Shown here: piece by piece, positions 1 through 64,000 of the stretch
Layout of the letters: each line of letters begins with the position of its first letter
Numbering within the stretch: the stretch's first letter is position 1
Assembly: GCF_006716815.1 (NCBI RefSeq)
Contig: NZ_VFPS01000003.1
Location: 248,001-312,000 of the forward strand
Reading direction: 5' to 3'
DNA length: 64,000 nucleotides
Source: Microbacterium lacticum
GTDB taxonomy: Bacteria > Actinomycetota > Actinomycetes > Actinomycetales > Microbacteriaceae
The notes under the pieces: generated by a model
Database searches by the model: none
Seen by the model: only the letters and a program-made list of their open reading frames with translations
What the model was told of the DNA's origin: nothing
Program-made: the position numbers and the translations under genes

Positions 1-63
1 CATGACCCCCGTCATTCGCACCTGGCGCGACCCGAGCGGCCGCGGATCGGAAGGAGACCGACC
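1..63 (+). other. Left-edge leader with ribosome binding site
   Basis: The 63 bases before the phosphoketolase start contain a purine-rich GGAAGGAGA at 49-57, well placed for the ATG at 64. A frame open from base 2 ends in a TGA that overlaps this ATG (65-67), so an upstream gene truncated by the window edge is possible. It is too short to identify. Confidence 0.5.
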
Positions 64-2517
64 ATGACCCCCACACCGGCACCCCCCGCGTGGGCGCACC
101 GCACCACTGATGCCACCGTCGAGCAGTTGGCGGCGGTGGATGCGTGGTGGCGGGCGGCGAACTATCTGAGCATCGGCCAGATCTACCTGCAGGGTAACCC
201 GCTGCTGCGCCACCGCCTCAGCCGGGACGATATCAAGCCGCGGCTGCTGGGCCATTGGGGCACCACCCCGGGCCTGAACTTCCTCTACGCCCACCTGAAC
301 CGTGCCATCCGCGACCGCGACCTGAACACCCTGTACGTGACCGGGCCCGGGCACGGCGGACCCGGCATGGTCGCCAACGCCTACCTGGACGGCACCTACA
401 CCGAACGCTACCCGGGCATCGACCGCACCGAAGAGGGGCTGCGGGCGTTGTTCCGGCAGTTCTCCTTCCCCGGCGGGATCCCCTCGCACGCGTCCCCGGA
501 GACGCCGGGGTCGATCAACGAGGGCGGCGAGCTCGGCTACTCCCTGGTGCACGCCTACGGGGCGGCGTTCGACAACCCGGATCTGCTGGTCGCCTGTGTG
601 ATCGGCGACGGGGAGGCGGAGACCGGGCCGTTGGCGACCGCGTGGCACGGCAACAAGTTCCTCAACCCCGCCGCGGACGGGGTGGTGCTGCCGATCCTGC
701 ACCTGAACGGGTACAAGATCGCCAACCCGACGGTGCTGTCCCGCATCCCCGAGGACGAGCTGGTCGCGCTGCTGCGCGGCTACGGCCACGAGCCGTTCGT
801 GGTCACCGTCGGCTTCGACGGCGAGGACCCGCGGGAGCCCCACGCCCGGTTCGCCGGCGTGCTGGACGAGGTGCTGGACCGGATCGCGGACATCAAGACC
901 GCCGCGGCGGCCGGCACCCTGGAGGGCCGGCCGGCGTGGCCGGCGATCGTGCTGCGCAGCCCGAAAGGCTGGACCTGCCCGCCGGTGATCGACGGGCTCC
1001 CCGTGGAGGGCACCTGGCGGTCCCACCAGGTGCCGCTCGCCGAGGTCCGCGACAATCCCGAGCACCTGCGGATCCTCGAGGACTGGCTGGCGTCCTACCG
1101 CCCGCACGAGCTGTTCGACGTGATCGGCGCCCCACGCCCGACCACGGTCGCGATCGCCCCGGACGGGGATCGGCGGATGAGCGCGAACCCGGCCGGCAAC
1201 GGCGGACAACTCACCGTCCCGCTGCGGCTCCCGGACTTCCGCGAGCACGCCCACCCCGTCGACCCCGCCGCGCGCGGGGCGTCGACCGGCGAAGCGACCC
1301 GGACATTGGGGGATTGGCTGGCGGGGGTGATCCGGGACAACCCGGACAACTTCCGCATCTTCGGCCCGGACGAGACCGCCTCCAACCGACTCGCCCCACC
1401 CGTCTACCAGGCCACCGGCAAGCAGTGGAACGCGGCCGTGGAGCCCGTCGACGAGCACCTGGCCCCGACCGGGCGGGTGATGGAGGTGCTCAGCGAGCAC
1501 CAGTGCCAGGGCTGGCTCGAGGGCTACGTCCTGACCGGCCGACACGGCCTGTTCAACTGCTACGAGGCATTCACCCACATCGTCGACTCGATGTTCAACC
1601 AGCACGCCAAATGGCTCGAAGCGGCCCGGGAGGTGTCGTGGCGGGACCCGATCCCGAGCTTCAACTACCTGCTCTCCAGCCACGTCTGGCGGCAGGACCA
1701 CAACGGGTTCTCCCACCAGGACCCCGGGTTCATCGACCTCGCCCTGAACAAGAGCCCCGACATCGTCCGCGTCTACCTCCCGTTCGACGCGAACACACTG
1801 CTGTCCACCTACGACCACTGCCTCCGCTCCACCGGGTACCTCAACGTCGTCGTCGCCGGGAAGCAGCCCGCCCCGCAGTGGCTCACGATGGACGAGGCGA
1901 TCGAGCACTGCACCCGCGGGCTGGGCATCCTGCCGTGGGCGGGCACCGAAACCGAAGGCACCGAGCCGGATGTGGTGCTCGCCGCCGCCGGCGACGTCCC
2001 CACCCTCGAGACCCTCGCGGCGGCGGCGCTGCTGCGCGAGCACGTCCCCGACCTGAGAGTGCGGGTGGTGAACGTAGTCGACCTGACCCGGCTGCAATCC
2101 GAGGACCAGCACCCGCACGGGCTGCCGGACCGGGAGTTCGATGCGATCTTCACCCCCGACAAGCCGGTGATCTTCGCCTACCACGGCTACCCGTGGCTGA
2201 TCCACCGACTCACCTACAACCGCGCCGGACACCAGAACCTGCACGTGCACGGCTTCCAGGAGCGCGGCACCACCACGACCCCGTTCGACATGGTCATGCT
2301 CAACGACCTCGACCGGTACCGGCTGGCGATCGACGTCCTCGACCACGTCCCGGGCCTCGCCGCCCGCCACGCGGAGCTGCGGCAGGAGCTGCAGGACGCC
2401 CGCCTGCATGCCCGCGCCCACACCCGTGAGCACGGCACCGACATCCCCGCCGTCGCCGACTGGCACTGGCCCCACCCCGACACCACCGACCCCGCCATCG
2501 GGAAGGAACCGAAATGA
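64..2517 (+). CDS. xfp: Phosphoketolase (xylulose-5-P/fructose-6-P type)
   Basis: This 817-residue protein is a thiamine-diphosphate enzyme that cleaves xylulose 5-phosphate (and in many members fructose 6-phosphate) to acetyl phosphate plus a triose or tetrose phosphate in the cytosol. The length matches the family (about 790-825). Hallmarks are the N-terminal phrase [15 protein letters not shown], the block [17 protein letters not shown] near residue 95, the ThDP-site motif [20 protein letters not shown] near 180, and the C-terminal [17 protein letters not shown]. The ATG at 64 follows a strong ribosome binding site. Its stop overlaps the next gene by 4 bases (ATGA), so it is translationally linked to a copper-type ATPase and a multicopper oxidase, an odd pairing for a carbon-metabolism enzyme. 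No acetate kinase is visible beside it; it could lie left of the window. Confidence 0.95.
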
Positions 2518-5135
2518 GTGACACCAGAACCGTGACCCTGCAGGTCAGCGGCATGATCCGCGCGACCTCCAAGAACGTCACCGAAGCCCACCTGGGCCGA
2601 CAACCCGGGGTGATCGCCGTGGACGCGAACCCGGTCTCGCAGACCGCGACCGTCACCTACGACCCCGAGACCACCTCGGTAGCGCACCTGCAGCAGTGGG
2701 TCATCGACTGCGGGTATCACTGCGCCGGCCAGTCCGTCCCCGACCATATCTGCGACCCCGCGCACGTCCCGCACGACGAGGGTGCGCACGACCACAGCGC
2801 CCACCACGGCCCCGCAGCTGAGGGCGCACAAGAACCGCACGCGAGTCACGACGCGCACGAGGGCCACACGGATGCCACGGGTCACGCCAGCCACGCGGGC
2901 CATGAGGGTCCTGCGGGCTATCACGACGACCCCGTCCACGATCACGCCGCTGGCCACGACCACACGCACGCCCCGTCGGCGACGGCGGATGACGGTGAGC
3001 AAGCCGGTCACCACGTCGAGCACGCCGGTCACACCGCGGCCGCGGGTGGGCACGATCATGGTGCAGCGTCGGGTCACAGTGCGCAGGAGATGATGGGCCA
3101 CGGTGGGCACCACGGCGGGATGTCGATGGACGCGATGATCCGCGACATGCGCAACCGGTTCCTGGTCACGCTGATCCTGTCGATCCCGATCACCCTATGG
3201 TCTCCGATCGGGCGGGAGGTGATCGGATTCGAGGTGCCGGCCCCGTTCGGGCTGCGCGATGACGTGTTCATGCTGATCCTGTCGCTGCCGGTGATCTTCT
3301 ACTCCGCGTGGATCTTCTTCGACGGCGCCTACCGGGCGCTGCGCGCGAAGACCCTCGACATGATGGTGCTCGTCGCGGTCGGAGTCGGCGCCGGCTGGCT
3401 GTACTCCCTCGCGGTCACCCTCACCGGCGGCGGTGAAGTGTTCTACGAAGCCGCCACGGTGCTTGCCACCTTCGTGCTGCTGGGGCATTGGGTGGAGATG
3501 CGCGCCCGCGGCGGCGCGAACGACGCCATCCGCACCCTGCTGGAGCTCGCGCCCTCGCAGGCGGTCGTGATCCGTGACGGGCAGGAGGTCGAGATCCCCA
3601 CCAGCGAGGTCGTCCCGGGGGATCTGATGCTGGTGCGGCCGGGGGCGAAGATCCCCACCGACGGTGTCGTGGAATCCGGAGAGTCCGAGGTGGACGAGTC
3701 GATGGTCACCGGCGAGTCCATGCCGGTGGACAAAGCGCCCGGGTCGGAGGTGATCGGAGCGACCGTGAACACCGTCGGCACCCTCCGCGTCACAGCCACC
3801 AAAGTCGGGTCGGACACGGCGTTGGCGCAGATCGTGAAGCTCGTGCAGGAGGCGCAGAACTCCAAAGCCCCCGGGCAGCGCCTCGCTGACCGGGCAGCGT
3901 TCTGGCTGGTCCTGGTCGCCCTGATCGGCGGCACCCTCACCTTCCTGGTGTGGCTGCTCGCCGGCGCTGCGGTGCCGATGGCGATCCTGTTCGCCATCAC
4001 CGTCGTCGTCATCACCTGCCCCGACGCCCTCGGATTGGCGACGCCGACCGCGATCATGGTCGGCACCGGGCTCGGTGCCAAGCGCGGTGTGTTGTTCAAG
4101 AACGCCGCCGGGATCGAAACCGCCGCCCGCATCGACACGGTCGTGTTCGACAAGACCGGCACCCTCACCAAGGGGGAGCCGGAGGTCACCGACTACATCC
4201 CCGTCGGCGGCGACGACCTCGAGACCCTCTCCCTCGCGGTCGCGTTGGAGCGGGAATCCGAGCATCCTCTGGCGAAAGCGATCGTGAATTACGCCGACGC
4301 CCGCGGCATCCCCCGTCGCACCGCGACCGCGTTCCGAAACGTCACCGGGCAGGGCGCGATCGCCACCGTCGACGGTCGACAGGTCGTCCTCGGCAACCCG
4401 CGCCTTCTCACCGGGGAGGGGATCGACATCAGCGGGGTGCAGGCCGCTCAGCAGGACCTGGCTGGGTCCGGCCGCACCGCGATCCTGTTCGCCGTGGACG
4501 GGCAAGTCGCCGGGATCATCGGTCTCGCCGACGCGCCCCGGGACACCGCAAAGACCGCGATCGACGCTCTCCACGAGCAGGGCGTCGAGGTCGCGATGCT
4601 CACCGGGGACAACAAGCCCACCGCCGACCGGATCGCCGCTCTCCTCGGCATCGACACCGTGATCGCGGATGTGCTCCCCGAGGACAAGTCCGCGAAGGTC
4701 GCCGAGCTGCAGAAGACGGGCAAGAAGGTCGCGATGGTCGGCGACGGCGTCAACGACGCCCCCGCCCTCGCCCAGGCCGACCTCGGCATCGCGATCGGCG
4801 CCGGCACCGACGTCGCCATCGAGACCGCCGACGTGGTCCTGATGCGCTCGGACCCGCTCGATGTTGCGATCGCACTCAAGATCGGCAAGGGCACACTGCG
4901 AAAGATGCGGCAGAACCTGGGCTGGGCCATCGGATACAACGCCGCCGCCCTCCCCATCGCCGCCGGCGTGTTCTACCCGGCGTTCGGGATCATGCTGTCC
5001 CCGGAGATCGCCGCCCTGTCGATGTCCGGTTCCTCCGTGATCGTCGCCGTCAACGCCCTCCTCCTCAAGCGGCTCCGCCTGCCCGCCCAGGCGCCCGCTG
5101 CGACGACCATGCAGGAGGAGCCCGAACATGCCTGA
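2514..5135 (+). CDS. Copper-type P1B ATPase with His-rich N-terminus and CPD motif
   Basis: This 873-residue heavy-metal ATPase probably exports copper from the cytosol. Residues 1-75 look like a heavy-metal-associated fold, but the usual GMTCxxC loop reads GMIRATS, so the canonical ligands are missing (a CGYHC lies later). Residues about 80-205 form a linker with roughly 30 histidines, as in CopB-like pumps. Core motifs are present: TGES in the actuator domain, DKTGTLT (phosphorylated Asp), the HP dipeptide in SEHPLA, and [10 protein letters not shown]. The transmembrane metal motif reads CPD instead of CPC or CPH. Late membrane motifs are GYNAAALP and MSGSS. The gene overlaps its neighbours by 4 and 8 bases, so all three form one operon with the multicopper oxidase. 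Copper as substrate is inferred from this context; the CPD variant leaves Cu(I) versus Cu(II) open. Confidence 0.88.
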
Positions 5136-6657
5136 CCGTCCGCTCTCTCCCACACCGTCCTCCCCGATGCTGCTGACCCGACGAGGTGTGCTCGGACTCG
5201 GACTGGGCGCCGTCGCGGCAGCCGTGCTCGCCTCCTGCACCCCTGCGCCGCAATGGGTGACACCCACCGGCGCAGCGGTGTCCGGCACGGAGAAGAACCG
5301 CGGCGGCACCGGCCGAGTCACCACCGTCGACCTCACCGCCGCCCCCACCACGCTCGACCTGGCCGGTACCGCCGCCGCCACCTGGGCGTTCGGAGGTATC
5401 CCGGCCCCGGTAATCCGGCTCACCGCAGGCGACACGCTGAAAGCGACCGTCCGCAACCAGCTCGACGCGGACACCTCCGTGCACTGGCACGGACTCGCCC
5501 TCCGCAACGACATGGATGGGGTCCCTCCGGTCACCCAAGCCCCCATCGCCCCGGGCGGACAGTTCGCATACGAGTTCGTCACCCCGCATCCGGGCACCTA
5601 CTGGTTCCACCCCCACGTCGGCCCGCAACTGGACCACGGCCTCTACGGTGCGCTCATCATCGACGACCCGGACGAGAAGGTGACGTGGGACGACGAATGG
5701 GTGCTGATCCTCGACGACTGGCTCGACGGCGTCACCGCCACCCCGGACCAGGTCCTCACCGACCTCTCGAAGGGCATGGGAGACATGGGCGGGATGGGCG
5801 ACATGTTCATGCGGATGGGGAACCTGCTGATGGGTGCCACCTCCGACCTGCTCGGCGGCGACGCCGGCGACGTCTACTACCCGCACTACCTCATCAACGG
5901 CAAATCCAAAGCCGACCCCGCCCAATTCACCGGCACTCCTGGTGCCCGGGTGCGGATCCGTGTCATCAACGCCGGTAGCGACACCGCGTTCCGGTTCGCG
6001 ATCGGCGGCCACACCCTGACGATCACCCACACCGACGGGTTCCCGGTGGATCCTGTCGAGGTCGACAGTGTCCTGATCGGGATGGGCGAACGCTACGACC
6101 TGCAGGTCACCCTGGACGATGGGGTGTTCCCTGTCGTCGCCGACGCGGAAGGCAAGCAGGATCGCGCGTTCGCGCTCGTTCGCACCGCCGCTGGCACGGC
6201 TCCGGCCAGCGACGTCCCCGTCGCCGAGCTCGGCACCGGCAGGGTTGGCACCGCTGCCGGGCTGAGCGCGACCGCCTCCGTCACCCTGCACCAGGCATCC
6301 CCCGACCGGGTCGTGCACCTCGCGCTGACCGGGGGGATGGAGGCGTACGACTGGGGGATCAATGGGCGCCGGTTCGACATGAACGACCCGTTGCGGGACG
6401 CGCACGCGATCAGTAGTGGGGAGCGGGTGCAGTTGCGGATCCGCAATGACACCGAGATGTGGCATCCGTTCCACCTGCACGGCCACACCTACCAGCACGC
6501 GAACGGCGGCCCCCGGAAGGACACCTCCATCATCCTCCCGGGCCAGACCCTGACAGTCGACTTCGACGCCGACAACCCCGGCCAGTGGGTCGCGCACTGC
6601 CACAACATCTACCACGCCGAGACCGGCATGACCACGGTGCTCGGATACCAGTCATGA
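5128..6657 (+). CDS. Multicopper oxidase, Tat-exported probable lipoprotein
   Basis: This 509-residue multicopper oxidase probably oxidises Cu(I) to Cu(II) outside the membrane. The N-terminus has a twin-arginine signal ([12 protein letters not shown]) followed by a lipobox-like LASC, so it is likely exported folded and lipid-anchored. All four copper-binding clusters are visible: HWHGLAL near 114, YWFHPHVG near 155, [12 protein letters not shown] near 450 and [12 protein letters not shown] near 491, the last with a type-1 Met ligand. A Met-rich stretch near residues 212-240 ([16 protein letters not shown]) resembles Cu(I)-binding inserts in CueO-like enzymes. The ATG lies 8 bases inside the ATPase gene, supporting a joint copper-detoxification operon. 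No terminator is obvious between its stop and the IS3 debris that follows. Confidence 0.92.
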
Positions 6658-6786
6658 ACCGCGCGTTCACCCCCAGCACGGGAGGATGATCGCGCGGGCG
6701 ATCGGACGGCGGCGGCGGACGTCAAGTCTAAGTGGACTTCCTACTCTTATGTAGGGATCTGCCATTTCGCGCGGAATCCTGCTGTG

Positions 6787-7491
6787 TCAAGCTGCGTGGA
6801 GTCGCTCGGGCTCGGCTTTGGCATCGTCGGTCGGCTTGGGGAGGTTGATGCCGACGATGTCGGCGGGTGCGGGCGTGTGGGGCGGTCGACGGAATCGCTC
6901 GGGATGCTTGTCGTAGTACGCCTGCTGGGTCGCGTCGCGTCGGTTCCAGGCGTGGTGCCAGGTGCCGTCGTGGACCTCGTTCGGGCTGAACAGGGCGATG
7001 CCGGAGTGCTTGTGGTTCTGGTTGTACCAGGGGACGTACCACTCGACGTAGGCGCGCGCCTGTTCGATGGTCGCGAAGGTGCCGGGATAGTTCGGCCGGT
7101 ACTTCATTGTCCGGAACTCCGATTCGGAGAACGGGTTGTCGTTGCTCACCCGGGGCCGGTTGTGTGTCTGCGTGACGCCGAGCTCACTGAGGAAGTCCTT
7201 GAGCGCTCCGGAGCGCATCGCAGGGCCGGAGTCAGCGTGGACGGCGTCGGGTATCCCATGCCGACCGAACGCGTCCTCGAACATCTCGACGGCGAGGTCG
7301 TCGACTTCGCGTTCCTCGACGCGGCAGCCGACGAGCTTGCGGGAGAAGATATCGATGATCGAGTACGCCTTGAACGCGACGCCGCGCCACGGGGTGCGCA
7401 GGTCGGTGATGTCCCAGCTCCAGACCTGTCCCGGACGGACTGCAGGACCTGCCGGGTCAGTCCCGTCAGCAGCCCGTTCGTTGCCTACCAT
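6787..7491 (-). pseudogene. IS3-family transposase OrfB fragment (integrase core), 5'-truncated
   Basis: The 234 residues encoded here match the catalytic C-terminal two thirds of an IS3-family OrfB. The rve core starts at VWSWDITDLRTPWRG, with catalytic acidic residues at WDITDL, HADSGPAMRSG and the FSESEFRTMKYRP region, and the C-terminal YNQNHKHSGIALFSPNEVH is typical. The N-terminal helix-turn-helix part and the whole of OrfA are missing upstream of 7491, where sequence of the next (plus-strand) gene begins. The element is therefore truncated and presumably inactive. The 6660-6786 stretch beyond its stop probably holds the remaining IS end, but with the partner end gone I cannot define the inverted repeat. 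Confidence 0.85.
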
Positions 7492-7497
7492 GGAGCG

Positions 7498-8589
7498 GTG
7501 ACTGCTGAGCGTTGCCGATCCACCGACGATCCTGCCGAACCCCTTTCCGATGCCGAGCTGCTCATCGGCCTGGTGGTCTCACCATCCCTGAGTGCGGTGC
7601 TCGGCCCCGAGGTCACCACCTCGGTGCGCAAGATTTTGGTGCAGCGGTATCCGGGAGTGCGCTGGCAACTGAAGATGGCCGAAGACCGGCTGGTCGGTCC
7701 ACCCGCCGAGACCTTGGACCTGCTGGAGGCGGCCCGAAACCGCGTGCTGGAGGAGAACTGGGATTTGGCCGTGGTGCTCACCGAGATCCCCCTGAAGACC
7801 GGCCGACGTCCGGTGCTCACCCAGCTCAGCCCCGTGCACGGGGTGGGACTGGTCTCCGTCCCAGCCCTGGGAGCCGTGCACGTGCGGCAGAAGGTGCAAG
7901 AGACCACCGTGCACGTGGTCGGGCAACTCCTGGGCTACGACGCCGAAGACCTCAACGCCCAGCGGGATCTTGCTCGAAGAGCCCACCAGCTGTCCACCGA
8001 TCTCGACGAACGCCTGGACGACAACGTCGTGCAGTTCACGGCCCGAGTGCTGAGCGGCAACGTGCGGTTGCTGCTGGGCATGATCCGCGCCAACCAGCCT
8101 TGGGCCTTCGTGGCCCGGCTCTCCCGGGCGATGGTCGTGGCAGCGGCCACCGGCATGGTGACATTGGTGGCCTCGGACCTATGGGTACTGGCCATGACCT
8201 ACGGGCCGGTGCGCCTGGTCCTGCTGGCGGTGATGGCGATCGGGGCGGTGAGTGCCACCCTGATCCTGGGAGCCGACTTGTGGGAGCGCCCACGGCGGCG
8301 AGCCCAACGTGAGCAGGTGATCCTGTTCAATTTGGCCACCACCGCGACCGTGGCCATCGGGGTTGTGGTGTTCTACCTCGTCTTATTCATCCTGTCCTGG
8401 GTCGGCGCGCTGCTGCTCATCGACGAGCAGGCACTGGCCGGTATCGCCGGTCACCCAGTGAACGCTTTGGACTACGCGAAGATCAGCTGGCTCACCGCCA
8501 GCCTGGCCACCGTGGGCGGAGCAATAGGAGCTGGACTGGAGGACGAAGATGTGGTGCGCGCCGCTGCCTACACCCGGTCCAGCACCTGA
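7498..8589 (+). CDS. Integral membrane protein of unknown function
   Basis: I do not recognise this 363-residue protein. The open frame runs back through the IS fragment, but coding character begins near 7498, where a GTG follows a weak GGAG; I chose that start. Residues 1-200 are soluble and mixed in charge. The C-terminal half carries about four to five hydrophobic segments (about residues 205-225, 230-260, 280-310 and 335-355), separated by a basic loop ERPRRRAQRE. It ends in an acidic/polar tail. The gene sits alone between an IS3 OrfB fragment on the minus strand and an IS3 OrfA fragment on the plus strand, so it looks like cargo left between insertion sequences. No catalytic motif is visible. 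Confidence 0.6.
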   Translation: MTAERCRSTDDPAEPLSDAELLIGLVVSPSLSAVLGPEVTTSVRKILVQRYPGVRWQLKMAEDRLVGPPAETLDLLEAARNRVLEENWDLAVVLTEIPLKTGRRPVLTQLSPVHGVGLVSVPALGAVHVRQKVQETTVHVVGQLLGYDAEDLNAQRDLARRAHQLSTDLDERLDDNVVQFTARVLSGNVRLLLGMIRANQPWAFVARLSRAMVVAAATGMVTLVASDLWVLAMTYGPVRLVLLAVMAIGAVSATLILGADLWERPRRRAQREQVILFNLATTATVAIGVVVFYLVLFILSWVGALLLIDEQALAGIAGHPVNALDYAKISWLTASLATVGGAIGAGLEDEDVVRAAAYTRSST

Positions 8590-8687
8590 CACAGCCCCAG
8601 CACAGAAGAAACTGAAACATCTACGCGTTGATGCCACGTTGAATCGCCCTGGGTTTCGTTCCGTTCCTTTATCGAGAGGATGGGAAC

Positions 8688-8771
8688 ATGCCCGCGAAGT
8701 ATCCGCAATCGTTCAAGGACCGTGCGGTCCGGATGGTGCTGGACAGGCTCGAGGCCGATGAGGGGCCTTGA
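8688..8771 (+). pseudogene. IS3-family OrfA fragment (N-terminal 27 codons)
   Basis: A 27-codon frame beginning MPAKYPQSFKDRAVRMVLDR is the start of an IS3-family OrfA, just where the helix-turn-helix begins. It is cut after EADEG and closed by a TGA at a junction followed by unrelated DNA. The upstream GAGAGGATGGGAAC gives a reasonable ribosome binding site, and the TGAATCGCCCTGGG near 8639 may belong to the lost IS end. It points the opposite way from the OrfB fragment at 6787-7491, so the two need not come from one element. Confidence 0.6.
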
Positions 8772-8807
8772 CCCCGGATCGTGGACACGGTGTCCTTGAT
8801 TTCGCCA

Positions 8808-9116
8808 TCAGTCATGGGCTTCTCCGTTTTCGGCCTCGTCGTTCCTCACCCTGCGGCGAGCAGCTCTGTTGGCGTCGAGTTGTCGCTCTATGTCGTCTCG
8901 GATCGCGCGCGCGCGCTCAGCCTCGGCGCGAAGCCGCGGCGCATCGCTGTCACTATCTGGGAGCTGGTTGTAGCTAATCCGGTCATCTTCCTCCTCGGCC
9001 GCGTGCTCCATGCGCCCGGCCCATTCGTCGCGAGCGTTGACGACGATCGCGTAGTCCTCAGCGTCGGCCAGGTCGAGTAACACGGGGTCGAACGACTGCG
9101 CAGGCTTCTTGTTCAC
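8808..9116 (-). CDS. Small charged protein of unknown function
   Basis: This 102-residue, highly charged protein is not one I recognise. It has no membrane segment; the C-terminal half is rich in Arg, Glu and Ala and probably helical (residues about 60-95). Its ATG at 9116 starts one base after the stop of the broken ParB-like gene upstream, so the two were probably cotranscribed. Small genes directly downstream of parB-like genes are common on actinobacterial plasmids, which is the only functional hint. Beyond its stop comes the IS3 OrfA junction at about 8771. Confidence 0.45.
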   Translation of the reverse strand: MNKKPAQSFDPVLLDLADAEDYAIVVNARDEWAGRMEHAAEEEDDRISYNQLPDSDSDAPRLRAEAERARAIRDDIERQLDANRAARRRVRNDEAENGEAHD

Positions 9117-9117
9117 A

Positions 9118-9528
9118 TCACTCCCCCATCGGTCGACCCTGGGGCAGTTCTCGAGCCCGGACGGGTGGGAACGGCTTGCCGTTGTCGTACTTCGCTTCCA
9201 GCCGCTCGACTTCCTTCATCGCGGCTCCACTGAGGAACTGCGACAGGCTGCGCACGCCCTCGTAGGGGATCGTGTGCATGATCGCGCCGCGGATGCGGTC
9301 GGTGTCCTCCTGCTCCTGGTAGAACGACACCTTTGGCGGGTACTTGGTGCGCTTCTTCGGCGCAGCCGCCTGCGCCTATGTGACGCTTTCTGCGGGCCTG
9401 GCTTGTGCGGCGGGCGCGGGTGCGGCGGTTCGAGCCTCCTGGGCCGGCTCAGGCGCCGGAGGCGCGGCCACGCCGATGATGGCGAGGATGGTGACGATGT
9501 CGAACAGGGCGGTGGCGAGGGTATCCAT
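9118..9528 (-). pseudogene. ParB-like plasmid partition protein, interrupted by an in-frame stop
   Basis: One continuous frame runs from an ATG at 9528 to the stop at 9118-9120 and is interrupted only by a TAG at 9376-9378. The first 50 codons give a hydrophobic then Ala/Pro-rich segment; the 85 codons after the TAG begin AQAAAPKKRTKYPPKVSFYQ and continue to RPMGE. The KVSFYQ...D..R.RGAI...HRSLSxF-type pattern and the ending KPFPPVRARELPQGRP resemble, from memory, the C-terminal DNA-binding region of small actinobacterial plasmid ParB-like proteins. A GTG at 9330 could restart translation of the C-terminal 70 residues. I infer a decayed plasmid segregation gene; the family call is tentative. 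Confidence 0.5.
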
Positions 9529-9552
9529 GGGTGATCCTTTCCGTGCGAGGGG

Positions 9553-10809
9553 TCAGCGGGCGTTTGCGACGGGCGCGTCGTAGCGGGGGAGCTCGATGGC
9601 CTCGGATCTGTCGAGCATGCGCGCCACGAGCTGCTTCATCGGCCAGTGGTGCATGAACCGGGCGGTGAGCACGCGCATCCGCAGCATGAACCGGCTGCGC
9701 GGCAGGAAGCCGTCGGCGCCGCCGGGAGGAAGCGTGTGCGCGGCCTTCACGAGCGGGCGCATGATCTCCTCGTAGCGCCGGACCGCCGCGGTGTGGTCGA
9801 CTCCGCCGCCGTCGGATGCCGGGCCGCGGTCGCATGCCCGGGCGCCGTCGGATGCCGGGGCGGCGTCGAGTGCGACCTCGCGGGCGAGTTCCCCCGCGAG
9901 CACGTACGCGCCGACGAGCGCGAGACTCGTGCCCATGCCGGTGAGCGGCGAGCCGCAGTACCCGGCGTCGCCCAGGAGCGCGACGCGTCCCGTCGTCCAG
10001 GCATCCATGTGCACCTGACTCACCGTGTCGAGGTGGAACTCCGGGTCGGCGTCGGCGGCGGCGAGAAGCTCGGGCGCACGCCACCCCATGCCCGCGACGA
10101 CCGTGTCGGCGGCGACGCTTCTGGCTCGGCACGTCGCGCCGGTCGACGTCGACCCCGTCGGCGGCGAACGCCAGCATCGCCTTCGCGGTGCCGCCCCGCT
10201 CGGGGCGCAGCCCAGCATGCGACCGGGCTGGTTGCACATCTCGAACCAGTCGTCGAGCGGGCCGGCGTCGGGCACGGTGCAGTCGCCGAGATGGAGCCCG
10301 AGGTGGGTGACGAAACCGGACTCCGGTCCGAAGGCGAGCGCGCGCACGCCGGAATGGATGCCATCGGCGCCGACCACCAGGTCGTAGGTGCGGACGGCGC
10401 CGCTCCGGAAGGTGACCTCGACGCCGTCAGGTGTCTCGTCGAGCGCGCTGATGCGGTCGCCGTAGACGATGTCGGTCTGCCCGGCGATGAGCTCGTGCAG
10501 GATGACGGTGAGGTCGCCTTTCATGATCTCGAGCTCGGTGACGGGGCTGCCGTCGCCGGTGAAGAGGTCGGCCGGCATGGTCGCAAGCTCTCGACCGTCG
10601 CGGTCGACGTAGCGGAGGCCCTTCTCGGGCACGAGCAGTTCGCGGACGCGCGGCAGGATCCCCATCCGCTCGGCGACGATCTCGCCGAGTCCGTGCAGGT
10701 CGACGGCCTGGCCGCCGAGCCGCAGCGTCGTCGCCTGTTCGACGATCGTCGATCGGATGCCGTGGGTGCCGAGCCAGTAGGCGAGGGCCGGACCGGCGAT
10801 TCCGCCGGC
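9553..10809 (-). pseudogene. FAD-dependent monooxygenase remnant (5'-truncated, frameshifted)
   Basis: The frame encodes most of a PHBH-type FAD monooxygenase. The open frame starts directly after a stop at 10810-10812, inside the dinucleotide-binding motif (AGGIAGPALAYWL); the first strand MxVLVxG is missing. Retained blocks are the DG motif LVVGADGIHSGVR and the second FAD motif GRVALLGDAGYCGSPLTGMG. Between about 10130 and 10215 the reading frame gives an unlikely Arg/Ser-rich peptide, whereas the other minus-strand frame there reads ERGGTAKAMLAFAADGVDVD, exactly the expected family sequence. This implies two compensating frameshifts. The start is lost at the same junction as the divergent tetR fragment. 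Two frame errors could be sequencing mistakes, but the lost start would still make it a pseudogene. Confidence 0.8.
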
Positions 10810-10811
10810 TC

Positions 10812-11177
10812 ACGCGTCCCCAGCTCGTGCCGCACGGCCTGCGCTACACCGAGTGGGCTGTGCAGGCGTTGGCGCCGCTGGGCCTCGACCTTCGGTAGAT
10901 GATGCACATCTGCGTGCTGATCTTCAGCCACACGAAGGGGCTCGCGAACGACATCGCCGCGGAGTCGGAGCAGCAGCAGGACACCGGTCTCACCGCGGAC
11001 GAGTTCATGTCGACCCGCGCCGGCGACATGGCGGCGCTGATCACGTCGGAGAACCTGCCGATGCTCTCGGCGCTCGTGCGCAGCGACGACTTCGACCTCG
11101 ACCTCGATGAGCTGTTCGAGTTCGGTCTGCAGCGTCTGCTCGACGGTCTCGAAGGATGGCTCGCCGCGCGCGGGTGA
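10812..11177 (+). pseudogene. TetR-family regulator remnant (C-terminal domain, in-frame stop)
   Basis: The frame from about 10812 reads LVPHGLRYTEWAVQALAPLG and continues past a TAG at 10896-10898 into MMHICVLIFSHTKGLANDIA, ending at 11177. This is the ligand-binding C-terminal region of a TetR regulator of the kind often found divergent from FAD monooxygenases. The DNA-binding helix-turn-helix half is absent: sequence changes at about 10810 to the monooxygenase. An ATG at 10899 could start a 92-residue peptide, but it would have no DNA-binding domain. The TAG is one transition away from CAG, so it looks like a simple nonsense mutation. Confidence 0.65.
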
Positions 11178-11243
11178 CGGCGGTTCGTGCGCTGAGGTCG
11201 GCGTCTCGTCGGGCGTGAATGCCCCGCGCCGCCGCGGGCCGCG

Positions 11244-11864
11244 TCAGTCGGTCGCCGCGGCCGCGGATGCCCCGGTCGCCCCGGTCGCCGCAGCCCCCGC
11301 CTCGGCCACCCCGACCGTCGCCGGCCGACGCCGCGCGAGCCGGGCGACGCCCGCAGCGCGCAGCCGGTCGGCGATGACGATGCCGAGGGCGACGGCGCCG
11401 AGCTCCGACGCGAACAGCGCGACGACGTAGAGCACGACCACCCAGACCGGGAAGGCCTGCATGTTGGCTGCGGTGACGGTCCACACGGCGTAGAACGTGG
11501 CGAGCAGCGTCGCCCCGACGTAGTACAGCCAGCGCGACCAGCGACGGTAGAGCGTCACCAGGAACGGCAGCTCGATGAACGCCGCGAACATCACGTTGGT
11601 GATCACGATCGCGGGCCCGGTCGTCGACAGCGGGGTCGCGACGAGCCCCGAGATGAGTCCGGTGAGCAGGGCCGCCCCGGGGCGCTCGATGAGCCGCATC
11701 GCGATCACGAAACCGATCACCCACGCCCCCGCCACGAGCGCCGACACCGGCGGCAGGGTCGCGTAGGTCGCGGTCGAGAACGCCGTCGCGGGGATGATCA
11801 GAAGCCCCGTCGCCACCCCGATCGCGGCGCAGGTCAGCAGGTACGCGGTCGTCACGCGGCCCAT
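11244..11864 (-). CDS. ECF transporter S component, YkoE-like
   Basis: This 206-residue membrane protein has five to six hydrophobic segments (about residues 5-30, 38-60, 65-90, 95-115, 120-145 and 150-175) and a short Ala-rich cytosolic tail. The opening TAYLLTCAAIGVATGLLIIP is typical of YkoE/ABC-cobalt-like substrate-binding (S) components of energy-coupling-factor transporters, and a second protein with the same opening is encoded at 15794-16348. It overlaps the upstream siderophore-interacting protein gene by one base (TGATG) and lies last in the order ecfA-ecfT-SIP-S. YkoE proteins are usually linked to thiamine precursors, but the iron box and SIP partner here argue for an iron-related ligand. 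Confidence 0.75.
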   Translation of the reverse strand: MGRVTTAYLLTCAAIGVATGLLIIPATAFSTATYATLPPVSALVAGAWVIGFVIAMRLIERPGAALLTGLISGLVATPLSTTGPAIVITNVMFAAFIELPFLVTLYRRWSRWLYYVGATLLATFYAVWTVTAANMQAFPVWVVVLYVVALFASELGAVALGIVIADRLRAAGVARLARRRPATVGVAEAGAAATGATGASAAAATD

Positions 11865-12745
11865 CAGTGCGCCCCCTCCGCCGCGGGGCGGGCTTGCTCC
11901 GACTTCGGGGCGGGCGAGGCCGCGCCGACGCGCCAGTACCCGACGAAGCTGATCCGATCCTTGCCGAGACCCTGCGCGACGAGGTGCCGCCGTGCGGCGG
12001 TCGGCAGCGACTGCTCCCCGACGATGAAGGCGTGCGTGTCGGATGCCGGTGCCGCGAGCTCCTCGAGCGCGGCGTGCGCCAGCGAACCGGGCTTCGCCGA
12101 GGCATCCCGCACCAGCCAGCGCACCTCGATGCCCGCCGGCGCGTCGAAGGGGAGGATGTCGTCGGCCGACGGCGCCTCGATGATCGCGAGGCCCGTCGCC
12201 GACGGCGGCACCGAGGCGCAGATGCCGGCCACAGCCGGCGCCCCGGTCTCGTCGGCGACGAGCAGCACCTTCTCGACGCCGTTCTCGGGATTGAAACCGA
12301 GCCCCTCGTCGATCACGACGACCGACTCGCCCGGCGCGGCGGCCTCGGCCCAGCGCGAGGCCGGGCCCGCCGTCGGTCCGCTACCGTGCAGCACGAAGTC
12401 GACGTCGATCTCGGCGCCGCCACTCGGGCCGGCCGCGCGGAAGGCGCGCACCGTGTAGTTGCGCATGACGGGGCGTACCCCGTCGGGGATGCGCAGGTAC
12501 TTCAGGTAGCCGAAGATCTTGTTCGCCTTCGCGGGGATGCGCTCGAGGGCCTCGTCGCCGCCCTCGCCGCTGTGCGGCAGGAACAGGCGGAACCACTGGT
12601 CGAACCCCAGCGGTGCGAACCGGTCGATCTCACCGCCGCCGAGCGTGATGCGGATCCAGTGCGGGCTCAGCCGCTCGGTGCGCAGCACCTCGAGGCGCAC
12701 GAGCTCTTGCGAGGCGGGCTTGACGAGTCGGGAGAACCGGGCCAT
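11864..12745 (-). CDS. Siderophore-interacting protein (FAD-linked ferric reductase)
   Basis: This 293-residue cytosolic flavoprotein belongs to the SIP/ViuB family, which reduces ferric siderophores to release iron. The ferredoxin-reductase-like FAD domain is at residues 12-140, with the flavin-binding RNYTVRAFR near 105-113; the NAD(P)H-like domain follows at 145-290 with LLVADETGAPAVAGI and the C-terminal FVGYWRVGA. Length fits the family. The ATG at 12745 is followed downstream by overlap with the S component, and the gene sits 110 bases after ecfT. That spacer (12746-12855) carries several repeats of GGGTCAGCGGCGG-like sequence. Its place in an ECF transporter operon with an iron box suggests it reduces the imported iron complex. 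Confidence 0.88.
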   Translation of the reverse strand: MARFSRLVKPASQELVRLEVLRTERLSPHWIRITLGGGEIDRFAPLGFDQWFRLFLPHSGEGGDEALERIPAKANKIFGYLKYLRIPDGVRPVMRNYTVRAFRAAGPSGGAEIDVDFVLHGSGPTAGPASRWAEAAAPGESVVVIDEGLGFNPENGVEKVLLVADETGAPAVAGICASVPPSATGLAIIEAPSADDILPFDAPAGIEVRWLVRDASAKPGSLAHAALEELAAPASDTHAFIVGEQSLPTAARRHLVAQGLGKDRISFVGYWRVGAASPAPKSEQARPAAEGAH

Positions 12746-12855
12746 GCGGGTGTCCTTTCGAGGCGGATAACGCGGCGGGGTCGGAGCGGGTCAGCGGCGG
12801 TCGTGGAGGGTCAGGGGAGAGGGTCAGCGGCGGGTGAACGGCGGGTCGGCGCGGG

Positions 12856-13665
12856 TCAGAGGGTCCACGGGAAGAAGGCGATGAGGATGCCCGCGCTCAC
12901 GACCCAGAACGCGGCGACGAACACGGTGTCGCGCACCCGCCACGGCACGAGGTGCCGCTCGGTGCGGTCGGGGTGGGCGCCGAAGGCGCGGGCATCCATC
13001 GCGAGCGCCACGCGTTCGGCGTGCCGGATCGCCCCCGCCAGGAGCGGCACGATGTAGCCCCACCAGCGGGCGAGGGCCGCGAACGGGCCGCGGCCGCCGC
13101 GCGCACCGCGCACCCGGTGCGCCTGCCGGATCACCTCGAACTCGTGGCCGAACCGCGGCACGAACCGGAACGCCGCCAGCGCCGTGTAGCCGATCCGATA
13201 CGGCACGCGCAGCTGCTGCACCGCGGCGCGTACGAGGTCTGGTCCGGTGCTCGTGAGCCCCGCGATGAGGGCGAGCGCGATGATCGCCACGAGGCGGAGG
13301 CCCGTCGCGAGACCCACCGCGAGGGCGCCGCCGTAGAGGCTCCAGCCGCCGATCTGCAGGATCGTCACCGAGGTGTCGACGCGCGAGGCATCCGTCCAGA
13401 GCGCCATGCCGAGCCCGATCACGGCCGCGCCGAGCGGCAGCGCGACGACGAGCAGCAGACCGAGCCGCGCGGTCAGGCGCGCCCCGGCGAGGAGCACCGC
13501 GTAGGCGAGCACGATGAAGGCGAGGGGTGTCGCGAGGTCGCGCACGAACACCAGAACGAGCATCGCGGGCAGCGGCGCGGCGAGCTTCGCGAGCGGGTTC
13601 AGCCCGTACAGGAAGCGCCCCGACGGGGCCGCGGTGGCGTACGGGTCGATCGCGACGGCGCTCAT
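12856..13665 (-). CDS. ecfT: ECF transporter transmembrane T component
   Basis: This 269-residue protein is the EcfT scaffold that couples the ATPases to the S components. It has about five transmembrane helices clustered at residues 25-165 and the conserved coupling helices rich in Ala-Arg: QAHRVRGARGGRGP near 180 and the second, MDARAFGAHPDRT, near 222, where ARA/ARG-type triplets dock on EcfA. The opening GLNPLAKLAAPLP is characteristic. Its ATG overlaps the ecfA stop (ATGA at 13662-13665), so the two are co-translated. Confidence 0.9.
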   Translation of the reverse strand: MSAVAIDPYATAAPSGRFLYGLNPLAKLAAPLPAMLVLVFVRDLATPLAFIVLAYAVLLAGARLTARLGLLLVVALPLGAAVIGLGMALWTDASRVDTSVTILQIGGWSLYGGALAVGLATGLRLVAIIALALIAGLTSTGPDLVRAAVQQLRVPYRIGYTALAAFRFVPRFGHEFEVIRQAHRVRGARGGRGPFAALARWWGYIVPLLAGAIRHAERVALAMDARAFGAHPDRTERHLVPWRVRDTVFVAAFWVVSAGILIAFFPWTL

Positions 13666-15587
13666 GAGGCGCCCCCGGTCGCGCTTCCGTCGGAGGTTCC
13701 GGCCGTGATCCCGCCTGCGATTCCGGCCGCGCCCGCGAGGTCGGCGAGGCGCGTGACGGCGGCGAGCGACGGATGCCTCGTCAGACCCGCGAACGCACGA
13801 CGCAGCGGCGGGAGTCGGAGGCCCGCCGTGCGCAGCAGCGCCTCGTCGGCGAAGACATCGGGCGTCGGGGCGTCCGCGACGATGCGCCCGTCGCCGACGA
13901 TCACCGTGCGGTGCGCGTACTCGGTGACCAGCTGCATGTCGTGCGTGACGACGAGCACCGTCGTGCCGTCGCGGTTGAGTCCCTGCAGCAGGGTCAGCAG
14001 CTCGTCGGCGCGGGCGCGGTCCTGGCCGAACGTCGGCTCGTCGAGGGCGAGCACGGGCGCTCCCGCGACGAGCGCGGTGCCCACCGAGAGGCGCCGCTTC
14101 TGGCCGCCGGAGAGGAGGAACGGATGCACGTCGGCCTGGTCCTCGAGCCCGAACCGGCGGAGCACGTCGAACGCGCGCTCGCGCACCTCGGCCTCGGGCA
14201 GCCTCTGCAGCCGCAGGCCGTGCGCGAGCTCGTCGTAGACGGTGTGCGCGATGAACTGGTGCTCGGGGTTCTGGAACACGAACCCGATCCGCCGCGACAG
14301 GGTGCGGAGGTCGGTGCGGGCGATGTCGGTGCCGCCGACGCTGACCTGGCCGCGCGGCACGGGCACGACCCCGGCGATCGACTGCAGCAAGGTCGTCTTT
14401 CCGGCGCCGTTCGCGCCGACGATCGCGACGAACTCGCCGGCGGCGACGTCGAGGTCGACGCCGTGCAGGATCTCGGTCTTGCCGCGCCGGGTGCGCAGGC
14501 CCCGCACCCGGATGAGCGGTTCGGCATTCCGTCTCCGCGCGTCGCCGGGGGCGGAATCCGGCTGAGTCGGGGTTTCGGGAGGAGAGGAGACCGAATTGTG
14601 AACGGCGTCGGGGGATGCCTCCGCCGCTGGTGCCTGGGCGGGCGCGGCTGCCGGTGGCGGGGCGGGCGCGGCCGCCGGTGGCGGGGCATCCATCGTCTCG
14701 AGCGCGGCGTGCAGCTCGGCGGGATCGAGCGGGAGCGGATCGAGAGGCCAGCCCGCGTCGCGCAGGCGCAGCGCGGCGAGGGTCGAGACGGGCAGCCAGA
14801 CGCCCATCGCGTGCAGCTCGTCGGCCCGCCCGCGCAGCACCTCGTCGACCGAGCCGTCGGCGACCGTGCGCCCCGCGTGGTCGAGCACCACCACGCGATC
14901 GGTGATCGCGGTCGCGGCGTCGAGGTTGTGCTCGACCAGCACGATCGCCCGGTCATACGCGGCGACGAGCTCCCCGAGCGCCGCGTAGACCTCCTCGATG
15001 CCCCGCGGGTCGAGGTTCGCGGTCGGCTCGTCGAGCACGAGCAGGGGCGATCCCATCGCGAGGGCGCAGGCGATCGCGAGGCGTTGCCGGCCGCCGCCGG
15101 AGAGACAGTCGGGGTTCTCGGTGCGCCGCTCCCACAGGCCCACCCGGCGCAGGGCGTCTTCGGCGCGGGCGAGCACCTCGTCGACCGGCAGGCGCAGATT
15201 CTCGGGGCCGAACGCCACCTCGTCGAGGAGGGTTCCGGTCACCAGCTGCGCATCCGGGTCCTGGAACACCATCGCCACACGCGTGCTCAACTCGGCGACG
15301 GGGGTCACCGCGGTGTCGAGCCCGTCGATGAGCACCGAGCCCTCGAGCGTCGCGGGCACGGCGTGCGGGATCAGGCCGTCGAGCGCGAGCGCGAGCGTCG
15401 ACTTGCCGGCGCCGCTCGGTCCGAGCAGCAGCACGACCTCGCCGCGCGCGACGTCGAAGGTCGCCGCGGCGGGGGCGGCGTGCGTCGCGCCGTCGTGGCG
15501 GATGCCGAGATCGCGCACCCGGACGAGGGGCGTCGGGGTCTCGCCGAGGGGTTCCGCGGCGGCCGCTCCGAAGACGGCAGAGGTCAC
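13662..15587 (-). CDS. ECF transporter ATPase, fused duplicate (EcfA1-EcfA2)
   Basis: This 641-residue protein carries two complete ABC ATPase domains. Domain 1 (about residues 20-260) has Walker A GPSGAGKST, signature LSGGGRQRLAIA and Walker B LLVLDEPTANLDP. Domain 2 (about 360-590) has GANGAGKTT, LSGGQKRRLSVG and LALDEPTFGQD. A Pro/Ala-rich linker (about 285-345) joins them. Fused double EcfA subunits are common in actinobacteria and power S-component uptake through EcfT. The gene is first in the minus-strand operon, with the iron box 35 bases upstream of its start, so the operon is probably repressed when iron is plentiful. Confidence 0.92.
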   Translation of the reverse strand: MTSAVFGAAAAEPLGETPTPLVRVRDLGIRHDGATHAAPAAATFDVARGEVVLLLGPSGAGKSTLALALDGLIPHAVPATLEGSVLIDGLDTAVTPVAELSTRVAMVFQDPDAQLVTGTLLDEVAFGPENLRLPVDEVLARAEDALRRVGLWERRTENPDCLSGGGRQRLAIACALAMGSPLLVLDEPTANLDPRGIEEVYAALGELVAAYDRAIVLVEHNLDAATAITDRVVVLDHAGRTVADGSVDEVLRGRADELHAMGVWLPVSTLAALRLRDAGWPLDPLPLDPAELHAALETMDAPPPAAAPAPPPAAAPAQAPAAEASPDAVHNSVSSPPETPTQPDSAPGDARRRNAEPLIRVRGLRTRRGKTEILHGVDLDVAAGEFVAIVGANGAGKTTLLQSIAGVVPVPRGQVSVGGTDIARTDLRTLSRRIGFVFQNPEHQFIAHTVYDELAHGLRLQRLPEAEVRERAFDVLRRFGLEDQADVHPFLLSGGQKRRLSVGTALVAGAPVLALDEPTFGQDRARADELLTLLQGLNRDGTTVLVVTHDMQLVTEYAHRTVIVGDGRIVADAPTPDVFADEALLRTAGLRLPPLRRAFAGLTRHPSLAAVTRLADLAGAAGIAGGITAGTSDGSATGGAS

Positions 15588-15621
15588 GGGAATTCCCAGC
15601 GGTCAGGACAGTGGAGTCATC

Positions 15622-15640
15622 CCAGGTTAGCCGAACCTAA
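15622..15640 (-). promoter_or_regulatory. IdeR/DtxR-type iron box upstream of ecfA
   Basis: Read on the minus strand, these 19 bases are TTAGGTTCGGCTAACCTGG. The known IdeR/DtxR consensus is TTAGGTTAGSCTAACCTAA; 16 of 19 positions agree (mismatches at position 8 and the last two). The site lies 35 bases before the ecfA ATG, the usual distance for an operator covering a promoter. I infer iron-dependent repression of ecfA-ecfT-SIP-S by an IdeR/DtxR protein, which is encoded outside this window. Confidence 0.75.
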
Positions 15641-15681
15641 CTTCCGCGGCCAGTCGCGGGCGCGCCGGTGCTCACGCCGCG

Positions 15682-15763
15682 TCACGGACGCAGGAGAAAT
15701 CACGAACGCAGGATGCCTGGGCGCCGAGCCGTCCTGCGTCGGTGATTTGTCCTGCCTCGGTGA
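15682..15763. repeat. Nested inverted repeat built from a CACxGACGCAGGA unit
   Basis: Two 32-base arms (15682-15713 and 15732-15763) are inverted repeats of each other with four mismatches, around an 18-base centre. Each arm is itself two direct copies of a unit close to ATCACGGACGCAGGA. The structure lies in the gap between the ecfA promoter and the end of the second S component, both on the minus strand. It could be a terminator for the upstream gene, an intergenic mobile repeat, or a binding array. No open frame uses it. Confidence 0.7.
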
Positions 15764-15793
15764 TGTGGCGACCGGCTCGAAGCGGCGGCCAGG

Positions 15794-16348
15794 TCAGCGC
15801 GCCGCGCCCTGCCGGGCGACGCCGGCTCGGCGAAGCGAGGCGCCGATCGCGAGGCCGATCGCCGTCCAGGCGATCGGGCCGCACACCGACAGCGCGAGGT
15901 ACGTGATCTGCGCCCACAGCGGCAGCGCGCTCAGGTGCGCCGCGAAGAGCACCACGACGGCGACGATCACGCCGATGATGAATGCCGAGATGAAGAAGCG
16001 CCACGCGCCCCACGCGCGGTACCGGGTGAGGGCGGCCACGCCCTCCTGGATCGCACCGAAGAGGAGCGCCGTGCCGAGGAACCGCATCGTCCACGCCGGG
16101 TTGAAGGCGCTCGAGACGAGCGCGGCGAGCATGTGCGTGAGGATCGCTACGAGCGGCAGGCGCAGCACCTCCTGCGCGATAATGCCGGGCAGCACGTGCG
16201 CACCGAGCAGCAACCCGTAGGCGAACAGCACCGTCGCGAGAACGACGGGGGTCAGCAGTCCCGCGATGCCGCCGACGATGCCCGTCGCGACGCCGATCGC
16301 CGCGCACACCAGCAGAACGCGCGTCGAGAGGATCGGGTGTCGGGCCAC
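15794..16348 (-). CDS. Second ECF S-component-like membrane protein
   Basis: This 184-residue protein shares the opening LLVCAAIGVATGIVGGIAGL and the overall layout of the S component at 11244-11864, so the two look paralogous. It has about five hydrophobic segments (residues 10-30, 35-60, 75-95, 115-140 and 145-170). The frame stays open upstream to 16816, but that part is antisense to the pirin gene; the GTG at 16348 after GGGAGC is the sensible start. It lies upstream of the ecfA operon but is separated by about 200 bases with the iron box and an inverted repeat, so it is probably transcribed separately. Its ligand is unknown. Confidence 0.7.
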   Translation of the reverse strand: MARHPILSTRVLLVCAAIGVATGIVGGIAGLLTPVVLATVLFAYGLLLGAHVLPGIIAQEVLRLPLVAILTHMLAALVSSAFNPAWTMRFLGTALLFGAIQEGVAALTRYRAWGAWRFFISAFIIGVIVAVVVLFAAHLSALPLWAQITYLALSVCGPIAWTAIGLAIGASLRRAGVARQGAAR

Positions 16349-16443
16349 GCTCCCAGCGTACCGGGGCGGAAACCCGCTCCGACCGTGATAAACCAGCCCT
16401 GCGCCATGAACCCCACGCAGCCAACGGGCGCGCGGCGCTCCCG

Positions 16444-17190
16444 TCAGGGCCGGCGCCGCCGCTGGCTGAGGCGCACCGCGGGCAGCGGCGGGGCGGGAAG
16501 GCGCTCGTCGCCGTGACCGACGACGTGCCCGAATCGGGTCGGAGCGGCCCCGGGCGCACCCTCGGCCCCCCAGGCATCCCGAGCGGTGACGATCTCCTCG
16601 TGCGTCCGCGCGACGAAGTTCCACCACATCACGATGTCGGCCTCGAACGGCTCGCCGCCGAGCACGAACAGCGTCGCATCGCGCTCCGCGGTCACCTCGA
16701 CGCGGTCGCGATGGATGCCGAGGTACAGCAGGCTCTGGTCGGCGAGCGGGAGGGATGCCTCGGCATCCGTGTGCACCTGCGGTTCGCCGCTCATCCCCAC
16801 GAGCGCGTATTCCCATGCGGGCTCGAGCGGCAGCGTGATGGATGCCCCGGCCGGAATATTCACCTCGACGCCGGCGATCGGGGTGTACATCGTCGCGGGG
16901 GAGGAGGCGCCGCCGAACGCGCCGACGACGACCGTCGCCCGGGCGCCGCCGCCGAGATCGACGACGGGGAGATCCTCGTGCCGCTCGAACGCCTGCGCCC
17001 CGTCGCGCCGGCTCTCGGGCAGCGCGACCCAGAGCTGCAGCGCGTCGAGGGGCACCGCGTCGTCGCCCACCGAGTACTCCGAGTGCGCGATGCCGGCACC
17101 GCTCGTCATGAGGTTCAGCACTCCGCGTCGCACGATCACGTCGCTGCCGAGCACGTCGCGGTGGCGCGGACCGGCGTCGAGCCGGGTCAT
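16444..17190 (-). CDS. Pirin-family protein lacking part of its N-terminal cupin
   Basis: This 248-residue frame encodes a pirin (two-cupin protein; some are quercetinases or transcription cofactors). The conserved NLMTSGAGIAHSEYS, carrying the third and fourth metal ligands (His, Glu), begins only about 30 residues from the start, whereas in ordinary pirins it lies near residue 95-105. The HPHTGL-type motif with the first two metal ligands is absent: the start MTRLDAG is joined almost directly to HRDVLGSD. The C-terminal cupin looks complete (VNIPAGASITLPLEP, FVARTHEEI). The start overlaps the GNAT stop (ATGA). An internal in-frame deletion is the simplest reading, which would leave metal binding impaired. 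It may be a pseudogene despite the open frame. Confidence 0.75.
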   Translation of the reverse strand: MTRLDAGPRHRDVLGSDVIVRRGVLNLMTSGAGIAHSEYSVGDDAVPLDALQLWVALPESRRDGAQAFERHEDLPVVDLGGGARATVVVGAFGGASSPATMYTPIAGVEVNIPAGASITLPLEPAWEYALVGMSGEPQVHTDAEASLPLADQSLLYLGIHRDRVEVTAERDATLFVLGGEPFEADIVMWWNFVARTHEEIVTARDAWGAEGAPGAAPTRFGHVVGHGDERLPAPPLPAVRLSQRRRRP

Positions 17191-17558
17191 CCCCGCCCGT
17201 CTCCGACGCCCTCGTCGCCGGGCTGCTTCTCGTCGGTGGGGGCGGACTCGGCGACCTCGACGTCGCGCGGACGCCACTCGATCTTCAGGCCCGGCACGTC
17301 GTGCGACTTCAGGTACTTGATCACGAACGGGCACACCGGGATCACCGTGTTGCCGCGGCGCGCCTCGTCGGCCATCGCCTCGCCCACGAGGGTCGTCCCG
17401 AGACCGCGCCCGCCGAAGGCCGGGTCGATCTCGGTGTGCGGGTAGATGACGCGCCCGGGCGAGGCCAGCACGAACTCGGTGTACCCGGCCACTCCGCCGT
17501 CGACCGTGATCTCGTACCGCTCCTTCTCGTCGCTGCGCACGACCTGGACATCCGACAT
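17187..17558 (-). CDS. GNAT-fold N-acetyltransferase (YidJ/Yjdj-like)
   Basis: This 123-residue protein matches the small GNAT subgroup that includes human GTLF3B-like and bacterial YjdJ proteins. The acetyl-CoA-binding loop is visible as DPAFGGRGLGTTLV (residues about 45-58), preceded by the beta strands YEITVDGGVAGYTEF and followed by VIPVCPFVIKYLKSH. Residues after about 100 form an acidic tail. The substrate is unknown. It lies upstream of, and overlaps, the shortened pirin gene, so the two form one transcription unit, divergent from cstA. Confidence 0.8.
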   Translation of the reverse strand: MSDVQVVRSDEKERYEITVDGGVAGYTEFVLASPGRVIYPHTEIDPAFGGRGLGTTLVGEAMADEARRGNTVIPVCPFVIKYLKSHDVPGLKIEWRPRDVEVAESAPTDEKQPGDEGVGDGRG

Positions 17559-17761
17559 GGCGCTTCCTCTCCAGCGGGCCGGGGCCGTTCCCCCGGCTCG
17601 TCACCTCCAACGTAGGCGGGGCGGCCCCTGTTCCGCCAGAACCGCCGCTCGTCGCGGCATCCGTGCCGCTCGTCGCATCGCGGCGGCACGAGGCATCCAT
17701 CTCACCTCCGCCCTCCTTAGCGTGGACGCGCGCGACGATGCGCCTATCCCGGGAGGATCCG

Positions 17762-20080
17762 ATGACAGCACCCTCTTCGCGCGCCCGAGACGGCGCGCTC
17801 GCCGACGACGAGCCCGAGATCGTCAGCGATCCGAACCTTCCGCCGACGTCGCTGACGCCCGAGCAGGATGCCCGTGACAACCGCTGGACGCCGACGAAGA
17901 TCGTGATCTGTATCGCGATCGCCCTGCTCGGCGGTCTCGCGTGGACGATGCTCGCGATCGTGCGCGGTGAGACCGTCAACGCGATCTGGTTCGTGTTCGC
18001 CGCGGTCTGCACGTACCTGATCGGCTACCGGTTCTACTCCAAGGTCATCGAGCGCTACATCACGCGCCCGAACGACAAGCGGGCGACTCCCGCCGAGGTG
18101 AAGTCCGACGGCAAGGACTACGTGCCCACCGACCGCCGCATCCTCTTCGGCCACCACTTCGCCGCGATCGCCGGTGCCGGACCGCTCGTCGGCCCTGTGC
18201 TCGCCGCGCAGATGGGCTACTTGCCCGGCACGATCTGGATCATCGTCGGCGCTGTGCTCGCCGGTGCCGTGCAGGACTACACGGTGCTGTTCTTCTCGAT
18301 GCGCCGCGGCGGCCGCACGATCGGCCAGATGGCCCGCCAGGAGCTCGGCCGGATCGGCGGCACCGCGGCGATGATCGCGTCGCTGCTGATCATGCTCATC
18401 ATCGTGGCGATCCTCGCGCTCGTCGTCGTCAACGCTCTCGGCGAGAGCCCGTGGGGCGTGTTCTCGGTCGCCATGACGATCCCGATCGCGCTGTTCATGG
18501 GCGTGTACCTCCGGTACCTCCGCCCCGGAAAGGTCACCGAGGTCTCGATCATCGGCTTCGTGCTGCTGATGGCCGCCATCATCGGCGGCGGCTGGGTCGC
18601 CGGCACCGAGTGGGGCCAGGCGCTGTTCCACCTCGACAAGACCACGATCGCGTGGGGCATCATCATCTACGGCTTCATCGCCGCGATCCTGCCCGTGTGG
18701 CTGCTGCTCGCGCCCCGCGACTATCTGTCGACGTTCATGAAGATCGGCGTCATCGTGATGCTCGCCGGGGCGATCCTCATCGCCCGCCCCGAGATCACGG
18801 TGCCCGCCCTCACCGAGTTCGGCAAGACCGGTCTCGGACCGGTGTTCGCCGGGCCGCTCTTCCCGTTCCTGTTCGTGACGATCGCCTGCGGCGCCCTGTC
18901 GGGATTCCACGCGCTCATCTCGTCGGGCACGACCCCGAAGCTCATCGAGAAGGAGCGGCAGACCCGCTTCATCGGCTACGGCGGCATGCTCATGGAGTCG
19001 TTCGTCGCGATCATGGCGCTCGTCGCCGCCCTCTCGATCGATCAGGGCATCTACTTCGCGATGAACTCCCCCGCCGCCCTCACCGGCGGCACGGTCGAAG
19101 GCGCGGTCGCGTTCGTGAACTCGCTCGGGCTCACGGGTTCGCCACTGACCGCCGACATGCTGACGACGACCGCCGCGAACGTCGGCGAGGAGTCGATCGT
19201 CTCGCGCACCGGTGGCGCCCCGACCCTCGCCCTCGGCCTCGCGCACATCATGCAGCAGGTGCTCGGCGGCCAGGGGCTGATGGCCTTCTGGTACCACTTC
19301 GCGATCATGTTCGAGGCCCTCTTCATCCTGACCGCGGTGGATGCCGGCACGCGCGTCGCGCGCTTCATGCTGCAGGACTCGATCGGGGCCTGGTTCCCCA
19401 AGTTCCGCGACGTGACGTGGCGCCCGGGAGTCTGGATCTGCACGGCGATCATGGTCGCCGGCTGGGGGTACATCCTGATCCTCGGCGTCACCGACCCGCT
19501 CGGCGGCATCAACACGTTCTTCCCGCTGTTCGGCATCGCCAACCAGCTGCTCGCCGCGATCGCGCTCGCCGTGGTGATGGCGATCGTCGCCAAGCGCGGG
19601 CCGAGCTACGTGAAGTGGCTGTGGATCATCGCGGTTCCGATGGTCTTCACCGCCGTCGTGACGATCACGGCGTCGTGCTACAAGATCTTCTCGCCGGTGC
19701 CGGCGATCGGATACTGGGCGAACCACTTCAAGTACCGCGCCGCGCAGGATGCCGGTGACGGCAGCCTCGGCAGCCCCGAGGTGGTCGGCGCGGTCATCCG
19801 CAACACCGCCGTGCAGGGGACGCTGTCGATCATCTTCGTGACCCTCGCGATCATCGTGATCATCGCCTCGATCGTCGTGACGATCACCGCGATCCGGCGG
19901 GGCGGCGGGGAGAACACCGAAGACGCGCCCGTGGCCTCGCGCCGCTACGCGCCGGCCGGTCTCATCCCGACCGCCTCCGAGCGCGAGCTCGAGAAGGAGT
20001 GGGAGCCGATCCTCGCCGAGGAGCGGCACGAGCTCGCCCGGCGGGGGCACGGGCATCCGGGTCGTGTGAGGAGAGGTTGA
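17762..20080 (+). CDS. cstA: CstA-family carbon starvation protein (pyruvate/peptide transporter)
   Basis: This 772-residue membrane protein has about 16-18 hydrophobic segments and the CstA signatures DRRILFGHHFAAIAGAGPLV near 128 and GFHALISSGTTPKLIEKE near 382, with AGTRVARFMLQD near 530. Family members import pyruvate (BtsT, CstA in E. coli) or peptides during starvation. The ATG at 17762 follows GGGAGGATCC; the open frame begins earlier but has no better start. A YbdD-like gene follows after two bases and a LytS/LytTR system lies further downstream, the same gene neighbourhood logic as BtsSR-BtsT. Pyruvate is thus the best guess, with peptides as alternative. Confidence 0.93.
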   Translation: MTAPSSRARDGALADDEPEIVSDPNLPPTSLTPEQDARDNRWTPTKIVICIAIALLGGLAWTMLAIVRGETVNAIWFVFAAVCTYLIGYRFYSKVIERYITRPNDKRATPAEVKSDGKDYVPTDRRILFGHHFAAIAGAGPLVGPVLAAQMGYLPGTIWIIVGAVLAGAVQDYTVLFFSMRRGGRTIGQMARQELGRIGGTAAMIASLLIMLIIVAILALVVVNALGESPWGVFSVAMTIPIALFMGVYLRYLRPGKVTEVSIIGFVLLMAAIIGGGWVAGTEWGQALFHLDKTTIAWGIIIYGFIAAILPVWLLLAPRDYLSTFMKIGVIVMLAGAILIARPEITVPALTEFGKTGLGPVFAGPLFPFLFVTIACGALSGFHALISSGTTPKLIEKERQTRFIGYGGMLMESFVAIMALVAALSIDQGIYFAMNSPAALTGGTVEGAVAFVNSLGLTGSPLTADMLTTTAANVGEESIVSRTGGAPTLALGLAHIMQQVLGGQGLMAFWYHFAIMFEALFILTAVDAGTRVARFMLQDSIGAWFPKFRDVTWRPGVWICTAIMVAGWGYILILGVTDPLGGINTFFPLFGIANQLLAAIALAVVMAIVAKRGPSYVKWLWIIAVPMVFTAVVTITASCYKIFSPVPAIGYWANHFKYRAAQDAGDGSLGSPEVVGAVIRNTAVQGTLSIIFVTLAIIVIIASIVVTITAIRRGGGENTEDAPVASRRYAPAGLIPTASERELEKEWEPILAEERHELARRGHGHPGRVRRG

Positions 20081-20082
20081 CG

Positions 20083-20376
20083 ATGAGCGCCGTTCACAAC
20101 GTCGGAGATTCTGTCGCGGAGACGTGTTCCGAGCCCCTGATCGGGGGGGCGGGCGCCGATTCTCCGACGTTGTGGACGCGCGCCTGGCGGCAGACGGCGC
20201 GGGCGGCAGGCGCCGTCCGCTGGTACATGACGAGCCTGATGGGCGACAGCGCCTATGCGACCTATGTCGCGCACCAGCGGCGCCATCACCCCGACGCCCC
20301 GCCCGTCACCGAGCGGCAGTTCTGGCGCGACCGAATGGACGACCAGGACCGCAACCCCGGAGCCCGCTGCTGCTGA
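20083..20376 (+). CDS. YbdD/YjiX-family CstA partner with repeat-encoded N-terminus
   Basis: This 97-residue protein ends like YbdD/YjiX proteins that accompany CstA: VRWYMTSLMGDSAYATYVAH, then ERQFWRDRMDDQDRNPGARC with the Cys-Cys end. Family members are usually about 60-70 residues. The extra N-terminal stretch (about residues 4-31) is encoded entirely by a copy of the 86-base inverted-repeat element (20092-20177). It therefore looks like an insertion that stayed in frame, or translation may begin downstream of it. The ATG at 20083 follows GAGAGG and the cstA stop at 20080. Confidence 0.75.
   Translation: MSAVHNVGDSVAETCSEPLIGGAGADSPTLWTRAWRQTARAAGAVRWYMTSLMGDSAYATYVAHQRRHHPDAPPVTERQFWRDRMDDQDRNPGARCC
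20092..20177. repeat. Palindromic repeat element, copy 1 (86 bp, inside a gene)
   Basis: The left end GTTCACAACGTCGGAGATTC and the right end (reverse complement GTCCACAACGTCGGAGAATC) are near-perfect terminal inverted repeats around a non-symmetric centre. The same ends occur at 20454-20539, 46599-46696 and 46784-46880. No transposase is encoded, so it is a MITE-like or REP-like element. This copy lies within the coding region of the YbdD-like gene and is read in frame. Confidence 0.85.
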
Positions 20377-20389
20377 GCGGTCCGTACTC

Positions 20390-20419
20390 GAATGGCGTCG
20401 CCGACAGGCGGCGCCATTC
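20390..20419 (+). terminator. Hairpin after the YbdD-like gene
   Basis: Arms GAATGGCGTCGCC and GGCGGCGCCATTC pair over 13 bases with one G-U type mismatch around a GACA loop. The hairpin starts 14 bases after the gene stop and closes the cstA unit. No T-run follows, as is usual in high-GC actinobacteria. Confidence 0.6.
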
Positions 20420-20453
20420 GCGGCTCCGCCGGGGCCGGTCGACGAGGGGTCCC

Positions 20454-20539
20454 GTTCAGAACGTCGGAGATCCGGTCGTGGGGACCCGGTTTGGGCCTCT
20501 CATCGGGGCGCGGGAGGCGGATTCTCCGACGTTGTGGAC
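20454..20539. repeat. Palindromic repeat element, copy 2 (86 bp)
   Basis: This copy has the left end GTTCAGAACGTCGGAGATCC and a right end whose reverse complement is GTCCACAACGTCGGAGAATC. It has the same length as copy 1 and shares part of the centre (an ATCGGGG/GCGGG stretch), so copies 1 and 2 form one subfamily. It lies between the CstA-partner gene and the sensor kinase gene, in the kinase leader. Confidence 0.85.
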
Positions 20540-20637
20540 ACGGGCCGGCGATGACCCCGGCGCCGGCCGCGGGGACAGGCCCCGCGACAGCCCCGCGACG
20601 GCGGGCCGGCGCGGAGCCCGATGCGTAAGCTCGGATC

Positions 20638-21840
20638 ATGACCGAAGCCACCGCCTGGGCGGCCGTGCTCGGCGCCGCCAGCGGCGCGCTCATCACGGTG
20701 CTGCTCGTGCTCGCGCGGCGGCTGGCGAGGGGCGGGGGAGACCTCGGCAGCGACGCGGAGCAGGCCGCCTACCGGGCGCTCCACGAGGCCGGGCTCGCCG
20801 CGACGCACCTGCGGGGCGGGCTCGCCGGCGGCGACCTCGACCGCGCGGCGCGGCACCTGCGCTCCCTCCTCGGCTCGGCGACGGTCGCGCTCGTGCACGA
20901 GGGGCGCGTCGTCGCGCTCGACGGCGAGACGAGCGACGCGGTGCAGGATGCCGCGGTGAGCCTCGCGGCGCGAGTCGCCGACTCGGGGCGCCGGCAGGTG
21001 ACCGGCGGCACCGACGGCGAGGGGAAGGGGATCGTCGGCGCGCCGATCGTCGTCGATGGCCGGGTGGTGGGGGCGCTCGTCGCGGTCGCCGACCCGATGC
21101 GCGCCGCGCTCGTCCGCGCCGTCGGAGAGGTCGCCGACTGGTGCGCGGCGCAGCTCGCCCTCGGCGAGCTCGACGCCTCCCGCGCGGCGCTCGCCGAGGC
21201 GGAACTGCGGTCGCTGCGGGCGCAGATCTCGCCGCACTTCATCTACAACGCGTTGACGGCGATCGCCTCGTTCATCACGACCGAGCCGGCCCGCGCGCGG
21301 GAGCTCGTGCTCGAGTTCGCCGACTTCACGCGCTACTCCTTCCGCCGGCAGGGCGAGTTCACGACGCTCGCCGAGGAGCTCCGCAGCATCCACTCGTATC
21401 TCGAACTCGAGCGGGCGCGCTTCGGCGACCGGCTGCAGGTGGTGCTGCGCATCGCGCCCGAGACGCTCGCGACGGTCATCCCGTTCCTGTCGGTGCAGCC
21501 GATCGTCGAGAATGCGGTGCGGCACGGCCTCGAGCCGGGCGAGCGCGGCGGCGGCATCCGCATCGAGGCCCGCGACGACGCGACCCACACCGAGATCCTC
21601 GTCGAAGACGACGGTGTCGGCATGGACCCCGAGGCGCTGCGCACCCTGCTCAACACCGAGGCCGACGGCGCTCACGTCGGCATCCGCAATGTCGACCTGC
21701 GCCTGCGGCAGCTCTACGGTCCGGCGGGCGGGCTCGTCGTCGAGACCAACGTCGGCGCGGGGACGCTCGTGCGGATGCGCGTTCCCAAGTCGCAGCCGCA
21801 GCACGACCTGGCCCTGCACACCGGCGGGGTGCGCACATGA
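20638..21840 (+). CDS. LytS/BtsS-type sensor histidine kinase
   Basis: This 400-residue kinase has one N-terminal hydrophobic helix (about residues 7-27), a GAF-like domain (about 45-180) and a LytS-type kinase core: phospho-acceptor block QISPHFIYNALTAIASFI near 198, N-box QPIVENAVRHGLEPG near 285, and G-box DDGVGMDP. It lacks the multi-pass 5TM-LYT domain of LytS, so ligand sensing is probably by the GAF domain or a partner membrane protein. It overlaps the response regulator gene by four bases (ATGA). Position next to cstA and a carboxylate symporter suggests it senses pyruvate or a related nutrient. Confidence 0.9.
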   Translation: MTEATAWAAVLGAASGALITVLLVLARRLARGGGDLGSDAEQAAYRALHEAGLAATHLRGGLAGGDLDRAARHLRSLLGSATVALVHEGRVVALDGETSDAVQDAAVSLAARVADSGRRQVTGGTDGEGKGIVGAPIVVDGRVVGALVAVADPMRAALVRAVGEVADWCAAQLALGELDASRAALAEAELRSLRAQISPHFIYNALTAIASFITTEPARARELVLEFADFTRYSFRRQGEFTTLAEELRSIHSYLELERARFGDRLQVVLRIAPETLATVIPFLSVQPIVENAVRHGLEPGERGGGIRIEARDDATHTEILVEDDGVGMDPEALRTLLNTEADGAHVGIRNVDLRLRQLYGPAGGLVVETNVGAGTLVRMRVPKSQPQHDLALHTGGVRT

Positions 21841-22562
21841 TCGACGTGCTGGCCGCGGATGACGAGGCGCCGGCGCTGGCCGAGCTCGCGCACCTGCTGC
21901 GTGCCGATCCGCGCGTGGGCGAGATCGTCACGGCGTCGTCGGGCGCCGACGCGCTGCGCCGGCTGAGCGTGCGACCGGTCGACGCCGCCTTCCTCGACAT
22001 CCACATGCCCGGCCTCGACGGCATCGCCCTGGTCGCCGCGATGCACCGGCTCATGGTGCCGCCCGCGGTCGTCTTCGTCACGGCCGACGACAGCCGCGCC
22101 GTCGACGCGTTCGAGGTGCGCGCCGTCGACTACCTGTTGAAGCCCGTGCGGGCCCAGCGCCTGCGCGACGCCCTCGACCGGATCGTCGAGCTGCGCAGCG
22201 CCGCACCCGACGACGACGAGGTCGTGCCGGTCACGCTCGGGTCGTCGGTGCGGTTCGTCCGGCGGCGCGACGTGCAGTGGGTGCACGCCGAGGGCGACTA
22301 CTCCCGCCTGCACACCGACGACGGCGCGCACCTCGTGCGCCTGCCCATCTCCGAGCTCGACGAGCGGTGGTCGCCGCACGGGTTCGTGCGCGTACACCGC
22401 TCCTATCTCGTGCGGATCGCCGCGATCACCGAGGCGCGCCTCACCGGCGGAGAGCCGGTCGTGGTCGTCGCGGACGCCCCGCCGCTGTCGATCCCGGTCA
22501 GCCGGCGGATGCTGCCCGCCGTTCGGGAGAGCCTCGTCCGCGCCCGCGAGGCCGGCCGGTGA
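21837..22562 (+). CDS. LytTR-family response regulator
   Basis: This 241-residue protein has a receiver domain (residues 1-115) with acidic pocket DDE at 9-11, phospho-acceptor Asp in FLDIHMPGLDG, the Thr/Lys switch in VFVTAD and DYLLKPV, and a C-terminal LytTR DNA-binding domain (about 135-235) with VQWVHAEGDYSRLHT and FVRVHRSYLVRI. It is the partner of the overlapping LytS-type kinase and probably controls cstA and/or the downstream symporter. LytTR sites are paired short direct repeats; I could not place one with confidence. Confidence 0.92.
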   Translation: MIDVLAADDEAPALAELAHLLRADPRVGEIVTASSGADALRRLSVRPVDAAFLDIHMPGLDGIALVAAMHRLMVPPAVVFVTADDSRAVDAFEVRAVDYLLKPVRAQRLRDALDRIVELRSAAPDDDEVVPVTLGSSVRFVRRRDVQWVHAEGDYSRLHTDDGAHLVRLPISELDERWSPHGFVRVHRSYLVRIAAITEARLTGGEPVVVVADAPPLSIPVSRRMLPAVRESLVRAREAGR

Positions 22563-22972
22563 GCGACGCCCCGCGCCGGGTGCGGGTGTCGGCGGACGTC
22601 CGCGGCGACCGCCCGGCGCGCGCTCGCGGCGCCCCTCGCGGCTCGCAGCCGGGCACCGGCGCGCTCCGCGTTCCGGGCGGGGCCGGTGCGGGCTTCGACG
22701 AGGTCGACGCGGTGTATGCCACGGCGCTCCGCCGCACGCAGCTGCGCCTCGCCCTCGGCACCGTCGCGGGCTTCGTCGTCGTGATGGTCGCCGTCACCGT
22801 CGCGATCGTCCTCATCCCGGAGCTCGGCGTCGTCTCGGTCGGGGGAGTGCCGCTGTCGTGGCTGCTGCACGCCTTCGCGTTCTATCCCGTGATCGTGCTG
22901 TTCGCGGTGCTGTACACGCGCGCCGCCGCGCGCAACGAGCGCCGCTACCTCGCGCTCCGGGAGCGCGAGTGA
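22559..22972 (+). CDS. Small membrane protein preceding the symporter
   Basis: This 137-residue protein begins at a GTG overlapping the regulator stop (GTGA). The first 45 residues are Arg/Ala/Gly-rich and disordered; two transmembrane helices follow (about 65-90 and 100-123), ending in RAAARNERRYLALRERE. Two-helix proteins of this type often sit directly before sodium/solute symporters (compare YjcH with ActP in E. coli), and the next gene overlaps by four bases. I infer an accessory subunit role; sequence identity to DUF485 is not clear by eye. Confidence 0.6.
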   Translation: MSDAPRRVRVSADVRGDRPARARGAPRGSQPGTGALRVPGGAGAGFDEVDAVYATALRRTQLRLALGTVAGFVVVMVAVTVAIVLIPELGVVSVGGVPLSWLLHAFAFYPVIVLFAVLYTRAAARNERRYLALRERE

Positions 22973-24426
22973 ACGCCGCGCTCGACCTCCTCGCGGTCGT
23001 GATGGTGATCGTCGCGACGGTGCTCATCGGGGCGTACGGCCTGCGCGTCTCGCGTACGACGAGCGACTTCTTCGTGGCATCCCGCACCGTCCGCCCCGTG
23101 TGGAACGCGTCGGCGATCAGCGGCGAGTACCTGTCCGCGGGCACGTTCCTGGGGCTCTCCGGCCTCGTGCTGCTCGACGGGGTGCGCGGGTTCTGGTTCC
23201 CGATCGGGTACGCCGCGGGGTACCTGCTCGTGCTCGTGTTCGTCGCCGCGCCGCTGCGCCGGAGCGGCGCGTACACGATCCCCGACTTCATCGAGGCGCG
23301 GCTCGAGTCGCCGCTCGCGCGCCGCGTCACGAGCGTCGCGGTGCTCATCATCGGATGGCTGTACATCGTGCCGCAGCTGCACGGAGCGGGCATCACGCTC
23401 GACGTCGTCGCCGACGTGCCGCCCTGGGTGGGCGGAGTCGTGGTGGCCGTGCTCGTCGCGGCGCTCGTCGCCGCGGGCGGGATGCGCTCGATCACCTTCG
23501 TGCAGGGCTTCCAGTACTGGCTGAAGCTCACGGCGCTCCTGGTGCCGGTCGTCGCGATCGTGTTCGCGCTGCGCGGCGCGCCGACCGAGATCGAACCCGC
23601 CGTGGCGTTCCCCGCCGAAGCCGGCCCGAGCGGCATCGACGCCTATGCGACCGGGTCGCTCCTGCTCGCGCTCCTCCTCGGCACGATGGGGCTGCCGCAC
23701 GTGCTCGTCCGCTTCTACACGAGCCCCGACGGCGCGTCGGCGCGGCAGACCACCGTGCTCGTCGTGGTCATGGTCAGCGCGTTCTACGCCGTCTCGAGCG
23801 CGATGGGCCTCCTCTCCCGCATCGCGGCGCCCGACCTCGCGCACCCCGGGGCCGCCGACACCGTCGTGCTCGTGCTGCCCTCGCGGATCTTCCCGGGGCT
23901 CGTCGGCGAGCTGCTCACCGCCCTCATCGTCGCGGGGGCGTTCGCGGCGTTCCTCGCGACCTCGGCCGGCCTCGTCGTGGCGCTCGCGGGCGTCGTCAGC
24001 CAAGACGTGTTCGGGGGAACCGTGCGCTCCTTCCGCGTCTCGGCGCTCCTGTGCACCGCGGTGCCGCTCGTCATCGCGCTCGTCACCGCGCCCGCCGGGC
24101 TCGGGTCGAGCGTCGGGGCGGTGTTCGTCTTCGCGGCATCCTGCCTCTCGCCCATCGTGCTGCTCGGAGTGTGGTGGCGGCGCCTCACCGCGCGCGGAGC
24201 GGTCGCCGGGATGGTCGTCGGCGGCGGGGCGTGCGCGCTGTCGCTCCTCGTCTACACCGCCGTCGGCGGCGTGGGGCTCGCGGCGCCCTACCTCGCCGAG
24301 CCGGCGGCATGGACGATCCCGCTCGCCACGGTCGTCACGGTCGTCGTCTCGCTCACCGACCGCACGGGTCCGCCGGCGCGCACCGATCGCTACCTCGCGC
24401 GGCTGCACGTGCCGGAGCGCGGGTAG
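22969..24426 (+). CDS. Sodium/solute symporter (SSS family), acetate/monocarboxylate type
   Basis: This 485-residue protein has about 13 transmembrane helices. SSS landmarks are the early RTTSDFFVASRTVRPVWNAS, SGEYLSAGTFLGLSG, the mid-protein GMRSITFVQGFQYWLKLTAL and TMGLPHVLVRFYTSPD, the last typical of ActP/MctP-type acetate or monocarboxylate permeases. It begins at a GTG overlapping the previous stop (GTGA at 22969-22972). The kinase, regulator, small membrane protein and symporter genes overlap one another and form one operon, so a sensed and regulated carboxylate uptake system is likely. Confidence 0.88.
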   Translation: MNAALDLLAVVMVIVATVLIGAYGLRVSRTTSDFFVASRTVRPVWNASAISGEYLSAGTFLGLSGLVLLDGVRGFWFPIGYAAGYLLVLVFVAAPLRRSGAYTIPDFIEARLESPLARRVTSVAVLIIGWLYIVPQLHGAGITLDVVADVPPWVGGVVVAVLVAALVAAGGMRSITFVQGFQYWLKLTALLVPVVAIVFALRGAPTEIEPAVAFPAEAGPSGIDAYATGSLLLALLLGTMGLPHVLVRFYTSPDGASARQTTVLVVVMVSAFYAVSSAMGLLSRIAAPDLAHPGAADTVVLVLPSRIFPGLVGELLTALIVAGAFAAFLATSAGLVVALAGVVSQDVFGGTVRSFRVSALLCTAVPLVIALVTAPAGLGSSVGAVFVFAASCLSPIVLLGVWWRRLTARGAVAGMVVGGGACALSLLVYTAVGGVGLAAPYLAEPAAWTIPLATVVTVVVSLTDRTGPPARTDRYLARLHVPERG

Positions 24427-24546
24427 GGCGGGCGTCGGCGATACCGGGCCTCGTTCGGTCGCCGGCCCGACCCGCGCCGTCGCCCCAGGCAGCGCAACCC
24501 CGGCGCCGGCGGCCGGGCCGGGGCATCCGCCTGGCAGACTCGAGGG

Positions 24547-27075
24547 ATGAGTTCGTCGATCCTCCTGACCCAGGCCGTGCCGCCGGGAGCATCGGCGGAT
24601 GCCGCGTATGACGGTTTCGTCACCTGGGCGGCCGGTCGCGGGCTGACGCTGTACCCGGCCCAGGACGAGGCGGTGATCGAACTCGTCTCGGGGGCGAACG
24701 TGATCCTGTCGACCCCGACCGGAACCGGCAAGTCGCTCGTCGCGATCGCGGCGCACGCCGCGAGCCTTGCCGGAGGTGGCCGCTCGTACTACACGGCGCC
24801 CATCAAGGCGCTCGTGAGCGAGAAGTTCTTCGCGCTTGTGGAGATCTTCGGCGCCGAGAACGTCGGCATGGTGACGGGCGACTCGTCGGTCAATCCCGAC
24901 GCGCCGATCGTCTGCTGCACGGCCGAGATCCTCGCCAACATCGCGCTGCGGCAGGGGGCGGACGCCACAGTCGACCAGGTCGTCATGGACGAGTTCCACT
25001 TCTACGGCGACCCCGACCGAGGGTGGGCGTGGCAGGTGCCACTGCTACTTCTGCCGCGCGCGCAGTTCCTGCTGATGTCGGCGACGCTCGGCGATGTCAC
25101 CGACATCGCCGACGATCTGGCGCGGCGGACGGGACGCGCCGTCGCCCAGGTGACGGGCGTCGAGCGACCCGTGCCGCTGCACTTCTCGTACGAGCGGAGA
25201 CCCGTGCACGAAGTGCTCACGATGCTCGTCGACGAGCAGGAAGTCCCCGTCTACATCGTCCACTTCGCGCAGGCGGCGGCTCTCGAGCGGGCGCAGGCCC
25301 TGGCATCGGTGACCCTCACGACTCGGGCGGAGCGCGACGAGATCGCGGCGGCGATCGGCGGATTCCGGTTCACGACGGGGTTCGGCGCGACGCTGTCGCG
25401 CCTCGTGCGGGCCGGCATCGGCGTGCACCATGCCGGGATGCTGCCGCGCTACCGCCGGCTCGTCGAGACCCTCGCGCAGCGCGGGCTGCTGAAGGTGATC
25501 TGCGGCACCGACACGCTCGGCGTCGGCATCAACGTGCCGATCCGCACCGTCGTGATCACGGCGCTGTCGAAGTACGACGGGACGAAGATGCGCCAGCTGA
25601 CGGCGCGCGAGTTCCACCAGGTCGCCGGGCGCGCGGGGCGGGCCGGCTACGACCCGTACGGCAACGTCGTCGTGATGGCGCCGGAGTGGGAGATCGACAA
25701 CGCCGTCGCTCTCGCCAAGGCGGGTGATGACCCGGCCAAGCGCAAGAAGATCGTCCGCAAGAAGGCGCCGACGGGCGTCGTCAATTGGGGTGAGGGGTCG
25801 TACGAGCGACTCATCGCCGCGGCGCCCGAGCCGCTCATGCCGCAGCTGAAGCTGTCCGCCGCGATGCTCATCAACGTCATCGGCCGCGGCGGCGATGTGT
25901 TGGGGAACGTCCGTTCGCTCGTGTTCGACAACCACGAGCCGCGGGCGCGGAGGTACGAGCTCGCGCGCCGCGCGATCGCGATCTTCCGCACGCTCGTCGA
26001 CGCCGGCATCGTCACGACGGGGGAGGGCATCCACCTCACCGTTGACCTGCAGCCCAACTTCGCGCTCAACCAGCCGCTGTCGCCGTTCGCTCTCGCCGCC
26101 ATCTCGCTGCTCACGCCGGAGGACGACGTCGCCGGCAGTGGGGTCGGGACGGGGCACTACGCGCTCGATGTCGTCAGTATCATCGAGTCGACGCTCGACG
26201 ACCCGCGCGCGATCCTGTCGCAGCAGGAGTACAAGGCGCGCGGCGAGGCCGTGGCCGCGATGAAGCGCGACGGCATCGAGTACGACGAGCGCATGGCGCT
26301 GCTCGAGGAGGTCACCTGGCCCAAGCCGCTTGCAGACCTGCTCGCCCAATCGTTCGAGGTGTTCGCGTCGAGCCAGCCCTGGGTGCGTGACTTCGAGCTG
26401 AGCCCCAAGTCGGTCGTGCGCGACATGTTCGAGCGTGCGATGTCGTTCGCCGAGTTCGTCTCCTTCTACCAGCTGCAGCGCAGTGAGGGACTCGTGCTGC
26501 GCTACCTGTCCGACGCCTACCGTGCGATTCGCCAGACCGTTCCCGCCGAAGCCCGCACCGACGACCTCCTGGACATCATCGAGTGGCTCGGCGAACTCGT
26601 GCGTCAGGTCGACTCGAGCCTCGTCGACGAGTGGTCCGCGCTCATCGACCCGTCCGCGCACCTGCCCGAAGACGATGCGGCCGTCGTCCCGCCGGCACCC
26701 CCGTCGATCCTCACCAATCGGCGCGCATTCACGGTGCTCGTGCGCAACGAACTGTTCCGCCGCGTGCAGCTCGCCGCGCTCCAGGACGACGACGCCCTCG
26801 TCGCCCTCGACCCCGATATCGACTGGCCAGACGTCCTCGACCGCTACTACGACGAGCACGACGAGATCCTCACCGGCGGGCCCGCGCGCTCGCCCCGCAT
26901 GATCGCGATCGATGAGGCGGATGCCGCCGCCGAGCGCGGCGTGTGGCGCGTCGAGCAGACGATCGACGACCCGGCGGGCGACCACGACTGGCGCATCCGC
27001 GCGGAGGTCGACCTGCAGGCATCCGTCGACGAGGGCGCCGCGATCGTGCGTGTCACCGAGGTCGTGCGGCTCTAA
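24547..27075 (+). CDS. Ski2-like DEAD/DEAH helicase (DUF3516 type)
   Basis: This 842-residue superfamily 2 helicase has Walker A STPTGTGKS near 57, motif II DEFH in VVMDEFHFY, motif III LLMSATLGD, motif V GTDTLGVGINVP and motif VI QVAGRAGRAGYD. The C-terminal half (about 430-840) lacks recognisable catalytic motifs and corresponds to the actinobacterial DUF3516 region. Substrates are probably structured RNA or DNA; its cellular role is not established. The TAA stop lies within the 6-base target duplication of the adjoining IS481 element, so the insertion came right at the end of the gene without changing the protein. Confidence 0.88.
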   Translation: MSSSILLTQAVPPGASADAAYDGFVTWAAGRGLTLYPAQDEAVIELVSGANVILSTPTGTGKSLVAIAAHAASLAGGGRSYYTAPIKALVSEKFFALVEIFGAENVGMVTGDSSVNPDAPIVCCTAEILANIALRQGADATVDQVVMDEFHFYGDPDRGWAWQVPLLLLPRAQFLLMSATLGDVTDIADDLARRTGRAVAQVTGVERPVPLHFSYERRPVHEVLTMLVDEQEVPVYIVHFAQAAALERAQALASVTLTTRAERDEIAAAIGGFRFTTGFGATLSRLVRAGIGVHHAGMLPRYRRLVETLAQRGLLKVICGTDTLGVGINVPIRTVVITALSKYDGTKMRQLTAREFHQVAGRAGRAGYDPYGNVVVMAPEWEIDNAVALAKAGDDPAKRKKIVRKKAPTGVVNWGEGSYERLIAAAPEPLMPQLKLSAAMLINVIGRGGDVLGNVRSLVFDNHEPRARRYELARRAIAIFRTLVDAGIVTTGEGIHLTVDLQPNFALNQPLSPFALAAISLLTPEDDVAGSGVGTGHYALDVVSIIESTLDDPRAILSQQEYKARGEAVAAMKRDGIEYDERMALLEEVTWPKPLADLLAQSFEVFASSQPWVRDFELSPKSVVRDMFERAMSFAEFVSFYQLQRSEGLVLRYLSDAYRAIRQTVPAEARTDDLLDIIEWLGELVRQVDSSLVDEWSALIDPSAHLPEDDAAVVPPAPPSILTNRRAFTVLVRNELFRRVQLAALQDDDALVALDPDIDWPDVLDRYYDEHDEILTGGPARSPRMIAIDEADAAAERGVWRVEQTIDDPAGDHDWRIRAEVDLQASVDEGAAIVRVTEVVRL

Positions 27076-28046
27076 CTGTACTGACCTCGACCGTTGTTGA
27101 TTCGGTCGATGGGGGTTTTGCCTCCGATGCCGAGGTGGTGCCTGTCTAGGTTGTAGTGGTCGAGCCAGGTCGTCAACCCTGCTTTTCGGTCGTCGTTCGA
27201 GCTCCAGGGGCGGGCGTAGGCCCACTCGGTGGCGAGGGTGCGGTTGAGGCGTTCGACTTTCCCGTTGGTCCAGGGGCAGTGCGGTTTGATGAACCGCTGT
27301 CGGATGCCGTGCGCGTCGACCACGGCCTTGAACGCGGCCGAGTGGCGGTAAGCGAACGCGTTGTCGCTGATGACGCGTTCGACTGTGACGCCGAGGCGCG
27401 CGTAGAACGCGATCGCGCGGTCGAGGACGCCCGCCGCGGTGGTGCCTTTCTCGTCGTCGTGGATCTCCGCGTAAGCAACTCGGGAATGGTCGTCGATGAC
27501 GGTGTGCACGTAGTCGTAACCCAGGCCCCGCTTGCGCGCAGGACGTTGCCCGCGGCCATGCAGACGCCATCCGCCGCCGTCGGGGATACGGCCGAGTTTC
27601 TTCACATCAACGTGGATCAGGGACCCGGGATGATCATGCTCGTAACGCTGCGCGGATCGGCGGGTCGCGCGGATCACGGACCCCGTGACCGGGTCCAGCT
27701 CCCGCAGCAACGGCACGTGGTGGCGGCGCAACACCCTACCGACCGTTGAGGCCTGCAAGCCGAGCTTGTCAGCGATGAACACCGGCCCACGCCGAGTGAG
27801 GTGCCGCATGATCCGCACCCTCGCCTCCACGCACGCTTTGGTCTGGCGAGGGTGGGAGCGGGCGACGCTGGAACGATCGATCAGGCCCGCCGGGCCGCAC
27901 TCCCGGAACCTGCGCCACCACCGCCACGCGGTCGTGCGGGAGATCCCCATTTCCGCGGCAACATGCGCGACCGCACGCCCCGACTGGATGCGCTGAACCA
28001 TGATCAACCGGCCGGCCGGAGTCAGCCGGGCATTAGCGTGAGACAA
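27072..28046 (-). CDS. IS481-family transposase, copy 1
   Basis: This 324-residue DDE transposase starts with SHANARLTPAGR, has a helix-turn-helix (AHVAAEMGISRTTAWRWWRR, about residues 25-45) and an rve core with first Asp in LIHVDVKKLGRI, second in ERVISDNAFAYR and Glu in GKVERLNRTLATEW. I chose the TTG at 28046, which has GGAGG seven bases upstream; a TTG at 28091 would add 15 residues. The stop codon TAG (27072-27074) is not in the IS: the frame runs off the end and terminates in the duplicated target site. The transposase looks fully intact. Confidence 0.93.
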   Translation of the reverse strand: MSHANARLTPAGRLIMVQRIQSGRAVAHVAAEMGISRTTAWRWWRRFRECGPAGLIDRSSVARSHPRQTKACVEARVRIMRHLTRRGPVFIADKLGLQASTVGRVLRRHHVPLLRELDPVTGSVIRATRRSAQRYEHDHPGSLIHVDVKKLGRIPDGGGWRLHGRGQRPARKRGLGYDYVHTVIDDHSRVAYAEIHDDEKGTTAAGVLDRAIAFYARLGVTVERVISDNAFAYRHSAAFKAVVDAHGIRQRFIKPHCPWTNGKVERLNRTLATEWAYARPWSSNDDRKAGLTTWLDHYNLDRHHLGIGGKTPIDRINNGRGQYS

Positions 28047-28140
28047 GAGAGACCTCCGTGCGTTTGAGCTGAAGAACTTAGACAGCTCCAACTCGACCCC
28101 GGAGGTCTCTCCTACGTCAACAACGATCTGGGTCAGTACA
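27077..28140 (-). mobile_element. IS481-family insertion sequence, copy 1
   Basis: The element is 1064 bp with terminal inverted repeats TGTACTGACCTCGACCGTTG and TGTACTGACCCAGATCGTTG. It is flanked by a 6-base direct repeat TCTAAC (27071-27076 and 28141-28146). It is almost identical to the copy at 41596-42659 (the visible difference is one base, changing His to Tyr near the transposase C-terminus). TGT...ACA ends and a 6-base NCTARN target agree with what is known of IS481. Intact repeats and near-identity of the copies indicate recent transposition. Confidence 0.95.
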
Positions 28141-28241
28141 TCTAACCGCGGTCGGTGGTGCGAGCGGGTGCCGCTTCCGTGCCGGCCTGACCGGGCGGGG
28201 CGTTCGGTGGCGGCGACGTCGGAGGCGCCGGTTAGCCTGGA

Positions 28242-30269
28242 GTGGTGAGCGACTCGACCTTCTCCGATCCGTACGCGGACGTGCCGTGGGACGTCGACGA
28301 GCTTCTACCGCCCGATGAGTACGACGCTCCGCCGCCGCCTGAGTTCGACGGCTACGCCGGCGCCCTGGCGCGCGCCACGGCATCCGCCGGCCCCGCCGCG
28401 ACGGCATACGCCTCACCCACCCCTGCCGCGCCCCGCACACGCGAAGGGCGCGACCACACGGGCGATGATCCGCGCGCGGTGCTGAAGGAGGTCTTCGGCT
28501 ACGACGACTTCCGCGGTGACCAGGCCGAGATCGTCGCGCAGGTGGTCGGCGGCGGCGATGCCGTGGTGCTCATGCCGACCGGTGGCGGCAAGTCGATCAC
28601 CTACCAGGTGCCGGCACTCGTCCGCCCCGGCACGGGGCTGGTGATCAGCCCGCTCATCGCCCTCATGCACGACCAGGTCGACGCGCTCACCGCCAACGGC
28701 GTGGGCGCCGCCTACCTCAACTCGACGCAATCGGCCGCCGAGCGCGCGAGCGTCGAGCAGGCCTACCTCGCAGGTGAGCTCGACCTGCTCTACGTCGCGC
28801 CCGAGCGCCTCAGCGGCGCCGCCACGACCGCGCTCCTGCAGCGCGGGCAGCTCAGCGTCATCGCGATCGACGAAGCCCACTGCGTCAGCCAGTGGGGTCA
28901 CGACTTCCGTCCCGACTATCTCGCCCTCGGCGACCTCGCCGAGCGCTTCCCCGGCGTCCCGCGCATGGCGCTCACCGCCACGGCCACGCGTGCGACACAT
29001 CAGGAGATCACCGAGCGGCTCCACCTCGGCGCGGCGAAGCACTTCGTCACGAGCTTCGACCGGCCCAACATCCAGTACCGCATCGCGCCGAAGGTCGACC
29101 CGCGCCGCCAGCTGCTGGACTTCATCCGGTCGCAACCCGAGGGGGCGGCGGGCATCGTCTACGCGCTCAGCCGCAAGTCGGTCGAGCAGACCGCCGAGTT
29201 CCTGCGCACGCAGGGCATCGACGCGCTGCCGTACCACGCCGGGTTGGATGCCGTGGTCCGCGCCCACCACCAGGGACGCTTCCTGCGCGAGGACGGCGTC
29301 GTCATGGTCGCGACGGTCGCGTTCGGCATGGGCATCGACAAGCCCGACGTCCGCTTCGTCGCGCACATCGACCTGCCGAAATCCGTCGAGGGCTACTACC
29401 AGGAGACCGGTCGCGCCGGCCGCGACGGCGAGCCCGCCGTCGCATGGATGGCGTATGGGCTCGGTGATGTCGTGCAGCAGCGCCGCCTCATCGACCAGTC
29501 CCCGGGTGACCGCACCTACAAGCTGCGGCTCGGCCAGCACCTCGATGCGATGCTCGCCCTCTGCGAGACGGTCTCGTGTCGCCGCCAGAACCTGCTCGCG
29601 TACTTCGGCCAGGCATCCGAACCGTGCGGCAACTGCGACACCTGTCTGCAGCCCGCCGACACGTGGGATGGTCTCGTCCCCGCGCAGAAGCTGCTGTCGA
29701 CGATCGTGCGCCTGCAGCGCGAGCGCAACCAGGCGTTCGGTGCAGGGCACCTCGTCGACATCCTGCGAGGTGCGTCGACCGAGCGGATCCGTCAGCAGGG
29801 ACACGACAAGCTCGCCACCTACGGACTCGGCGCCGACCTCACCGATCAGGACTGGCGCAGCGTCATCCGGCAGCTGCTCGCCCGCGGCATCATCGTGGCG
29901 CGCGGCGAATACGGCGTGCTCGCTATCGGCGACGAGGGTGCCGCCGTGCTCCGTGGCGAGGCGGCGGTGCCGCTGCGCCGCGACGTGCTCGGCCGCGGTG
30001 GCGGCGGGTCTCGCGCGCGCAAGGCGGCGGCGACCGAGTCCGTCGCTGAGGGCGATCGCGACCTGTTCGAGGCCCTGCGCGCGTGGCGCGCGGCGGTTGC
30101 GAAGGAGCAGGGGGTTCCCGCGTACATCGTGTTCGGGGATGCCACGCTCCGCGCCCTCGCCGATCAGCGCCCGGCCTCGGTTGCAGCGCTCGAAGGCATC
30201 ACCGGCATCGGCGCGAAGAAGCGCGAAGCCTACGGTGAGGCCGTCCTCGCGGTCATCGCCGGGGCGTGA
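28242..30269 (+). CDS. recQ: ATP-dependent DNA helicase RecQ
   Basis: This 675-residue helicase unwinds DNA 3'-5' in recombination repair. After a Pro-rich leader (1-75), motif 0 is [14 protein letters not shown], Walker [13 protein letters not shown], motif [17 protein letters not shown], motif III ALTATAT and motif [14 protein letters not shown]. The RecQ zinc cluster is [12 protein letters not shown] followed by CGNCDTC (about 460-490), then the winged helix (RQC) and a C-terminal HRDC domain (about 600-675, [17 protein letters not shown]). A GTG pair at 28242/28245 gives the start. It is separated from the preceding helicase gene by the IS481 copy. Confidence 0.95.
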
Positions 30270-30483
30270 GGCCGGGGCATCCGCACGCCCTCATCGCGGT
30301 CATCCCCGCGGTGCCGGGTCGCCCTCCGCTACGTTCGCGTCACGGGTGCTCTACCTCGCTTCGGGGCCCCAGGCAACCCCTTTGACGCGTGGTTCCTGGG
30401 AGCGTTTGCTGTCTCTCGCGGGGCCGACGTTGTAGAGGCCCTGCCAGAAGGACATCGAGCAACATCATGAGATCGGAGCGGTC

Positions 30484-31650
30484 ATGAAAGCAGTGGTGTA
30501 CGAGGGGCCCCGTCAGGTCAGCACGAAGGACGTCCCGGACGCGAAGATCGAGCGGCCCACGGATGTGCTGGTCAGGATAACGACGACGAACATCTGCGGC
30601 TCGGACCTCCACATGTACGAGGGGCGTACCTCCTTCGAGGTGGGCCGGACGCTCGGTCACGAGAACATGGGAGAGGTCGTCGAGGTCGGCAGCGGCGTGG
30701 AGAAGGTCAAGGTCGGCGATCGGGTTGTGCTGCCGTTCAACATCTCGTGCGGATTCTGTAAGAACTGCGAACGCGGCCTGACCAACTACTGTCTCACCAC
30801 GCAACCCGAACCATCACTCGCCGGTGCAGCGTATGGGTTCGCCGACATGGGTCCCTACGGCGGTGGCCAAGCGGAACTGCTGCGCGTCCCTTTCGGTGAC
30901 CACAACGCGCTGCGCCTGGGAGAGGATGCCGAGGAGAGGGAGAACGACTACGTCATGCTCTCCGACATCTTCCCCACCGGCTACCACGCCACAGAGATGG
31001 CCGGCGTGATCCCCGGAGACAGCGTCGTGATCGCCGGGGCGGGTCCGGTCGGGCTGATGGCCGCCCTGTCCGCGACGATCAAGGGCGCCGCGAAAGTGAT
31101 GGTGGTCGATCGCCACCCGGACCGGCTCGCGCTGGCCGAGCAGATCGGCGCGATCGCCATCGATGACTCCAAGGTCGACCCCGTGCAAGCCGTTCTCGAC
31201 GAAACGATGGGGCTCGGAGCTGACCGCGGCTGCGAATGCGTGGGCTACCAGGCCCACGATCCCCAAGGCAACGAGGACCCGGCCATCACCCTGAACATGC
31301 TGATCAACTCGGTCCGCTTCACCGGAGGCATCGGCACCGTCGGCATGTTCGTCCCCCAGGATCCTGGAGGTAAGGACGATCTCGCCAAGCAGGGAAAGGT
31401 GGTCATCGACTTCGGCACGCATTGGTTCAAGGGCCAGACCATGGGAAGTGGTCAGTGCCCGGTCAAGCGGTACAACCGCCAGCTGCGGGACTTGATCGCG
31501 GCCGGCAAGGCGACCCCTTCGTGGATCGTCTCCCACGAGATATCGCTGGACCAGGCCGCCGATGCCTACAAGAACTTCGACGCCCGGTCAAAGGGGTGGA
31601 CCAAGGTCCTCATCAAGCCCGGCATGTCGACCGAGAAGAAGGTGAGCTGA
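30484..31650 (+). CDS. fdhA: Glutathione-independent formaldehyde dehydrogenase-like zinc enzyme
   Basis: This 388-residue medium-chain dehydrogenase oxidises formaldehyde or another aldehyde using NAD. Catalytic zinc ligands are in NICGSDLHMYEGR (Cys 38) and LGHENMG (His, Glu); the structural zinc cluster is CGFCKNCERGLTNYC (about 92-106). The nucleotide-binding loop is VVIAGAGPVGLMAA near 182, followed by VVDRHPDRL. The length and the insertion PEPSLAGAAYGFADMGPYGG match the PFDH group. It is followed one base later by a DJ-1/PfpI gene and then a small monooxygenase-fold gene, together a likely stress operon. The start follows ATCGGAGCGGTC. Confidence 0.9.
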   Translation: MKAVVYEGPRQVSTKDVPDAKIERPTDVLVRITTTNICGSDLHMYEGRTSFEVGRTLGHENMGEVVEVGSGVEKVKVGDRVVLPFNISCGFCKNCERGLTNYCLTTQPEPSLAGAAYGFADMGPYGGGQAELLRVPFGDHNALRLGEDAEERENDYVMLSDIFPTGYHATEMAGVIPGDSVVIAGAGPVGLMAALSATIKGAAKVMVVDRHPDRLALAEQIGAIAIDDSKVDPVQAVLDETMGLGADRGCECVGYQAHDPQGNEDPAITLNMLINSVRFTGGIGTVGMFVPQDPGGKDDLAKQGKVVIDFGTHWFKGQTMGSGQCPVKRYNRQLRDLIAAGKATPSWIVSHEISLDQAADAYKNFDARSKGWTKVLIKPGMSTEKKVS

Positions 31651-31651
31651 T

Positions 31652-32221
31652 ATGGCCGAGACGCTGCAGGGCAGGAGAGTCGCCATCCTCGCCACCGACG
31701 GGGTCGAGCGAGTCGAGCTCGAGAAGCCCCGCGAGGCACTGGAGCAGGCTGGTGCACAGACCGAGGTTCTGTCGATCCATGGCGGTGAGATTCAGGCCCG
31801 GGAGAACGATCTGGATGCAGCAGGCACGTTCACCGTTGACGGGTTGGTCGCGGACGCCTCGGCGACCGACTATGACGCTCTGCTTCTCCCGGGCGGAACG
31901 GTGAACCCCGACCAACTTCGGGTTGACCCCGACGCCGTCTCGTTCGTCCGCCAGTTCGTCGAAAGCGGCAAGCCCGTGGCGGCGATCTGCCACGGACCGT
32001 GGACATTGATCGAGGCCGGCGTGGTGGAAGGTCGCACCTTGACGTCCTTCCCGAGCATCCGCACGGACCTGCGCAACGCCGGCGCGGACGTCGTCGACCA
32101 GGATGTCGTGGTGGACGGGAACCTGATCACCAGTCGTTCGCCCGACGACCTGCCTGTGTTCTGCAGTACGATCGTGTCCAGATTCGCAAGCAACTCGACC
32201 GAGGAAGAGGTGACGTCATGA
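31652..32221 (+). CDS. DJ-1/PfpI family protein (general stress protein 18-like)
   Basis: This 189-residue protein has the PfpI fold: AILATDGVERVELEKPREAL at the start, the acidic residue before the nucleophile at LLLPGG, and the nucleophile elbow AAICHGPW with Cys about residue 113 followed by His. The insertion TLTSFPSIRTDLRNAGADVV is typical of YhbO/GSP18 proteins. Members act as deglycases or chaperones under oxidative and carbonyl stress, which suits its position directly after a formaldehyde dehydrogenase. It overlaps the next gene by four bases (ATGA). Confidence 0.9.
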   Translation: MAETLQGRRVAILATDGVERVELEKPREALEQAGAQTEVLSIHGGEIQARENDLDAAGTFTVDGLVADASATDYDALLLPGGTVNPDQLRVDPDAVSFVRQFVESGKPVAAICHGPWTLIEAGVVEGRTLTSFPSIRTDLRNAGADVVDQDVVVDGNLITSRSPDDLPVFCSTIVSRFASNSTEEEVTS

Positions 32222-32520
32222 GCGTGACGAAGGGACTGCTGGTGCGGGTGGAGGCTCTGCCCGGCAAGGAGGACGAGGTCCAGGAATTCCTCAACGTCGG
32301 GCGCGGGCTCGTCGAGGAAGAACCGGCCACCACGGCGTGGTTCGCGATCCGTCTCGGCCCGTCCTCATTCGGGATTTTCGACGTGTTCCCCGATGACGCC
32401 GGCCGCGACGCGCACCTGTCGGGAGCAGTTGCTGCCGCTCTCGGTGAGCAGACCGGCAAGCTGTTCTCCGCGCCCACGATCGAGAAGCTGGACGTCCTGG
32501 CCTCCAAGCTCCCCGCCTGA
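32218..32520 (+). CDS. ABM-fold (antibiotic biosynthesis monooxygenase-like) small protein
   Basis: This 100-residue protein has the ferredoxin-like alpha/beta layout of ABM-domain proteins: GLLVRVEALPGKEDEVQEFL at the start, then ATTAWFAIRLGPSSFGIFD as the central strands and AHLSGAVAAAL as a helix. Similar proteins act as monomeric oxygenases or simply bind quinone-like ligands; no catalytic residue can be assigned. The ATG overlaps the PfpI stop. A long hairpin follows. Confidence 0.8.
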   Translation: MSVTKGLLVRVEALPGKEDEVQEFLNVGRGLVEEEPATTAWFAIRLGPSSFGIFDVFPDDAGRDAHLSGAVAAALGEQTGKLFSAPTIEKLDVLASKLPA

Positions 32521-32539
32521 GACCACGATCTCGTCGAGC

Positions 32540-32594
32540 ATCACCGGTACCTCACCTTTGTTGGCGTCGTCAACGCGGGTGGGGTACCGGTGAT
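32540..32594. terminator. Inverted repeat between convergent genes
   Basis: Arms ATCACCGGTACCTCACC (32540-32556) and GGTGGGGTACCGGTGAT (32578-32594) pair over 17 bases with one mismatch; the 21-base loop contains its own small GTTG/CAAC stem. It lies between the converging ends of the stress operon and the UvrA-like gene and probably terminates both. Confidence 0.6.
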
Positions 32595-32627
32595 TGCGTT
32601 CACCTGCGTGATGGTCAGGTCATGCCG

Positions 32628-35186
32628 TCACGATGAGGAGCCGCCTGTGGCTGCCTGCAATGCGTCGGCGAGGTATCGCGCGGAAGCGCCGACGCCCTCG
32701 TTGGCGACGTGCGCGGGCGTGCCGGCTGCAACCACGGTCCCGCCGGCGTCGCCCGCGCCGGGTCCCAGATCGATCACGTGGTCGGCCACCGCGATGACAC
32801 GCATGTCCAGCTCCGCGGCGACGACCGTGTTGCCGGCATCGACGAGCGTCTGCAGATGCGCGACCAGACGATCCGTGTCGGCGCAGTGGAGGCCCGACGT
32901 CGGCTCGTCCAAGACGTACAGCGTGTCTCCGCGCTGGGCACTCTGCAACTCGGTCGCGAGCTTGACGCGTTGCGCCTCACCTCCGGAGAGTTCGGTCGCC
33001 GGTTGACCCAGCCGGAGGTAATCGAGTCCGACATCCGACAAAGCGGTCAGCGATCGGGTGATCTCCTCATCGCCCGCGAAGAAGAGGTTCGCTTCCTCGA
33101 CGCTCATCGACAGTACGTCTGCGATGGTGCGTCCCCTCCACGTGATCTCGAGCGTCGAGGCCTTGTATCGCGTGCCATGACAGTCGGGGCATTCGGTGTA
33201 CACGGAAGGCAGGAAGAGGAGCTCGACCATCACCCATCCCTCCCCCTCGCAGGTCGGGCAGCGGCCGCCGGCGACATTGAAGGAGAACCGGCCAGGCTTG
33301 TACCCGCGCGAACGAGCTTCCGGGGTATCTGCAAATCGACGGCGGACATGGTCGAACAGCCCGGTATAGGTGGCGACGTTGGACCGCGGCGTCCGGCCGA
33401 TGGGCCGCTGGTCGATGACGATCAGCCGGCGTACGTCGGTGACGGGCCCGGCAATGCGTCCATCAAGACGTTCAGGGGCATCCGCGAGGAGTGACTCGTC
33501 GCTGACCGGCTCGTCATCGGCCGGGACGGCTCGGCCGAGGCGATCGCCGAGCAGCGACGGAAGCGCTTGACTGACCAGACTCGACTTGCCGGACCCGGAC
33601 ACGCCCGTGACCGCGGTGAAGACACCCAAGGGGATATCCACCGTGACGTCGTGCAGGTTGTTCCGCGTCACGTTCTCCAGGCGTAGCCAACTGCGTGCCT
33701 CACGGGGTGTGCGAAGAGGGAGGCCGCGTCCGCCGAAGAGGTATCCGCGTGTCACCGACTCCTCGACCTCGACGAGCCCGTCGGGCGGGCCGCTGTAGAG
33801 CACTCGGCCGCCGTGTTCGCCCGCCCCGGGGCCGATGTCGACGAGCCAGTCCGCGTGCCGCATCACAGCCACGGAGTGTTCGACGATGAACAGGCTGTTC
33901 CCTCGCTCCTTGAGCCCGTCCAGGATCCCGAGGAGCGCTGCCACGTCCTGCGGGTGCAGGCCCGCCGACGGTTCGTCGAGGACGTAGACCACCCCGAAAA
34001 GATCAGAGCTGAGTTGCGTCGCCAGCCGGAGCCGCTGGAGCTCGCCGCCCGACAGCGTCGGCGTCGTCCGGCTCAACGACAGGTAGCCCAGCCCCAGATC
34101 CACCAGTGGACGAAGCCGCTGCAGCACGCCCGAGGCGAGCTGGACCGCCGCGGCACGCTTCTCTGGAGAAGCGGCCTCGTGCTCCTCGTCGCGAGTTACG
34201 ACTCCCGAGAGGATCGTGGCAAGTTCCCGAAGCGGCAGTTGGGACAGCTCGGCGATGTCCCGCCCTTCGAACGTGACGGACAGCGCCTCGGGCTTCAGCC
34301 GCTTGCCATTGCAGGCCGGGCAGACGGTGGCGGTGAGGAACTGCGCGACGCGGCGCTTCATCGATGCGCTCTTCGTGTTCGCGAATGTGTCCAGAATGTA
34401 CCGACGAGCCCCGACGAACGTCCCCGAGTAGCTCGGCTCGACTCCTGCTTTGATCGCAGCTTTGGACTCAGAGAGGGTGAGCCGGGAGTGGACCGGAACG
34501 AAGGGGGTCTCATCGGTGTACAGGATCCAGTCCCGGTCCTTCTTGGGCAGGTCCCGCCACGGCACATCGACGTCGTAACCGAGAGCAACCAGCACGTCGC
34601 GCAGCTGGTGGCCGTGCCACGCGGTCGGCCAGGAAGCGATGGCGCGTTCGCGGATGGTGAGCGATGGGTCCGGCACCATCTGCTGCTCGTTCACCGTGTA
34701 CACGCGCCCGATGCCGTGGCATTCCGGGCAGGCCCCTTCGACGGTGTTCGCGGAGAAGTCCTCCGCATACAACATCGGCTGCCCGTCCGGGTAGTCCCCG
34801 GCTCTGGAGTACAGCATCCGTATCAAGCTCGACAACGTGGTGATGCTGCCCACGGTCGATCGGGCGTTGCCACCACCGCGCTGCTGCTGCAGCGCGACCG
34901 CAGGCGGCATCCCCGTGATCGAGTCGACATCGGGCACTCCCGCCTGATCGATCAGACGGCGGGCGTACGGTGCCACCGATTCGAGATAGCGTCGCTGGGA
35001 CTCGGCATACAGCGTCCCGAACGCCAGCGAGGACTTTCCCGAGCCGGACACTCCGGTGAACACGACCGTCGCATCGCGCGGCACCGCGAGGTCGACATCC
35101 TGCAGATTGTGTTCGCGGGCGCCGAGAACGCGAACGTCGGGCTGCACGGAGAGCGTCGGAGACACGATCGCAGAGGGTTCAGCCAT
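32628..35186 (-). CDS. UvrA-like ABC ATPase (UvrA2/drug-resistance class)
   Basis: This 852-residue protein is a UvrA paralogue, about 100 residues shorter than housekeeping UvrA (about 950). Each half has a Walker A GVSGSGKSS (near residues 43 and 545), the signatures TLSGGELQRLRLA and ELSGGEAQRVKLA, and Walker B blocks YVLDEPSAGLHP and YVLDEPTSGLH. Zinc-type Cys pairs remain (CPECHG, CPACNG, CPTCEG, CPDCHG). The shortness agrees with loss of the UvrB-binding region, as in UvrA2/DrrC-like proteins that recognise intercalators or DNA adducts and aid drug tolerance. The DNA adjacent to the ATG (TAACAT seven bases upstream) would suit a leaderless transcript. It faces the stress operon convergently. 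Confidence 0.88.
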   Translation of the reverse strand: MAEPSAIVSPTLSVQPDVRVLGAREHNLQDVDLAVPRDATVVFTGVSGSGKSSLAFGTLYAESQRRYLESVAPYARRLIDQAGVPDVDSITGMPPAVALQQQRGGGNARSTVGSITTLSSLIRMLYSRAGDYPDGQPMLYAEDFSANTVEGACPECHGIGRVYTVNEQQMVPDPSLTIRERAIASWPTAWHGHQLRDVLVALGYDVDVPWRDLPKKDRDWILYTDETPFVPVHSRLTLSESKAAIKAGVEPSYSGTFVGARRYILDTFANTKSASMKRRVAQFLTATVCPACNGKRLKPEALSVTFEGRDIAELSQLPLRELATILSGVVTRDEEHEAASPEKRAAAVQLASGVLQRLRPLVDLGLGYLSLSRTTPTLSGGELQRLRLATQLSSDLFGVVYVLDEPSAGLHPQDVAALLGILDGLKERGNSLFIVEHSVAVMRHADWLVDIGPGAGEHGGRVLYSGPPDGLVEVEESVTRGYLFGGRGLPLRTPREARSWLRLENVTRNNLHDVTVDIPLGVFTAVTGVSGSGKSSLVSQALPSLLGDRLGRAVPADDEPVSDESLLADAPERLDGRIAGPVTDVRRLIVIDQRPIGRTPRSNVATYTGLFDHVRRRFADTPEARSRGYKPGRFSFNVAGGRCPTCEGEGWVMVELLFLPSVYTECPDCHGTRYKASTLEITWRGRTIADVLSMSVEEANLFFAGDEEITRSLTALSDVGLDYLRLGQPATELSGGEAQRVKLATELQSAQRGDTLYVLDEPTSGLHCADTDRLVAHLQTLVDAGNTVVAAELDMRVIAVADHVIDLGPGAGDAGGTVVAAGTPAHVANEGVGASARYLADALQAATGGSSS

Positions 35187-35381
35187 GGTCGAATGTTAGC
35201 CGAGGATAGAACGGTCGGGCGGGCTGCGCCCTGCTTCCCTGCGCACCCGACTGCACCTCGGGGATCGCATCGGTCAGGATGGTCGAGGCGGCTACCGAGA
35301 AGCCCGTCCGTCGTGCGCAGCCCTGAAGGAGAAGACGTGCAAAGAGGGGGGTGATCGCATCGCGGCACCGAGCTCCGCCAG

Positions 35382-35861
35382 ATGCTGCAGCGCGTGCATC
35401 GACGGCCGATCCTCGCGCTGGTCCTCACCTGCAACGGTCTTCTGCTCGGCGTCCAGCTATGGATCTTCGCGTGGGCGCCCGTGTCCGGACACGGGCTGGA
35501 CGTCGCACTCGGCTATCTCCTGCTGCCCTTGATCATGGTCGTCGTCGGCCGCGTCATCCACCGCGAGCACCTCCCAAGGCTGCGGGTCGCAGCAGTCGCG
35601 GCCGCCGCGATCGGTGTCATCCTAGTGAGCGCCGCCGCCCTCCTGCTGTATCTCCGCGCCAGCGAACTCCTGCCTTTCGGGCTTTTCGGACTCCTCACCT
35701 ATGTCGAACCCGTGCTCCTCGCAGTGGTCTCGATCACCATCCTCGGCGAATCGCTCACGCCCGTCGACCTCCTCACATACGGGCCGATCGCTGTCGCGCT
35801 CTGCCTGCTCGGCATCGAGAACGCCACCGCACGGCGCTTCCCGGTCGCGCCCCCGGGCTGA
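35382..35861 (+). pseudogene. RarD/EamA-family permease remnant
   Basis: The 159-residue frame keeps scattered parts of a RarD-like drug/metabolite exporter (normally about 300 residues, ten helices). GVQLWIFAWAP and LDVALGYLLLPLIMVVVGRV match the middle helices, and LPFGLFGLLTYVEPVLL with ILGESLT matches the last pair. The first three helices are missing (homology begins near 35361 with an in-frame TGA just before it), and about 60 residues between AAIGV and LVSAAALL are also missing in frame. A residual four-to-five-helix protein could be made, but function is doubtful. Confidence 0.65.
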
Positions 35862-35953
35862 GGGCAATCCACGTCGTGGCTGCATCCGCCCGCGACACTG
35901 ATGGTGACACTGGGTCTCACTCCGAATGGGTGTGGGTGTCATACAACGCAGCT

Positions 35954-35969
35954 TGCACACACGTGTGCA
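35954..35969. promoter_or_regulatory. Perfect palindrome, candidate operator of the acyl-CoA dehydrogenase gene
   Basis: TGCACAC-AC-GTGTGCA is a 7+7 base perfect inverted repeat in a locally AT-richer stretch, about 97 bases before the start at 36066. Its size and position suit a TetR- or GntR-type operator, both common regulators of fatty-acid genes, but no regulator gene is adjacent. Purely a structural call. Confidence 0.4.
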
Positions 35970-36065
35970 GTTGTTTGTAGGTCATGAGCAGGTCAATTGC
36001 GGCGGGGTTGTGGTCGACCTACCGTCGGGAGTGATCTCCTCTGCCCACCTGTGAAAGGTACGCCG

Positions 36066-38177
36066 ATGACCGACGCCGCTGTCCGCTCGAAGAAGCCCGC
36101 CACGAATAAGCACACTCCCGCCGGCGGTGCGCCCGCGGCCGCGCACACCGCCGAAGAGGCGCACGAGCCGCGGATCGACGTCGACGCGGTCACCGATCTG
36201 CTGCTCGGCACCTGGTCGCAGACGCGGCGCGAAGCGCGCGAGATGATCAAGGATCCCGCGTTCTGGCGCATCGACGGGCAGCCGATGCCCGAGCACCGCG
36301 AGCGCGTGCTCAACCAGCTTCACCTGCTCGTCGAGCACGGCGGCTCGCGCCGCGCGTTCCCCGAGGAGTACGGCGGCCTGAACGACAACGGCGCGAACCT
36401 CGCCGGTTTCATGGAGCTCGTGCTCGCCGACCCGAGCCTGCAGATCAAGTCGGGCGTGCAGTGGGGCCTGTTCGGCTCGGCCATCTTCCAGCTCGGCACG
36501 AGGAAGCACCACGACGAGTGGTTGCGCGGAGTCATCGACCTGACGATCCCGGGCGCCTTCGGCATGACCGAGATCGGGCACGGCTCGGATGTCGCCGCAA
36601 TCGGCACGACCGCGACGTACGACCCCGACACCGAGGAGTTCGTCATCCATACGCCGTTCCGCGCGGCGACGAAGGAGTACCTCGGCAACGCGGCGCTGCA
36701 CGGCAAGGCGGCGACGGTGTTCGCTCAGCTGATCACGGGCGGCGTGAACTACGGAGTGCACTGCTTCTTCGTGCCGCTCCGCGACGACGAGGGCGGCATG
36801 CTGCCCGGGGTCACGAGCGAGGATGACGGCGTCAAGGGCGGCCTGAACGGCATCGACAACGGCCGGCTCGCCTTCGACCACGTGCGCATCCCGCGGTTCA
36901 ACCTGCTCGACCGCTATGGCCAGGTGGCCTCCGACGGCACGTATACGAGCGACATCGCCAGCCCCGGCCGCCGCTTCTTCACGATGCTCGGCGCGCTCGT
37001 GCAGGGCCGCGTGTCGCTCGACGGTGCCGCGACCGAGGCCACGGCCCTCGCGCTGTACATCGCGCTGACGTATGCCAACCAGCGTCGTCAGTTCGACTCG
37101 GGCGCCGGTACCGACGAGGTGGTGCTGCTCGACTACGGCAAGCACCAGCGCCGCCTGCTGCCCCTGCTCGCGCAGAACTACGCACAGTTCTTCTCCAACG
37201 ACGAGCTGCTGCGCAAGTTCGACGGAGTGTTCTCGGGTCGCACCGACACCCCCGAAGAGCGCGAGGATCTTGAGACCCTGGCCGCCGCGCTGAAGCCGCT
37301 GAGCACGTGGAACGCGCTGTCGACCATCCAAGAGGCACGCGAGGCGTGCGGCGGATCGGGCTTCATCGCCGAGAACCGTTTCGTCGGCCTGCACCAGGAC
37401 CTCGACGTCTACGTCACCTTCGAAGGCGACAACAACATCCTGCTGCAGCTGGTCGGCAAGCGCCTGCTGGCCGACTTCGCGAAGCAGTTCAAGGGGGCGG
37501 ATGCCGCCAAGTTGGCATCCTTCGCCGCGAAGCAGACTGCGGGCAGGGTGTTCCACGGCGCGGGGCTCCGCCGGCTCGGCCAGGCCGTCACCGACTTCGG
37601 CTCCACGGCCCGCTCGGTCGAGCTCGGCCTGCGCGCCGAACAGCAGCACGAGCTGCTCGCGGGACGCGTCGAGCAGATGGTCGCCGACATCGCGACGCGC
37701 CTGCGGCCCGCTTCGAAGGCGTCGCCGGCCGAAGCTGCCGCGATCTTCAATGCCAACCAGGCTGAGTTGATCGAGGCGGCGCGCGCGCACGGCGAGCTGT
37801 TGCAGTGGGAGGCGTTCAGTGACGGCGTGAACCGCATCGCCGAGACGGATGCCGACACCGCACAGGTGCTCACGTGGCTGCGCGACCTGTTCGGCATGCA
37901 CCTGATCGAGAAGCACCTCGCCTGGTATCTGATCAACGGCCGCCTGTCGACGCAGCGCGCGGCGTCGGTCTCGCGCTACATCGACCGGCTCGCGCTGCGT
38001 CTGCGCCCGCACGCGCAGGACCTCGTGGATGCCTACGGCTTCGCCCCCGAGCACGTCCGCGCGCCCATCGCCTCGGGTGCCGAGCGCGCCCGTCAGGACG
38101 AGGCGCGCGCCTACTATGCCACGCTCGCCGCGTCGGGTGAGGCGCCCGTGTCGGAGAAGTCGCTCAAGAAGAAGTAG
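36066..38177 (+). CDS. Acyl-CoA dehydrogenase/oxidase family protein
   Basis: This 703-residue flavoenzyme belongs to the acyl-CoA dehydrogenase superfamily with an acyl-CoA-oxidase-like extended C-terminus. After an Ala/Lys-rich leader (1-35) come the N-terminal helical domain (about 40-170), the beta domain with FAD/substrate motif FGMTEIGHGSDVAAIGT near 180, and the helical domain with YANQRRQF, EACGGSGFIAENRF and VTFEGDNNILLQLVGKRLLA (about 330-480). A second helical domain fills 490-690. The length resembles peroxisomal acyl-CoA oxidases; electron acceptor (ETF or oxygen) cannot be told by eye. It is a monocistronic gene with a GC hairpin behind it. The ATG at 36066 follows GAAAGG. Confidence 0.88.
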   Translation: MTDAAVRSKKPATNKHTPAGGAPAAAHTAEEAHEPRIDVDAVTDLLLGTWSQTRREAREMIKDPAFWRIDGQPMPEHRERVLNQLHLLVEHGGSRRAFPEEYGGLNDNGANLAGFMELVLADPSLQIKSGVQWGLFGSAIFQLGTRKHHDEWLRGVIDLTIPGAFGMTEIGHGSDVAAIGTTATYDPDTEEFVIHTPFRAATKEYLGNAALHGKAATVFAQLITGGVNYGVHCFFVPLRDDEGGMLPGVTSEDDGVKGGLNGIDNGRLAFDHVRIPRFNLLDRYGQVASDGTYTSDIASPGRRFFTMLGALVQGRVSLDGAATEATALALYIALTYANQRRQFDSGAGTDEVVLLDYGKHQRRLLPLLAQNYAQFFSNDELLRKFDGVFSGRTDTPEEREDLETLAAALKPLSTWNALSTIQEAREACGGSGFIAENRFVGLHQDLDVYVTFEGDNNILLQLVGKRLLADFAKQFKGADAAKLASFAAKQTAGRVFHGAGLRRLGQAVTDFGSTARSVELGLRAEQQHELLAGRVEQMVADIATRLRPASKASPAEAAAIFNANQAELIEAARAHGELLQWEAFSDGVNRIAETDADTAQVLTWLRDLFGMHLIEKHLAWYLINGRLSTQRAASVSRYIDRLALRLRPHAQDLVDAYGFAPEHVRAPIASGAERARQDEARAYYATLAASGEAPVSEKSLKKK

Positions 38178-38198
38178 TCGCTCCCGCGCTGCTCGCCT

Positions 38199-38229
38199 CG
38201 CGCCCGAACGCTCCTGCGCTCGGGGCGCG
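38199..38229 (+). terminator. Hairpin after acyl-CoA dehydrogenase gene
   Basis: CGCGCCCGAACG and the complementary GCGCTCGGGGCGCG form a GC-rich stem with a one-base bulge around a short loop, 22 bases after the stop codon. Confidence 0.5.
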
Positions 38230-38268
38230 ATGTCGTCCGTGGCGGTGTCGTCCGCGAAGGCGCTATAG

Positions 38269-38502
38269 GTGAACGTGCCGGCGTATCGGTGGATGATTGA
38301 GCCGGCGATGTGGGTGCTGCGCACCGAACCCGAGCTCGTCGTGAAGAGCCGCTGGGTCGCGCCCGAGCGGCTCACCGCCGCGGGGTTCACGTTCGCGCAC
38401 ACCGACCTCGCGGAGGCGCTGCGGACGAGTGCCCAGGGCGGGAGCACCGGAAGCTCGGGTACCGGGAGCGCGAGCGTCGGGAGTGTCGGGGCACGTCGAT
38501 AG
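38269..38502 (+). pseudogene. C-terminal remnant of a TIGR01777-type NAD-epimerase-like protein
   Basis: The 77-codon frame follows an in-frame TAG (38266-38268) and begins with a GTG. Residues 3-50 (VPAYRWMIEPAMWVLRTEPE, SRWVAPERLTAAGFTFAHTD) resemble the DUF1731 tail of TIGR01777 epimerase-like proteins, in which the pattern LxSxxVxPxRLxxAGFxF closes the protein. The whole Rossmann domain is missing. The last 22 residues are a Gly/Ser-rich tail. It ends ten bases before the tag gene. If not a remnant, it would be an unrecognised small protein. Confidence 0.5.
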
Positions 38503-38511
38503 CCTGGTCTG

Positions 38512-39102
38512 ATGGACGACCTGCGCCCCGACCTCATCCGCGGCCCCGACGGTCTCGCGCGCTGCGGCTGGGTCGGCGATGACGCGGAGTACCGGCGCTA
38601 CCACGACGAGGAGTGGGGCCGGGCGCTGCACGGCGACCGGGCGCTCTACGAGAAGATGTCGCTCGAGGGGTTCCAGGCGGGGCTGTCGTGGATCACGATC
38701 CTGCGGAAGCGCCCCCGCTTCCGCGAGGTGTTCGCCGGATTCGAGCCCGAGACGGTCGCCGCGTTCGACGAGGCCGACGTCGAGCGCCTGATGGCGGATG
38801 CCGGGATCATCCGCAACCGAGCCAAGATCCTCACGACGATCGGAAATGCCCGGCTCGTCGCGGCGATGACGCCGGGAGAGTTCGACGCCTTCATGTGGTC
38901 CTTCGCGCCGGAACCCCGCTCGGCGGCCGACCGGCCGGTCGCGTTCGCCGATGTGCCCGCGGTGACCGCGGCATCCGATGCGCTCTCGAAGGCGCTCAAG
39001 AGGCGGGGCTTCCGCTTCGTCGGATCGACCACGATGTACGCGCTCATGCAGTCGGCCGGGATGGTCGACGATCACCTCGTCGGCTGCCACCGCGCGGGCT
39101 GA
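38512..39102 (+). CDS. tag: DNA-3-methyladenine glycosylase I
   Basis: This 196-residue enzyme excises 3-methyladenine from alkylated DNA. It shows the Tag signature: RCGWVGDDAEYRRYHDEEWG near residue 17 (first zinc Cys and catalytic-pocket residues), FQAGLSWITILRKRPRFREV near 58, and the C-terminal zinc ligands in VDDHLVGCHR. Length is normal. A perfect hairpin starts at the stop codon. It is the only intact gene in a stretch crowded with remnants. Confidence 0.95.
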   Translation: MDDLRPDLIRGPDGLARCGWVGDDAEYRRYHDEEWGRALHGDRALYEKMSLEGFQAGLSWITILRKRPRFREVFAGFEPETVAAFDEADVERLMADAGIIRNRAKILTTIGNARLVAAMTPGEFDAFMWSFAPEPRSAADRPVAFADVPAVTAASDALSKALKRRGFRFVGSTTMYALMQSAGMVDDHLVGCHRAG

Positions 39103-39131
39103 CTCGCCGCACTGTCGCGATGCGGCGAGTC
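39101..39131 (+). terminator. Perfect hairpin terminator of tag
   Basis: GACTCGCCGCA (39101-39111) and TGCGGCGAGTC (39121-39131) pair perfectly over 11 bases around a nine-base loop. The stem begins inside the tag stop codon. Confidence 0.75.
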
Positions 39132-39147
39132 GGCGCCGTCCCCGGGA

Positions 39148-39390
39148 TCACGCGGCGTTCGGGACGATCACGAGGCGCTGGCTCGTCGTCGCCGCTTCGG
39201 CCCAGGCGGCCGTGACCTGCGAGAGTGGCACGGCGCGCACGTCGAGGTCGTAGGAACCGGTGGTCACCTCGGCGGCGAGGTCGGCCAGCTCGGCGACGAT
39301 GTCGCGTGGCGAGACCGATCCCTGTCCGCTGCCGACCAGGTGCAGGTTGCACGCCCGCAGCGCGGCGGAGGGAATGGGTGACGACGCTCC
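39148..39390 (-). pseudogene. C-terminal remnant of a zinc-type alcohol dehydrogenase/quinone oxidoreductase
   Basis: The minus-strand frame reads SSPIPSAALRACNLHLVGSG, then QGSVSPRDIVAELADLAAEV and ends VPLSQVTAAWAEAA...RLVIVPNAA. This is the last 80 residues of an MDR-family alcohol dehydrogenase or quinone reductase. The remaining 240 or so residues (zinc ligands, most of the Rossmann fold) are missing: at about 39390 the sequence becomes the plus-strand WXG100-like gene. Confidence 0.7.
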
Positions 39391-39659
39391 CGATGCAGAG
39401 CGCCGCGGGGCGGCTGCGCGACGGTCAGTCCGAGCTCGAGGCGAACCTGCAGCGCCTGCGTCAGCTGGTCGCCCAGCTCGTGCAGGACGGCTTCACCACG
39501 ACGCGCGCCTCCGGCGCCTTCGACGCCTCGTACACCGAGTTCACCACGGGTGCGACCAAGACCGTGCAGGGCATCGAGGGCATGGCGTCGTTCCTCGAGA
39601 AGGCCGCACAGGCCCTGCAGTCCACCGACGAGCAGCTCGCCAGCCAGCTCGGCCAGTGA
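39378..39659 (+). CDS. WXG100-like (ESAT-6 superfamily) protein, N-terminus possibly lost
   Basis: The 93-residue protein is almost all helical: SAAGRLRDGQSELEANLQRL forms helix 1, a turn at QDGF replaces the usual WxG, and FTTGATKTVQGIEGMASFLE with AAQALQSTDEQLASQLGQ forms helix 2. It resembles actinobacterial WXG100-type secretion substrates. No type VII secretion genes lie in the window. The GTG at 39378 has GGAGGG five bases upstream, but both lie inside the alcohol dehydrogenase remnant; homology starts near 39390, so the native first 15 or so residues may have been lost in the same event. An ATG at 39393 is an alternative start. Confidence 0.6.
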   Translation: MTTLPMQSAAGRLRDGQSELEANLQRLRQLVAQLVQDGFTTTRASGAFDASYTEFTTGATKTVQGIEGMASFLEKAAQALQSTDEQLASQLGQ

Positions 39660-39685
39660 CCCCCGGCCGGGCTCGCCCGGCTGGC

Positions 39686-39725
39686 GACGGCGGTCCCGCG
39701 GATCATGATCCGCGGGGCCGCCGTC
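39686..39725. terminator. 40-base near-perfect palindrome between convergent genes
   Basis: Two 20-base arms, GACGGCGGTCCCGCGGATCA and TGATCCGCGGGGCCGCCGTC, are complementary with a single mismatch and no spacer. It lies between the WXG100-like gene and the convergent resolvase-like gene and probably serves as a bidirectional terminator. Confidence 0.7.
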
Positions 39726-39756
39726 TCGCGTGGGCTCGACCGCGCCGCGTGACGGC

Positions 39757-40185
39757 TCAGGCGCGCGAGTGGCCGAGCACCTTCACGATGATGCCGCGGC
39801 GGCGCAGCTCGGCGATCGCGTGGGTCTCCTCCGGCACCGTACGGCCGAGGGCGTGCTTGTCGGCCACCACGACGACGTCGCCGCTCGTGAGACGGCCGAA
39901 CAGGCGCGTCAGGCGCTCCGACCAGCTCTCCCCGGTCTCGGGCGCGGGGTGACGGAAGCCCTCGATCGGCACGCCGAACTCCGCGAGGGCGTCGCGCTGG
40001 GCGATCACCGAGGGCAGGTCGTCGCGGGCCACGACGAGCCCGACGAGCCGCGAGCCGGCCGGGCGTGCCGCCCACCAGTCGGAGTCGGAGACGATCACCG
40101 GCACCGCTTCGGTCGTCGCCGGGAGCGCGATGGATTCGGCGTAGTCGGCCGGGGCGCGGCCCGAGGCATCCATCTGGGCGTTCAT
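39757..40185 (-). CDS. Resolvase N-terminal-like protein without catalytic serine
   Basis: This 142-residue protein has residues 45-140 that follow the serine-recombinase N-terminal fold: LVGLVVARDDLPSVIAQRDA for strand 1 and helix A, LFGRLTSGDVVVVADKHALG (compare the resolvase pattern of a helix, DxLVVxxxDRLGR), and AELRRRGIIVKVLG. The catalytic Ser of the usual RVS motif is replaced (VVA-R-D), and there is no C-terminal helix-turn-helix. It should not recombine DNA; a regulatory or structural role is possible. The ATG at 40185 follows GGAGCGAG. Confidence 0.6.
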   Translation of the reverse strand: MNAQMDASGRAPADYAESIALPATTEAVPVIVSDSDWWAARPAGSRLVGLVVARDDLPSVIAQRDALAEFGVPIEGFRHPAPETGESWSERLTRLFGRLTSGDVVVVADKHALGRTVPEETHAIAELRRRGIIVKVLGHSRA

Positions 40186-40237
40186 CTCGCTCCTTCGTCG
40201 AGCTCCCATTCTCACAGGTCGCGCGGCTCGCCGCGGG

Positions 40238-40561
40238 TCAGTCGTCTCCCCGCAGCCGCAGCTCGATGCTCAGCTGGTCGGCGTCGAGCTCGGCGAGGGT
40301 GTGCCGCAGTGCGCGGGTGCTGAACGCGCCGCCCGAGCTGAGCGTCGTCAGCCGCGCGCGCATCGCCTCGATGAGCGCGAGGCGCAGCTCGAGCATGTCC
40401 TGCGCGAACGCGGTCGTCTCCTCGGTGGGCGGCGTCGTGTAGCGCATGCCCATCCGCTCGATGAGCTCCGGGTCGAACGCGGTGCCGTCCCGTCGCTGCA
40501 GCTCGGGGGCGGTGAGGGCGGATGCCGCGGCCTCGCGCAGCTCGGCATCGAGAGGGTTTGG
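40238..40561 (-). pseudogene. C-terminal remnant of a CPA1-type Na+/H+ antiporter (tentative)
   Basis: The frame downstream of mdh reads LDAELREAAASALTAPELQR, then LRLALIEAMRARLTTLSSGG and ALRHTLAELDADQLSIELRL. Amphipathic helices with the pattern R-x-A-L-I-E-A-x-R...L...G.xS..ALR..L..LD.(E/D)xLS are typical of the cytosolic tail of CPA1 antiporters. No membrane domain precedes it: the mdh stop (40583-40585) lies in the same frame just upstream. An ATG at 40453 would give a 71-residue peptide. The family call is from the tail pattern only. Confidence 0.45.
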
Positions 40562-40582
40562 GGAGTCAAAGGCGCCGGCGAC

Positions 40583-41581
40583 TCAGAGGAGGCCGAGCTC
40601 GCGCACGGCGTCGCGCTCGGCGACGAGTTCGGCGACGGAGGCGTCGATGCGGGAGCGAGCGCGATCGTCGAGGTCGAGCCCCTCCACGATCCGGTATCCC
40701 GAGCCGTCGCTCGTGACGGGGAACGACGAGTACAGCCCCTCGGGCACCCCGTATTCGCCCCGCGAGAGCACGGCGGCGCTCGTCCCGTCGGTGCCGGCCA
40801 CGCTGTCGCGCAGGTGCGAGATCGCGGCGTTCGCGGCCGAGGCCGCCGACGATGATCCGCGCACCGAGATGATCTCGGCCCCGCGCTTCGCGACCCGCGG
40901 CACGAACTCGTCGTCCAGCCAGGTCGCGGCGGCCTCCGCGCCGCCGAGCCGCTCGGCGAGCACCTCCCGGGCGGGGCGTCCCGCGACCGTCGCGTGGTCG
41001 ACGTCGGGGAACTGGGTCGCGGAGTGATTGCCCCAGATCGCGATGCCGCGGATGTCGGTGACCGAGGCATCCGTCGCCTGCGCGAGCTGCGCGAGAGCGC
41101 GATCGTGATCGAGGCGGGTGAGCGCGGCGAAGCGGTCGCCGGGGATGTCCGGGGCGGATGCCGCAGCGATGAGCGCGTTCGTGTTGGCGGGGTTTCCCAC
41201 GACGACGACGCGGATGTCGCTCGCCGCGACCTCGTTCAGCGCCGCGCCCTGCGGGCCGAAGATGCCGGCGTTGGCGGCGAGGAGGTCGGCCCGCTCCATG
41301 CCGGCGGTGCGGGGGCGCGCCCCGACGAGGAGGGCGAGGTTCGCGCCGTCGAACGCGGTGCGGGCGTCGTCGGTGATGTCGACGCTCTGCAGGAGCGGGA
41401 ACGCGCAGTCCTGCAGTTCGAGAGCGGCGCCCTCGGCCGACCTCAGGCCCTGCGGGATCTCGAGCAGTCGCAGGCGGACGGAGCGGTCCGGGCCGAGCAG
41501 GGCGCCCGAGGCGATGCGGAACAGCAGTGCGTAGCCGATCTGGCCGCCCGCACCCGTGACGGTGATGGTCGTGGCATCCAT
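40583..41581 (-). CDS. mdh: Malate dehydrogenase
   Basis: This 332-residue NAD-dependent enzyme interconverts malate and oxaloacetate in the TCA cycle. It shows the nucleotide loop [14 protein letters not shown] (residues 8-21), the substrate Arg loop [28 protein letters not shown], and the catalytic His in [12 protein letters not shown]. Length and the VTGAGGQIG form fit the group found in actinobacteria. The second IS481 copy is inserted only about 14 bases upstream of its ATG (41581), separating it from its native promoter and probably its ribosome binding site, so expression may be altered. Confidence 0.95.
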
Positions 41582-41590
41582 GTTCCGAGC

Positions 41591-42565
41591 CTAGGTGTAC
41601 TGACCTCGACCGTTGTTGATTCGGTCGATGGGGGTTTTGCCTCCGATGCCGAGGTGGTGCCTGTCTAGGTTGTAGTAGTCGAGCCAGGTCGTCAACCCTG
41701 CTTTTCGGTCGTCGTTCGAGCTCCAGGGGCGGGCGTAGGCCCACTCGGTGGCGAGGGTGCGGTTGAGGCGTTCGACTTTCCCGTTGGTCCAGGGGCAGTG
41801 CGGTTTGATGAACCGCTGTCGGATGCCGTGCGCGTCGACCACGGCCTTGAACGCGGCCGAGTGGCGGTAAGCGAACGCGTTGTCGCTGATGACGCGTTCG
41901 ACTGTGACGCCGAGGCGCGCGTAGAACGCGATCGCGCGGTCGAGGACGCCCGCCGCGGTGGTGCCTTTCTCGTCGTCGTGGATCTCCGCGTAAGCAACTC
42001 GGGAATGGTCGTCGATGACGGTGTGCACGTAGTCGTAACCCAGGCCCCGCTTGCGCGCAGGACGTTGCCCGCGGCCATGCAGACGCCATCCGCCGCCGTC
42101 GGGGATACGGCCGAGTTTCTTCACATCAACGTGGATCAGGGACCCGGGATGATCATGCTCGTAACGCTGCGCGGATCGGCGGGTCGCGCGGATCACGGAC
42201 CCCGTGACCGGGTCCAGCTCCCGCAGCAACGGCACGTGGTGGCGGCGCAACACCCTACCGACCGTTGAGGCCTGCAAGCCGAGCTTGTCAGCGATGAACA
42301 CCGGCCCACGCCGAGTGAGGTGCCGCATGATCCGCACCCTCGCCTCCACGCACGCTTTGGTCTGGCGAGGGTGGGAGCGGGCGACGCTGGAACGATCGAT
42401 CAGGCCCGCCGGGCCGCACTCCCGGAACCTGCGCCACCACCGCCACGCGGTCGTGCGGGAGATCCCCATTTCCGCGGCAACATGCGCGACCGCACGCCCC
42501 GACTGGATGCGCTGAACCATGATCAACCGGCCGGCCGGAGTCAGCCGGGCATTAGCGTGAGACAA
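41591..42565 (-). CDS. IS481-family transposase, copy 2
   Basis: The protein is identical to copy 1 except for Tyr instead of His in WLDYYNLDRHH and Thr instead of Ser as the last residue. The final codon is shared between IS end and target, and the TAG stop (41591-41593) comes from the duplicated CCTAGG. The TTG at 42565 with GGAGG upstream is the start I prefer; the frame remains open into flanking DNA (to 42709), which could give a longer fusion product here only. Confidence 0.93.
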   Translation of the reverse strand: MSHANARLTPAGRLIMVQRIQSGRAVAHVAAEMGISRTTAWRWWRRFRECGPAGLIDRSSVARSHPRQTKACVEARVRIMRHLTRRGPVFIADKLGLQASTVGRVLRRHHVPLLRELDPVTGSVIRATRRSAQRYEHDHPGSLIHVDVKKLGRIPDGGGWRLHGRGQRPARKRGLGYDYVHTVIDDHSRVAYAEIHDDEKGTTAAGVLDRAIAFYARLGVTVERVISDNAFAYRHSAAFKAVVDAHGIRQRFIKPHCPWTNGKVERLNRTLATEWAYARPWSSNDDRKAGLTTWLDYYNLDRHHLGIGGKTPIDRINNGRGQYT

Positions 42566-42659
42566 GAGAGACCTCCGTGCGTTTGAGCTGAAGAACTTAG
42601 ACAGCTCCAACTCGACCCCGGAGGTCTCTCCTACGTCAACAACGATCTGGGTCAGTACA
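41596..42659 (-). mobile_element. IS481-family insertion sequence, copy 2
   Basis: Same 1064 bp element as at 27077-28140, in the same orientation, with identical terminal inverted repeats. The flanking 6-base duplication is CCTAGG (41590-41595 and 42660-42665), a perfect NCTAGN target. One base differs visibly from copy 1 (GTAGTAGTCG against GTAGTGGTCG near 41676). The insertion separates mdh from the DNA upstream. Confidence 0.95.
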
Positions 42660-42816
42660 CCTAGGGCCCGGGCGGGATCGGAGGGAGAGCGCGCATCAGG
42701 GCGCGGCAACGAGGGCGGGGATGCCGATGGCGATGGCGGTGGCGACGCGGCGGCATCCCGGGCGGCCTCCCGGGCGGCATCTGGGGGCGGCGGGCGCCAC
42801 GCGATACGGTGAGGGC

Positions 42817-43683
42817 ATGACGTTCAACAGCAACGCCGACGTGAGCGGCAGCGGCGCGAAGCGGCGGGGGCCCGGCGGCGGCGTGATCGCGGGCGGCGTC
42901 GGCGGCCTCGGCGCGATCGCCGTGATCCTGCTGCAGATCTTCACGGGGGCCGACTTCTCGAGCCTGCTCGGCGGGATGGGCGGGGGCACGGAGGCGGGAC
43001 CCGAGACCGACATCGCCAACTGCGAGACCGGAGCGGACGCGAACGCGAGCATCGACTGCCGTCTCGCGGGCGGATCGAAGTCGATCAACACCTATTGGGC
43101 GAGCCAGGTGCAGGGCTACCGTGCGCCGCAGCTGATCATCGTCGACGAGTCGACGCCCACCGCGTGCGGCACGGCATCCAATGCCACCGGCCCGTTCTAC
43201 TGCCCGCCGGAGGAGACCGTCTACATCGACCCGACGTTCTTCCAGGTGCTCGAGCAGCAGTTCGGCGACGAGGCCGGCCCGCTCGCACAGCTCTACGTGC
43301 TCGCGCACGAATACGGGCACCACATCCAGCAGATCACCGGCATCTTCGACCAGTACCCGTCGAACGGCGCCGGCCCGTACAGCAACGGCGTGCGCTCCGA
43401 GCTGCAGGCCGACTGCTTCGCCGGCGCCTGGGTGCAGGGCGCGGCCGACCAGAAGGACGACAAGGGCGTCGCCTACCTGCAGCGGCCGAGCGACGATCAG
43501 ATCCGGGATGCCCTCGATGCGGCCGCCGCCGTCGGCGACGACCACATCCAGGCCAAGTCGGGGCAGGTGAACCCGGAGAGCTGGACGCACGGATCGAGCG
43601 AGCAGCGCCAGCGCTGGTTCACGCAGGGCCTCAACGGCGGTCCCGGCGCGTGCGACACGTTCTCGGTCGGAAACAACCTGTGA
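42817..43683 (+). CDS. YpfJ-type neutral zinc metallopeptidase
   Basis: This 288-residue protein has a short cytosolic Gly/Arg-rich N-terminus, one membrane anchor (about residues 26-47), and an extracytoplasmic peptidase domain of the putative neutral zinc metallopeptidase family. The zinc site is VLAHEYGHHIQ near 165; a distal acidic ligand is likely in RSELQADCFAGAW near 195. Cys pairs (CETG, CRLAG, CGTAS, CPPEE, CDTF) could form disulfides. The next gene starts within its stop (GTGA). Confidence 0.9.
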   Translation: MTFNSNADVSGSGAKRRGPGGGVIAGGVGGLGAIAVILLQIFTGADFSSLLGGMGGGTEAGPETDIANCETGADANASIDCRLAGGSKSINTYWASQVQGYRAPQLIIVDESTPTACGTASNATGPFYCPPEETVYIDPTFFQVLEQQFGDEAGPLAQLYVLAHEYGHHIQQITGIFDQYPSNGAGPYSNGVRSELQADCFAGAWVQGAADQKDDKGVAYLQRPSDDQIRDALDAAAAVGDDHIQAKSGQVNPESWTHGSSEQRQRWFTQGLNGGPGACDTFSVGNNL

Positions 43684-44690
43684 GCGGCTCCGCCGGAGCC
43701 CCGGCTCACCTCGACGAGATCCTCTACCCGCCGATCGAGCCGTACGAGACCGGATTCCTGCTCGCGGGTGACGGGCAGCGCGTCTACTGGGAGCAGTCCG
43801 GCAACCCCGACGGCAAGCCGGTCGTCTTCCTGCACGGCGGCCCGGGCGGGGGGACCTCGCCATGGCATCGCCGCTTCTTCGACCCCGAGGCCTACCGCAT
43901 CGTGCTGTTCGACCAGCGCGGCTGCGGCCGCTCGACGCCGCACGTGAGCGCGCCCGACGCCGACCTGCGCTACAACACCACGTGGCACCTCGTCGCCGAC
44001 ATGGAGCTGCTGCGCAAGAACCTCGGCATCGACCGGTGGCAGGTGTTCGGCGGGTCGTGGGGGTCGACCCTCGCGCTCGCCTACGCGGGGAGCTACCCCG
44101 ACGCCGTCACCGAGCTCGTGCTGCGCGGAATCTTCACCCTGCGCCGGTATGAGCTGGAGTGGTTCTACGAGGGTGGGGCGTCGGCGATCTACCCCGATCT
44201 GTGGGAGGACTACCTCGCTCCGATCCCGGTGCTCGAGCGCTCGCGCCTGATCGAGGCCTACCACCGCCGGCTGACCGACCCCGATCCGGCCGTGCACCTG
44301 CCCGCCGCCCGCGCCTGGACGACGTGGGAGGCCGCGACCCTCAGCCTCCTCCCCGACCCCGATCGGGTCGCCTCGATGGCCGAACCCGACACGGCCGTCG
44401 CGTTCGCCCGCATCGAGAACCACTACTTCCTGCACGGCGGGTGGCTCCGCGAGGGCCAGCTCATCGACGAGGTCGGCGCGATCCGTGGCATCCCCGCGGT
44501 CATCGTGCAGGGCCGCTACGACGTCTGCACGCCCATGATGACGGCGTGGGACCTGCACCGCGCGTGGCCCGAGGCGGAGTTCGTGGTCGTGCCGGATGCC
44601 TCGCACTCGGCCGCCGAGCCCGGGATCGCTCGCGCGCTGCGGGCCGCGACCGATCGCTTCGCCGGCGCAGAGAACTCCCTGCTAGACTGA
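43680..44690 (+). CDS. pip: Proline iminopeptidase
   Basis: This 336-residue alpha/beta hydrolase removes N-terminal proline from peptides. Key motifs are the oxyanion-hole HGGPGGGTSPWHRRFFDPE (about 42-60), DQRGCGRSTPH, the nucleophile elbow GGSWGSTLALAYA (Ser about 121), the acid residue in VIVQGRYDVCTP and the catalytic His in VPDASHSA. Length is normal. The GTG at 43680 overlaps the metallopeptidase stop, giving a two-gene peptidase unit. Confidence 0.93.
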   Translation: MSGSAGAPAHLDEILYPPIEPYETGFLLAGDGQRVYWEQSGNPDGKPVVFLHGGPGGGTSPWHRRFFDPEAYRIVLFDQRGCGRSTPHVSAPDADLRYNTTWHLVADMELLRKNLGIDRWQVFGGSWGSTLALAYAGSYPDAVTELVLRGIFTLRRYELEWFYEGGASAIYPDLWEDYLAPIPVLERSRLIEAYHRRLTDPDPAVHLPAARAWTTWEAATLSLLPDPDRVASMAEPDTAVAFARIENHYFLHGGWLREGQLIDEVGAIRGIPAVIVQGRYDVCTPMMTAWDLHRAWPEAEFVVVPDASHSAAEPGIARALRAATDRFAGAENSLLD

Positions 44691-44850
44691 AGGTTCTTGC
44701 CGCGCGGCATCCGACCGCGTGCTTGCGTCGTAGAGCGCTTCCCTCGCCGCCCGGTCCGACCGGATGCCGGCTGACATTCCCCATACGGCGACCCTGTGCG
44801 CATATCCCGCAGAGGCCACCGATCCGGGCATCCTGCCCAGAAACATTCCT
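44691..44850 (+). promoter_or_regulatory. Leader region of the DEAD-box helicase gene
   Basis: These 160 bases separate pip from the RNA helicase start and contain a CTAGACTGAAGG sequence around the pip stop that might hold a -10 element. The open frame of the helicase extends upstream to 44764, but residues encoded there do not match the family, so I treat it as untranslated leader. Cold-inducible RNA helicases often have long leaders; no specific structure can be assigned. Confidence 0.35.
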
Positions 44851-46518
44851 ATGTCTGACACCACTTTCCGCACGCTCGGCGTGCCCACCCCCCTGCTCGA
44901 CGTCCTCGCGAAGGACGGCAAGACCGAGCCGTTCCCCATCCAGTCCGACACCCTGCCCGACACCCTCGCCGGCCGCGACGTGCTCGGCCGCGGCAAGACG
45001 GGCTCGGGCAAGACCCTCGCCTTCTCGATCCCGATGGCCGCGCGCCTCGGCGGCGCCCTCGCGGGCGGTTCGCGCCGTGCCGGTCGCATCCTCGGTCTCG
45101 TCCTGGCCCCCACTCGCGAGCTCGCGACGCAGATCAACGCGACGCTCGAGCCCCTGGCATCCGCCTACGGGCTGAAGACCACCACGATCTTCGGCGGCGT
45201 GAGCCAGAACCGCCAGGTCGCGGCGCTGAAGGACGGCGTCGACATCGTCGTCGCCTGCCCCGGCCGCCTCGAAGACCTCATGAAGCAGGGCTTCGTGAAG
45301 CTGGATGCCGTGGAGATCACCGTCATCGACGAGGCCGACCACATGGCCGACCTGGGCTTCCTGCCCGTGGTCACCCGCATTCTCGACAAGACGCCGCAGG
45401 GCGGTCAGCGACTGCTGTTCAGCGCGACGCTGGACAACGGCGTCGACAAGCTCGTCAACCGGTTCCTGCAGAACGAGGTGCTGCACTCGGTCGACGAGGC
45501 GAACTCGCCGGTCGCCGCGATGACGCACCACGTGTTCTACACCGAGGGTGTGGATGCCAAGAAGGAGCTCGTGCGCACGCTCGCGTCGGGCACCGGCCGG
45601 CGCATCCTGTTCATGCGCACGAAGCACCACGCCAAGAAGCTCGCCCAGCAGCTGACGGCGCAGGGGATCCCCGCGGTCGACCTGCACGGCAACCTGTCGC
45701 AGCCCGCGCGCGACCGCAACCTCGCGGCGTTCGCTTCGGGCGCGGCGAAGGTGCTCGTCGCGACCGACGTCGCCGCGCGCGGCGTGCACGTCGACGATGT
45801 CGAGCTGGTCATCCACGTCGACCCGCCGATGGAGCACAAGGCGTACCTGCACCGCTCGGGGCGCACCGCCCGTGCCGGCGCCGAGGGCTCGGTCGTGACG
45901 ATCGTGCTGCCCGGTCAGGAGAAGGACGTGAAGGACCTCTTGCGCAAGGCCGCGATCACGGTGACCCCGGTGAAGGTCTCGGCGACCTCGCCCGAGGTGA
46001 CCGCGCTCGTCGGCGAGGTCGCGGCCTATGTCGCGCCGGCGCCGAAGTCGGAGCAGCCCGGCCGAGGCCAGGGCGGCGGCGGACGCAGCCAGGGCGCGAA
46101 CGCGCAGCGCAAGCGCGCCGCGCGTGACGCGGGCCAGGGCGCTGCGCACGGCGGCTCGGGCCAGGGCGGTCAGGGCGGCTCCGGTCAGGGCGGTCGTGGT
46201 GGACGCGGTGGCCGTGCGGGTCAGGGCGGTCAGTCGGGTCAGGGCGGCCAGGGTGCCGGCCGGTCCGGTCAGGGCGGGCAGCAGCGCACCGACCGTTCGG
46301 GTCGTCCCGCGGCCGAGCGCCAGGGTCGCCCCGCCGGCGACGCCGCGCGCGGCGGTCGCGACCAGCGTCCGGCCCGCGAGCAGGGCGCCGCACAGGCATC
46401 CGGCAACCCCCGCACCTCGGGTCGGCGTGCCTCGCACGGCGGAAGCGCGGGCGGCAAGCTCATGGTCGGCTCCGTCGTGCGCCAGAACGGCGGCCAGCGC
46501 CGCTCCTCCGGTCGCTGA
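44851..46518 (+). CDS. DEAD-box RNA helicase with Gly/Gln/Arg-rich tail
   Basis: This 555-residue protein is an ATP-dependent RNA helicase. Core motifs: Q-motif FPIQSDTLP, Walker A GRGKTGSGKT, PTRELATQ, DEAD in VIDEADHMADLG, SAT, and HRSGRTARAG. The core covers residues about 1-380. From about 390 the tail is low complexity, dominated by Gly, Gln, Arg and Ser with RGG/GQGG repeats, ending in KLMVGSVVRQNGGQRRSSGR. Such RGG tails bind RNA and can promote condensation. Start at ATG 44851 (MSDTTFRTLGVP) chosen over 44764. Two palindromic repeat elements follow the gene. Confidence 0.92.
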   Translation: MSDTTFRTLGVPTPLLDVLAKDGKTEPFPIQSDTLPDTLAGRDVLGRGKTGSGKTLAFSIPMAARLGGALAGGSRRAGRILGLVLAPTRELATQINATLEPLASAYGLKTTTIFGGVSQNRQVAALKDGVDIVVACPGRLEDLMKQGFVKLDAVEITVIDEADHMADLGFLPVVTRILDKTPQGGQRLLFSATLDNGVDKLVNRFLQNEVLHSVDEANSPVAAMTHHVFYTEGVDAKKELVRTLASGTGRRILFMRTKHHAKKLAQQLTAQGIPAVDLHGNLSQPARDRNLAAFASGAAKVLVATDVAARGVHVDDVELVIHVDPPMEHKAYLHRSGRTARAGAEGSVVTIVLPGQEKDVKDLLRKAAITVTPVKVSATSPEVTALVGEVAAYVAPAPKSEQPGRGQGGGGRSQGANAQRKRAARDAGQGAAHGGSGQGGQGGSGQGGRGGRGGRAGQGGQSGQGGQGAGRSGQGGQQRTDRSGRPAAERQGRPAGDAARGGRDQRPAREQGAAQASGNPRTSGRRASHGGSAGGKLMVGSVVRQNGGQRRSSGR

Positions 46519-46598
46519 CCCCCGCGCGCGCGGCGCCCCACGGGGCCCGCGCCGCACGGCTCACCCGCGCGCTTACCGCGCGGGGTCCCGCCCCGCGC

Positions 46599-46696
46599 GT
46601 TCACAACGTCGGAGTTTCGCGCTACGCGCGCGCCGCCTCCCGCGTGATTCCGCGGCTTCTGGCCCGGGTCGACGCCGATTCTCCGACGTTGCGAAC
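46599..46696. repeat. Palindromic repeat element, copy 3 (98 bp)
   Basis: Ends GTTCACAACGTCGGAG and (reverse complement of the right end) GTTCGCAACGTCGGAGAATC match copies 1, 2 and 4. The centre contains CCCGCGTGATTCCG, shared with copy 4 but not with copies 1 and 2. It lies in the 397-base gap between the RNA helicase and the convergent GMC oxidoreductase gene. Confidence 0.85.
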
Positions 46697-46783
46697 GGCG
46701 GCGGTCTCGCACGGCGGACGGGCGGGTGGTCGGTCCCCGTCGCCGGCGGGGCGAGCCCGGTAGCACGCCCCGACCGCCCGCCC

Positions 46784-46880
46784 GTTCACAACGTCGGAGA
46801 ATCTGGCTTCGGGCGGGAGAGTGCCCGCGTGATTCCGGGGTTCGGGCCAGGGCCGCACTCGAATCTCCGACGTTGTGAAC
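46784..46880. repeat. Palindromic repeat element, copy 4 (97 bp)
   Basis: Left end GTTCACAACGTCGGAGAATC; the reverse complement of the right end is GTTCACAACGTCGGAGATTC, the best-matched pair of the four copies. The centre shares CCCGCGTGATTCCG with copy 3. Two copies 87 bases apart fill the intergenic gap; nothing else is visible there. Confidence 0.87.
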
Positions 46881-46915
46881 GGCGGGGCGCCCGTGCGGGC
46901 CACCGGCCCGGCGGG

Positions 46916-48634
46916 TCAGGCCTGGCGGATCAGGTCGGCGGCGCGCTCGCCGATCACGATCGCGGGGGCGTTCGTGTGGCCGCGGATGATGGTCGGCATG
47001 ACGGAGGCGTCCGCGACGCGTAGCCCGCGCACGCCCCGCACCCGCAGCTGCGGGTCGACGACGGATGCCTCGTCGAGGCCCATCCGCGCGGTGCCGACCG
47101 GGTGGTAGAGCGTGTGCGAGTAGCGGCGCAGGGATGCTTCGGCGCGCTCGGCGGCGGTCATCGAGGCGCCGCCCGGCGGCTGCACCCAGTCGTCCGAGGT
47201 GACGGCGTCGAGCGCGCGCGTCGCGATCAGGCGCTCGCACTCGGCGAGCCCGGCGAGGAGCGTCCGGGCGTCGTGGCCGTCCGGATCGCTCAGGTATCCG
47301 GGGTCGATGACGGCGGCGTCGGTCGGATCGGATGACGCGAGCCGGATCGTTCCGCGGCTCCGCGGACGCAGCAGGATCGCGCCGACGGTGATGCCCTCGG
47401 CCGGCAGGGGCACGAGCCCCTCGCCGACGTACGGCGCCGCGGCGAAGATGATCTCGATGTCGGGCAGTCCGTCCGCCGCGCCGCTCTCATCGGCGACCCC
47501 GGTGCGCACGAACCCGTACGCCTCGGCCACGTTCGAGGTGAGCATCCCGCGGCGCCGGGTAAGGTACGCGGCCAGCTGCGCCGGCTTCTCGGCACCGTAC
47601 AGGGTGCCGCCGCGCGCGCCCGGCGCGAGCCCGGCGACGAGGTGGTCCTGCAGGTTCTCGCCGACGCCCGGAGCATCGACGATCGTCGTGATGCCGTGGG
47701 AGGCCAGGTGGTCGGCCGGTCCGATGCCGCTCAGCATCAGCAGCTGCGGAGTGTTGATCGCGCCGCCGCAGAGGATCACCTCGCGGCGTGCCCGCGCATG
47801 CCGGGTGATCCCGTCGATCTCGACGTAGACCCCGGTCGAGCGCGGTCCGTCGCCGCGCGATTCCTCCGTGGCGTCCATCGCGCCGCCTGCGTCGGCAGCA
47901 TCCCCGCCGCCACCCGCCTCGAACGTCACGCGCCGGACGAGCGCGTCGGTCACGATGCGGAGGTTCCGTCGGCGGCGCGCCGGCCGCAGGTACGCGTCGG
48001 CGGTGGAGGCGCGTGCGCCGCGGCGCTGCGTCACCATCGTCTCGGAGAAGCCCTGACCGGCGGGCAGATTCGCTTCGGTGACCGGATGGCCGAGCTCCCG
48101 CGCCGCGTCGAGGAACGCCGCCGTGTGCGGTCGCGGATCGCGCTGCCGCTCGACCGCCTGCGGGCCGCCGCGGCCGAGGGACGCATCGGTGGCATCCGCG
48201 GTGTCTTCGACGCGCCGGAAGTAGGGGGCGAGCGAGGCCCACGACCAGTCCGCGCCGGCGACGCCGGCCCATTCGTCGTAGTCGGCGGCGAACCCGCGCA
48301 CCCACATCATCGCGTTGAGCGACGACGATCCGCCGAGGGTCTTGCCGCGCGGCCAGTAGACCGTGCGCCCGTCGAGGTGCGGCTGCGGCGCGGTGTCGTA
48401 GTTCCAGTCGTAGCGCCCGCGGAAGAGCTTCGAGAACGCGGCGGGAACGTGCAGTTCGAGCGCACGATCGACCGGCCCGGCCTCGAGCAGCAGCACCGAG
48501 ACGGCGGGGTCCTCGCTCAGCCGCGCGGCGAGCGCCGCCCCCGCCGAGCCGGCCCCGACGATGACGTAGTCGGCTTCGAGGTCGCCGCCGCGATGGATGC
48601 CAGGACGCGCTCCCGAACCCACGCCGCCGCTCAC
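46916..48634 (-). CDS. GMC-family flavin oxidoreductase (choline dehydrogenase-like)
   Basis: This 572-residue FAD enzyme oxidises an alcohol to the aldehyde. The FAD loop VIVGAGSAGAALAARLSED is near residue 21, the GMC signature WPRGKTLGGSSSLNAMMWVRG near 95 (part), the second signature GGAINTPQLLMLSGIGP near 290, and the active-site His/Asn in SHTLYHPVGTARMG and RGHTNAPAIVIGERAADL. An Ala/Gly-rich insertion occurs near 240-265. The GTG at 48634 overlaps the aldehyde dehydrogenase stop (GTGA), so alcohol and aldehyde oxidation are coupled. The open frame runs on to 50155, but that part is antisense-phase noise over the neighbouring gene. Confidence 0.9.
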   Translation of the reverse strand: MSGGVGSGARPGIHRGGDLEADYVIVGAGSAGAALAARLSEDPAVSVLLLEAGPVDRALELHVPAAFSKLFRGRYDWNYDTAPQPHLDGRTVYWPRGKTLGGSSSLNAMMWVRGFAADYDEWAGVAGADWSWASLAPYFRRVEDTADATDASLGRGGPQAVERQRDPRPHTAAFLDAARELGHPVTEANLPAGQGFSETMVTQRRGARASTADAYLRPARRRRNLRIVTDALVRRVTFEAGGGGDAADAGGAMDATEESRGDGPRSTGVYVEIDGITRHARARREVILCGGAINTPQLLMLSGIGPADHLASHGITTIVDAPGVGENLQDHLVAGLAPGARGGTLYGAEKPAQLAAYLTRRRGMLTSNVAEAYGFVRTGVADESGAADGLPDIEIIFAAAPYVGEGLVPLPAEGITVGAILLRPRSRGTIRLASSDPTDAAVIDPGYLSDPDGHDARTLLAGLAECERLIATRALDAVTSDDWVQPPGGASMTAAERAEASLRRYSHTLYHPVGTARMGLDEASVVDPQLRVRGVRGLRVADASVMPTIIRGHTNAPAIVIGERAADLIRQA

Positions 48635-50301
48635 GCCCCGAAGGCCTTGACGAGCACGACCGCCATCGCCGCCCCGTTGCCGTCGATGCGGAACCGGGTG
48701 AAGCCCTCGCACACCGCGGCGCCGGTGCGCGACGTGACGAACCACGGCGGCTTCGGCAGGACGGACAGTCCGTAGCCGCGGAGCGCGGACGTCGCCGAGC
48801 GCGGGAACGGGCGGAACGGCCCCCGCACGACGGTGCGCTCGACCTGGTCGAGCAGGAACGCGTTGTGCACGATGCCGATGCCGCTCGGGGCGTCGTCGAG
48901 CGTGCCGCCGGGGTACGCGCCCCAGGTCGCCGTGGGGGTGAGGAATCCGAACGCCGTCCACGCGTTGACGGCGACCGTGCCGTAGTGCAGGTCGGCGACG
49001 GCGCGCTCGAATCCGGCGCGGAGCGCGGACTGCGTCGCCGGATCGATCAGCACGTTGGCGCCGAGCGTTCCGGTGAGCCGGTCGTTCGCGTGTGCGACCG
49101 CGGTGTCGAGGAACTCCTGCCCCGTCCCGGGGAGCGCCACGACGCCGAGGACGGGGGAGAAGTACTCGGTCGTCTCGAGCGGCTCCGCCTCGCCCGGCGA
49201 GGTCTCCACGAGCGTCCGACTGCCGTCGCCGCAGCGCGCGGCGTCGGGGTACGCGTCGCGCGCGGCATCCATCTTGCTCTCGCTGTTCGGGTACCAGACC
49301 GGCCGCTCGGGCGCGCGGTCGTACGCGGCGCGGAGCTCTTCGAGGAAATCCGCGCGCTGCGGCCAGTCGCTGCTGAGCAGCACGACCTGGCCGGCGATGC
49401 AGTTGTGTCCGCTGTTGTGCAGGCGCATCGTCACGACGTGCTCGGCCTGGTAGCGCAGGTCGGCCGCCGACCACTCCCCGGGAACGATGATGATGGGCGA
49501 GACGCCGCCGAGCTCCGCCGTGATCGGCACGGACAGCCCCGGCACGATCGCGCGGAAGGTTGCCTCCGACCCGGTGATGTGCACGTGCGAGATCCCCGGA
49601 TGCCCCGTGAGGGAGCCGCCCACGTCGCCGCCGCCGGTCACGATGCGCAGGAACCCGGGCTCGATGAGAGGGGCGAGGGCGCGCTCGAAGACGCCGACGA
49701 GCGCGTTCTGCGTGGGGTTGAGCTTCAGGATCGCGACGCGGTTGAACGCCATCAGCTCGTACAGGACGTCGAGGTAGGGGATCGAGGTGATGTTGCCCGC
49801 GCCGAGCACGATCCCGACCCCGCCGGGCGCCGAGGGATACCGTTGCCCGAGCCCCGCCGCACGGCGGGCCGCCTCGGCGGTGACGCCCGGTTCGAGCCAC
49901 ACCTCGGTCGAGTACCCCGACAGGAGCAGGCGGTCGGTCGCGGTCAGCGGCGAGGTGTGCACGACGGTGCGTCCGCCCGGCGCCGTGCCGGTGCGGACGC
50001 CGGCGATCGGCGAGCGGCCCGCGGCGAGCGCGCCGAGGGTGTCGGCGTACGCGTCGACGGCGACGAGGGCGGCGTACGGCCCCGACAGCCATTCCTCGCC
50101 GCGCAGGGGATGCCCGGGCGCGAGCCCCTTCGATTCGGACGCCGTGTACGCCCACTCCTCGGCGACGGCCGCGGTGGTCGCGTGCACGCGGCGGAGCAGC
50201 GCGCGGCGCTGGCCGAGGGTGAGCAGGCTCCAGGCGCGGGCGCCGGTCTCCAGCTGCGTGATCGCCTGATCGAGGGTCGCGTGCTCCGTCGTCGTCGCCA
50301 T
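48631..50301 (-). CDS. Aldehyde dehydrogenase family protein
   Basis: This 556-residue protein has the aldehyde dehydrogenase fold, with cofactor region VGIVLGAGNITSIPYLDVLY near 165, the general base in ITAELGGVSPIIIVPG near 262 and the catalytic Cys in NSGHNCIAGQVVLLSSDWP near 305. It is longer than canonical ALDH (about 490) and belongs to a divergent actinobacterial group. The substrate is unknown; the adjoining GMC oxidoreductase probably makes it. The pair resembles choline/betaine or polyethylene-glycol-type oxidation modules, but the sequence does not decide. Confidence 0.85.
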   Translation of the reverse strand: MATTTEHATLDQAITQLETGARAWSLLTLGQRRALLRRVHATTAAVAEEWAYTASESKGLAPGHPLRGEEWLSGPYAALVAVDAYADTLGALAAGRSPIAGVRTGTAPGGRTVVHTSPLTATDRLLLSGYSTEVWLEPGVTAEAARRAAGLGQRYPSAPGGVGIVLGAGNITSIPYLDVLYELMAFNRVAILKLNPTQNALVGVFERALAPLIEPGFLRIVTGGGDVGGSLTGHPGISHVHITGSEATFRAIVPGLSVPITAELGGVSPIIIVPGEWSAADLRYQAEHVVTMRLHNSGHNCIAGQVVLLSSDWPQRADFLEELRAAYDRAPERPVWYPNSESKMDAARDAYPDAARCGDGSRTLVETSPGEAEPLETTEYFSPVLGVVALPGTGQEFLDTAVAHANDRLTGTLGANVLIDPATQSALRAGFERAVADLHYGTVAVNAWTAFGFLTPTATWGAYPGGTLDDAPSGIGIVHNAFLLDQVERTVVRGPFRPFPRSATSALRGYGLSVLPKPPWFVTSRTGAAVCEGFTRFRIDGNGAAMAVVLVKAFGA

Positions 50302-50402
50302 GACACTCTCCTTCGAATGGATGCCCGTGGGCTCAGCCTACGGCCGGAGTGGCACGCGATCCCAGCGGGAGCGCTCCTCGATGTCAGCGGGGCGGCAGGG
50401 CG

Positions 50403-50666
50403 TCAGATCAGCGCGAGTTCGCGCAGCTTCGCCTCGACGTCGGCGTTGGTGGGCTCGACGTGGTGCGAGGCATCCGGGTAGACGACGACGGGGATGTTCG
50501 TGCGGCCCGAGATCTCGCGCGCCACGTCGGCGGCGGCAGGGTCGGCGACGAGGTCGACGTAGGTGTAGGCGATGCCGAGCTCGTCGAGCTGCTTCTTCGT
50601 GCGGATGCAGTCGCGGCACCAGTCGGCGCCGAACATCGTGATGGTCTGGTCGGAGGTCGAAGTCAT
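50403..50666 (-). CDS. Mycoredoxin/glutaredoxin-like protein with CRDC site
   Basis: This 87-residue thioredoxin-fold protein has the redox motif WCRDC at residues 16-20 (ITMFGADWCRDC), cis-Pro region NIPVVVYPD and a C-terminal helix VEAKLRELAL. Mycoredoxins of actinobacteria reduce mycothiol mixed disulfides. The CRDC site differs from the CGYC of the best-known mycoredoxin, and resembles some glutaredoxin-like proteins. Its start overlaps the stop of the glycosyltransferase gene (ATGA at 50663-50666). Confidence 0.85.
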   Translation of the reverse strand: MTSTSDQTITMFGADWCRDCIRTKKQLDELGIAYTYVDLVADPAAADVAREISGRTNIPVVVYPDASHHVEPTNADVEAKLRELALI

Positions 50667-51793
50667 GACTCCAGCGTACGTCCGCTCGGCTGGGCGACGG
50701 CCGGGGCCGCGGCGGCGGCCGCGATGCGCTTGGGGGCGTAGACCCAGAGCGCGTGGTAGACGAAGCGCACGACGAAGGCGGCGACGAGGGTGATCGCGGC
50801 GGCCAGCACGCTCGGGATGTGCGCGCCCTGGACGAGCACCGCGAGCAGCGGGATGCGGATGATCGCCTCGACGTTGTTGAACGCGAACGACTTGATGAAG
50901 CGGGTGCGCATGCGCCCGGAGCCGGCGCGCATGTCGGAGAAGACGAGGTACTCGAGCAGCAGGAAGTTTCCGATGATCGTCACCTCGCTCGCGATGATCG
51001 CGGCGGGGATGTAGTCCATGCCGAGGCGGATGAGGCCCCACATGATGACGAGGTTCGCGATGGCGCCGATGCCGCCGACGAGCGCGAAGGCCGACATGCG
51101 GCCGAAGCGCAGCATCGCCAGCTGCGTGAGGAAGCGGATGCCCTGCGTGAAGGTGGCCTTCGACTCGCCGGCGTACCGGGTGGCGAACGCGAACGGCACC
51201 TCGCCGATGCGCAGCTGGCGGCGCGCGAGGATCTCGAGCAGGATCTTGAACCCGCGGGGGCGGAGCGCATCGAGGTCGAGGGCGTCGCGGTCGACGAGGA
51301 AGAACCCGGTCATCGGGTCGGTGCAGCCGTGGAGCTTGCGCGGGAACATCGACTTGGTGAGCGCAGTGGAGGCGCGGGAGACCGCCGTACGGGTGGCGTT
51401 CGCCAGACCGCCGGCGGTGCCGCCCGCGACGTAGCGCGAGGCCACGACGATGTCGACGTCGCCGACCGCGGCGCGGTCGAGCATGCGCGGGATGTCCTCG
51501 GGGGGATGCTGCAGGTCGCCGTCCATGACCAGGCACCAGCGCGAGTCGGCCGCGCGCAGCCCCTCGAGCACGGCGCCGCCGAGGCCGGCGACGGGAGCGT
51601 CGCGGCGGATCAGACGCACCGGGAAGTCGACGGTGCCCGAGACGACGCGGATGATGTCGGGGGTGTCGTCGGTGGAGTCGTCCACGAACAGCACTTCGAA
51701 GTCGCGCCCGTCGAGCGACGCTCCGAGTCTGCGGAGGAGTTCCGCGACATTCGGGCCTTCGTTGAAGGTCGGAACGATGACGGTCAGTTCCAT
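50663..51793 (-). CDS. DPM1-like glycosyltransferase with GtrA membrane domain
   Basis: This 376-residue protein joins a GT2 domain (about residues 1-215; VIVPTFNEGPNVAELLRRLG, FVDDSTDDT, MDGDLQHPPEDIP) to a GtrA-type four-helix membrane domain (about 230-350; FALVGGIGAIANLVIMWGL, VTIIGNFLLLEYLVFSD). Such fusions transfer a sugar to polyprenyl phosphate and help flip the product for cell-surface glycan assembly. It opens the glycan region of this window. Confidence 0.9.
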   Translation of the reverse strand: MELTVIVPTFNEGPNVAELLRRLGASLDGRDFEVLFVDDSTDDTPDIIRVVSGTVDFPVRLIRRDAPVAGLGGAVLEGLRAADSRWCLVMDGDLQHPPEDIPRMLDRAAVGDVDIVVASRYVAGGTAGGLANATRTAVSRASTALTKSMFPRKLHGCTDPMTGFFLVDRDALDLDALRPRGFKILLEILARRQLRIGEVPFAFATRYAGESKATFTQGIRFLTQLAMLRFGRMSAFALVGGIGAIANLVIMWGLIRLGMDYIPAAIIASEVTIIGNFLLLEYLVFSDMRAGSGRMRTRFIKSFAFNNVEAIIRIPLLAVLVQGAHIPSVLAAAITLVAAFVVRFVYHALWVYAPKRIAAAAAAPAVAQPSGRTLES

Positions 51794-51969
51794 GGGTCGC
51801 TCGCAAATCGCCGGCGGAAAAGGTCGTCTCAGCGTAGCGGGGCGTCCTGTGGCGCCGCCTGTGTGTGATCTGTCAGTTCGTTATGCGCCACCCAGGTGTC
51901 ATCTGCCGTTCAGCCGATGAGGCTGCTCGCGCCACAAACGCCCGTGCCGAGCCGCTCGTCGCGCGTTCG

Positions 51970-52320
51970 TCAACGGAACTCGTCGCCCTCGGCGACTCCG
52001 CGCACGCGCATCGCCCGTCCCGCGATCGCCACGATCCGGAAGGCGGTCGCTTCCGGCGGTGTGGAGATATCCAGCGGCAGGATCGCGACCGGGATCTCCG
52101 TCCCTCCGACGGTCAGCACGCCGCCGCCGCGCCCGTTCGTGATCACCGAGTAGCTGCGGGGGCGACGGGCCTTGCCGACGACCGGCGCCGCTTCGCCGTC
52201 GACGCGGGGGAAGAGGAGCCGAAGCTGTCGACGCGTGGCGTCGTCGATGTCGTCGGGGTGGAGTTTCGGCAGCAGTCCGATCATCTGACCGACGAAGAGG
52301 TCGACGGCGTCGCCGGTCAC
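51970..52320 (-). CDS. Hypothetical protein downstream of cytidylyltransferase
   Basis: This 116-residue soluble protein is not one I recognise. It starts at a GTG 21 bases after the cytidylyltransferase stop and in the same frame, so it is almost certainly cotranscribed. The N-terminal third is helical and acidic; the C-terminal part is a run of short strands (RRPRSYSVITNGRGGGVLTV, ILPLDISTPPEATAFRIVAI). A role in the glycan locus is inferred from position only. The 176 bases beyond it (51794-51969) show no gene. Confidence 0.55.
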   Translation of the reverse strand: MTGDAVDLFVGQMIGLLPKLHPDDIDDATRRQLRLLFPRVDGEAAPVVGKARRPRSYSVITNGRGGGVLTVGGTEIPVAILPLDISTPPEATAFRIVAIAGRAMRVRGVAEGDEFR

Positions 52321-52341
52321 CGGTGGCTGCTCATCGTGTGT

Positions 52342-52803
52342 TCAGGCGGACGCCGGGCGTTCGGAGTAGTCGTGCAGCGTCTCGGCCGTCACGACTTCGA
52401 GAGCGCGGCGCAGCTGCGTGCTCGAGGTGTGCGCCGTGTACGGGAAATACACCACCTCGACGCCGACCGCGGCGAACTCGAGTTCGAGCCGGTTGCCCTT
52501 CTCCGTGCCGCGCCAGTCGTCGCCCTTGAAGAAGTGCGTGAAGCCCACCTCGCGCCACACGTCGAGCTTGTCGGGCACCGTCTCGATGTGCACGTGGTCG
52601 ACGAAGCGGATGCCTCGCACGATCTCTGCCCGCTCCGCCGTCGGAACGAAGGGCGCGACGCCCTTGACGGCGCGGAGCATCTCGTCGCTCACGACGCCGG
52701 CGATGAGCACGTCGCACTGATCCTTGGCGTGCCGAAGGATGTTCAGGTGCCCCACGTGGAACAGGTCGAACGCCCCCGCGGCATAGCCGATACGTACCGT
52801 CAT
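52342..52803 (-). CDS. Cytidylyltransferase-like protein (TagD/glycerol-3-P type)
   Basis: This 153-residue nucleotidyltransferase carries the HxGH motif FDLFHVGHLNIL at residues about 14-25 and the second motif YTAHTSSTQLRR (RTxGISTT equivalent) near the C-terminus. Between them GDDWRGTEKGN is typical of the TagD group, which makes CDP-glycerol from glycerol 3-phosphate. A CDP-alcohol phosphatidyltransferase is encoded nearby at 57317-58057, so the two may cooperate in making a CDP-linked polyol polymer; the real substrate is unproven. Confidence 0.85.
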   Translation of the reverse strand: MTVRIGYAAGAFDLFHVGHLNILRHAKDQCDVLIAGVVSDEMLRAVKGVAPFVPTAERAEIVRGIRFVDHVHIETVPDKLDVWREVGFTHFFKGDDWRGTEKGNRLELEFAAVGVEVVYFPYTAHTSSTQLRRALEVVTAETLHDYSERPASA

Positions 52804-52925
52804 GGTGCCCCCCCAGCAGCTGACGTCATCGCAACGCCCCCCGGCGTCGCTCACCGAACCCCCACAGTCCGATGCGGAAATGGTACACCCTCAACCGCGG
52901 GGCGCATCTCCGCTCGAGGCTTGCG

Positions 52926-55169
52926 TCAGTCTCCGTGGTGACGAGTTCGGTTCGCGACGGTTCGGAAGCTGTCGACGTGCTGCGCCGCCCCCAGGTCCCA
53001 TTCGCGCCCGGACAAGTCGGGGACACCGGTCGTTCGCGCGGCGACCTCCCACGCGCTCTCGATGTCTTCGGCTCCGAGTGCACCGGTATACGTGTGCACC
53101 CACTCCGCGCCCACCTCATCAGCGAGCGCACGATTGACCTCGTTGTCGGGGACGAGGACGGCACGGCCCAGCGACAGGGCGGCAAGCGCCGTGCCGCTGT
53201 TGTGCATGTGGCGGTACGGAAGCACGATCAACTGCGACGAGGTGATGGTCTGCGCGAGCTCCACCTCGGAGAGGAAGCGTGGATCGATGGTCACCCGTTC
53301 GTCCTCGCCTGCCCTTGTGGTGATCGCGTCGAGAAGGTCGGCTGAAGAGGGGTGTCCCGCGATGTGCAGCGAGACTCCGGGCCGTCGCCAAGCGGTGAAG
53401 GCGTCGACGAGGTCCTCGACGCCTTTGTACCGCCGGATGAGCCCGACGTAAGCGACCCGTCCCGGGATCGCCTCGGACTGCGGGAACCGCGCGAACCAAT
53501 CGCGGTAGTGCCCATGAAGGATCGTCGACGATTCGATCCCGTCTCTCGGTGGCGTCTGATCGTTCAGGTGAAGATCGAGCACCGTGCGCGCGTCGACGCG
53601 GTCGAGCAGCCAGCCGTCGATCGCGGCCATTTCGCTCGGACGCTCGAGATTGTGGAGGGTGCGCACGATCGGGGTCCGCGTGAGGTTCCAACGGAGGATC
53701 ACGGCCGCCGTGAGAGCGCGCCGCGTTGCTCGCCCGATCGGGCGGTGACCGCCGACGAGCAGCTCCGGCCAGTGCACGTGCGCGAGGTCGTACCGACCGA
53801 GAATCGCTGAGCGAAAGTTGAACGTGCGCACCGTGACGTCGGGGCGTCGTGCGAGGGAGCGATGCAGCTGCGTGATGTACGGGTTCGTGGTCTCCTTCGG
53901 CGTGCCGAACGATTCCAGAACGATGATCGGCCGCTCTCTGCGGCGCGGTCTCCCGTCAGGACGGGGGTTACCGGTCGGATCGGCGACCATCGCGTACCAC
54001 CTGGTGACCTCCGCGGGGAGTCTGTCCGGTGTCCATCGCTGAGTCGGAACGCCGCCGGCTGCGGCTGCTCGCACGACGGCGCGCGCAACATTGCGGGGGA
54101 TATCGCCCTCCAACGAGGCGATGTGGGCGTTGGGTTCCGCGAGGAGGGGAGGCCCACCCAGCGGCAGGCACACGACGGGACAGCCGATCGAACTCGCCTC
54201 GGCTGCCACCCAACCTGCCTGATCATGCATCGACGGGAACAGGAACACCGTGGCGCGGCTCATGTGGTCGAGGAGGATGTCACGCGGCACCTCGCCGAAG
54301 AATCTGACGCGCTCCGAGAGTCCACGGCGCGCGATCATGCGTTCGAGACGACGCTGTTGGTGGCCGCTGCCGAAGATATGCAGGCGCCAGCCATCCAGCT
54401 CGGGACGGACGAGCGCGTCGATCGCGAGCGCCGCTCCCTTCCAAGCGACCAGCCGACCGGCGAACATCGCGACGCGGTCATCGATGTGCGCAGAGCGCGC
54501 GGGCACGTCGGACAGGCTCGCGTTGGGCTCGACGACCGTCGTCGCTCCCAATGCGCGGAAATGCGCCTCTACCTGCGGGTTCTGCGCGACCACGAGACGG
54601 GCGCGGCGTGCGGTCGGATCCCCGCCGAGGGCGCGGAGGGGGCGAGTGATGACGGCGCGGGCGAGCTCGGTGACCGTGCCGCGCACACCCAGCCACCTCG
54701 CTAGGCGGCGGATCGGCAGCGTGCTCGACCCCCCGACCGGACCCCAGACGATCGGCACCTCCCGCAGCGAAGTGATCCCCGCGGGCATCCAGTCGTTCGC
54801 GAACGTGATGTGGTGGGCGACGTCGAAGTGTTCAGCACCATGCAGCTCACGCGCCAAGCGGCCGGCACCGCGTTGCCAAAGGGGGTAGAACCAGTAGAGA
54901 TCCCATGCACGACGCTTCCACGCGACCGCCCGCGGTGGGTCGTAGAAATGCACGCGAAGCCGGGCGCTCAGGGCAGGATCGGCATCGAGCGCGGCGCGGA
55001 TGGCGTCCGTGAACCTGGGCCGCGTGATCACGTGGACCGTGTGCCGCTGAGCCGCCGCGACAGCGAACGCCCACCCCGCCGAGGCCTCCGGACCCATGTC
55101 CGGACCGCACGCGTATGCACTCATCAGCACGCGGCGTGGTGCGGCGTCTGCCGTGTCGAACTCTGTCAC
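52926..55169 (-). CDS. Fused double GT4-type glycosyltransferase
   Basis: This protein of about 747 residues contains two GT-B glycosyltransferases in tandem. Domain 1 (about 10-390) begins VLMSAYACGPDMGPEASAGW and has the donor-binding FAGRLVAWKGAALAIDALV and HDQAGWVAAEASSIGCPVVC. Domain 2 (about 410-745) begins PIIVLESFGTPKETTNPYIT and has YVGLIRRYKGVEDLVDAF and MHNSGTALAALSLGRAVLVP. Domain 2 lacks the canonical E-x7-E pair, with NSGTALAALSLG in its place, so its activity is less certain. I prefer the GTG at 55169 (VTEFDTADAAPRRVLMSAYA); an upstream ATG-equivalent at 55244 would add 25 unlikely residues. It diverges from the plus-strand glycan operon. Confidence 0.85.
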   Translation of the reverse strand: MTEFDTADAAPRRVLMSAYACGPDMGPEASAGWAFAVAAAQRHTVHVITRPRFTDAIRAALDADPALSARLRVHFYDPPRAVAWKRRAWDLYWFYPLWQRGAGRLARELHGAEHFDVAHHITFANDWMPAGITSLREVPIVWGPVGGSSTLPIRRLARWLGVRGTVTELARAVITRPLRALGGDPTARRARLVVAQNPQVEAHFRALGATTVVEPNASLSDVPARSAHIDDRVAMFAGRLVAWKGAALAIDALVRPELDGWRLHIFGSGHQQRRLERMIARRGLSERVRFFGEVPRDILLDHMSRATVFLFPSMHDQAGWVAAEASSIGCPVVCLPLGGPPLLAEPNAHIASLEGDIPRNVARAVVRAAAAGGVPTQRWTPDRLPAEVTRWYAMVADPTGNPRPDGRPRRRERPIIVLESFGTPKETTNPYITQLHRSLARRPDVTVRTFNFRSAILGRYDLAHVHWPELLVGGHRPIGRATRRALTAAVILRWNLTRTPIVRTLHNLERPSEMAAIDGWLLDRVDARTVLDLHLNDQTPPRDGIESSTILHGHYRDWFARFPQSEAIPGRVAYVGLIRRYKGVEDLVDAFTAWRRPGVSLHIAGHPSSADLLDAITTRAGEDERVTIDPRFLSEVELAQTITSSQLIVLPYRHMHNSGTALAALSLGRAVLVPDNEVNRALADEVGAEWVHTYTGALGAEDIESAWEVAARTTGVPDLSGREWDLGAAQHVDSFRTVANRTRHHGD

Positions 55170-55306
55170 CGTGGAGCCCCCAACCCTCGTGCCTCGCGAG
55201 CCTAGCCGACCGCCGTTGTGGACGAGTTCGCGCTGTCGCGGCATACTGTGAGCGGGGATAGGCGGCGCACGTCTTGGGGATGACGCGCCGCCGAGGGGGA
55301 TATTCG

Positions 55307-56293
55307 ATGACGGAGAACTCGTCGACCGCGCCGATCGGCGCCGGTCAAGACGGAGGCCGCCCGCGGGTGGTGATGCCCGTGCACAACGCGGCGACCTACG
55401 TGCGCGAGGCGATCACGAGCGTGCTCGACGACCTGCCCGCGGGCGGAGAGCTCGTCATCGTCGACGACGGTTCGACGGACGGCTCCGGTGAGTTCGCGCG
55501 GGCTTACGCGCTGCGGGATGCGCGCGTGACGGTGATCCGTCACGACAGCCCCGTGGGGGTCTCGCGTGCACTGAATGCCGGAATCAAACACGCCGGATGC
55601 CCCGACTTCGTCGCCGTCGCCGAGCACGACGATGTGGTGGTCCGAGGCGGGTTCTCCGCGCATGTCGACGCCCTGCGTGCCGACGCCGGACTGGGAGCGG
55701 TCTCCGGGGAGGGGCGGTACCTCGGCCCGAGCGGACGCGTGGCTGGTCGAGTGGCGGTGGGCCCGTCGTCGCGACGGGAGTTCGAGGAGCTTCGCGAGGC
55801 TGGACGCGAGATTCTGATTCCGCACCCCGCGATCACCTACCGACGCGATGCGGTCGTCGACTCGGGTCTCTACGACGCAGCGTTCGACGCCGCGCAAGAC
55901 CTCGAACTCATCAATCGGATGGTCTACGAGCACGGTTGGGAGGTGCGTCTGCTGCCCGGACCCCACGTCCTGTACCGGATCCATGGCTCATCGATGTCCT
56001 TCTCGCACATCGAAGGACAACGAATGATGACCCGATACATGGTCTACCGCAACGCGGCCCAGCTCGCGGGCGAACCCTTCACGGACTACCAACAGTGGCG
56101 ACGCGACAACGTCCCCGATCGACGCACCCGGTGGCGGTGGTACCGCAAGGACACCGGCGCCTTGAAGTTTCGTCAAGCCGGCTTGGCATGGTTGAACCGC
56201 CGACCGTTCGCCCTCGTCGGCAATCTCGCGGCGGCATCCGTTCTCCACCCGAAATGGGTGCTCATGAAGCTGCGAGTCGTTCGTGGACGGTGA
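55307..56293 (+). CDS. GT2-family glycosyltransferase
   Basis: This 328-residue GT-A enzyme starts VVMPVHNAATYVREAITSVL, has the nucleotide-binding VIVDDGSTDGSGEFA and the acidic metal site AEHDD near residue 103, then HPAITYRRDAVVDSGLYD as acceptor-side region. A basic C-terminus (RRTRWRWYRKDTG, PKWVLMKLRVVRGR) is likely amphipathic and may touch the membrane. ATG at 55307 has GAGGGGGA six bases upstream. It overlaps the next gene by 11 bases and heads a five-gene operon. Confidence 0.9.
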   Translation: MTENSSTAPIGAGQDGGRPRVVMPVHNAATYVREAITSVLDDLPAGGELVIVDDGSTDGSGEFARAYALRDARVTVIRHDSPVGVSRALNAGIKHAGCPDFVAVAEHDDVVVRGGFSAHVDALRADAGLGAVSGEGRYLGPSGRVAGRVAVGPSSRREFEELREAGREILIPHPAITYRRDAVVDSGLYDAAFDAAQDLELINRMVYEHGWEVRLLPGPHVLYRIHGSSMSFSHIEGQRMMTRYMVYRNAAQLAGEPFTDYQQWRRDNVPDRRTRWRWYRKDTGALKFRQAGLAWLNRRPFALVGNLAAASVLHPKWVLMKLRVVRGR

Positions 56294-57320
56294 AGGTCTG
56301 CAGGCCGTGGCTCCCATGGCCGCGCCGGCGCGGGACGACGATCTGGCGGTGATGATCGCCGTGCCCACCCTGCGCCGTCCGCGCGAGCTGGCTCGGCTGC
56401 TCGACCGTCTGCCTGCCACGATCGAGGCCGCGATCGAGCAGGGCTCGTGTGCACGCGTCGACGTGGTGGTCATCGACAACGACCCATCGGGGTCCGCGGC
56501 GGACGTCGTGCGATCGGCGTCACTGCCGGTGCGGTACGCCCCCGAGCCGCAGCCGGGGCTCTCGGTTGTGCGTAACCGGGCACTGGATGAGAGTGCGTGC
56601 CACGACATGCTCGTGTTCATCGACGACGATGAGACCCCGGCTGCCGAGGGGTGGCTCGCGCGGTTGCTCGACACGCAACGTGTGACGGGGGCGGGGGTCG
56701 TCGCCGGCCCGGTGCGCACCGTCATCGAGGGAGAGTGGGATCCCTGGATCGTGGCGGGTGGCTTTTACGCGCGCGCACACCGCTCGGGCTTGCAGACCCG
56801 AGACCGGATCGCCGGCGCCGCGACGAACAATCTGCTGCTCGACGTGGCGGCGGTCCGCCGTGCGGGTGTGCGATTCGATTCACGCTTCGGAGCCACAGGG
56901 GGAGAGGATTCGTTCTTCACCGCGCAGTTGGGCGCCGCGGGCGTGGAGATGGTGTGGTGCGCGGACGCGATCGTGGAAGATCACCTCCTCTCCGCGCGTC
57001 AGACACGCGCTCACGCTCTCGTCAGGAGTCGTGGCATGGCCGCCGCCGGAGTGCGTGTCTCACTGGCGCTCGCCGAGGGAGCACCCGCGCGGCGCGCCCG
57101 CGTGCGGGCGCGTGGTCTGTGCGCCGCTTTGATGCGCATCGCCGTGGGGTCGGCGCGGGGTCTTGGCGCCCGGGTGAGCGGATCGACCCGCCTCGACGCA
57201 ATCGGGGCGCGAGACATCGCACGAGGTGTCGGGCAGTTGGAAGGGGTCATCGGCCGCAATCGCGCGCTCTATGGACTCGACGTCGGCGGGGCGCCCGCCG
57301 TCCGGGAGGAGACATCATGA
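56283..57320 (+). CDS. GT2-family glycosyltransferase
   Basis: This 345-residue GT-A enzyme has VMIAVPTLRRPRELARLLDR at the start, VVVIDNDPSGSAAD as the nucleotide site, FIDDDETPAAEGWL as the metal-binding DxD region, and TGGEDSFFTAQLGAAG as the likely catalytic ED motif. The C-terminal 90 residues are Ala/Arg-rich helices. It begins at a GTG 11 bases inside the preceding gene and overlaps the phosphatidyltransferase gene by four bases (ATGA). Donor and acceptor are unknown. Confidence 0.88.
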   Translation: MDGEGLQAVAPMAAPARDDDLAVMIAVPTLRRPRELARLLDRLPATIEAAIEQGSCARVDVVVIDNDPSGSAADVVRSASLPVRYAPEPQPGLSVVRNRALDESACHDMLVFIDDDETPAAEGWLARLLDTQRVTGAGVVAGPVRTVIEGEWDPWIVAGGFYARAHRSGLQTRDRIAGAATNNLLLDVAAVRRAGVRFDSRFGATGGEDSFFTAQLGAAGVEMVWCADAIVEDHLLSARQTRAHALVRSRGMAAAGVRVSLALAEGAPARRARVRARGLCAALMRIAVGSARGLGARVSGSTRLDAIGARDIARGVGQLEGVIGRNRALYGLDVGGAPAVREETS

Positions 57321-58057
57321 CGACCGTCCGTGGGGCGCGGCCAGGGCTGGAAGAGACGCTCGGCCGCCTGCGTGCAGCGCAGAAGGGGCACGCTCGCGGA
57401 GCACCCGCCTACTCCGTATACGTCAATCGCCGAATCGGTCGGCTCCTGGCCGCTTTCGCCTTCCGTGCGGGGTTGTCGCCTAACCAGGTGACCGCGCTCA
57501 GCGCGCTGCACACCTTCGCCGGCATCGCGCTCATCGCGACTGTGCCGAACGACCCCTGGGTCGGTTTCGCGGCTGCTGCGCTTCTCGCGCTCGGCTACGC
57601 CTGGGACTCGGCTGACGGACAGGTGGCACGGCTCTCCGGCGGCGGGAGCATTGCCGGAGAGTGGCTCGACCACTTCGTCGACGCGATCAAGATATCCACG
57701 CTCCATCTCGCCGTCGCGATCGGGTTGTATCGCTTCGCGCCGGAGATTCCGCGAGTGTGGCTACTGGTTCCGCTCGCCTTCTCGGCGGTGGCGACGACCA
57801 CCTTCTTCGGCATGCTCTTGAACGATCTGCTCAAGGGGGCGCGCGGAGTGCCGTCGACCCACGCGCGCGGCGGCGGCACGTTCACCCGGTCGATGATGCT
57901 CCTCCCCACCGACTTCGGCGTCGTGTGCCTCGTGTTCGTCCTCTGGGGCGCCCCGATTCTCTTCTTGTGGGCGTACGGCACGTTGTTCGTGTTCGCTGCG
58001 TTGTTCCTCGTGGCCGCGGCCGCGAAGTGGTTCCGTGAGATGCAGCGTGTCGGCTGA
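57317..58057 (+). CDS. CDP-alcohol phosphatidyltransferase
   Basis: This 246-residue membrane enzyme has the full CDP-OH signature D-x2-DG-x2-AR-x8-G-x3-D-x3-D, visible from WDSADGQVARLSGGG through GEWLDHFVDAIK (about residues 95-121), and six hydrophobic segments. It transfers a phospho-alcohol from a CDP-alcohol (or CMP to a phospho-sugar alcohol) to or from a lipid. Lying inside a glycosyltransferase operon, it more likely builds a phospho-polyol or phosphoinositol-type surface glycolipid than housekeeping phospholipid. Confidence 0.9.
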   Translation: MTTVRGARPGLEETLGRLRAAQKGHARGAPAYSVYVNRRIGRLLAAFAFRAGLSPNQVTALSALHTFAGIALIATVPNDPWVGFAAAALLALGYAWDSADGQVARLSGGGSIAGEWLDHFVDAIKISTLHLAVAIGLYRFAPEIPRVWLLVPLAFSAVATTTFFGMLLNDLLKGARGVPSTHARGGGTFTRSMMLLPTDFGVVCLVFVLWGAPILFLWAYGTLFVFAALFLVAAAAKWFREMQRVG

Positions 58058-59021
58058 GGGTGGGCGGCGGCCGCTGGCGATCGTCGCCGTCAACTACGGA
58101 TCGTCTGGCCTGCTCGAGCGGAACCTCGTTCGCAGTGCGGCGCGCGCAGCCCCCGCATCCGTCGTCGTGGTCGACAATCCGACATCGTCGGAGGAACGAA
58201 CTCGAGTGCAGGCGCTGGCCGCCGAGCACGGCTGGCTTCTGGTCGAGCCCGAGGAGAACCTCGGGTTCGGCGGTGGCGCTAACGCGGGTGCGCAACGCGC
58301 GATCGACGCAGGCGCGCGAGATCTGCTTCTCCTCAACCCGGACGCCACCCTCGGCGAGGGGTGCGTGCCGCTCCTGCGCGCGGCCGATCCGATGCACGAC
58401 GCCGTATGTGCTCCACAGATCGTGACCAGCGGCGGCGCGGTCTGGTTCGACGGAGCCGACCTGTACTTGGACGACGGCATCACGCGCGGACGCGCCAAAC
58501 GCCGGCAGTACCCCGCATCCGAGCGGTGGGAGTGGCTCACGGGTGCGTGTCTATGGGTCCCGGTGGAGATCTGGACCGCAACCGGCGGGTTCGATCCCGA
58601 GTATTTTTTGTATTGGGAGGACGTCGATTTCTCGCGCCGCGTCGTGGAGGCGGGCGGGATGCTCCGGGTGGTCTCCGCGGCGCGGGCGGTCCATGACGAA
58701 GGCGGCACCCAAGGGCGAGCGGCCGACGACCGGACGAAATCCGAGATGTACTACTACTTCAACATCCGCAACCGGATGCTGTTCGCCACCCAGCACCTCG
58801 GGCAGTCGGGCGTGCGACGGTGGGCTCGCACGGCAGGGGCATCTGCCCGCGAGATCCTCCTGCGCGGTGGCCGGCGGCAGTTCTTGTTCTCGCTGGCGCC
58901 GTGGCGCGGGGGTTTCCGCGGGCTCCGCGACGCCCGGCGCATTGCCAGACGAAATCGGATCGAGCCGCGGGCCTATGATGTCCGCGCGGCAGAGGGGGAG
59001 GTCGCTCATGACCAGCGATGA
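58047..59021 (+). CDS. GT2-family glycosyltransferase (rhamnosyltransferase-like)
   Basis: This protein of about 324 residues has IVAVNYGSSGLLERNLV, VVVVDNPTSSEE, then ENLGFGGGANAGAQRAIDAG and LLLNPDATLGEG, the pattern of WbbL-like rhamnosyltransferases. ALYWEDVDFSRR-type motif appears as FLYWEDVDFSRRVVEAGG near 185, followed by FNIRNRMLFATQHLG. The GTG at 58047 is preferred; one at 58035 is possible. It overlaps both neighbours. The region 58605-58625 includes a local run TTTTT unusual for this DNA but within the conserved YFLYW codons. Confidence 0.88.
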   Translation: MSAEGGRRPLAIVAVNYGSSGLLERNLVRSAARAAPASVVVVDNPTSSEERTRVQALAAEHGWLLVEPEENLGFGGGANAGAQRAIDAGARDLLLLNPDATLGEGCVPLLRAADPMHDAVCAPQIVTSGGAVWFDGADLYLDDGITRGRAKRRQYPASERWEWLTGACLWVPVEIWTATGGFDPEYFLYWEDVDFSRRVVEAGGMLRVVSAARAVHDEGGTQGRAADDRTKSEMYYYFNIRNRMLFATQHLGQSGVRRWARTAGASAREILLRGGRRQFLFSLAPWRGGFRGLRDARRIARRNRIEPRAYDVRAAEGEVAHDQR

Positions 59022-59685
59022 GACACAGGCGGACGAGCAGGCGACGGGCCAGAGCGATCGACGGCGATCGAGGGGCACGATCGCCGTAGTCGTCGTCGCG
59101 CTCCTTGTGGCGGGAGCCGTGTACGCCGGCGTAGCGGCATCCACGGGCCGGGCGACGGCCACTCCCATCGACGCCGTTACGGCAAGCGTGCCAGGTGATG
59201 CGTCGAGCTCTCCCGCAGCGTCGGCATCTCCCGGCGCCACGCCGACGGATGGGCCCGATGACGGCGATGGGTCGGACTCCGACAGGACCACGCTGCCGCC
59301 AGTCGGGCTCGATGAATCCGCCACCGTCGCCGACGGCGTTCAGGTTCGTGTTGCCCAGATCGAATCCGTGACCGGAGAGGCCGTTCTGCCGGGCGAGATC
59401 GGGGGGCCGGCGCTGCGCATCACGGTCGAGGTCCGCAACGACAGCGACGCGACGATCGACCTGCGAACCGCGACCGTGACTGCTGCGTACGGCGATCCGG
59501 TGCAGCCCGCCAATCCCATTTCGAAGCCCGAAGGCAAGGCGTTCGAGAACGAAGTCTCGCCTGGCCAGTCGGCGACGGGGGTCTTCGTCTTCGAGGTGCC
59601 CGCGGACCAGCGCGGCTACGTGCGCGTCGACGTCGATCTCAGCGTCGATCAGCCGATCGTGGCGTTCGAGGGAGCCGTCGGGTAA
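59008..59685 (+). CDS. Membrane-anchored secreted protein with a beta-rich domain
   Basis: This 225-residue protein has a charged N-terminus with RRRSRG, one transmembrane helix (about residues 24-45), a Ser/Pro/Asp/Gly-rich linker (about 50-100) and a C-terminal beta domain (about 105-225) beginning ESATVADGVQVRVAQIESV. The beta domain pattern (ITVEVRNDSDATIDL, VFVFEVPADQRGYVRV) resembles DUF4352/immunoglobulin-like extracellular domains. It closes the glycan operon. AGAGGGGGAGG precedes the ATG at 59008. Function unknown; a wall-associated role is inferred. Confidence 0.65.
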   Translation: MTSDETQADEQATGQSDRRRSRGTIAVVVVALLVAGAVYAGVAASTGRATATPIDAVTASVPGDASSSPAASASPGATPTDGPDDGDGSDSDRTTLPPVGLDESATVADGVQVRVAQIESVTGEAVLPGEIGGPALRITVEVRNDSDATIDLRTATVTAAYGDPVQPANPISKPEGKAFENEVSPGQSATGVFVFEVPADQRGYVRVDVDLSVDQPIVAFEGAVG

Positions 59686-59693
59686 CAAAAACG

Positions 59694-59723
59694 TTGCTCA
59701 CCGCGCGAATCTTCGCGTAGGAT
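59694..59723 (+). promoter_or_regulatory. Predicted sigma-70-type promoter of the giant secreted protein gene
   Basis: TTGCTC (59694-59699) and TAGGAT (59718-59723) are separated by 18 bases in an A-rich interval just after the preceding stop. A transcript starting near 59730 would have a leader of about 70 bases with the GGGGGAA ribosome binding site at 59791-59797. Confidence 0.5.
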
Positions 59724-59802
59724 GACGCCGACCCGACTGGGAAGGGTCGCAGTCGTCGATCGGTGATGGGGATCATCGCGGCGAATCACTGGGGGAATCG
59801 TA

Positions 59803-62800
59803 GTGTCGACTATTTCGATGACGCGTCGCGCCTTTGCATCTGTTGTTGTGGGGGCAACGATCGTCGCGTCGATCGTGCTCGTTCCATCGATCGCGAACGC
59901 GGCGCCGGCGTCGCCGGCCGATCCGCCGTTGCCGGACACGGTGACCGCCGATGCACTGCCCACACTCCAGCTCGACAACGGGGTGGTGTGGACACAGACC
60001 ATCGTGGGAAACACCGTCTACGCGGCGGGCCAGTTCTCCAACGTGCGCCCGGCGGGAGCGGCAGCGGGGCAGGATCTCACCGACCGCGGCAACATCGTCG
60101 CCTACAACCTCACCACGGGTGAGCTGGTGACCTCGTTCTCGCCCTCGTTCAACAACCGCATCAACGAGGTCGTGGCCTCGCCCGATGGCACCAAGCTCTA
60201 CGTGACCGGGTCGTTCACGCAGGTGAACGGACAGAACCGCACTCGTTTCGCGGTGATCGATCTGACGACCGGCGCGCTCCTTCCCGGAACGGTGAGCCTG
60301 AACAACATCGGTAAGTCGGTCTACGCGACCTCTGACGGGGTTTACGTCGGCGGATACTTCACGGCCGTGGGGACGGCGCAGCGGATGCGGGTGGCCAAGC
60401 TGAACGCCGCGGGAACGGCGGTGCTGCCGTTCTCGGTGCCCGTCGACAACGGGCAGGTGCAGAGCATCGTCGCCGACCCCTCGGGAACTCAGGTCGTGAT
60501 CTCCGGAAACTTCACCACCGTCGGCGGCGGCGACAACCCCGGTTACGGTCTGTACCGCGCCGATGGCCAGTCCGGTGTCGGCCTCCCGCTGGGCGTCAAC
60601 AGCGAGATCCGCAACGCCGGCGAGAACTCGGGCGTCATGGCGCTCGCCACGGATGGCACGAAGTTCTACGGAGTGGGCTGGCACTACGGAGCGGGCGGAA
60701 ACCTCGAGGGGTCGTTCGCGGGGAGCTGGGCAGACGGGTCGCGTGTGTGGATCGAGGACTGCCACGGCGACACCTACGACATCGCGATCGGAGGACAGGT
60801 CGCCTACTCCGCCAGCCACAAGCACTACTGCGGCAACAGCGGGGGCTTCCCGCAGACCGACCCATGGAGCTTCAACCACGCGACCGCGTGGTCGACGGAC
60901 GTGCGCGGAGTCAACACCGCCGACATCTACGGATACCCCGACCACCCCGGCACGCCCCGTCCGCAGCTCCTGAACTGGTACCCGCAGACCACGCCGGGCA
61001 CGTTCACCGGTCAATCGCAGGCAGTATGGTCCGTTGCCGCGAATGACAAGTACGTCGTCTACGGTGGCGAATTCCCCAGCGTCAACGGCACGCGCCAGTA
61101 CGGGCTCGTGCGGTTCACCGTGCGCTCGCAGGCGCCGAACAAGCAGGGTCCGCGGCTGTCAGGGACAAACTGGGATCCGTCGGTCATCTCGTTCTCGGCC
61201 GGCGCGGTGCGCCTCTCGTACCAGACGAACTGGGACCGAGACGACTACTCCCTGACGTACCGGGTGTATCGCGATTCCGAATCGTCTGCTCCCATCTCGG
61301 AGAGCACGCTCGGCGCGCCGTTCTGGAAGCCCACGACGCAGATCGTGAACGACCAGGGTCTCGCGCCGGGCAGCACCCATCGATATCGTGTGACGGCGAC
61401 CGACCCCTCGGGCAATGTGGCGAAGTCGTCGTGGATCACAGTCGTCGTGTCGAGTCAGGCCGCGTCTCCCTACGTCGACGCGGTTCTGAACGATGGTGCC
61501 GCCAACTACTGGCGGCTGGGCGAGCCGACCGGAACGGCCGTCAACGACTGGGCGGGCTCCGACACGCTGACGCTGAGCGGTGACTACGCACGGGGCGCAG
61601 CCGGCGCCATCGCCGGCGATGCGAACGCGTCCACGACGTTCACCGGCGGATACGCCGGTGCATCCACCGCTCAGCAGGCGCCGGACACCTTCGCCGTCGA
61701 AGCATGGTTCAAGACGACGACACCCACCGGCGGAAAGATCGTCGGATTCGGCAACGGCACGACCGGGCAGTCGAGCACCTACGACCGTCACGTCTACATG
61801 GACGACTCCGGTCGGGTCTGGTTCGGCGTGTACCCGGGCGGCGTGCGCACCGTCAACAGCTCGGGCAGCTACAACGACGGCCAATGGCACCACGTCGTCG
61901 CAAACCTCGGTTCTGGCGGCATGAGCCTCTACATCGACGGCAAGCGTGTCGGCCAGCGGGCCGACGTCACGAGCGCGCAGAGCTATTCCGGCTTCTGGCG
62001 CATCGGCGAAGACAACCTGTCCGGGTGGCCGAGCTCCCCCTCGACGTCCAGCTTCAGAGGCGACGTCGATGACGTGGCCGTGTACTCGTCACCGCTGAGC
62101 GCGGCGCAGGCGCGAGCTCACTATGCCGCAGGCGGCGGCACGGTCGTCAACGTGACACCACCCAGCGATGCGTACGGCGCTCTCGTGTTCAACTCCGACC
62201 CTGAGTTCTACTGGCGATTCGATGAGGCAGGCGGCGCCACGGCAGTGGACTCCTCAGCTCAGCAGGTTTCCGGGGTATTCTCCGGAGACTACGTTCGCGG
62301 TTCGGCGGGGGCACTGCCGGGTGGCGTGGGCTCTGCGCTAACCTTCCGCAAGACCACATGCGACTGGTGGCAGCTAGGGTGCACCTCGACCAACGGCGGG
62401 TCGATCGCCACGTCCGTCTCGTACACGAACCCGACGTCGTACTCGGTCGAGACCTGGTTCAAGACGACCTCGACGCAGGGGGGTCGTCTCGTCGGGTTCA
62501 GCAGCAACCAGACCGGCGACTCGAGCAGCTACGATCGTCACGTCTACATGCAAGACGACGGCAAGCTCGTCTTCGGTACGTGGACGGGGCAGACGAACAC
62601 GATCATGACCCCGCAGGCCTACAACGATGGCCAGTGGCACTATGTGGCCGCGACGCAGGGGTCGGATGGGATGAGGTTGTACGTCGACGGGGTCGCGCAG
62701 GGCACGAACCCCCAGACCGCTGCCCAGGACTACACCGGATACTGGCGGATCGGCGGCGATACGACGTGGGGCTCGAGCTCCTCGAACCTGATCGCGACGT

Positions 62801-64000
62801 TCGACGAGACGGCGGTATACGGCCGAGTGCTCACGCCTGCCGAGATCGGCGCCCACTACGGTGTCGGCAAAGGTCAGGCGCTTCCCAACCAGGCGCCGGT
62901 CGCCTCGTTCGAAGCATCCGTGGCCGACCTCACGGTCGCCGTCGACGCGGGCGCGTCGATCGATTCCGACGGGACGATCGCCTCGTACGCGTGGGATTTC
63001 GGCGACGCGCAGATCGGTGCAGGTAAGACGGCCGGCCACGTCTATGCGTACCCTGGCACGTACACCGTGACGCTGACCGTCACCGATGACGACGGCGCGA
63101 CGGCGACGACGACGCGGCAGGTGGAGGCGGTCGCACCCAACGCAGCGCCGACTGCGGCGTTCACGACGAGCGCCAATGGCCTCGCGTTCGCCGTCGACGG
63201 TGCCGGCTCGTCCGATGGGGACGGCACGATCGCGTCCTACGCCTGGACGTTCGGCGACGGTGGTTCGGCTACCGGTGCGACGGCGTCGCACACCTACACC
63301 ACGGGCGGAACATATGTCGTCACCCTCACGGTCACCGACGACGACGGAGCGACGAACGCGGCGACGCAGTTTGTGACGGTGACGCCGGCGAATGTGGTTC
63401 CGGTGGCGTCGTTTGTGTCGGTGGTGGATCGGTTGGCGGTGTCGGTTGATGGTTCGGGGTCGTCGGATCCGGATGGCACGGTGGTGTCGTTCGGGTGGGA
63501 TTTCGGTGACGGTGTGACTGCGACCGGTGCGACGGCGTCGCACACGTATGGTGCTCCGGGGACGTATGCGGTGACGTTGACGGTGACGGATGATCGTGGG
63601 GCGACCGCGACGCAGACGTCGCAGGTGGCGGTGGCGGATACGCCGGCACCGGCGGGGCCGTTGTTCGCGGATGCGTTCGGTCGGCTGTTGGCGTCGGGTT
63701 GGGGTTCGGCGGATGCCGGGGGTGCGTGGACGTTGCGTACTGGGGCCACGCGGTTCTCGGTCGGTGACGGGGTCGGTAAGGCTGTGTTGCCGGGTGCGTC
63801 GACGGTCAATGCCGACACCCCGGTGATCAACAGTGTGTCGACGCGGTTCTCGGCGACGTTCTCGGTCGACAAGATCAACGACGCGATGTATGTCGGCGCG
63901 ATCACGCGTCGGGTCGGCGACGACCAGTACACGGTGCGGGTGCGGGTGGCTGCAGATGGTTCTGCGCGGTTGCACGTGTTGCGCGGTGCGAGCACGGCTG
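59803..64000 (+). CDS. Giant secreted multidomain protein (propeller-LamG-PKD), 3' end outside window
   Basis: An open frame of at least 1399 residues runs from the GTG at 59803 to the window edge. Residues 1-34 are a signal peptide with a twin-arginine-like MTRRAFA and an ANA-AP cleavage site. Residues about 45-440 form repeats like VVASPDGTKLYVTGSFTQVN, as in delta-60/beta-propeller proteins. About 450-545 is Fn3-like. Two LamG/concanavalin domains follow (about 556-780 and 790-1020; YWRLGEPTG and YWRFDEAGG, each with YDRHVYM and YNDGQWH). Three PKD domains (about 1030-1280; WDFGD, WTFGDGG, WDFGDGV) precede another jelly-roll-like domain. LamG and PKD modules bind carbohydrates or act as spacers. 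It follows the surface-glycan operon and may bind or decorate the same surface. No cell-wall anchor is visible because the end is missing. Confidence 0.88.
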   Translation, partial: MSTISMTRRAFASVVVGATIVASIVLVPSIANAAPASPADPPLPDTVTADALPTLQLDNGVVWTQTIVGNTVYAAGQFSNVRPAGAAAGQDLTDRGNIVAYNLTTGELVTSFSPSFNNRINEVVASPDGTKLYVTGSFTQVNGQNRTRFAVIDLTTGALLPGTVSLNNIGKSVYATSDGVYVGGYFTAVGTAQRMRVAKLNAAGTAVLPFSVPVDNGQVQSIVADPSGTQVVISGNFTTVGGGDNPGYGLYRADGQSGVGLPLGVNSEIRNAGENSGVMALATDGTKFYGVGWHYGAGGNLEGSFAGSWADGSRVWIEDCHGDTYDIAIGGQVAYSASHKHYCGNSGGFPQTDPWSFNHATAWSTDVRGVNTADIYGYPDHPGTPRPQLLNWYPQTTPGTFTGQSQAVWSVAANDKYVVYGGEFPSVNGTRQYGLVRFTVRSQAPNKQGPRLSGTNWDPSVISFSAGAVRLSYQTNWDRDDYSLTYRVYRDSESSAPISESTLGAPFWKPTTQIVNDQGLAPGSTHRYRVTATDPSGNVAKSSWITVVVSSQAASPYVDAVLNDGAANYWRLGEPTGTAVNDWAGSDTLTLSGDYARGAAGAIAGDANASTTFTGGYAGASTAQQAPDTFAVEAWFKTTTPTGGKIVGFGNGTTGQSSTYDRHVYMDDSGRVWFGVYPGGVRTVNSSGSYNDGQWHHVVANLGSGGMSLYIDGKRVGQRADVTSAQSYSGFWRIGEDNLSGWPSSPSTSSFRGDVDDVAVYSSPLSAAQARAHYAAGGGTVVNVTPPSDAYGALVFNSDPEFYWRFDEAGGATAVDSSAQQVSGVFSGDYVRGSAGALPGGVGSALTFRKTTCDWWQLGCTSTNGGSIATSVSYTNPTSYSVETWFKTTSTQGGRLVGFSSNQTGDSSSYDRHVYMQDDGKLVFGTWTGQTNTIMTPQAYNDGQWHYVAATQGSDGMRLYVDGVAQGTNPQTAAQDYTGYWRIGGDTTWGSSSSNLIATFDETAVYGRVLTPAEIGAHYGVGKGQALPNQAPVASFEASVADLTVAVDAGASIDSDGTIASYAWDFGDAQIGAGKTAGHVYAYPGTYTVTLTVTDDDGATATTTRQVEAVAPNAAPTAAFTTSANGLAFAVDGAGSSDGDGTIASYAWTFGDGGSATGATASHTYTTGGTYVVTLTVTDDDGATNAATQFVTVTPANVVPVASFVSVVDRLAVSVDGSGSSDPDGTVVSFGWDFGDGVTATGATASHTYGAPGTYAVTLTVTDDRGATATQTSQVAVADTPAPAGPLFADAFGRLLASGWGSADAGGAWTLRTGATRFSVGDGVGKAVLPGASTVNADTPVINSVSTRFSATFSVDKINDAMYVGAITRRVGDDQYTVRVRVAADGSARLHVLRGASTA

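Follow-up and report, generated by a model that had tools for sequence, protein, structure and literature searches.

The abrupt change of codon usage inside a giant secreted-protein gene of Microbacterium lacticum is best read as the 5' edge of a C-terminal module that is kept identical by recombination, in an array that evolves in concert. The analysed window is a stretch of 64,000 nucleotides, and positions beyond its end are given in the same numbering. When the giant gene is shifted by 1,176 bp against itself, an unbroken run of 2,062 identical bases is found from 63,383, corresponding to 2.75 identical tandem copies of a 392-codon unit (63,383-66,620), which end ten bases short of the end of the stop codon. 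The codon switch sits at the 5' edge of this array and reappears in every copy with an exact period of 1,176 bp, going on and off in each of them, as the entire unit recurs with no mismatch. In its own genome, no copy of the unit was found outside the giant gene except for a 30-bp match, all seven matches being intragenic. In related genes, the odd codon style is found mostly where the module is identical to another copy, suggesting that the choice of silent codons is linked to DNA recombination.

The Giant Gene and Its Codon Switch

The giant gene is a single open frame that runs past the end of the window to 66,630 (contig position 314630). Its product starts with a signal-peptide-like N-terminus, followed by a propeller-like region, two Laminin_G_3 stretches and two PKD domains, and its C-terminal part is built of PKD, a domain of about 200 amino acids and PKD in repeats, the last element being the ~200-aa domain (Table 1). 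The second Laminin_G_3 stretch lies after the one in the table. PKD_4 matches three stretches in the part of the gene inside the window, and the PKD matches clear the Pfam gathering score (PF18911, 205.8 bits against 27; PF00801, 130.1 against 23.5). The ~200-aa domain gave no confident Pfam match, nor did any PDB sequence match it at E 0.01. For its homologue in L060, a beta-sandwich is predicted from an alignment of 40 sequences with a mean pLDDT of 96.9, and the best Foldseek match of this predicted domain is the carbohydrate-binding module CBM66 (E 8.6e-7, TM 0.56/0.67), followed by ConA-like lectins and glucanases. Judging from this predicted fold, the giant protein is likely to be a sugar-binding surface protein. 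Directly upstream (55274-59021), the ORFs appear glycosyltransferase-like and CDP-alcohol transferase-like, as judged by eye from their translations, so that the giant protein may neighbour a cell-surface polysaccharide cluster.

Table 1. Features of the giant gene inside the window (C3, share of codons with third base C)
Feature	Position	Strand	Remarks
Giant secreted surface protein gene, 2,275 aa	59803..64000	+	Open frame; PKD, Laminin_G_3 and DUF5122 propeller matches
First Laminin_G_3 domain	61648..62109	+	PF13385, two stretches, best aa 616-769
Two PKD domains before the array, host-like codons	62890..63381	+	Limits by eye; C3 0.35-0.55
GT-codon island, codons 1186-1310	63358..63732	+	C3 0.083 in codons 1191-1310
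First copy of the exact 1,176-bp unit	63383..64000	+	Unit end 64,558; array end 66,620
PKD opening each repeat unit, GT codons	63383..63640	+	Approximate limits; PKD_4 best aa 1206-1277, unit aa 12-83
Start of the ~200-aa beta-sandwich domain (aa 1287-1488, cut by the window)	63661..64000	+	Profile limits; predicted fold of a homologue

The switch itself, as originally predicted, is real: C3 falls from about 50% to 8% across 120 codons, the lowest value among 3,670 windows of 120 codons in the genome background being 0.21. This background comprised 400 kb of the same genome, taken as 20 stretches of 20 kb with 295 called ORFs, in which only 4 of 9,550 windows of 40 codons had a C3 below 0.15. 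For the other called genes inside the window, 36 in number, the 40-codon C3 has a mean of 0.516 (sd 0.100, minimum 0.20; 1,439 overlapping windows), compared with 0.05-0.15 across most of the island. At the switch, the GC skew passes from about 0 to +0.34 with a similar GC content. The boundary, first placed at about 63370, has its onset at about 63,358, roughly 25 bp before the exact repeat begins at 63,383, the final C-ending codon before it being AAC at codon 1185 (63,355-63,357); the low-C style also covers linkers just beyond the identical tract. Across codons 1191-1310, Val, Ala, Thr, Ser, Gly, Asp and Pro are mostly encoded by GTG, GCG, ACG, TCG, GGT/GGG, GAT and CCG. The dominance of GTG, GCG, TCG, GGT and GAT had been noted before, together with TTT, which does not belong to the pattern, as Phe is read from TTC four times and from TTT once in these codons, with TTT used twice at the onset. 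Moreover, the style does not last to 64,000, as had been supposed, since C3 partly recovers from about 63,760 (0.20-0.43 in 40-codon windows), host-like codon use returning gradually across the ~200-aa domain and the next PKD while the GT bias within the ~200-aa domain fades toward its 3' end. Along the full gene, several switches are found, as in the case of random switching against which the original prediction had been set, yet they are exactly periodic.

C-ending codons are also few among the first 40 codons of the giant gene (59803-59922; 9 of 40), and N-terminal low-C runs occur as well in family genes of G002, G012, G021, G023, G098, G115 and G249; as expected, such runs are normal at the starts of secreted-protein genes.

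Association between Low C and Identical Copies

Family genes were found by a profile of the N-terminal propeller, which at E 1e-30 detected relatives in 66 of the 247 genomes from the same genus. The analysed set comprised 111 family genes from 67 genomes, including G062 from another family of the order, retrieved by DNA search; the matches left out include second genes of G051, G139, G144 and G262, as well as G039:C2, G023:C179 and two of G249:C25. Genes were divided into bins of 40 codons, excluding the first 120 or 200 codons of each, as N-termini are often low in C, and repeats were detected by in-frame diagonals, megablast having missed those of G036 and G047.

Of the 52 low bins (C3 < 0.2), 42 belong to segments for which the same genome has another copy with an identity of 95% or more; such segments make up only 146 of 3,976 bins. 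The share of low bins is 0.2% below an identity of 0.7, 0.3% at 0.7-0.8, zero at 0.8-0.9, 3.6% at 0.9-0.95 and 28.8% above, with odds ratios of 76-318 across thresholds of 0.15-0.30 for C3 and 0.90-0.99 for identity. After removing M. lacticum (G000), 32 of 42 low bins are still repeated. When the repeat mask was rotated within genes in 2,000 trials, at most 35 low bins were covered and none of the trials reached the 42 observed. Counted by genome, low bins occur in 10 of 13 with repeats versus 1 of 54 without them; counted by gene (n = 111), 12 are repeated and low, 3 repeated only, 10 low only and 86 neither, these numbers being 12, 3, 5 and 84 for complete genes. In 12 independent pairs taken from the tree, a mean of 6.4 point in the same direction and none in the opposite one (median p 0.03, range 0.016-0.063). 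The ten remaining low bins belong to G118 (five, in a gapped repeat), G021 (two, beside a repeat), G182 (two, with copies at 0.90-0.91 identity) and G169 (one, at a contig end).

Most relatives have diverged modules with host codons. Across the 84 adjacent module pairs, identity is all-or-none, as 6 pairs in five genes are 100% identical and the other 78 reach at most 83% (median 59%); it does not increase as C3 falls (Spearman +0.22, p 0.05, and +0.03), and among the five genes, L084 and L087 are rich in C and not in G. Repeats without low C are present in the family genes of G154, G181 and G249 and, within a survey of named genomes in which 80 loci were kept, in L044, L053, L065, L084, L087, L092 and L123. 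The same survey revealed low-C, high-G stretches together with exact repeats in Arthrobacter sp. H14-L1 (L048), Actinotalea sp. K2 (L052) and Arthrobacter terrae (L080). No repeat was detected with such stretches of A. echini (L051, 43 codons) or of Microbacterium sp. GCS4 (L121), where the stretch is close to the end of a contig. The low-C stretches of L107, L094 and L099 are not rich in G. Outside the family, a test of low power (12 of 7,388 bins repeated) was made on 1,101 called ORFs, 225 of them of the family, with some loci overlapping and 20 Big_3_5 stretches added; three non-family ORFs had at least 60 repeated codons, none being low-C and two being C-rich, and none of the 12 low bins in non-family ORFs was repeated.

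In G021 and G218, a low-C 3'-terminal module is common, at 95% identity or more, to two genes lying close together, and in these genomes and G182 the copies sit in separate genes. The close-lying genes at L029 and L173 have in common a 3'-terminal module of 160-211 codons (identity 95% or more) and differ in much of the remainder, a pattern that reads as exchange between paralogues. At L139, L160, L161, L183 and L184 (G119, G169 and G234), contigs stop within or close to low-C modules, as would be seen if the draft assemblies had been broken by identical modules.

Orthologues, Sister Species and the Search for a Donor

The closest orthologues found, from G118 and G200, carry a low-C module in the same place with 66-73% protein identity. 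These two genes, the nearest in the gene tree, share the switch; the next two, from G015 and G271, do not, so that the style extends to some orthologues only. G015 and G271 have two PKD-plus-200-aa modules each, 388-389 codons apart and written in host codons. Between these species, the first copy matches the first (0.82 at the amino acid level) and the second matches the second (0.79), while the two copies within one genome are only 0.50-0.53 identical in amino acids and 0.60-0.63 in nucleotides. The second copies of G015 and G271 form a group with the six modules that were read in G000, G118 and G200 (support 100/98). Within G000 (three copies) and G200 (two copies), the nucleotide identity is 100%, exceeding the 0.71-0.75 found between the modules of G000, G118 and G200. 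Thus, the host-codon copies drifted apart and the GT-codon copies stayed alike. Independent recent duplications, in place of concerted evolution, keep some probability as the source of the identical copies, but they are countered by the equal unit length, the spacing being 392 codons in both G000 and G200. With this spacing and that of 388-389 codons in G015 and G271, the duplication may predate the species split; overwriting hides the history of the individual copies. The orthologue of G118 (L138) shows an apparent frame change close to the 3' end, and its second copy of the module runs into a stretch of N.

At silent sites, the match of third positions at shared fourfold codons was compared with that expected if they were independent. 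For the low-C PKD, the observed match was 0.56 (0.53 expected) between G000 and G200, 0.59 (0.49) between G118 and G200 and 0.76 (0.59) between G000 and G118; for the next domain, in the same order, 0.59 (0.40), 0.51 (0.47) and 0.55 (0.47); and for the propeller, 0.42 (0.36), 0.46 (0.38) and 0.46 (0.39). Silent sites are therefore widely diverged while C is still rare, suggesting that the style is being maintained, an argument that is weakened because the PKD of G000-G118 and the next domain of G000-G200 lie above the expectation. The gene tree requires at least 14 changes of state between low-C and not, a rough count, as this FastTree phylogeny carried long-branch warnings and used a profile-matched span that goes beyond the propeller in some rows; the tree of the ~200-aa domain has 9 low rows in 239 and 5 changes.

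No identical module DNA was met in another genome, the best-scoring match outside the giant gene among 98 genomes, its own included, being only 75% over 363 bp. Among plasmids, nothing close was found (four partial matches of 60-80%), and no genome was found to have the GT style as its own genome-wide habit. A phage origin of the module was rejected, as no phage DNA match was found and the unit protein, compared with 50,697 phage records, matched a single record at 39% identity. Consequently, the original prediction holds in seeing a recombination boundary in a repeat-containing surface protein, as the exact repeat begins there and modules are shared between genes of G021 and G218, and loses ground in proposing a recent acquisition from elsewhere, given the lack of a close donor and the style shared by G118 and G200 despite wide divergence.

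Direction of the Bias and DNA Composition

The GT bias has a direction. In ten GT-rich within-gene tracts, the G/T third-position excess, corrected for amino acids, falls by quarter of the tract from 0.39 to 0.35, 0.28 and 0.12, the first quarter exceeding the last in 10 of 10, and is about 0.1 in the 60 codons upstream. It is flat in the controls, namely 324 non-repeated PKD domains and 204 non-repeated PKD-plus-200-aa modules (first above last in 85). In 15 repeated modules from nine genes, the copies of which are not independent, it goes from 0.28 to 0.01; L092 and L221 have no 5'-to-3' fall. The low-complexity repeat L049 was omitted from the gradient and skew tests, and the pooled tests count a few Microbacterium control genes twice, as a named locus and under a G handle.

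Four loci, L084, L087, L109 and L206, have exactly repeated tracts of opposite skew, C-rich or AC-rich and poor in G, with AC-richness strongest at the 3' side and the 5' side nearer to host use; the coding repeat of L109 lies at 1853-5002 on the minus strand. They are possibly the mirror image predicted by a strand-based mechanism, although four cases prove nothing. A purely strand-blind mechanism would predict an excess of opposite skew, and none was found, since a minimum below -0.5 occurs in 2 of 24 repeat-bearing genes versus the non-repeated parts of 52 of 190.

Regarding the DNA itself, low windows contain 67% G+T versus 47% in others, and folding energies per nucleotide are weaker on both strands (-0.173 versus -0.223 and -0.123 versus -0.221). 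TGG, GTG and GGT are about threefold enriched, TGG reaching 42 versus 15 per kb. Some candidate causes were rejected: GC-biased gene conversion, because GC3 falls (0.77 versus 0.89 in other windows) where a rise is expected; G-quadruplexes, because windows of 120 nt, 49 of them low and 2,322 others, contained no G4 motif; and mRNA openness as the sole cause, because the energy of the sense RNA is alike (-0.404 versus -0.411 per nucleotide in low and other windows). G-runs amount to 28 per kb, below the 48 expected from shuffling, and no Chi octamer was found.

Proposed Mechanism and Rival Explanations

The reading placed first, to which we give close to an even chance, is that of a concertedly evolving array in which GT-rich DNA favours recombination. 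The modules would be homogenised by gene conversion or unequal exchange, and the low-C GT codons would be a lasting property of modules under homogenisation and not the relic of a foreign donor. The silent choice of G and T would make the sense strand about 68% G+T and leave both single strands weakly self-pairing, the type of DNA where RecA filaments are presumably most stable; such filaments could let the modules pair and convert more often, giving identical copies of changeable number. If conversion were primed at the island and proceeded 5' to 3' along the GT strand, both the position of the island at the 5' edge and its 3' fade would be explained. As described in PMC3763553, RecA dissociates most slowly from TGG repeats, its nucleation is not enhanced by TG-rich DNA, and GT-rich coding DNA was discussed earlier as preferred pairing DNA. 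RecA pairing as the cause, and the direction of causation, are what we infer from these elements.

Causation could run in the other direction, which comes second and is unlikely: conversion or single-strand exposure, combined with strand-biased mutation or repair, would turn silent C into G or T. This would predict the same association and the same gradient, and G3 and T3 both rise in low windows while C3 and A3 pay for it. However, second positions keep their C (0.413 versus 0.408 in other windows), so the change is confined to silent sites; the drop in GC3 is opposite to GC-biased conversion, and low-C linkers lie outside the identical tract. Next comes translational selection, in which folding or secretion would benefit from slow or unstructured codons where identical adjoining domains begin. 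The style does start at the 5' edge of the module and then fades, the first codons are low-C in several family genes, and 38 of 49 low windows fold less than recodings in host codons; this explanation is nonetheless improbable, as the sense RNA energies are alike where the DNA strands clearly differ, and copies sitting in separate genes (G021, G218 and G182) are not neighbours in one protein.

We regard as still less probable the import of donor-style modules that entered recently and were then duplicated, their youth accounting for both style and identity. It would fit the sharp edge of the switch, the 70-85% DNA identity of low-C modules from different species over PKD stretches and the two silent-site comparisons above expectation (G000-G118 for the PKD, G000-G200 for the next domain). 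Against it, no close donor appeared among the 98 genomes, the plasmids and the phages, none of the genomes found had the GT style as its own, three related species have the module in the same place, where it forms one clade with the second copies found in the host-codon sisters, and the gene tree counts its repeated changes of state. Last, an artefact of assembly or sampling seems very improbable: draft contigs do end near low-C modules (G119, G169 and G234), the second copy of G118 meets its N run, and yet the pattern is present in the single-contig genomes G021, G137, G218 and G231, and the genomes, except G062, were drawn by an N-terminal bait, the association outlasting the removal of G000.

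Comparison with Known Systems

The vls system of Borrelia may be regarded by analogy as the closest precedent of a codon-biased recombining array. According to PMC3585125 and PMC11499132, vls has a coding-strand G bias against the host codon habit, proposed to serve gene conversion, and PMC3828179 describes gene conversion and concerted evolution between strains. The coding-strand GC skew is 0.52 in vls by the former two accounts and 0.35 versus -0.02 here, and G-runs of about 27 per kb of coding strand compare with 28 here, versus 1 on the other strand. Unlike vls, the giant gene has no silent cassettes or separate expression site, its unit matches all being intragenic; its copies are identical and not diversified, as seen in one genome per species; its G-runs fall below the shuffled expectation with no G4 motif found; and its style is GT-based rather than mainly G-based. 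Among other surface proteins with repeats that rearrange, the SD-repeat adhesins of staphylococci (PMC3324548) bear short low-complexity repeats, in contrast to the whole-domain units of 392 codons found here. Secreted actinobacterial proteins with PKD, Laminin_G_3 and propeller regions possess the same domains, most of these relatives having diverged modules in host codons. GT-rich 'islands of preferred DNA pairing' for RecA/Rad51 around Chi have reportedly been described in papers of Tracy and Kowalczykowski, Colbert, and Biaudet. The present island resembles them in its GT-rich strand enriched in TGG, GTG and GGT and made by codon choice; unlike them, it goes against host codon usage instead of following general usage, occurs only in homogenised modules within a single gene and lacks a Chi octamer. 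In titles and abstract openings, drawn mostly from outside the subscription literature, no account of the association between low C and identical repeats was recognised outside vls.

Significance

Intragenic codon islands are usually taken as foreign DNA, and here the island marks homogenised repeats. Detection of horizontal transfer based on codon switches can therefore misread such arrays, and draft assemblies can break there. The sister comparison, the repeated gains and the directional gradient point to a link at the DNA level between silent codons and recombination, and an old question, whether GT-rich coding strands matter for RecA or are mere codon usage, becomes testable by recoding.

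More tentatively, silent codons may act as a DNA-level recombination signal, in which GT islands gained repeatedly make modules preferred recombination partners that copy themselves along the GT strand. If true, a mirror form with an AC-rich coding strand, a GT-rich opposite strand and its island at the other edge may exist, with L084, L087, L109 and L206 as candidates. Under the signal reading, the modules would represent a within-genome drive, overwriting their neighbours, through which giant surface proteins would gain arrays of identical domains of fast-changing number.
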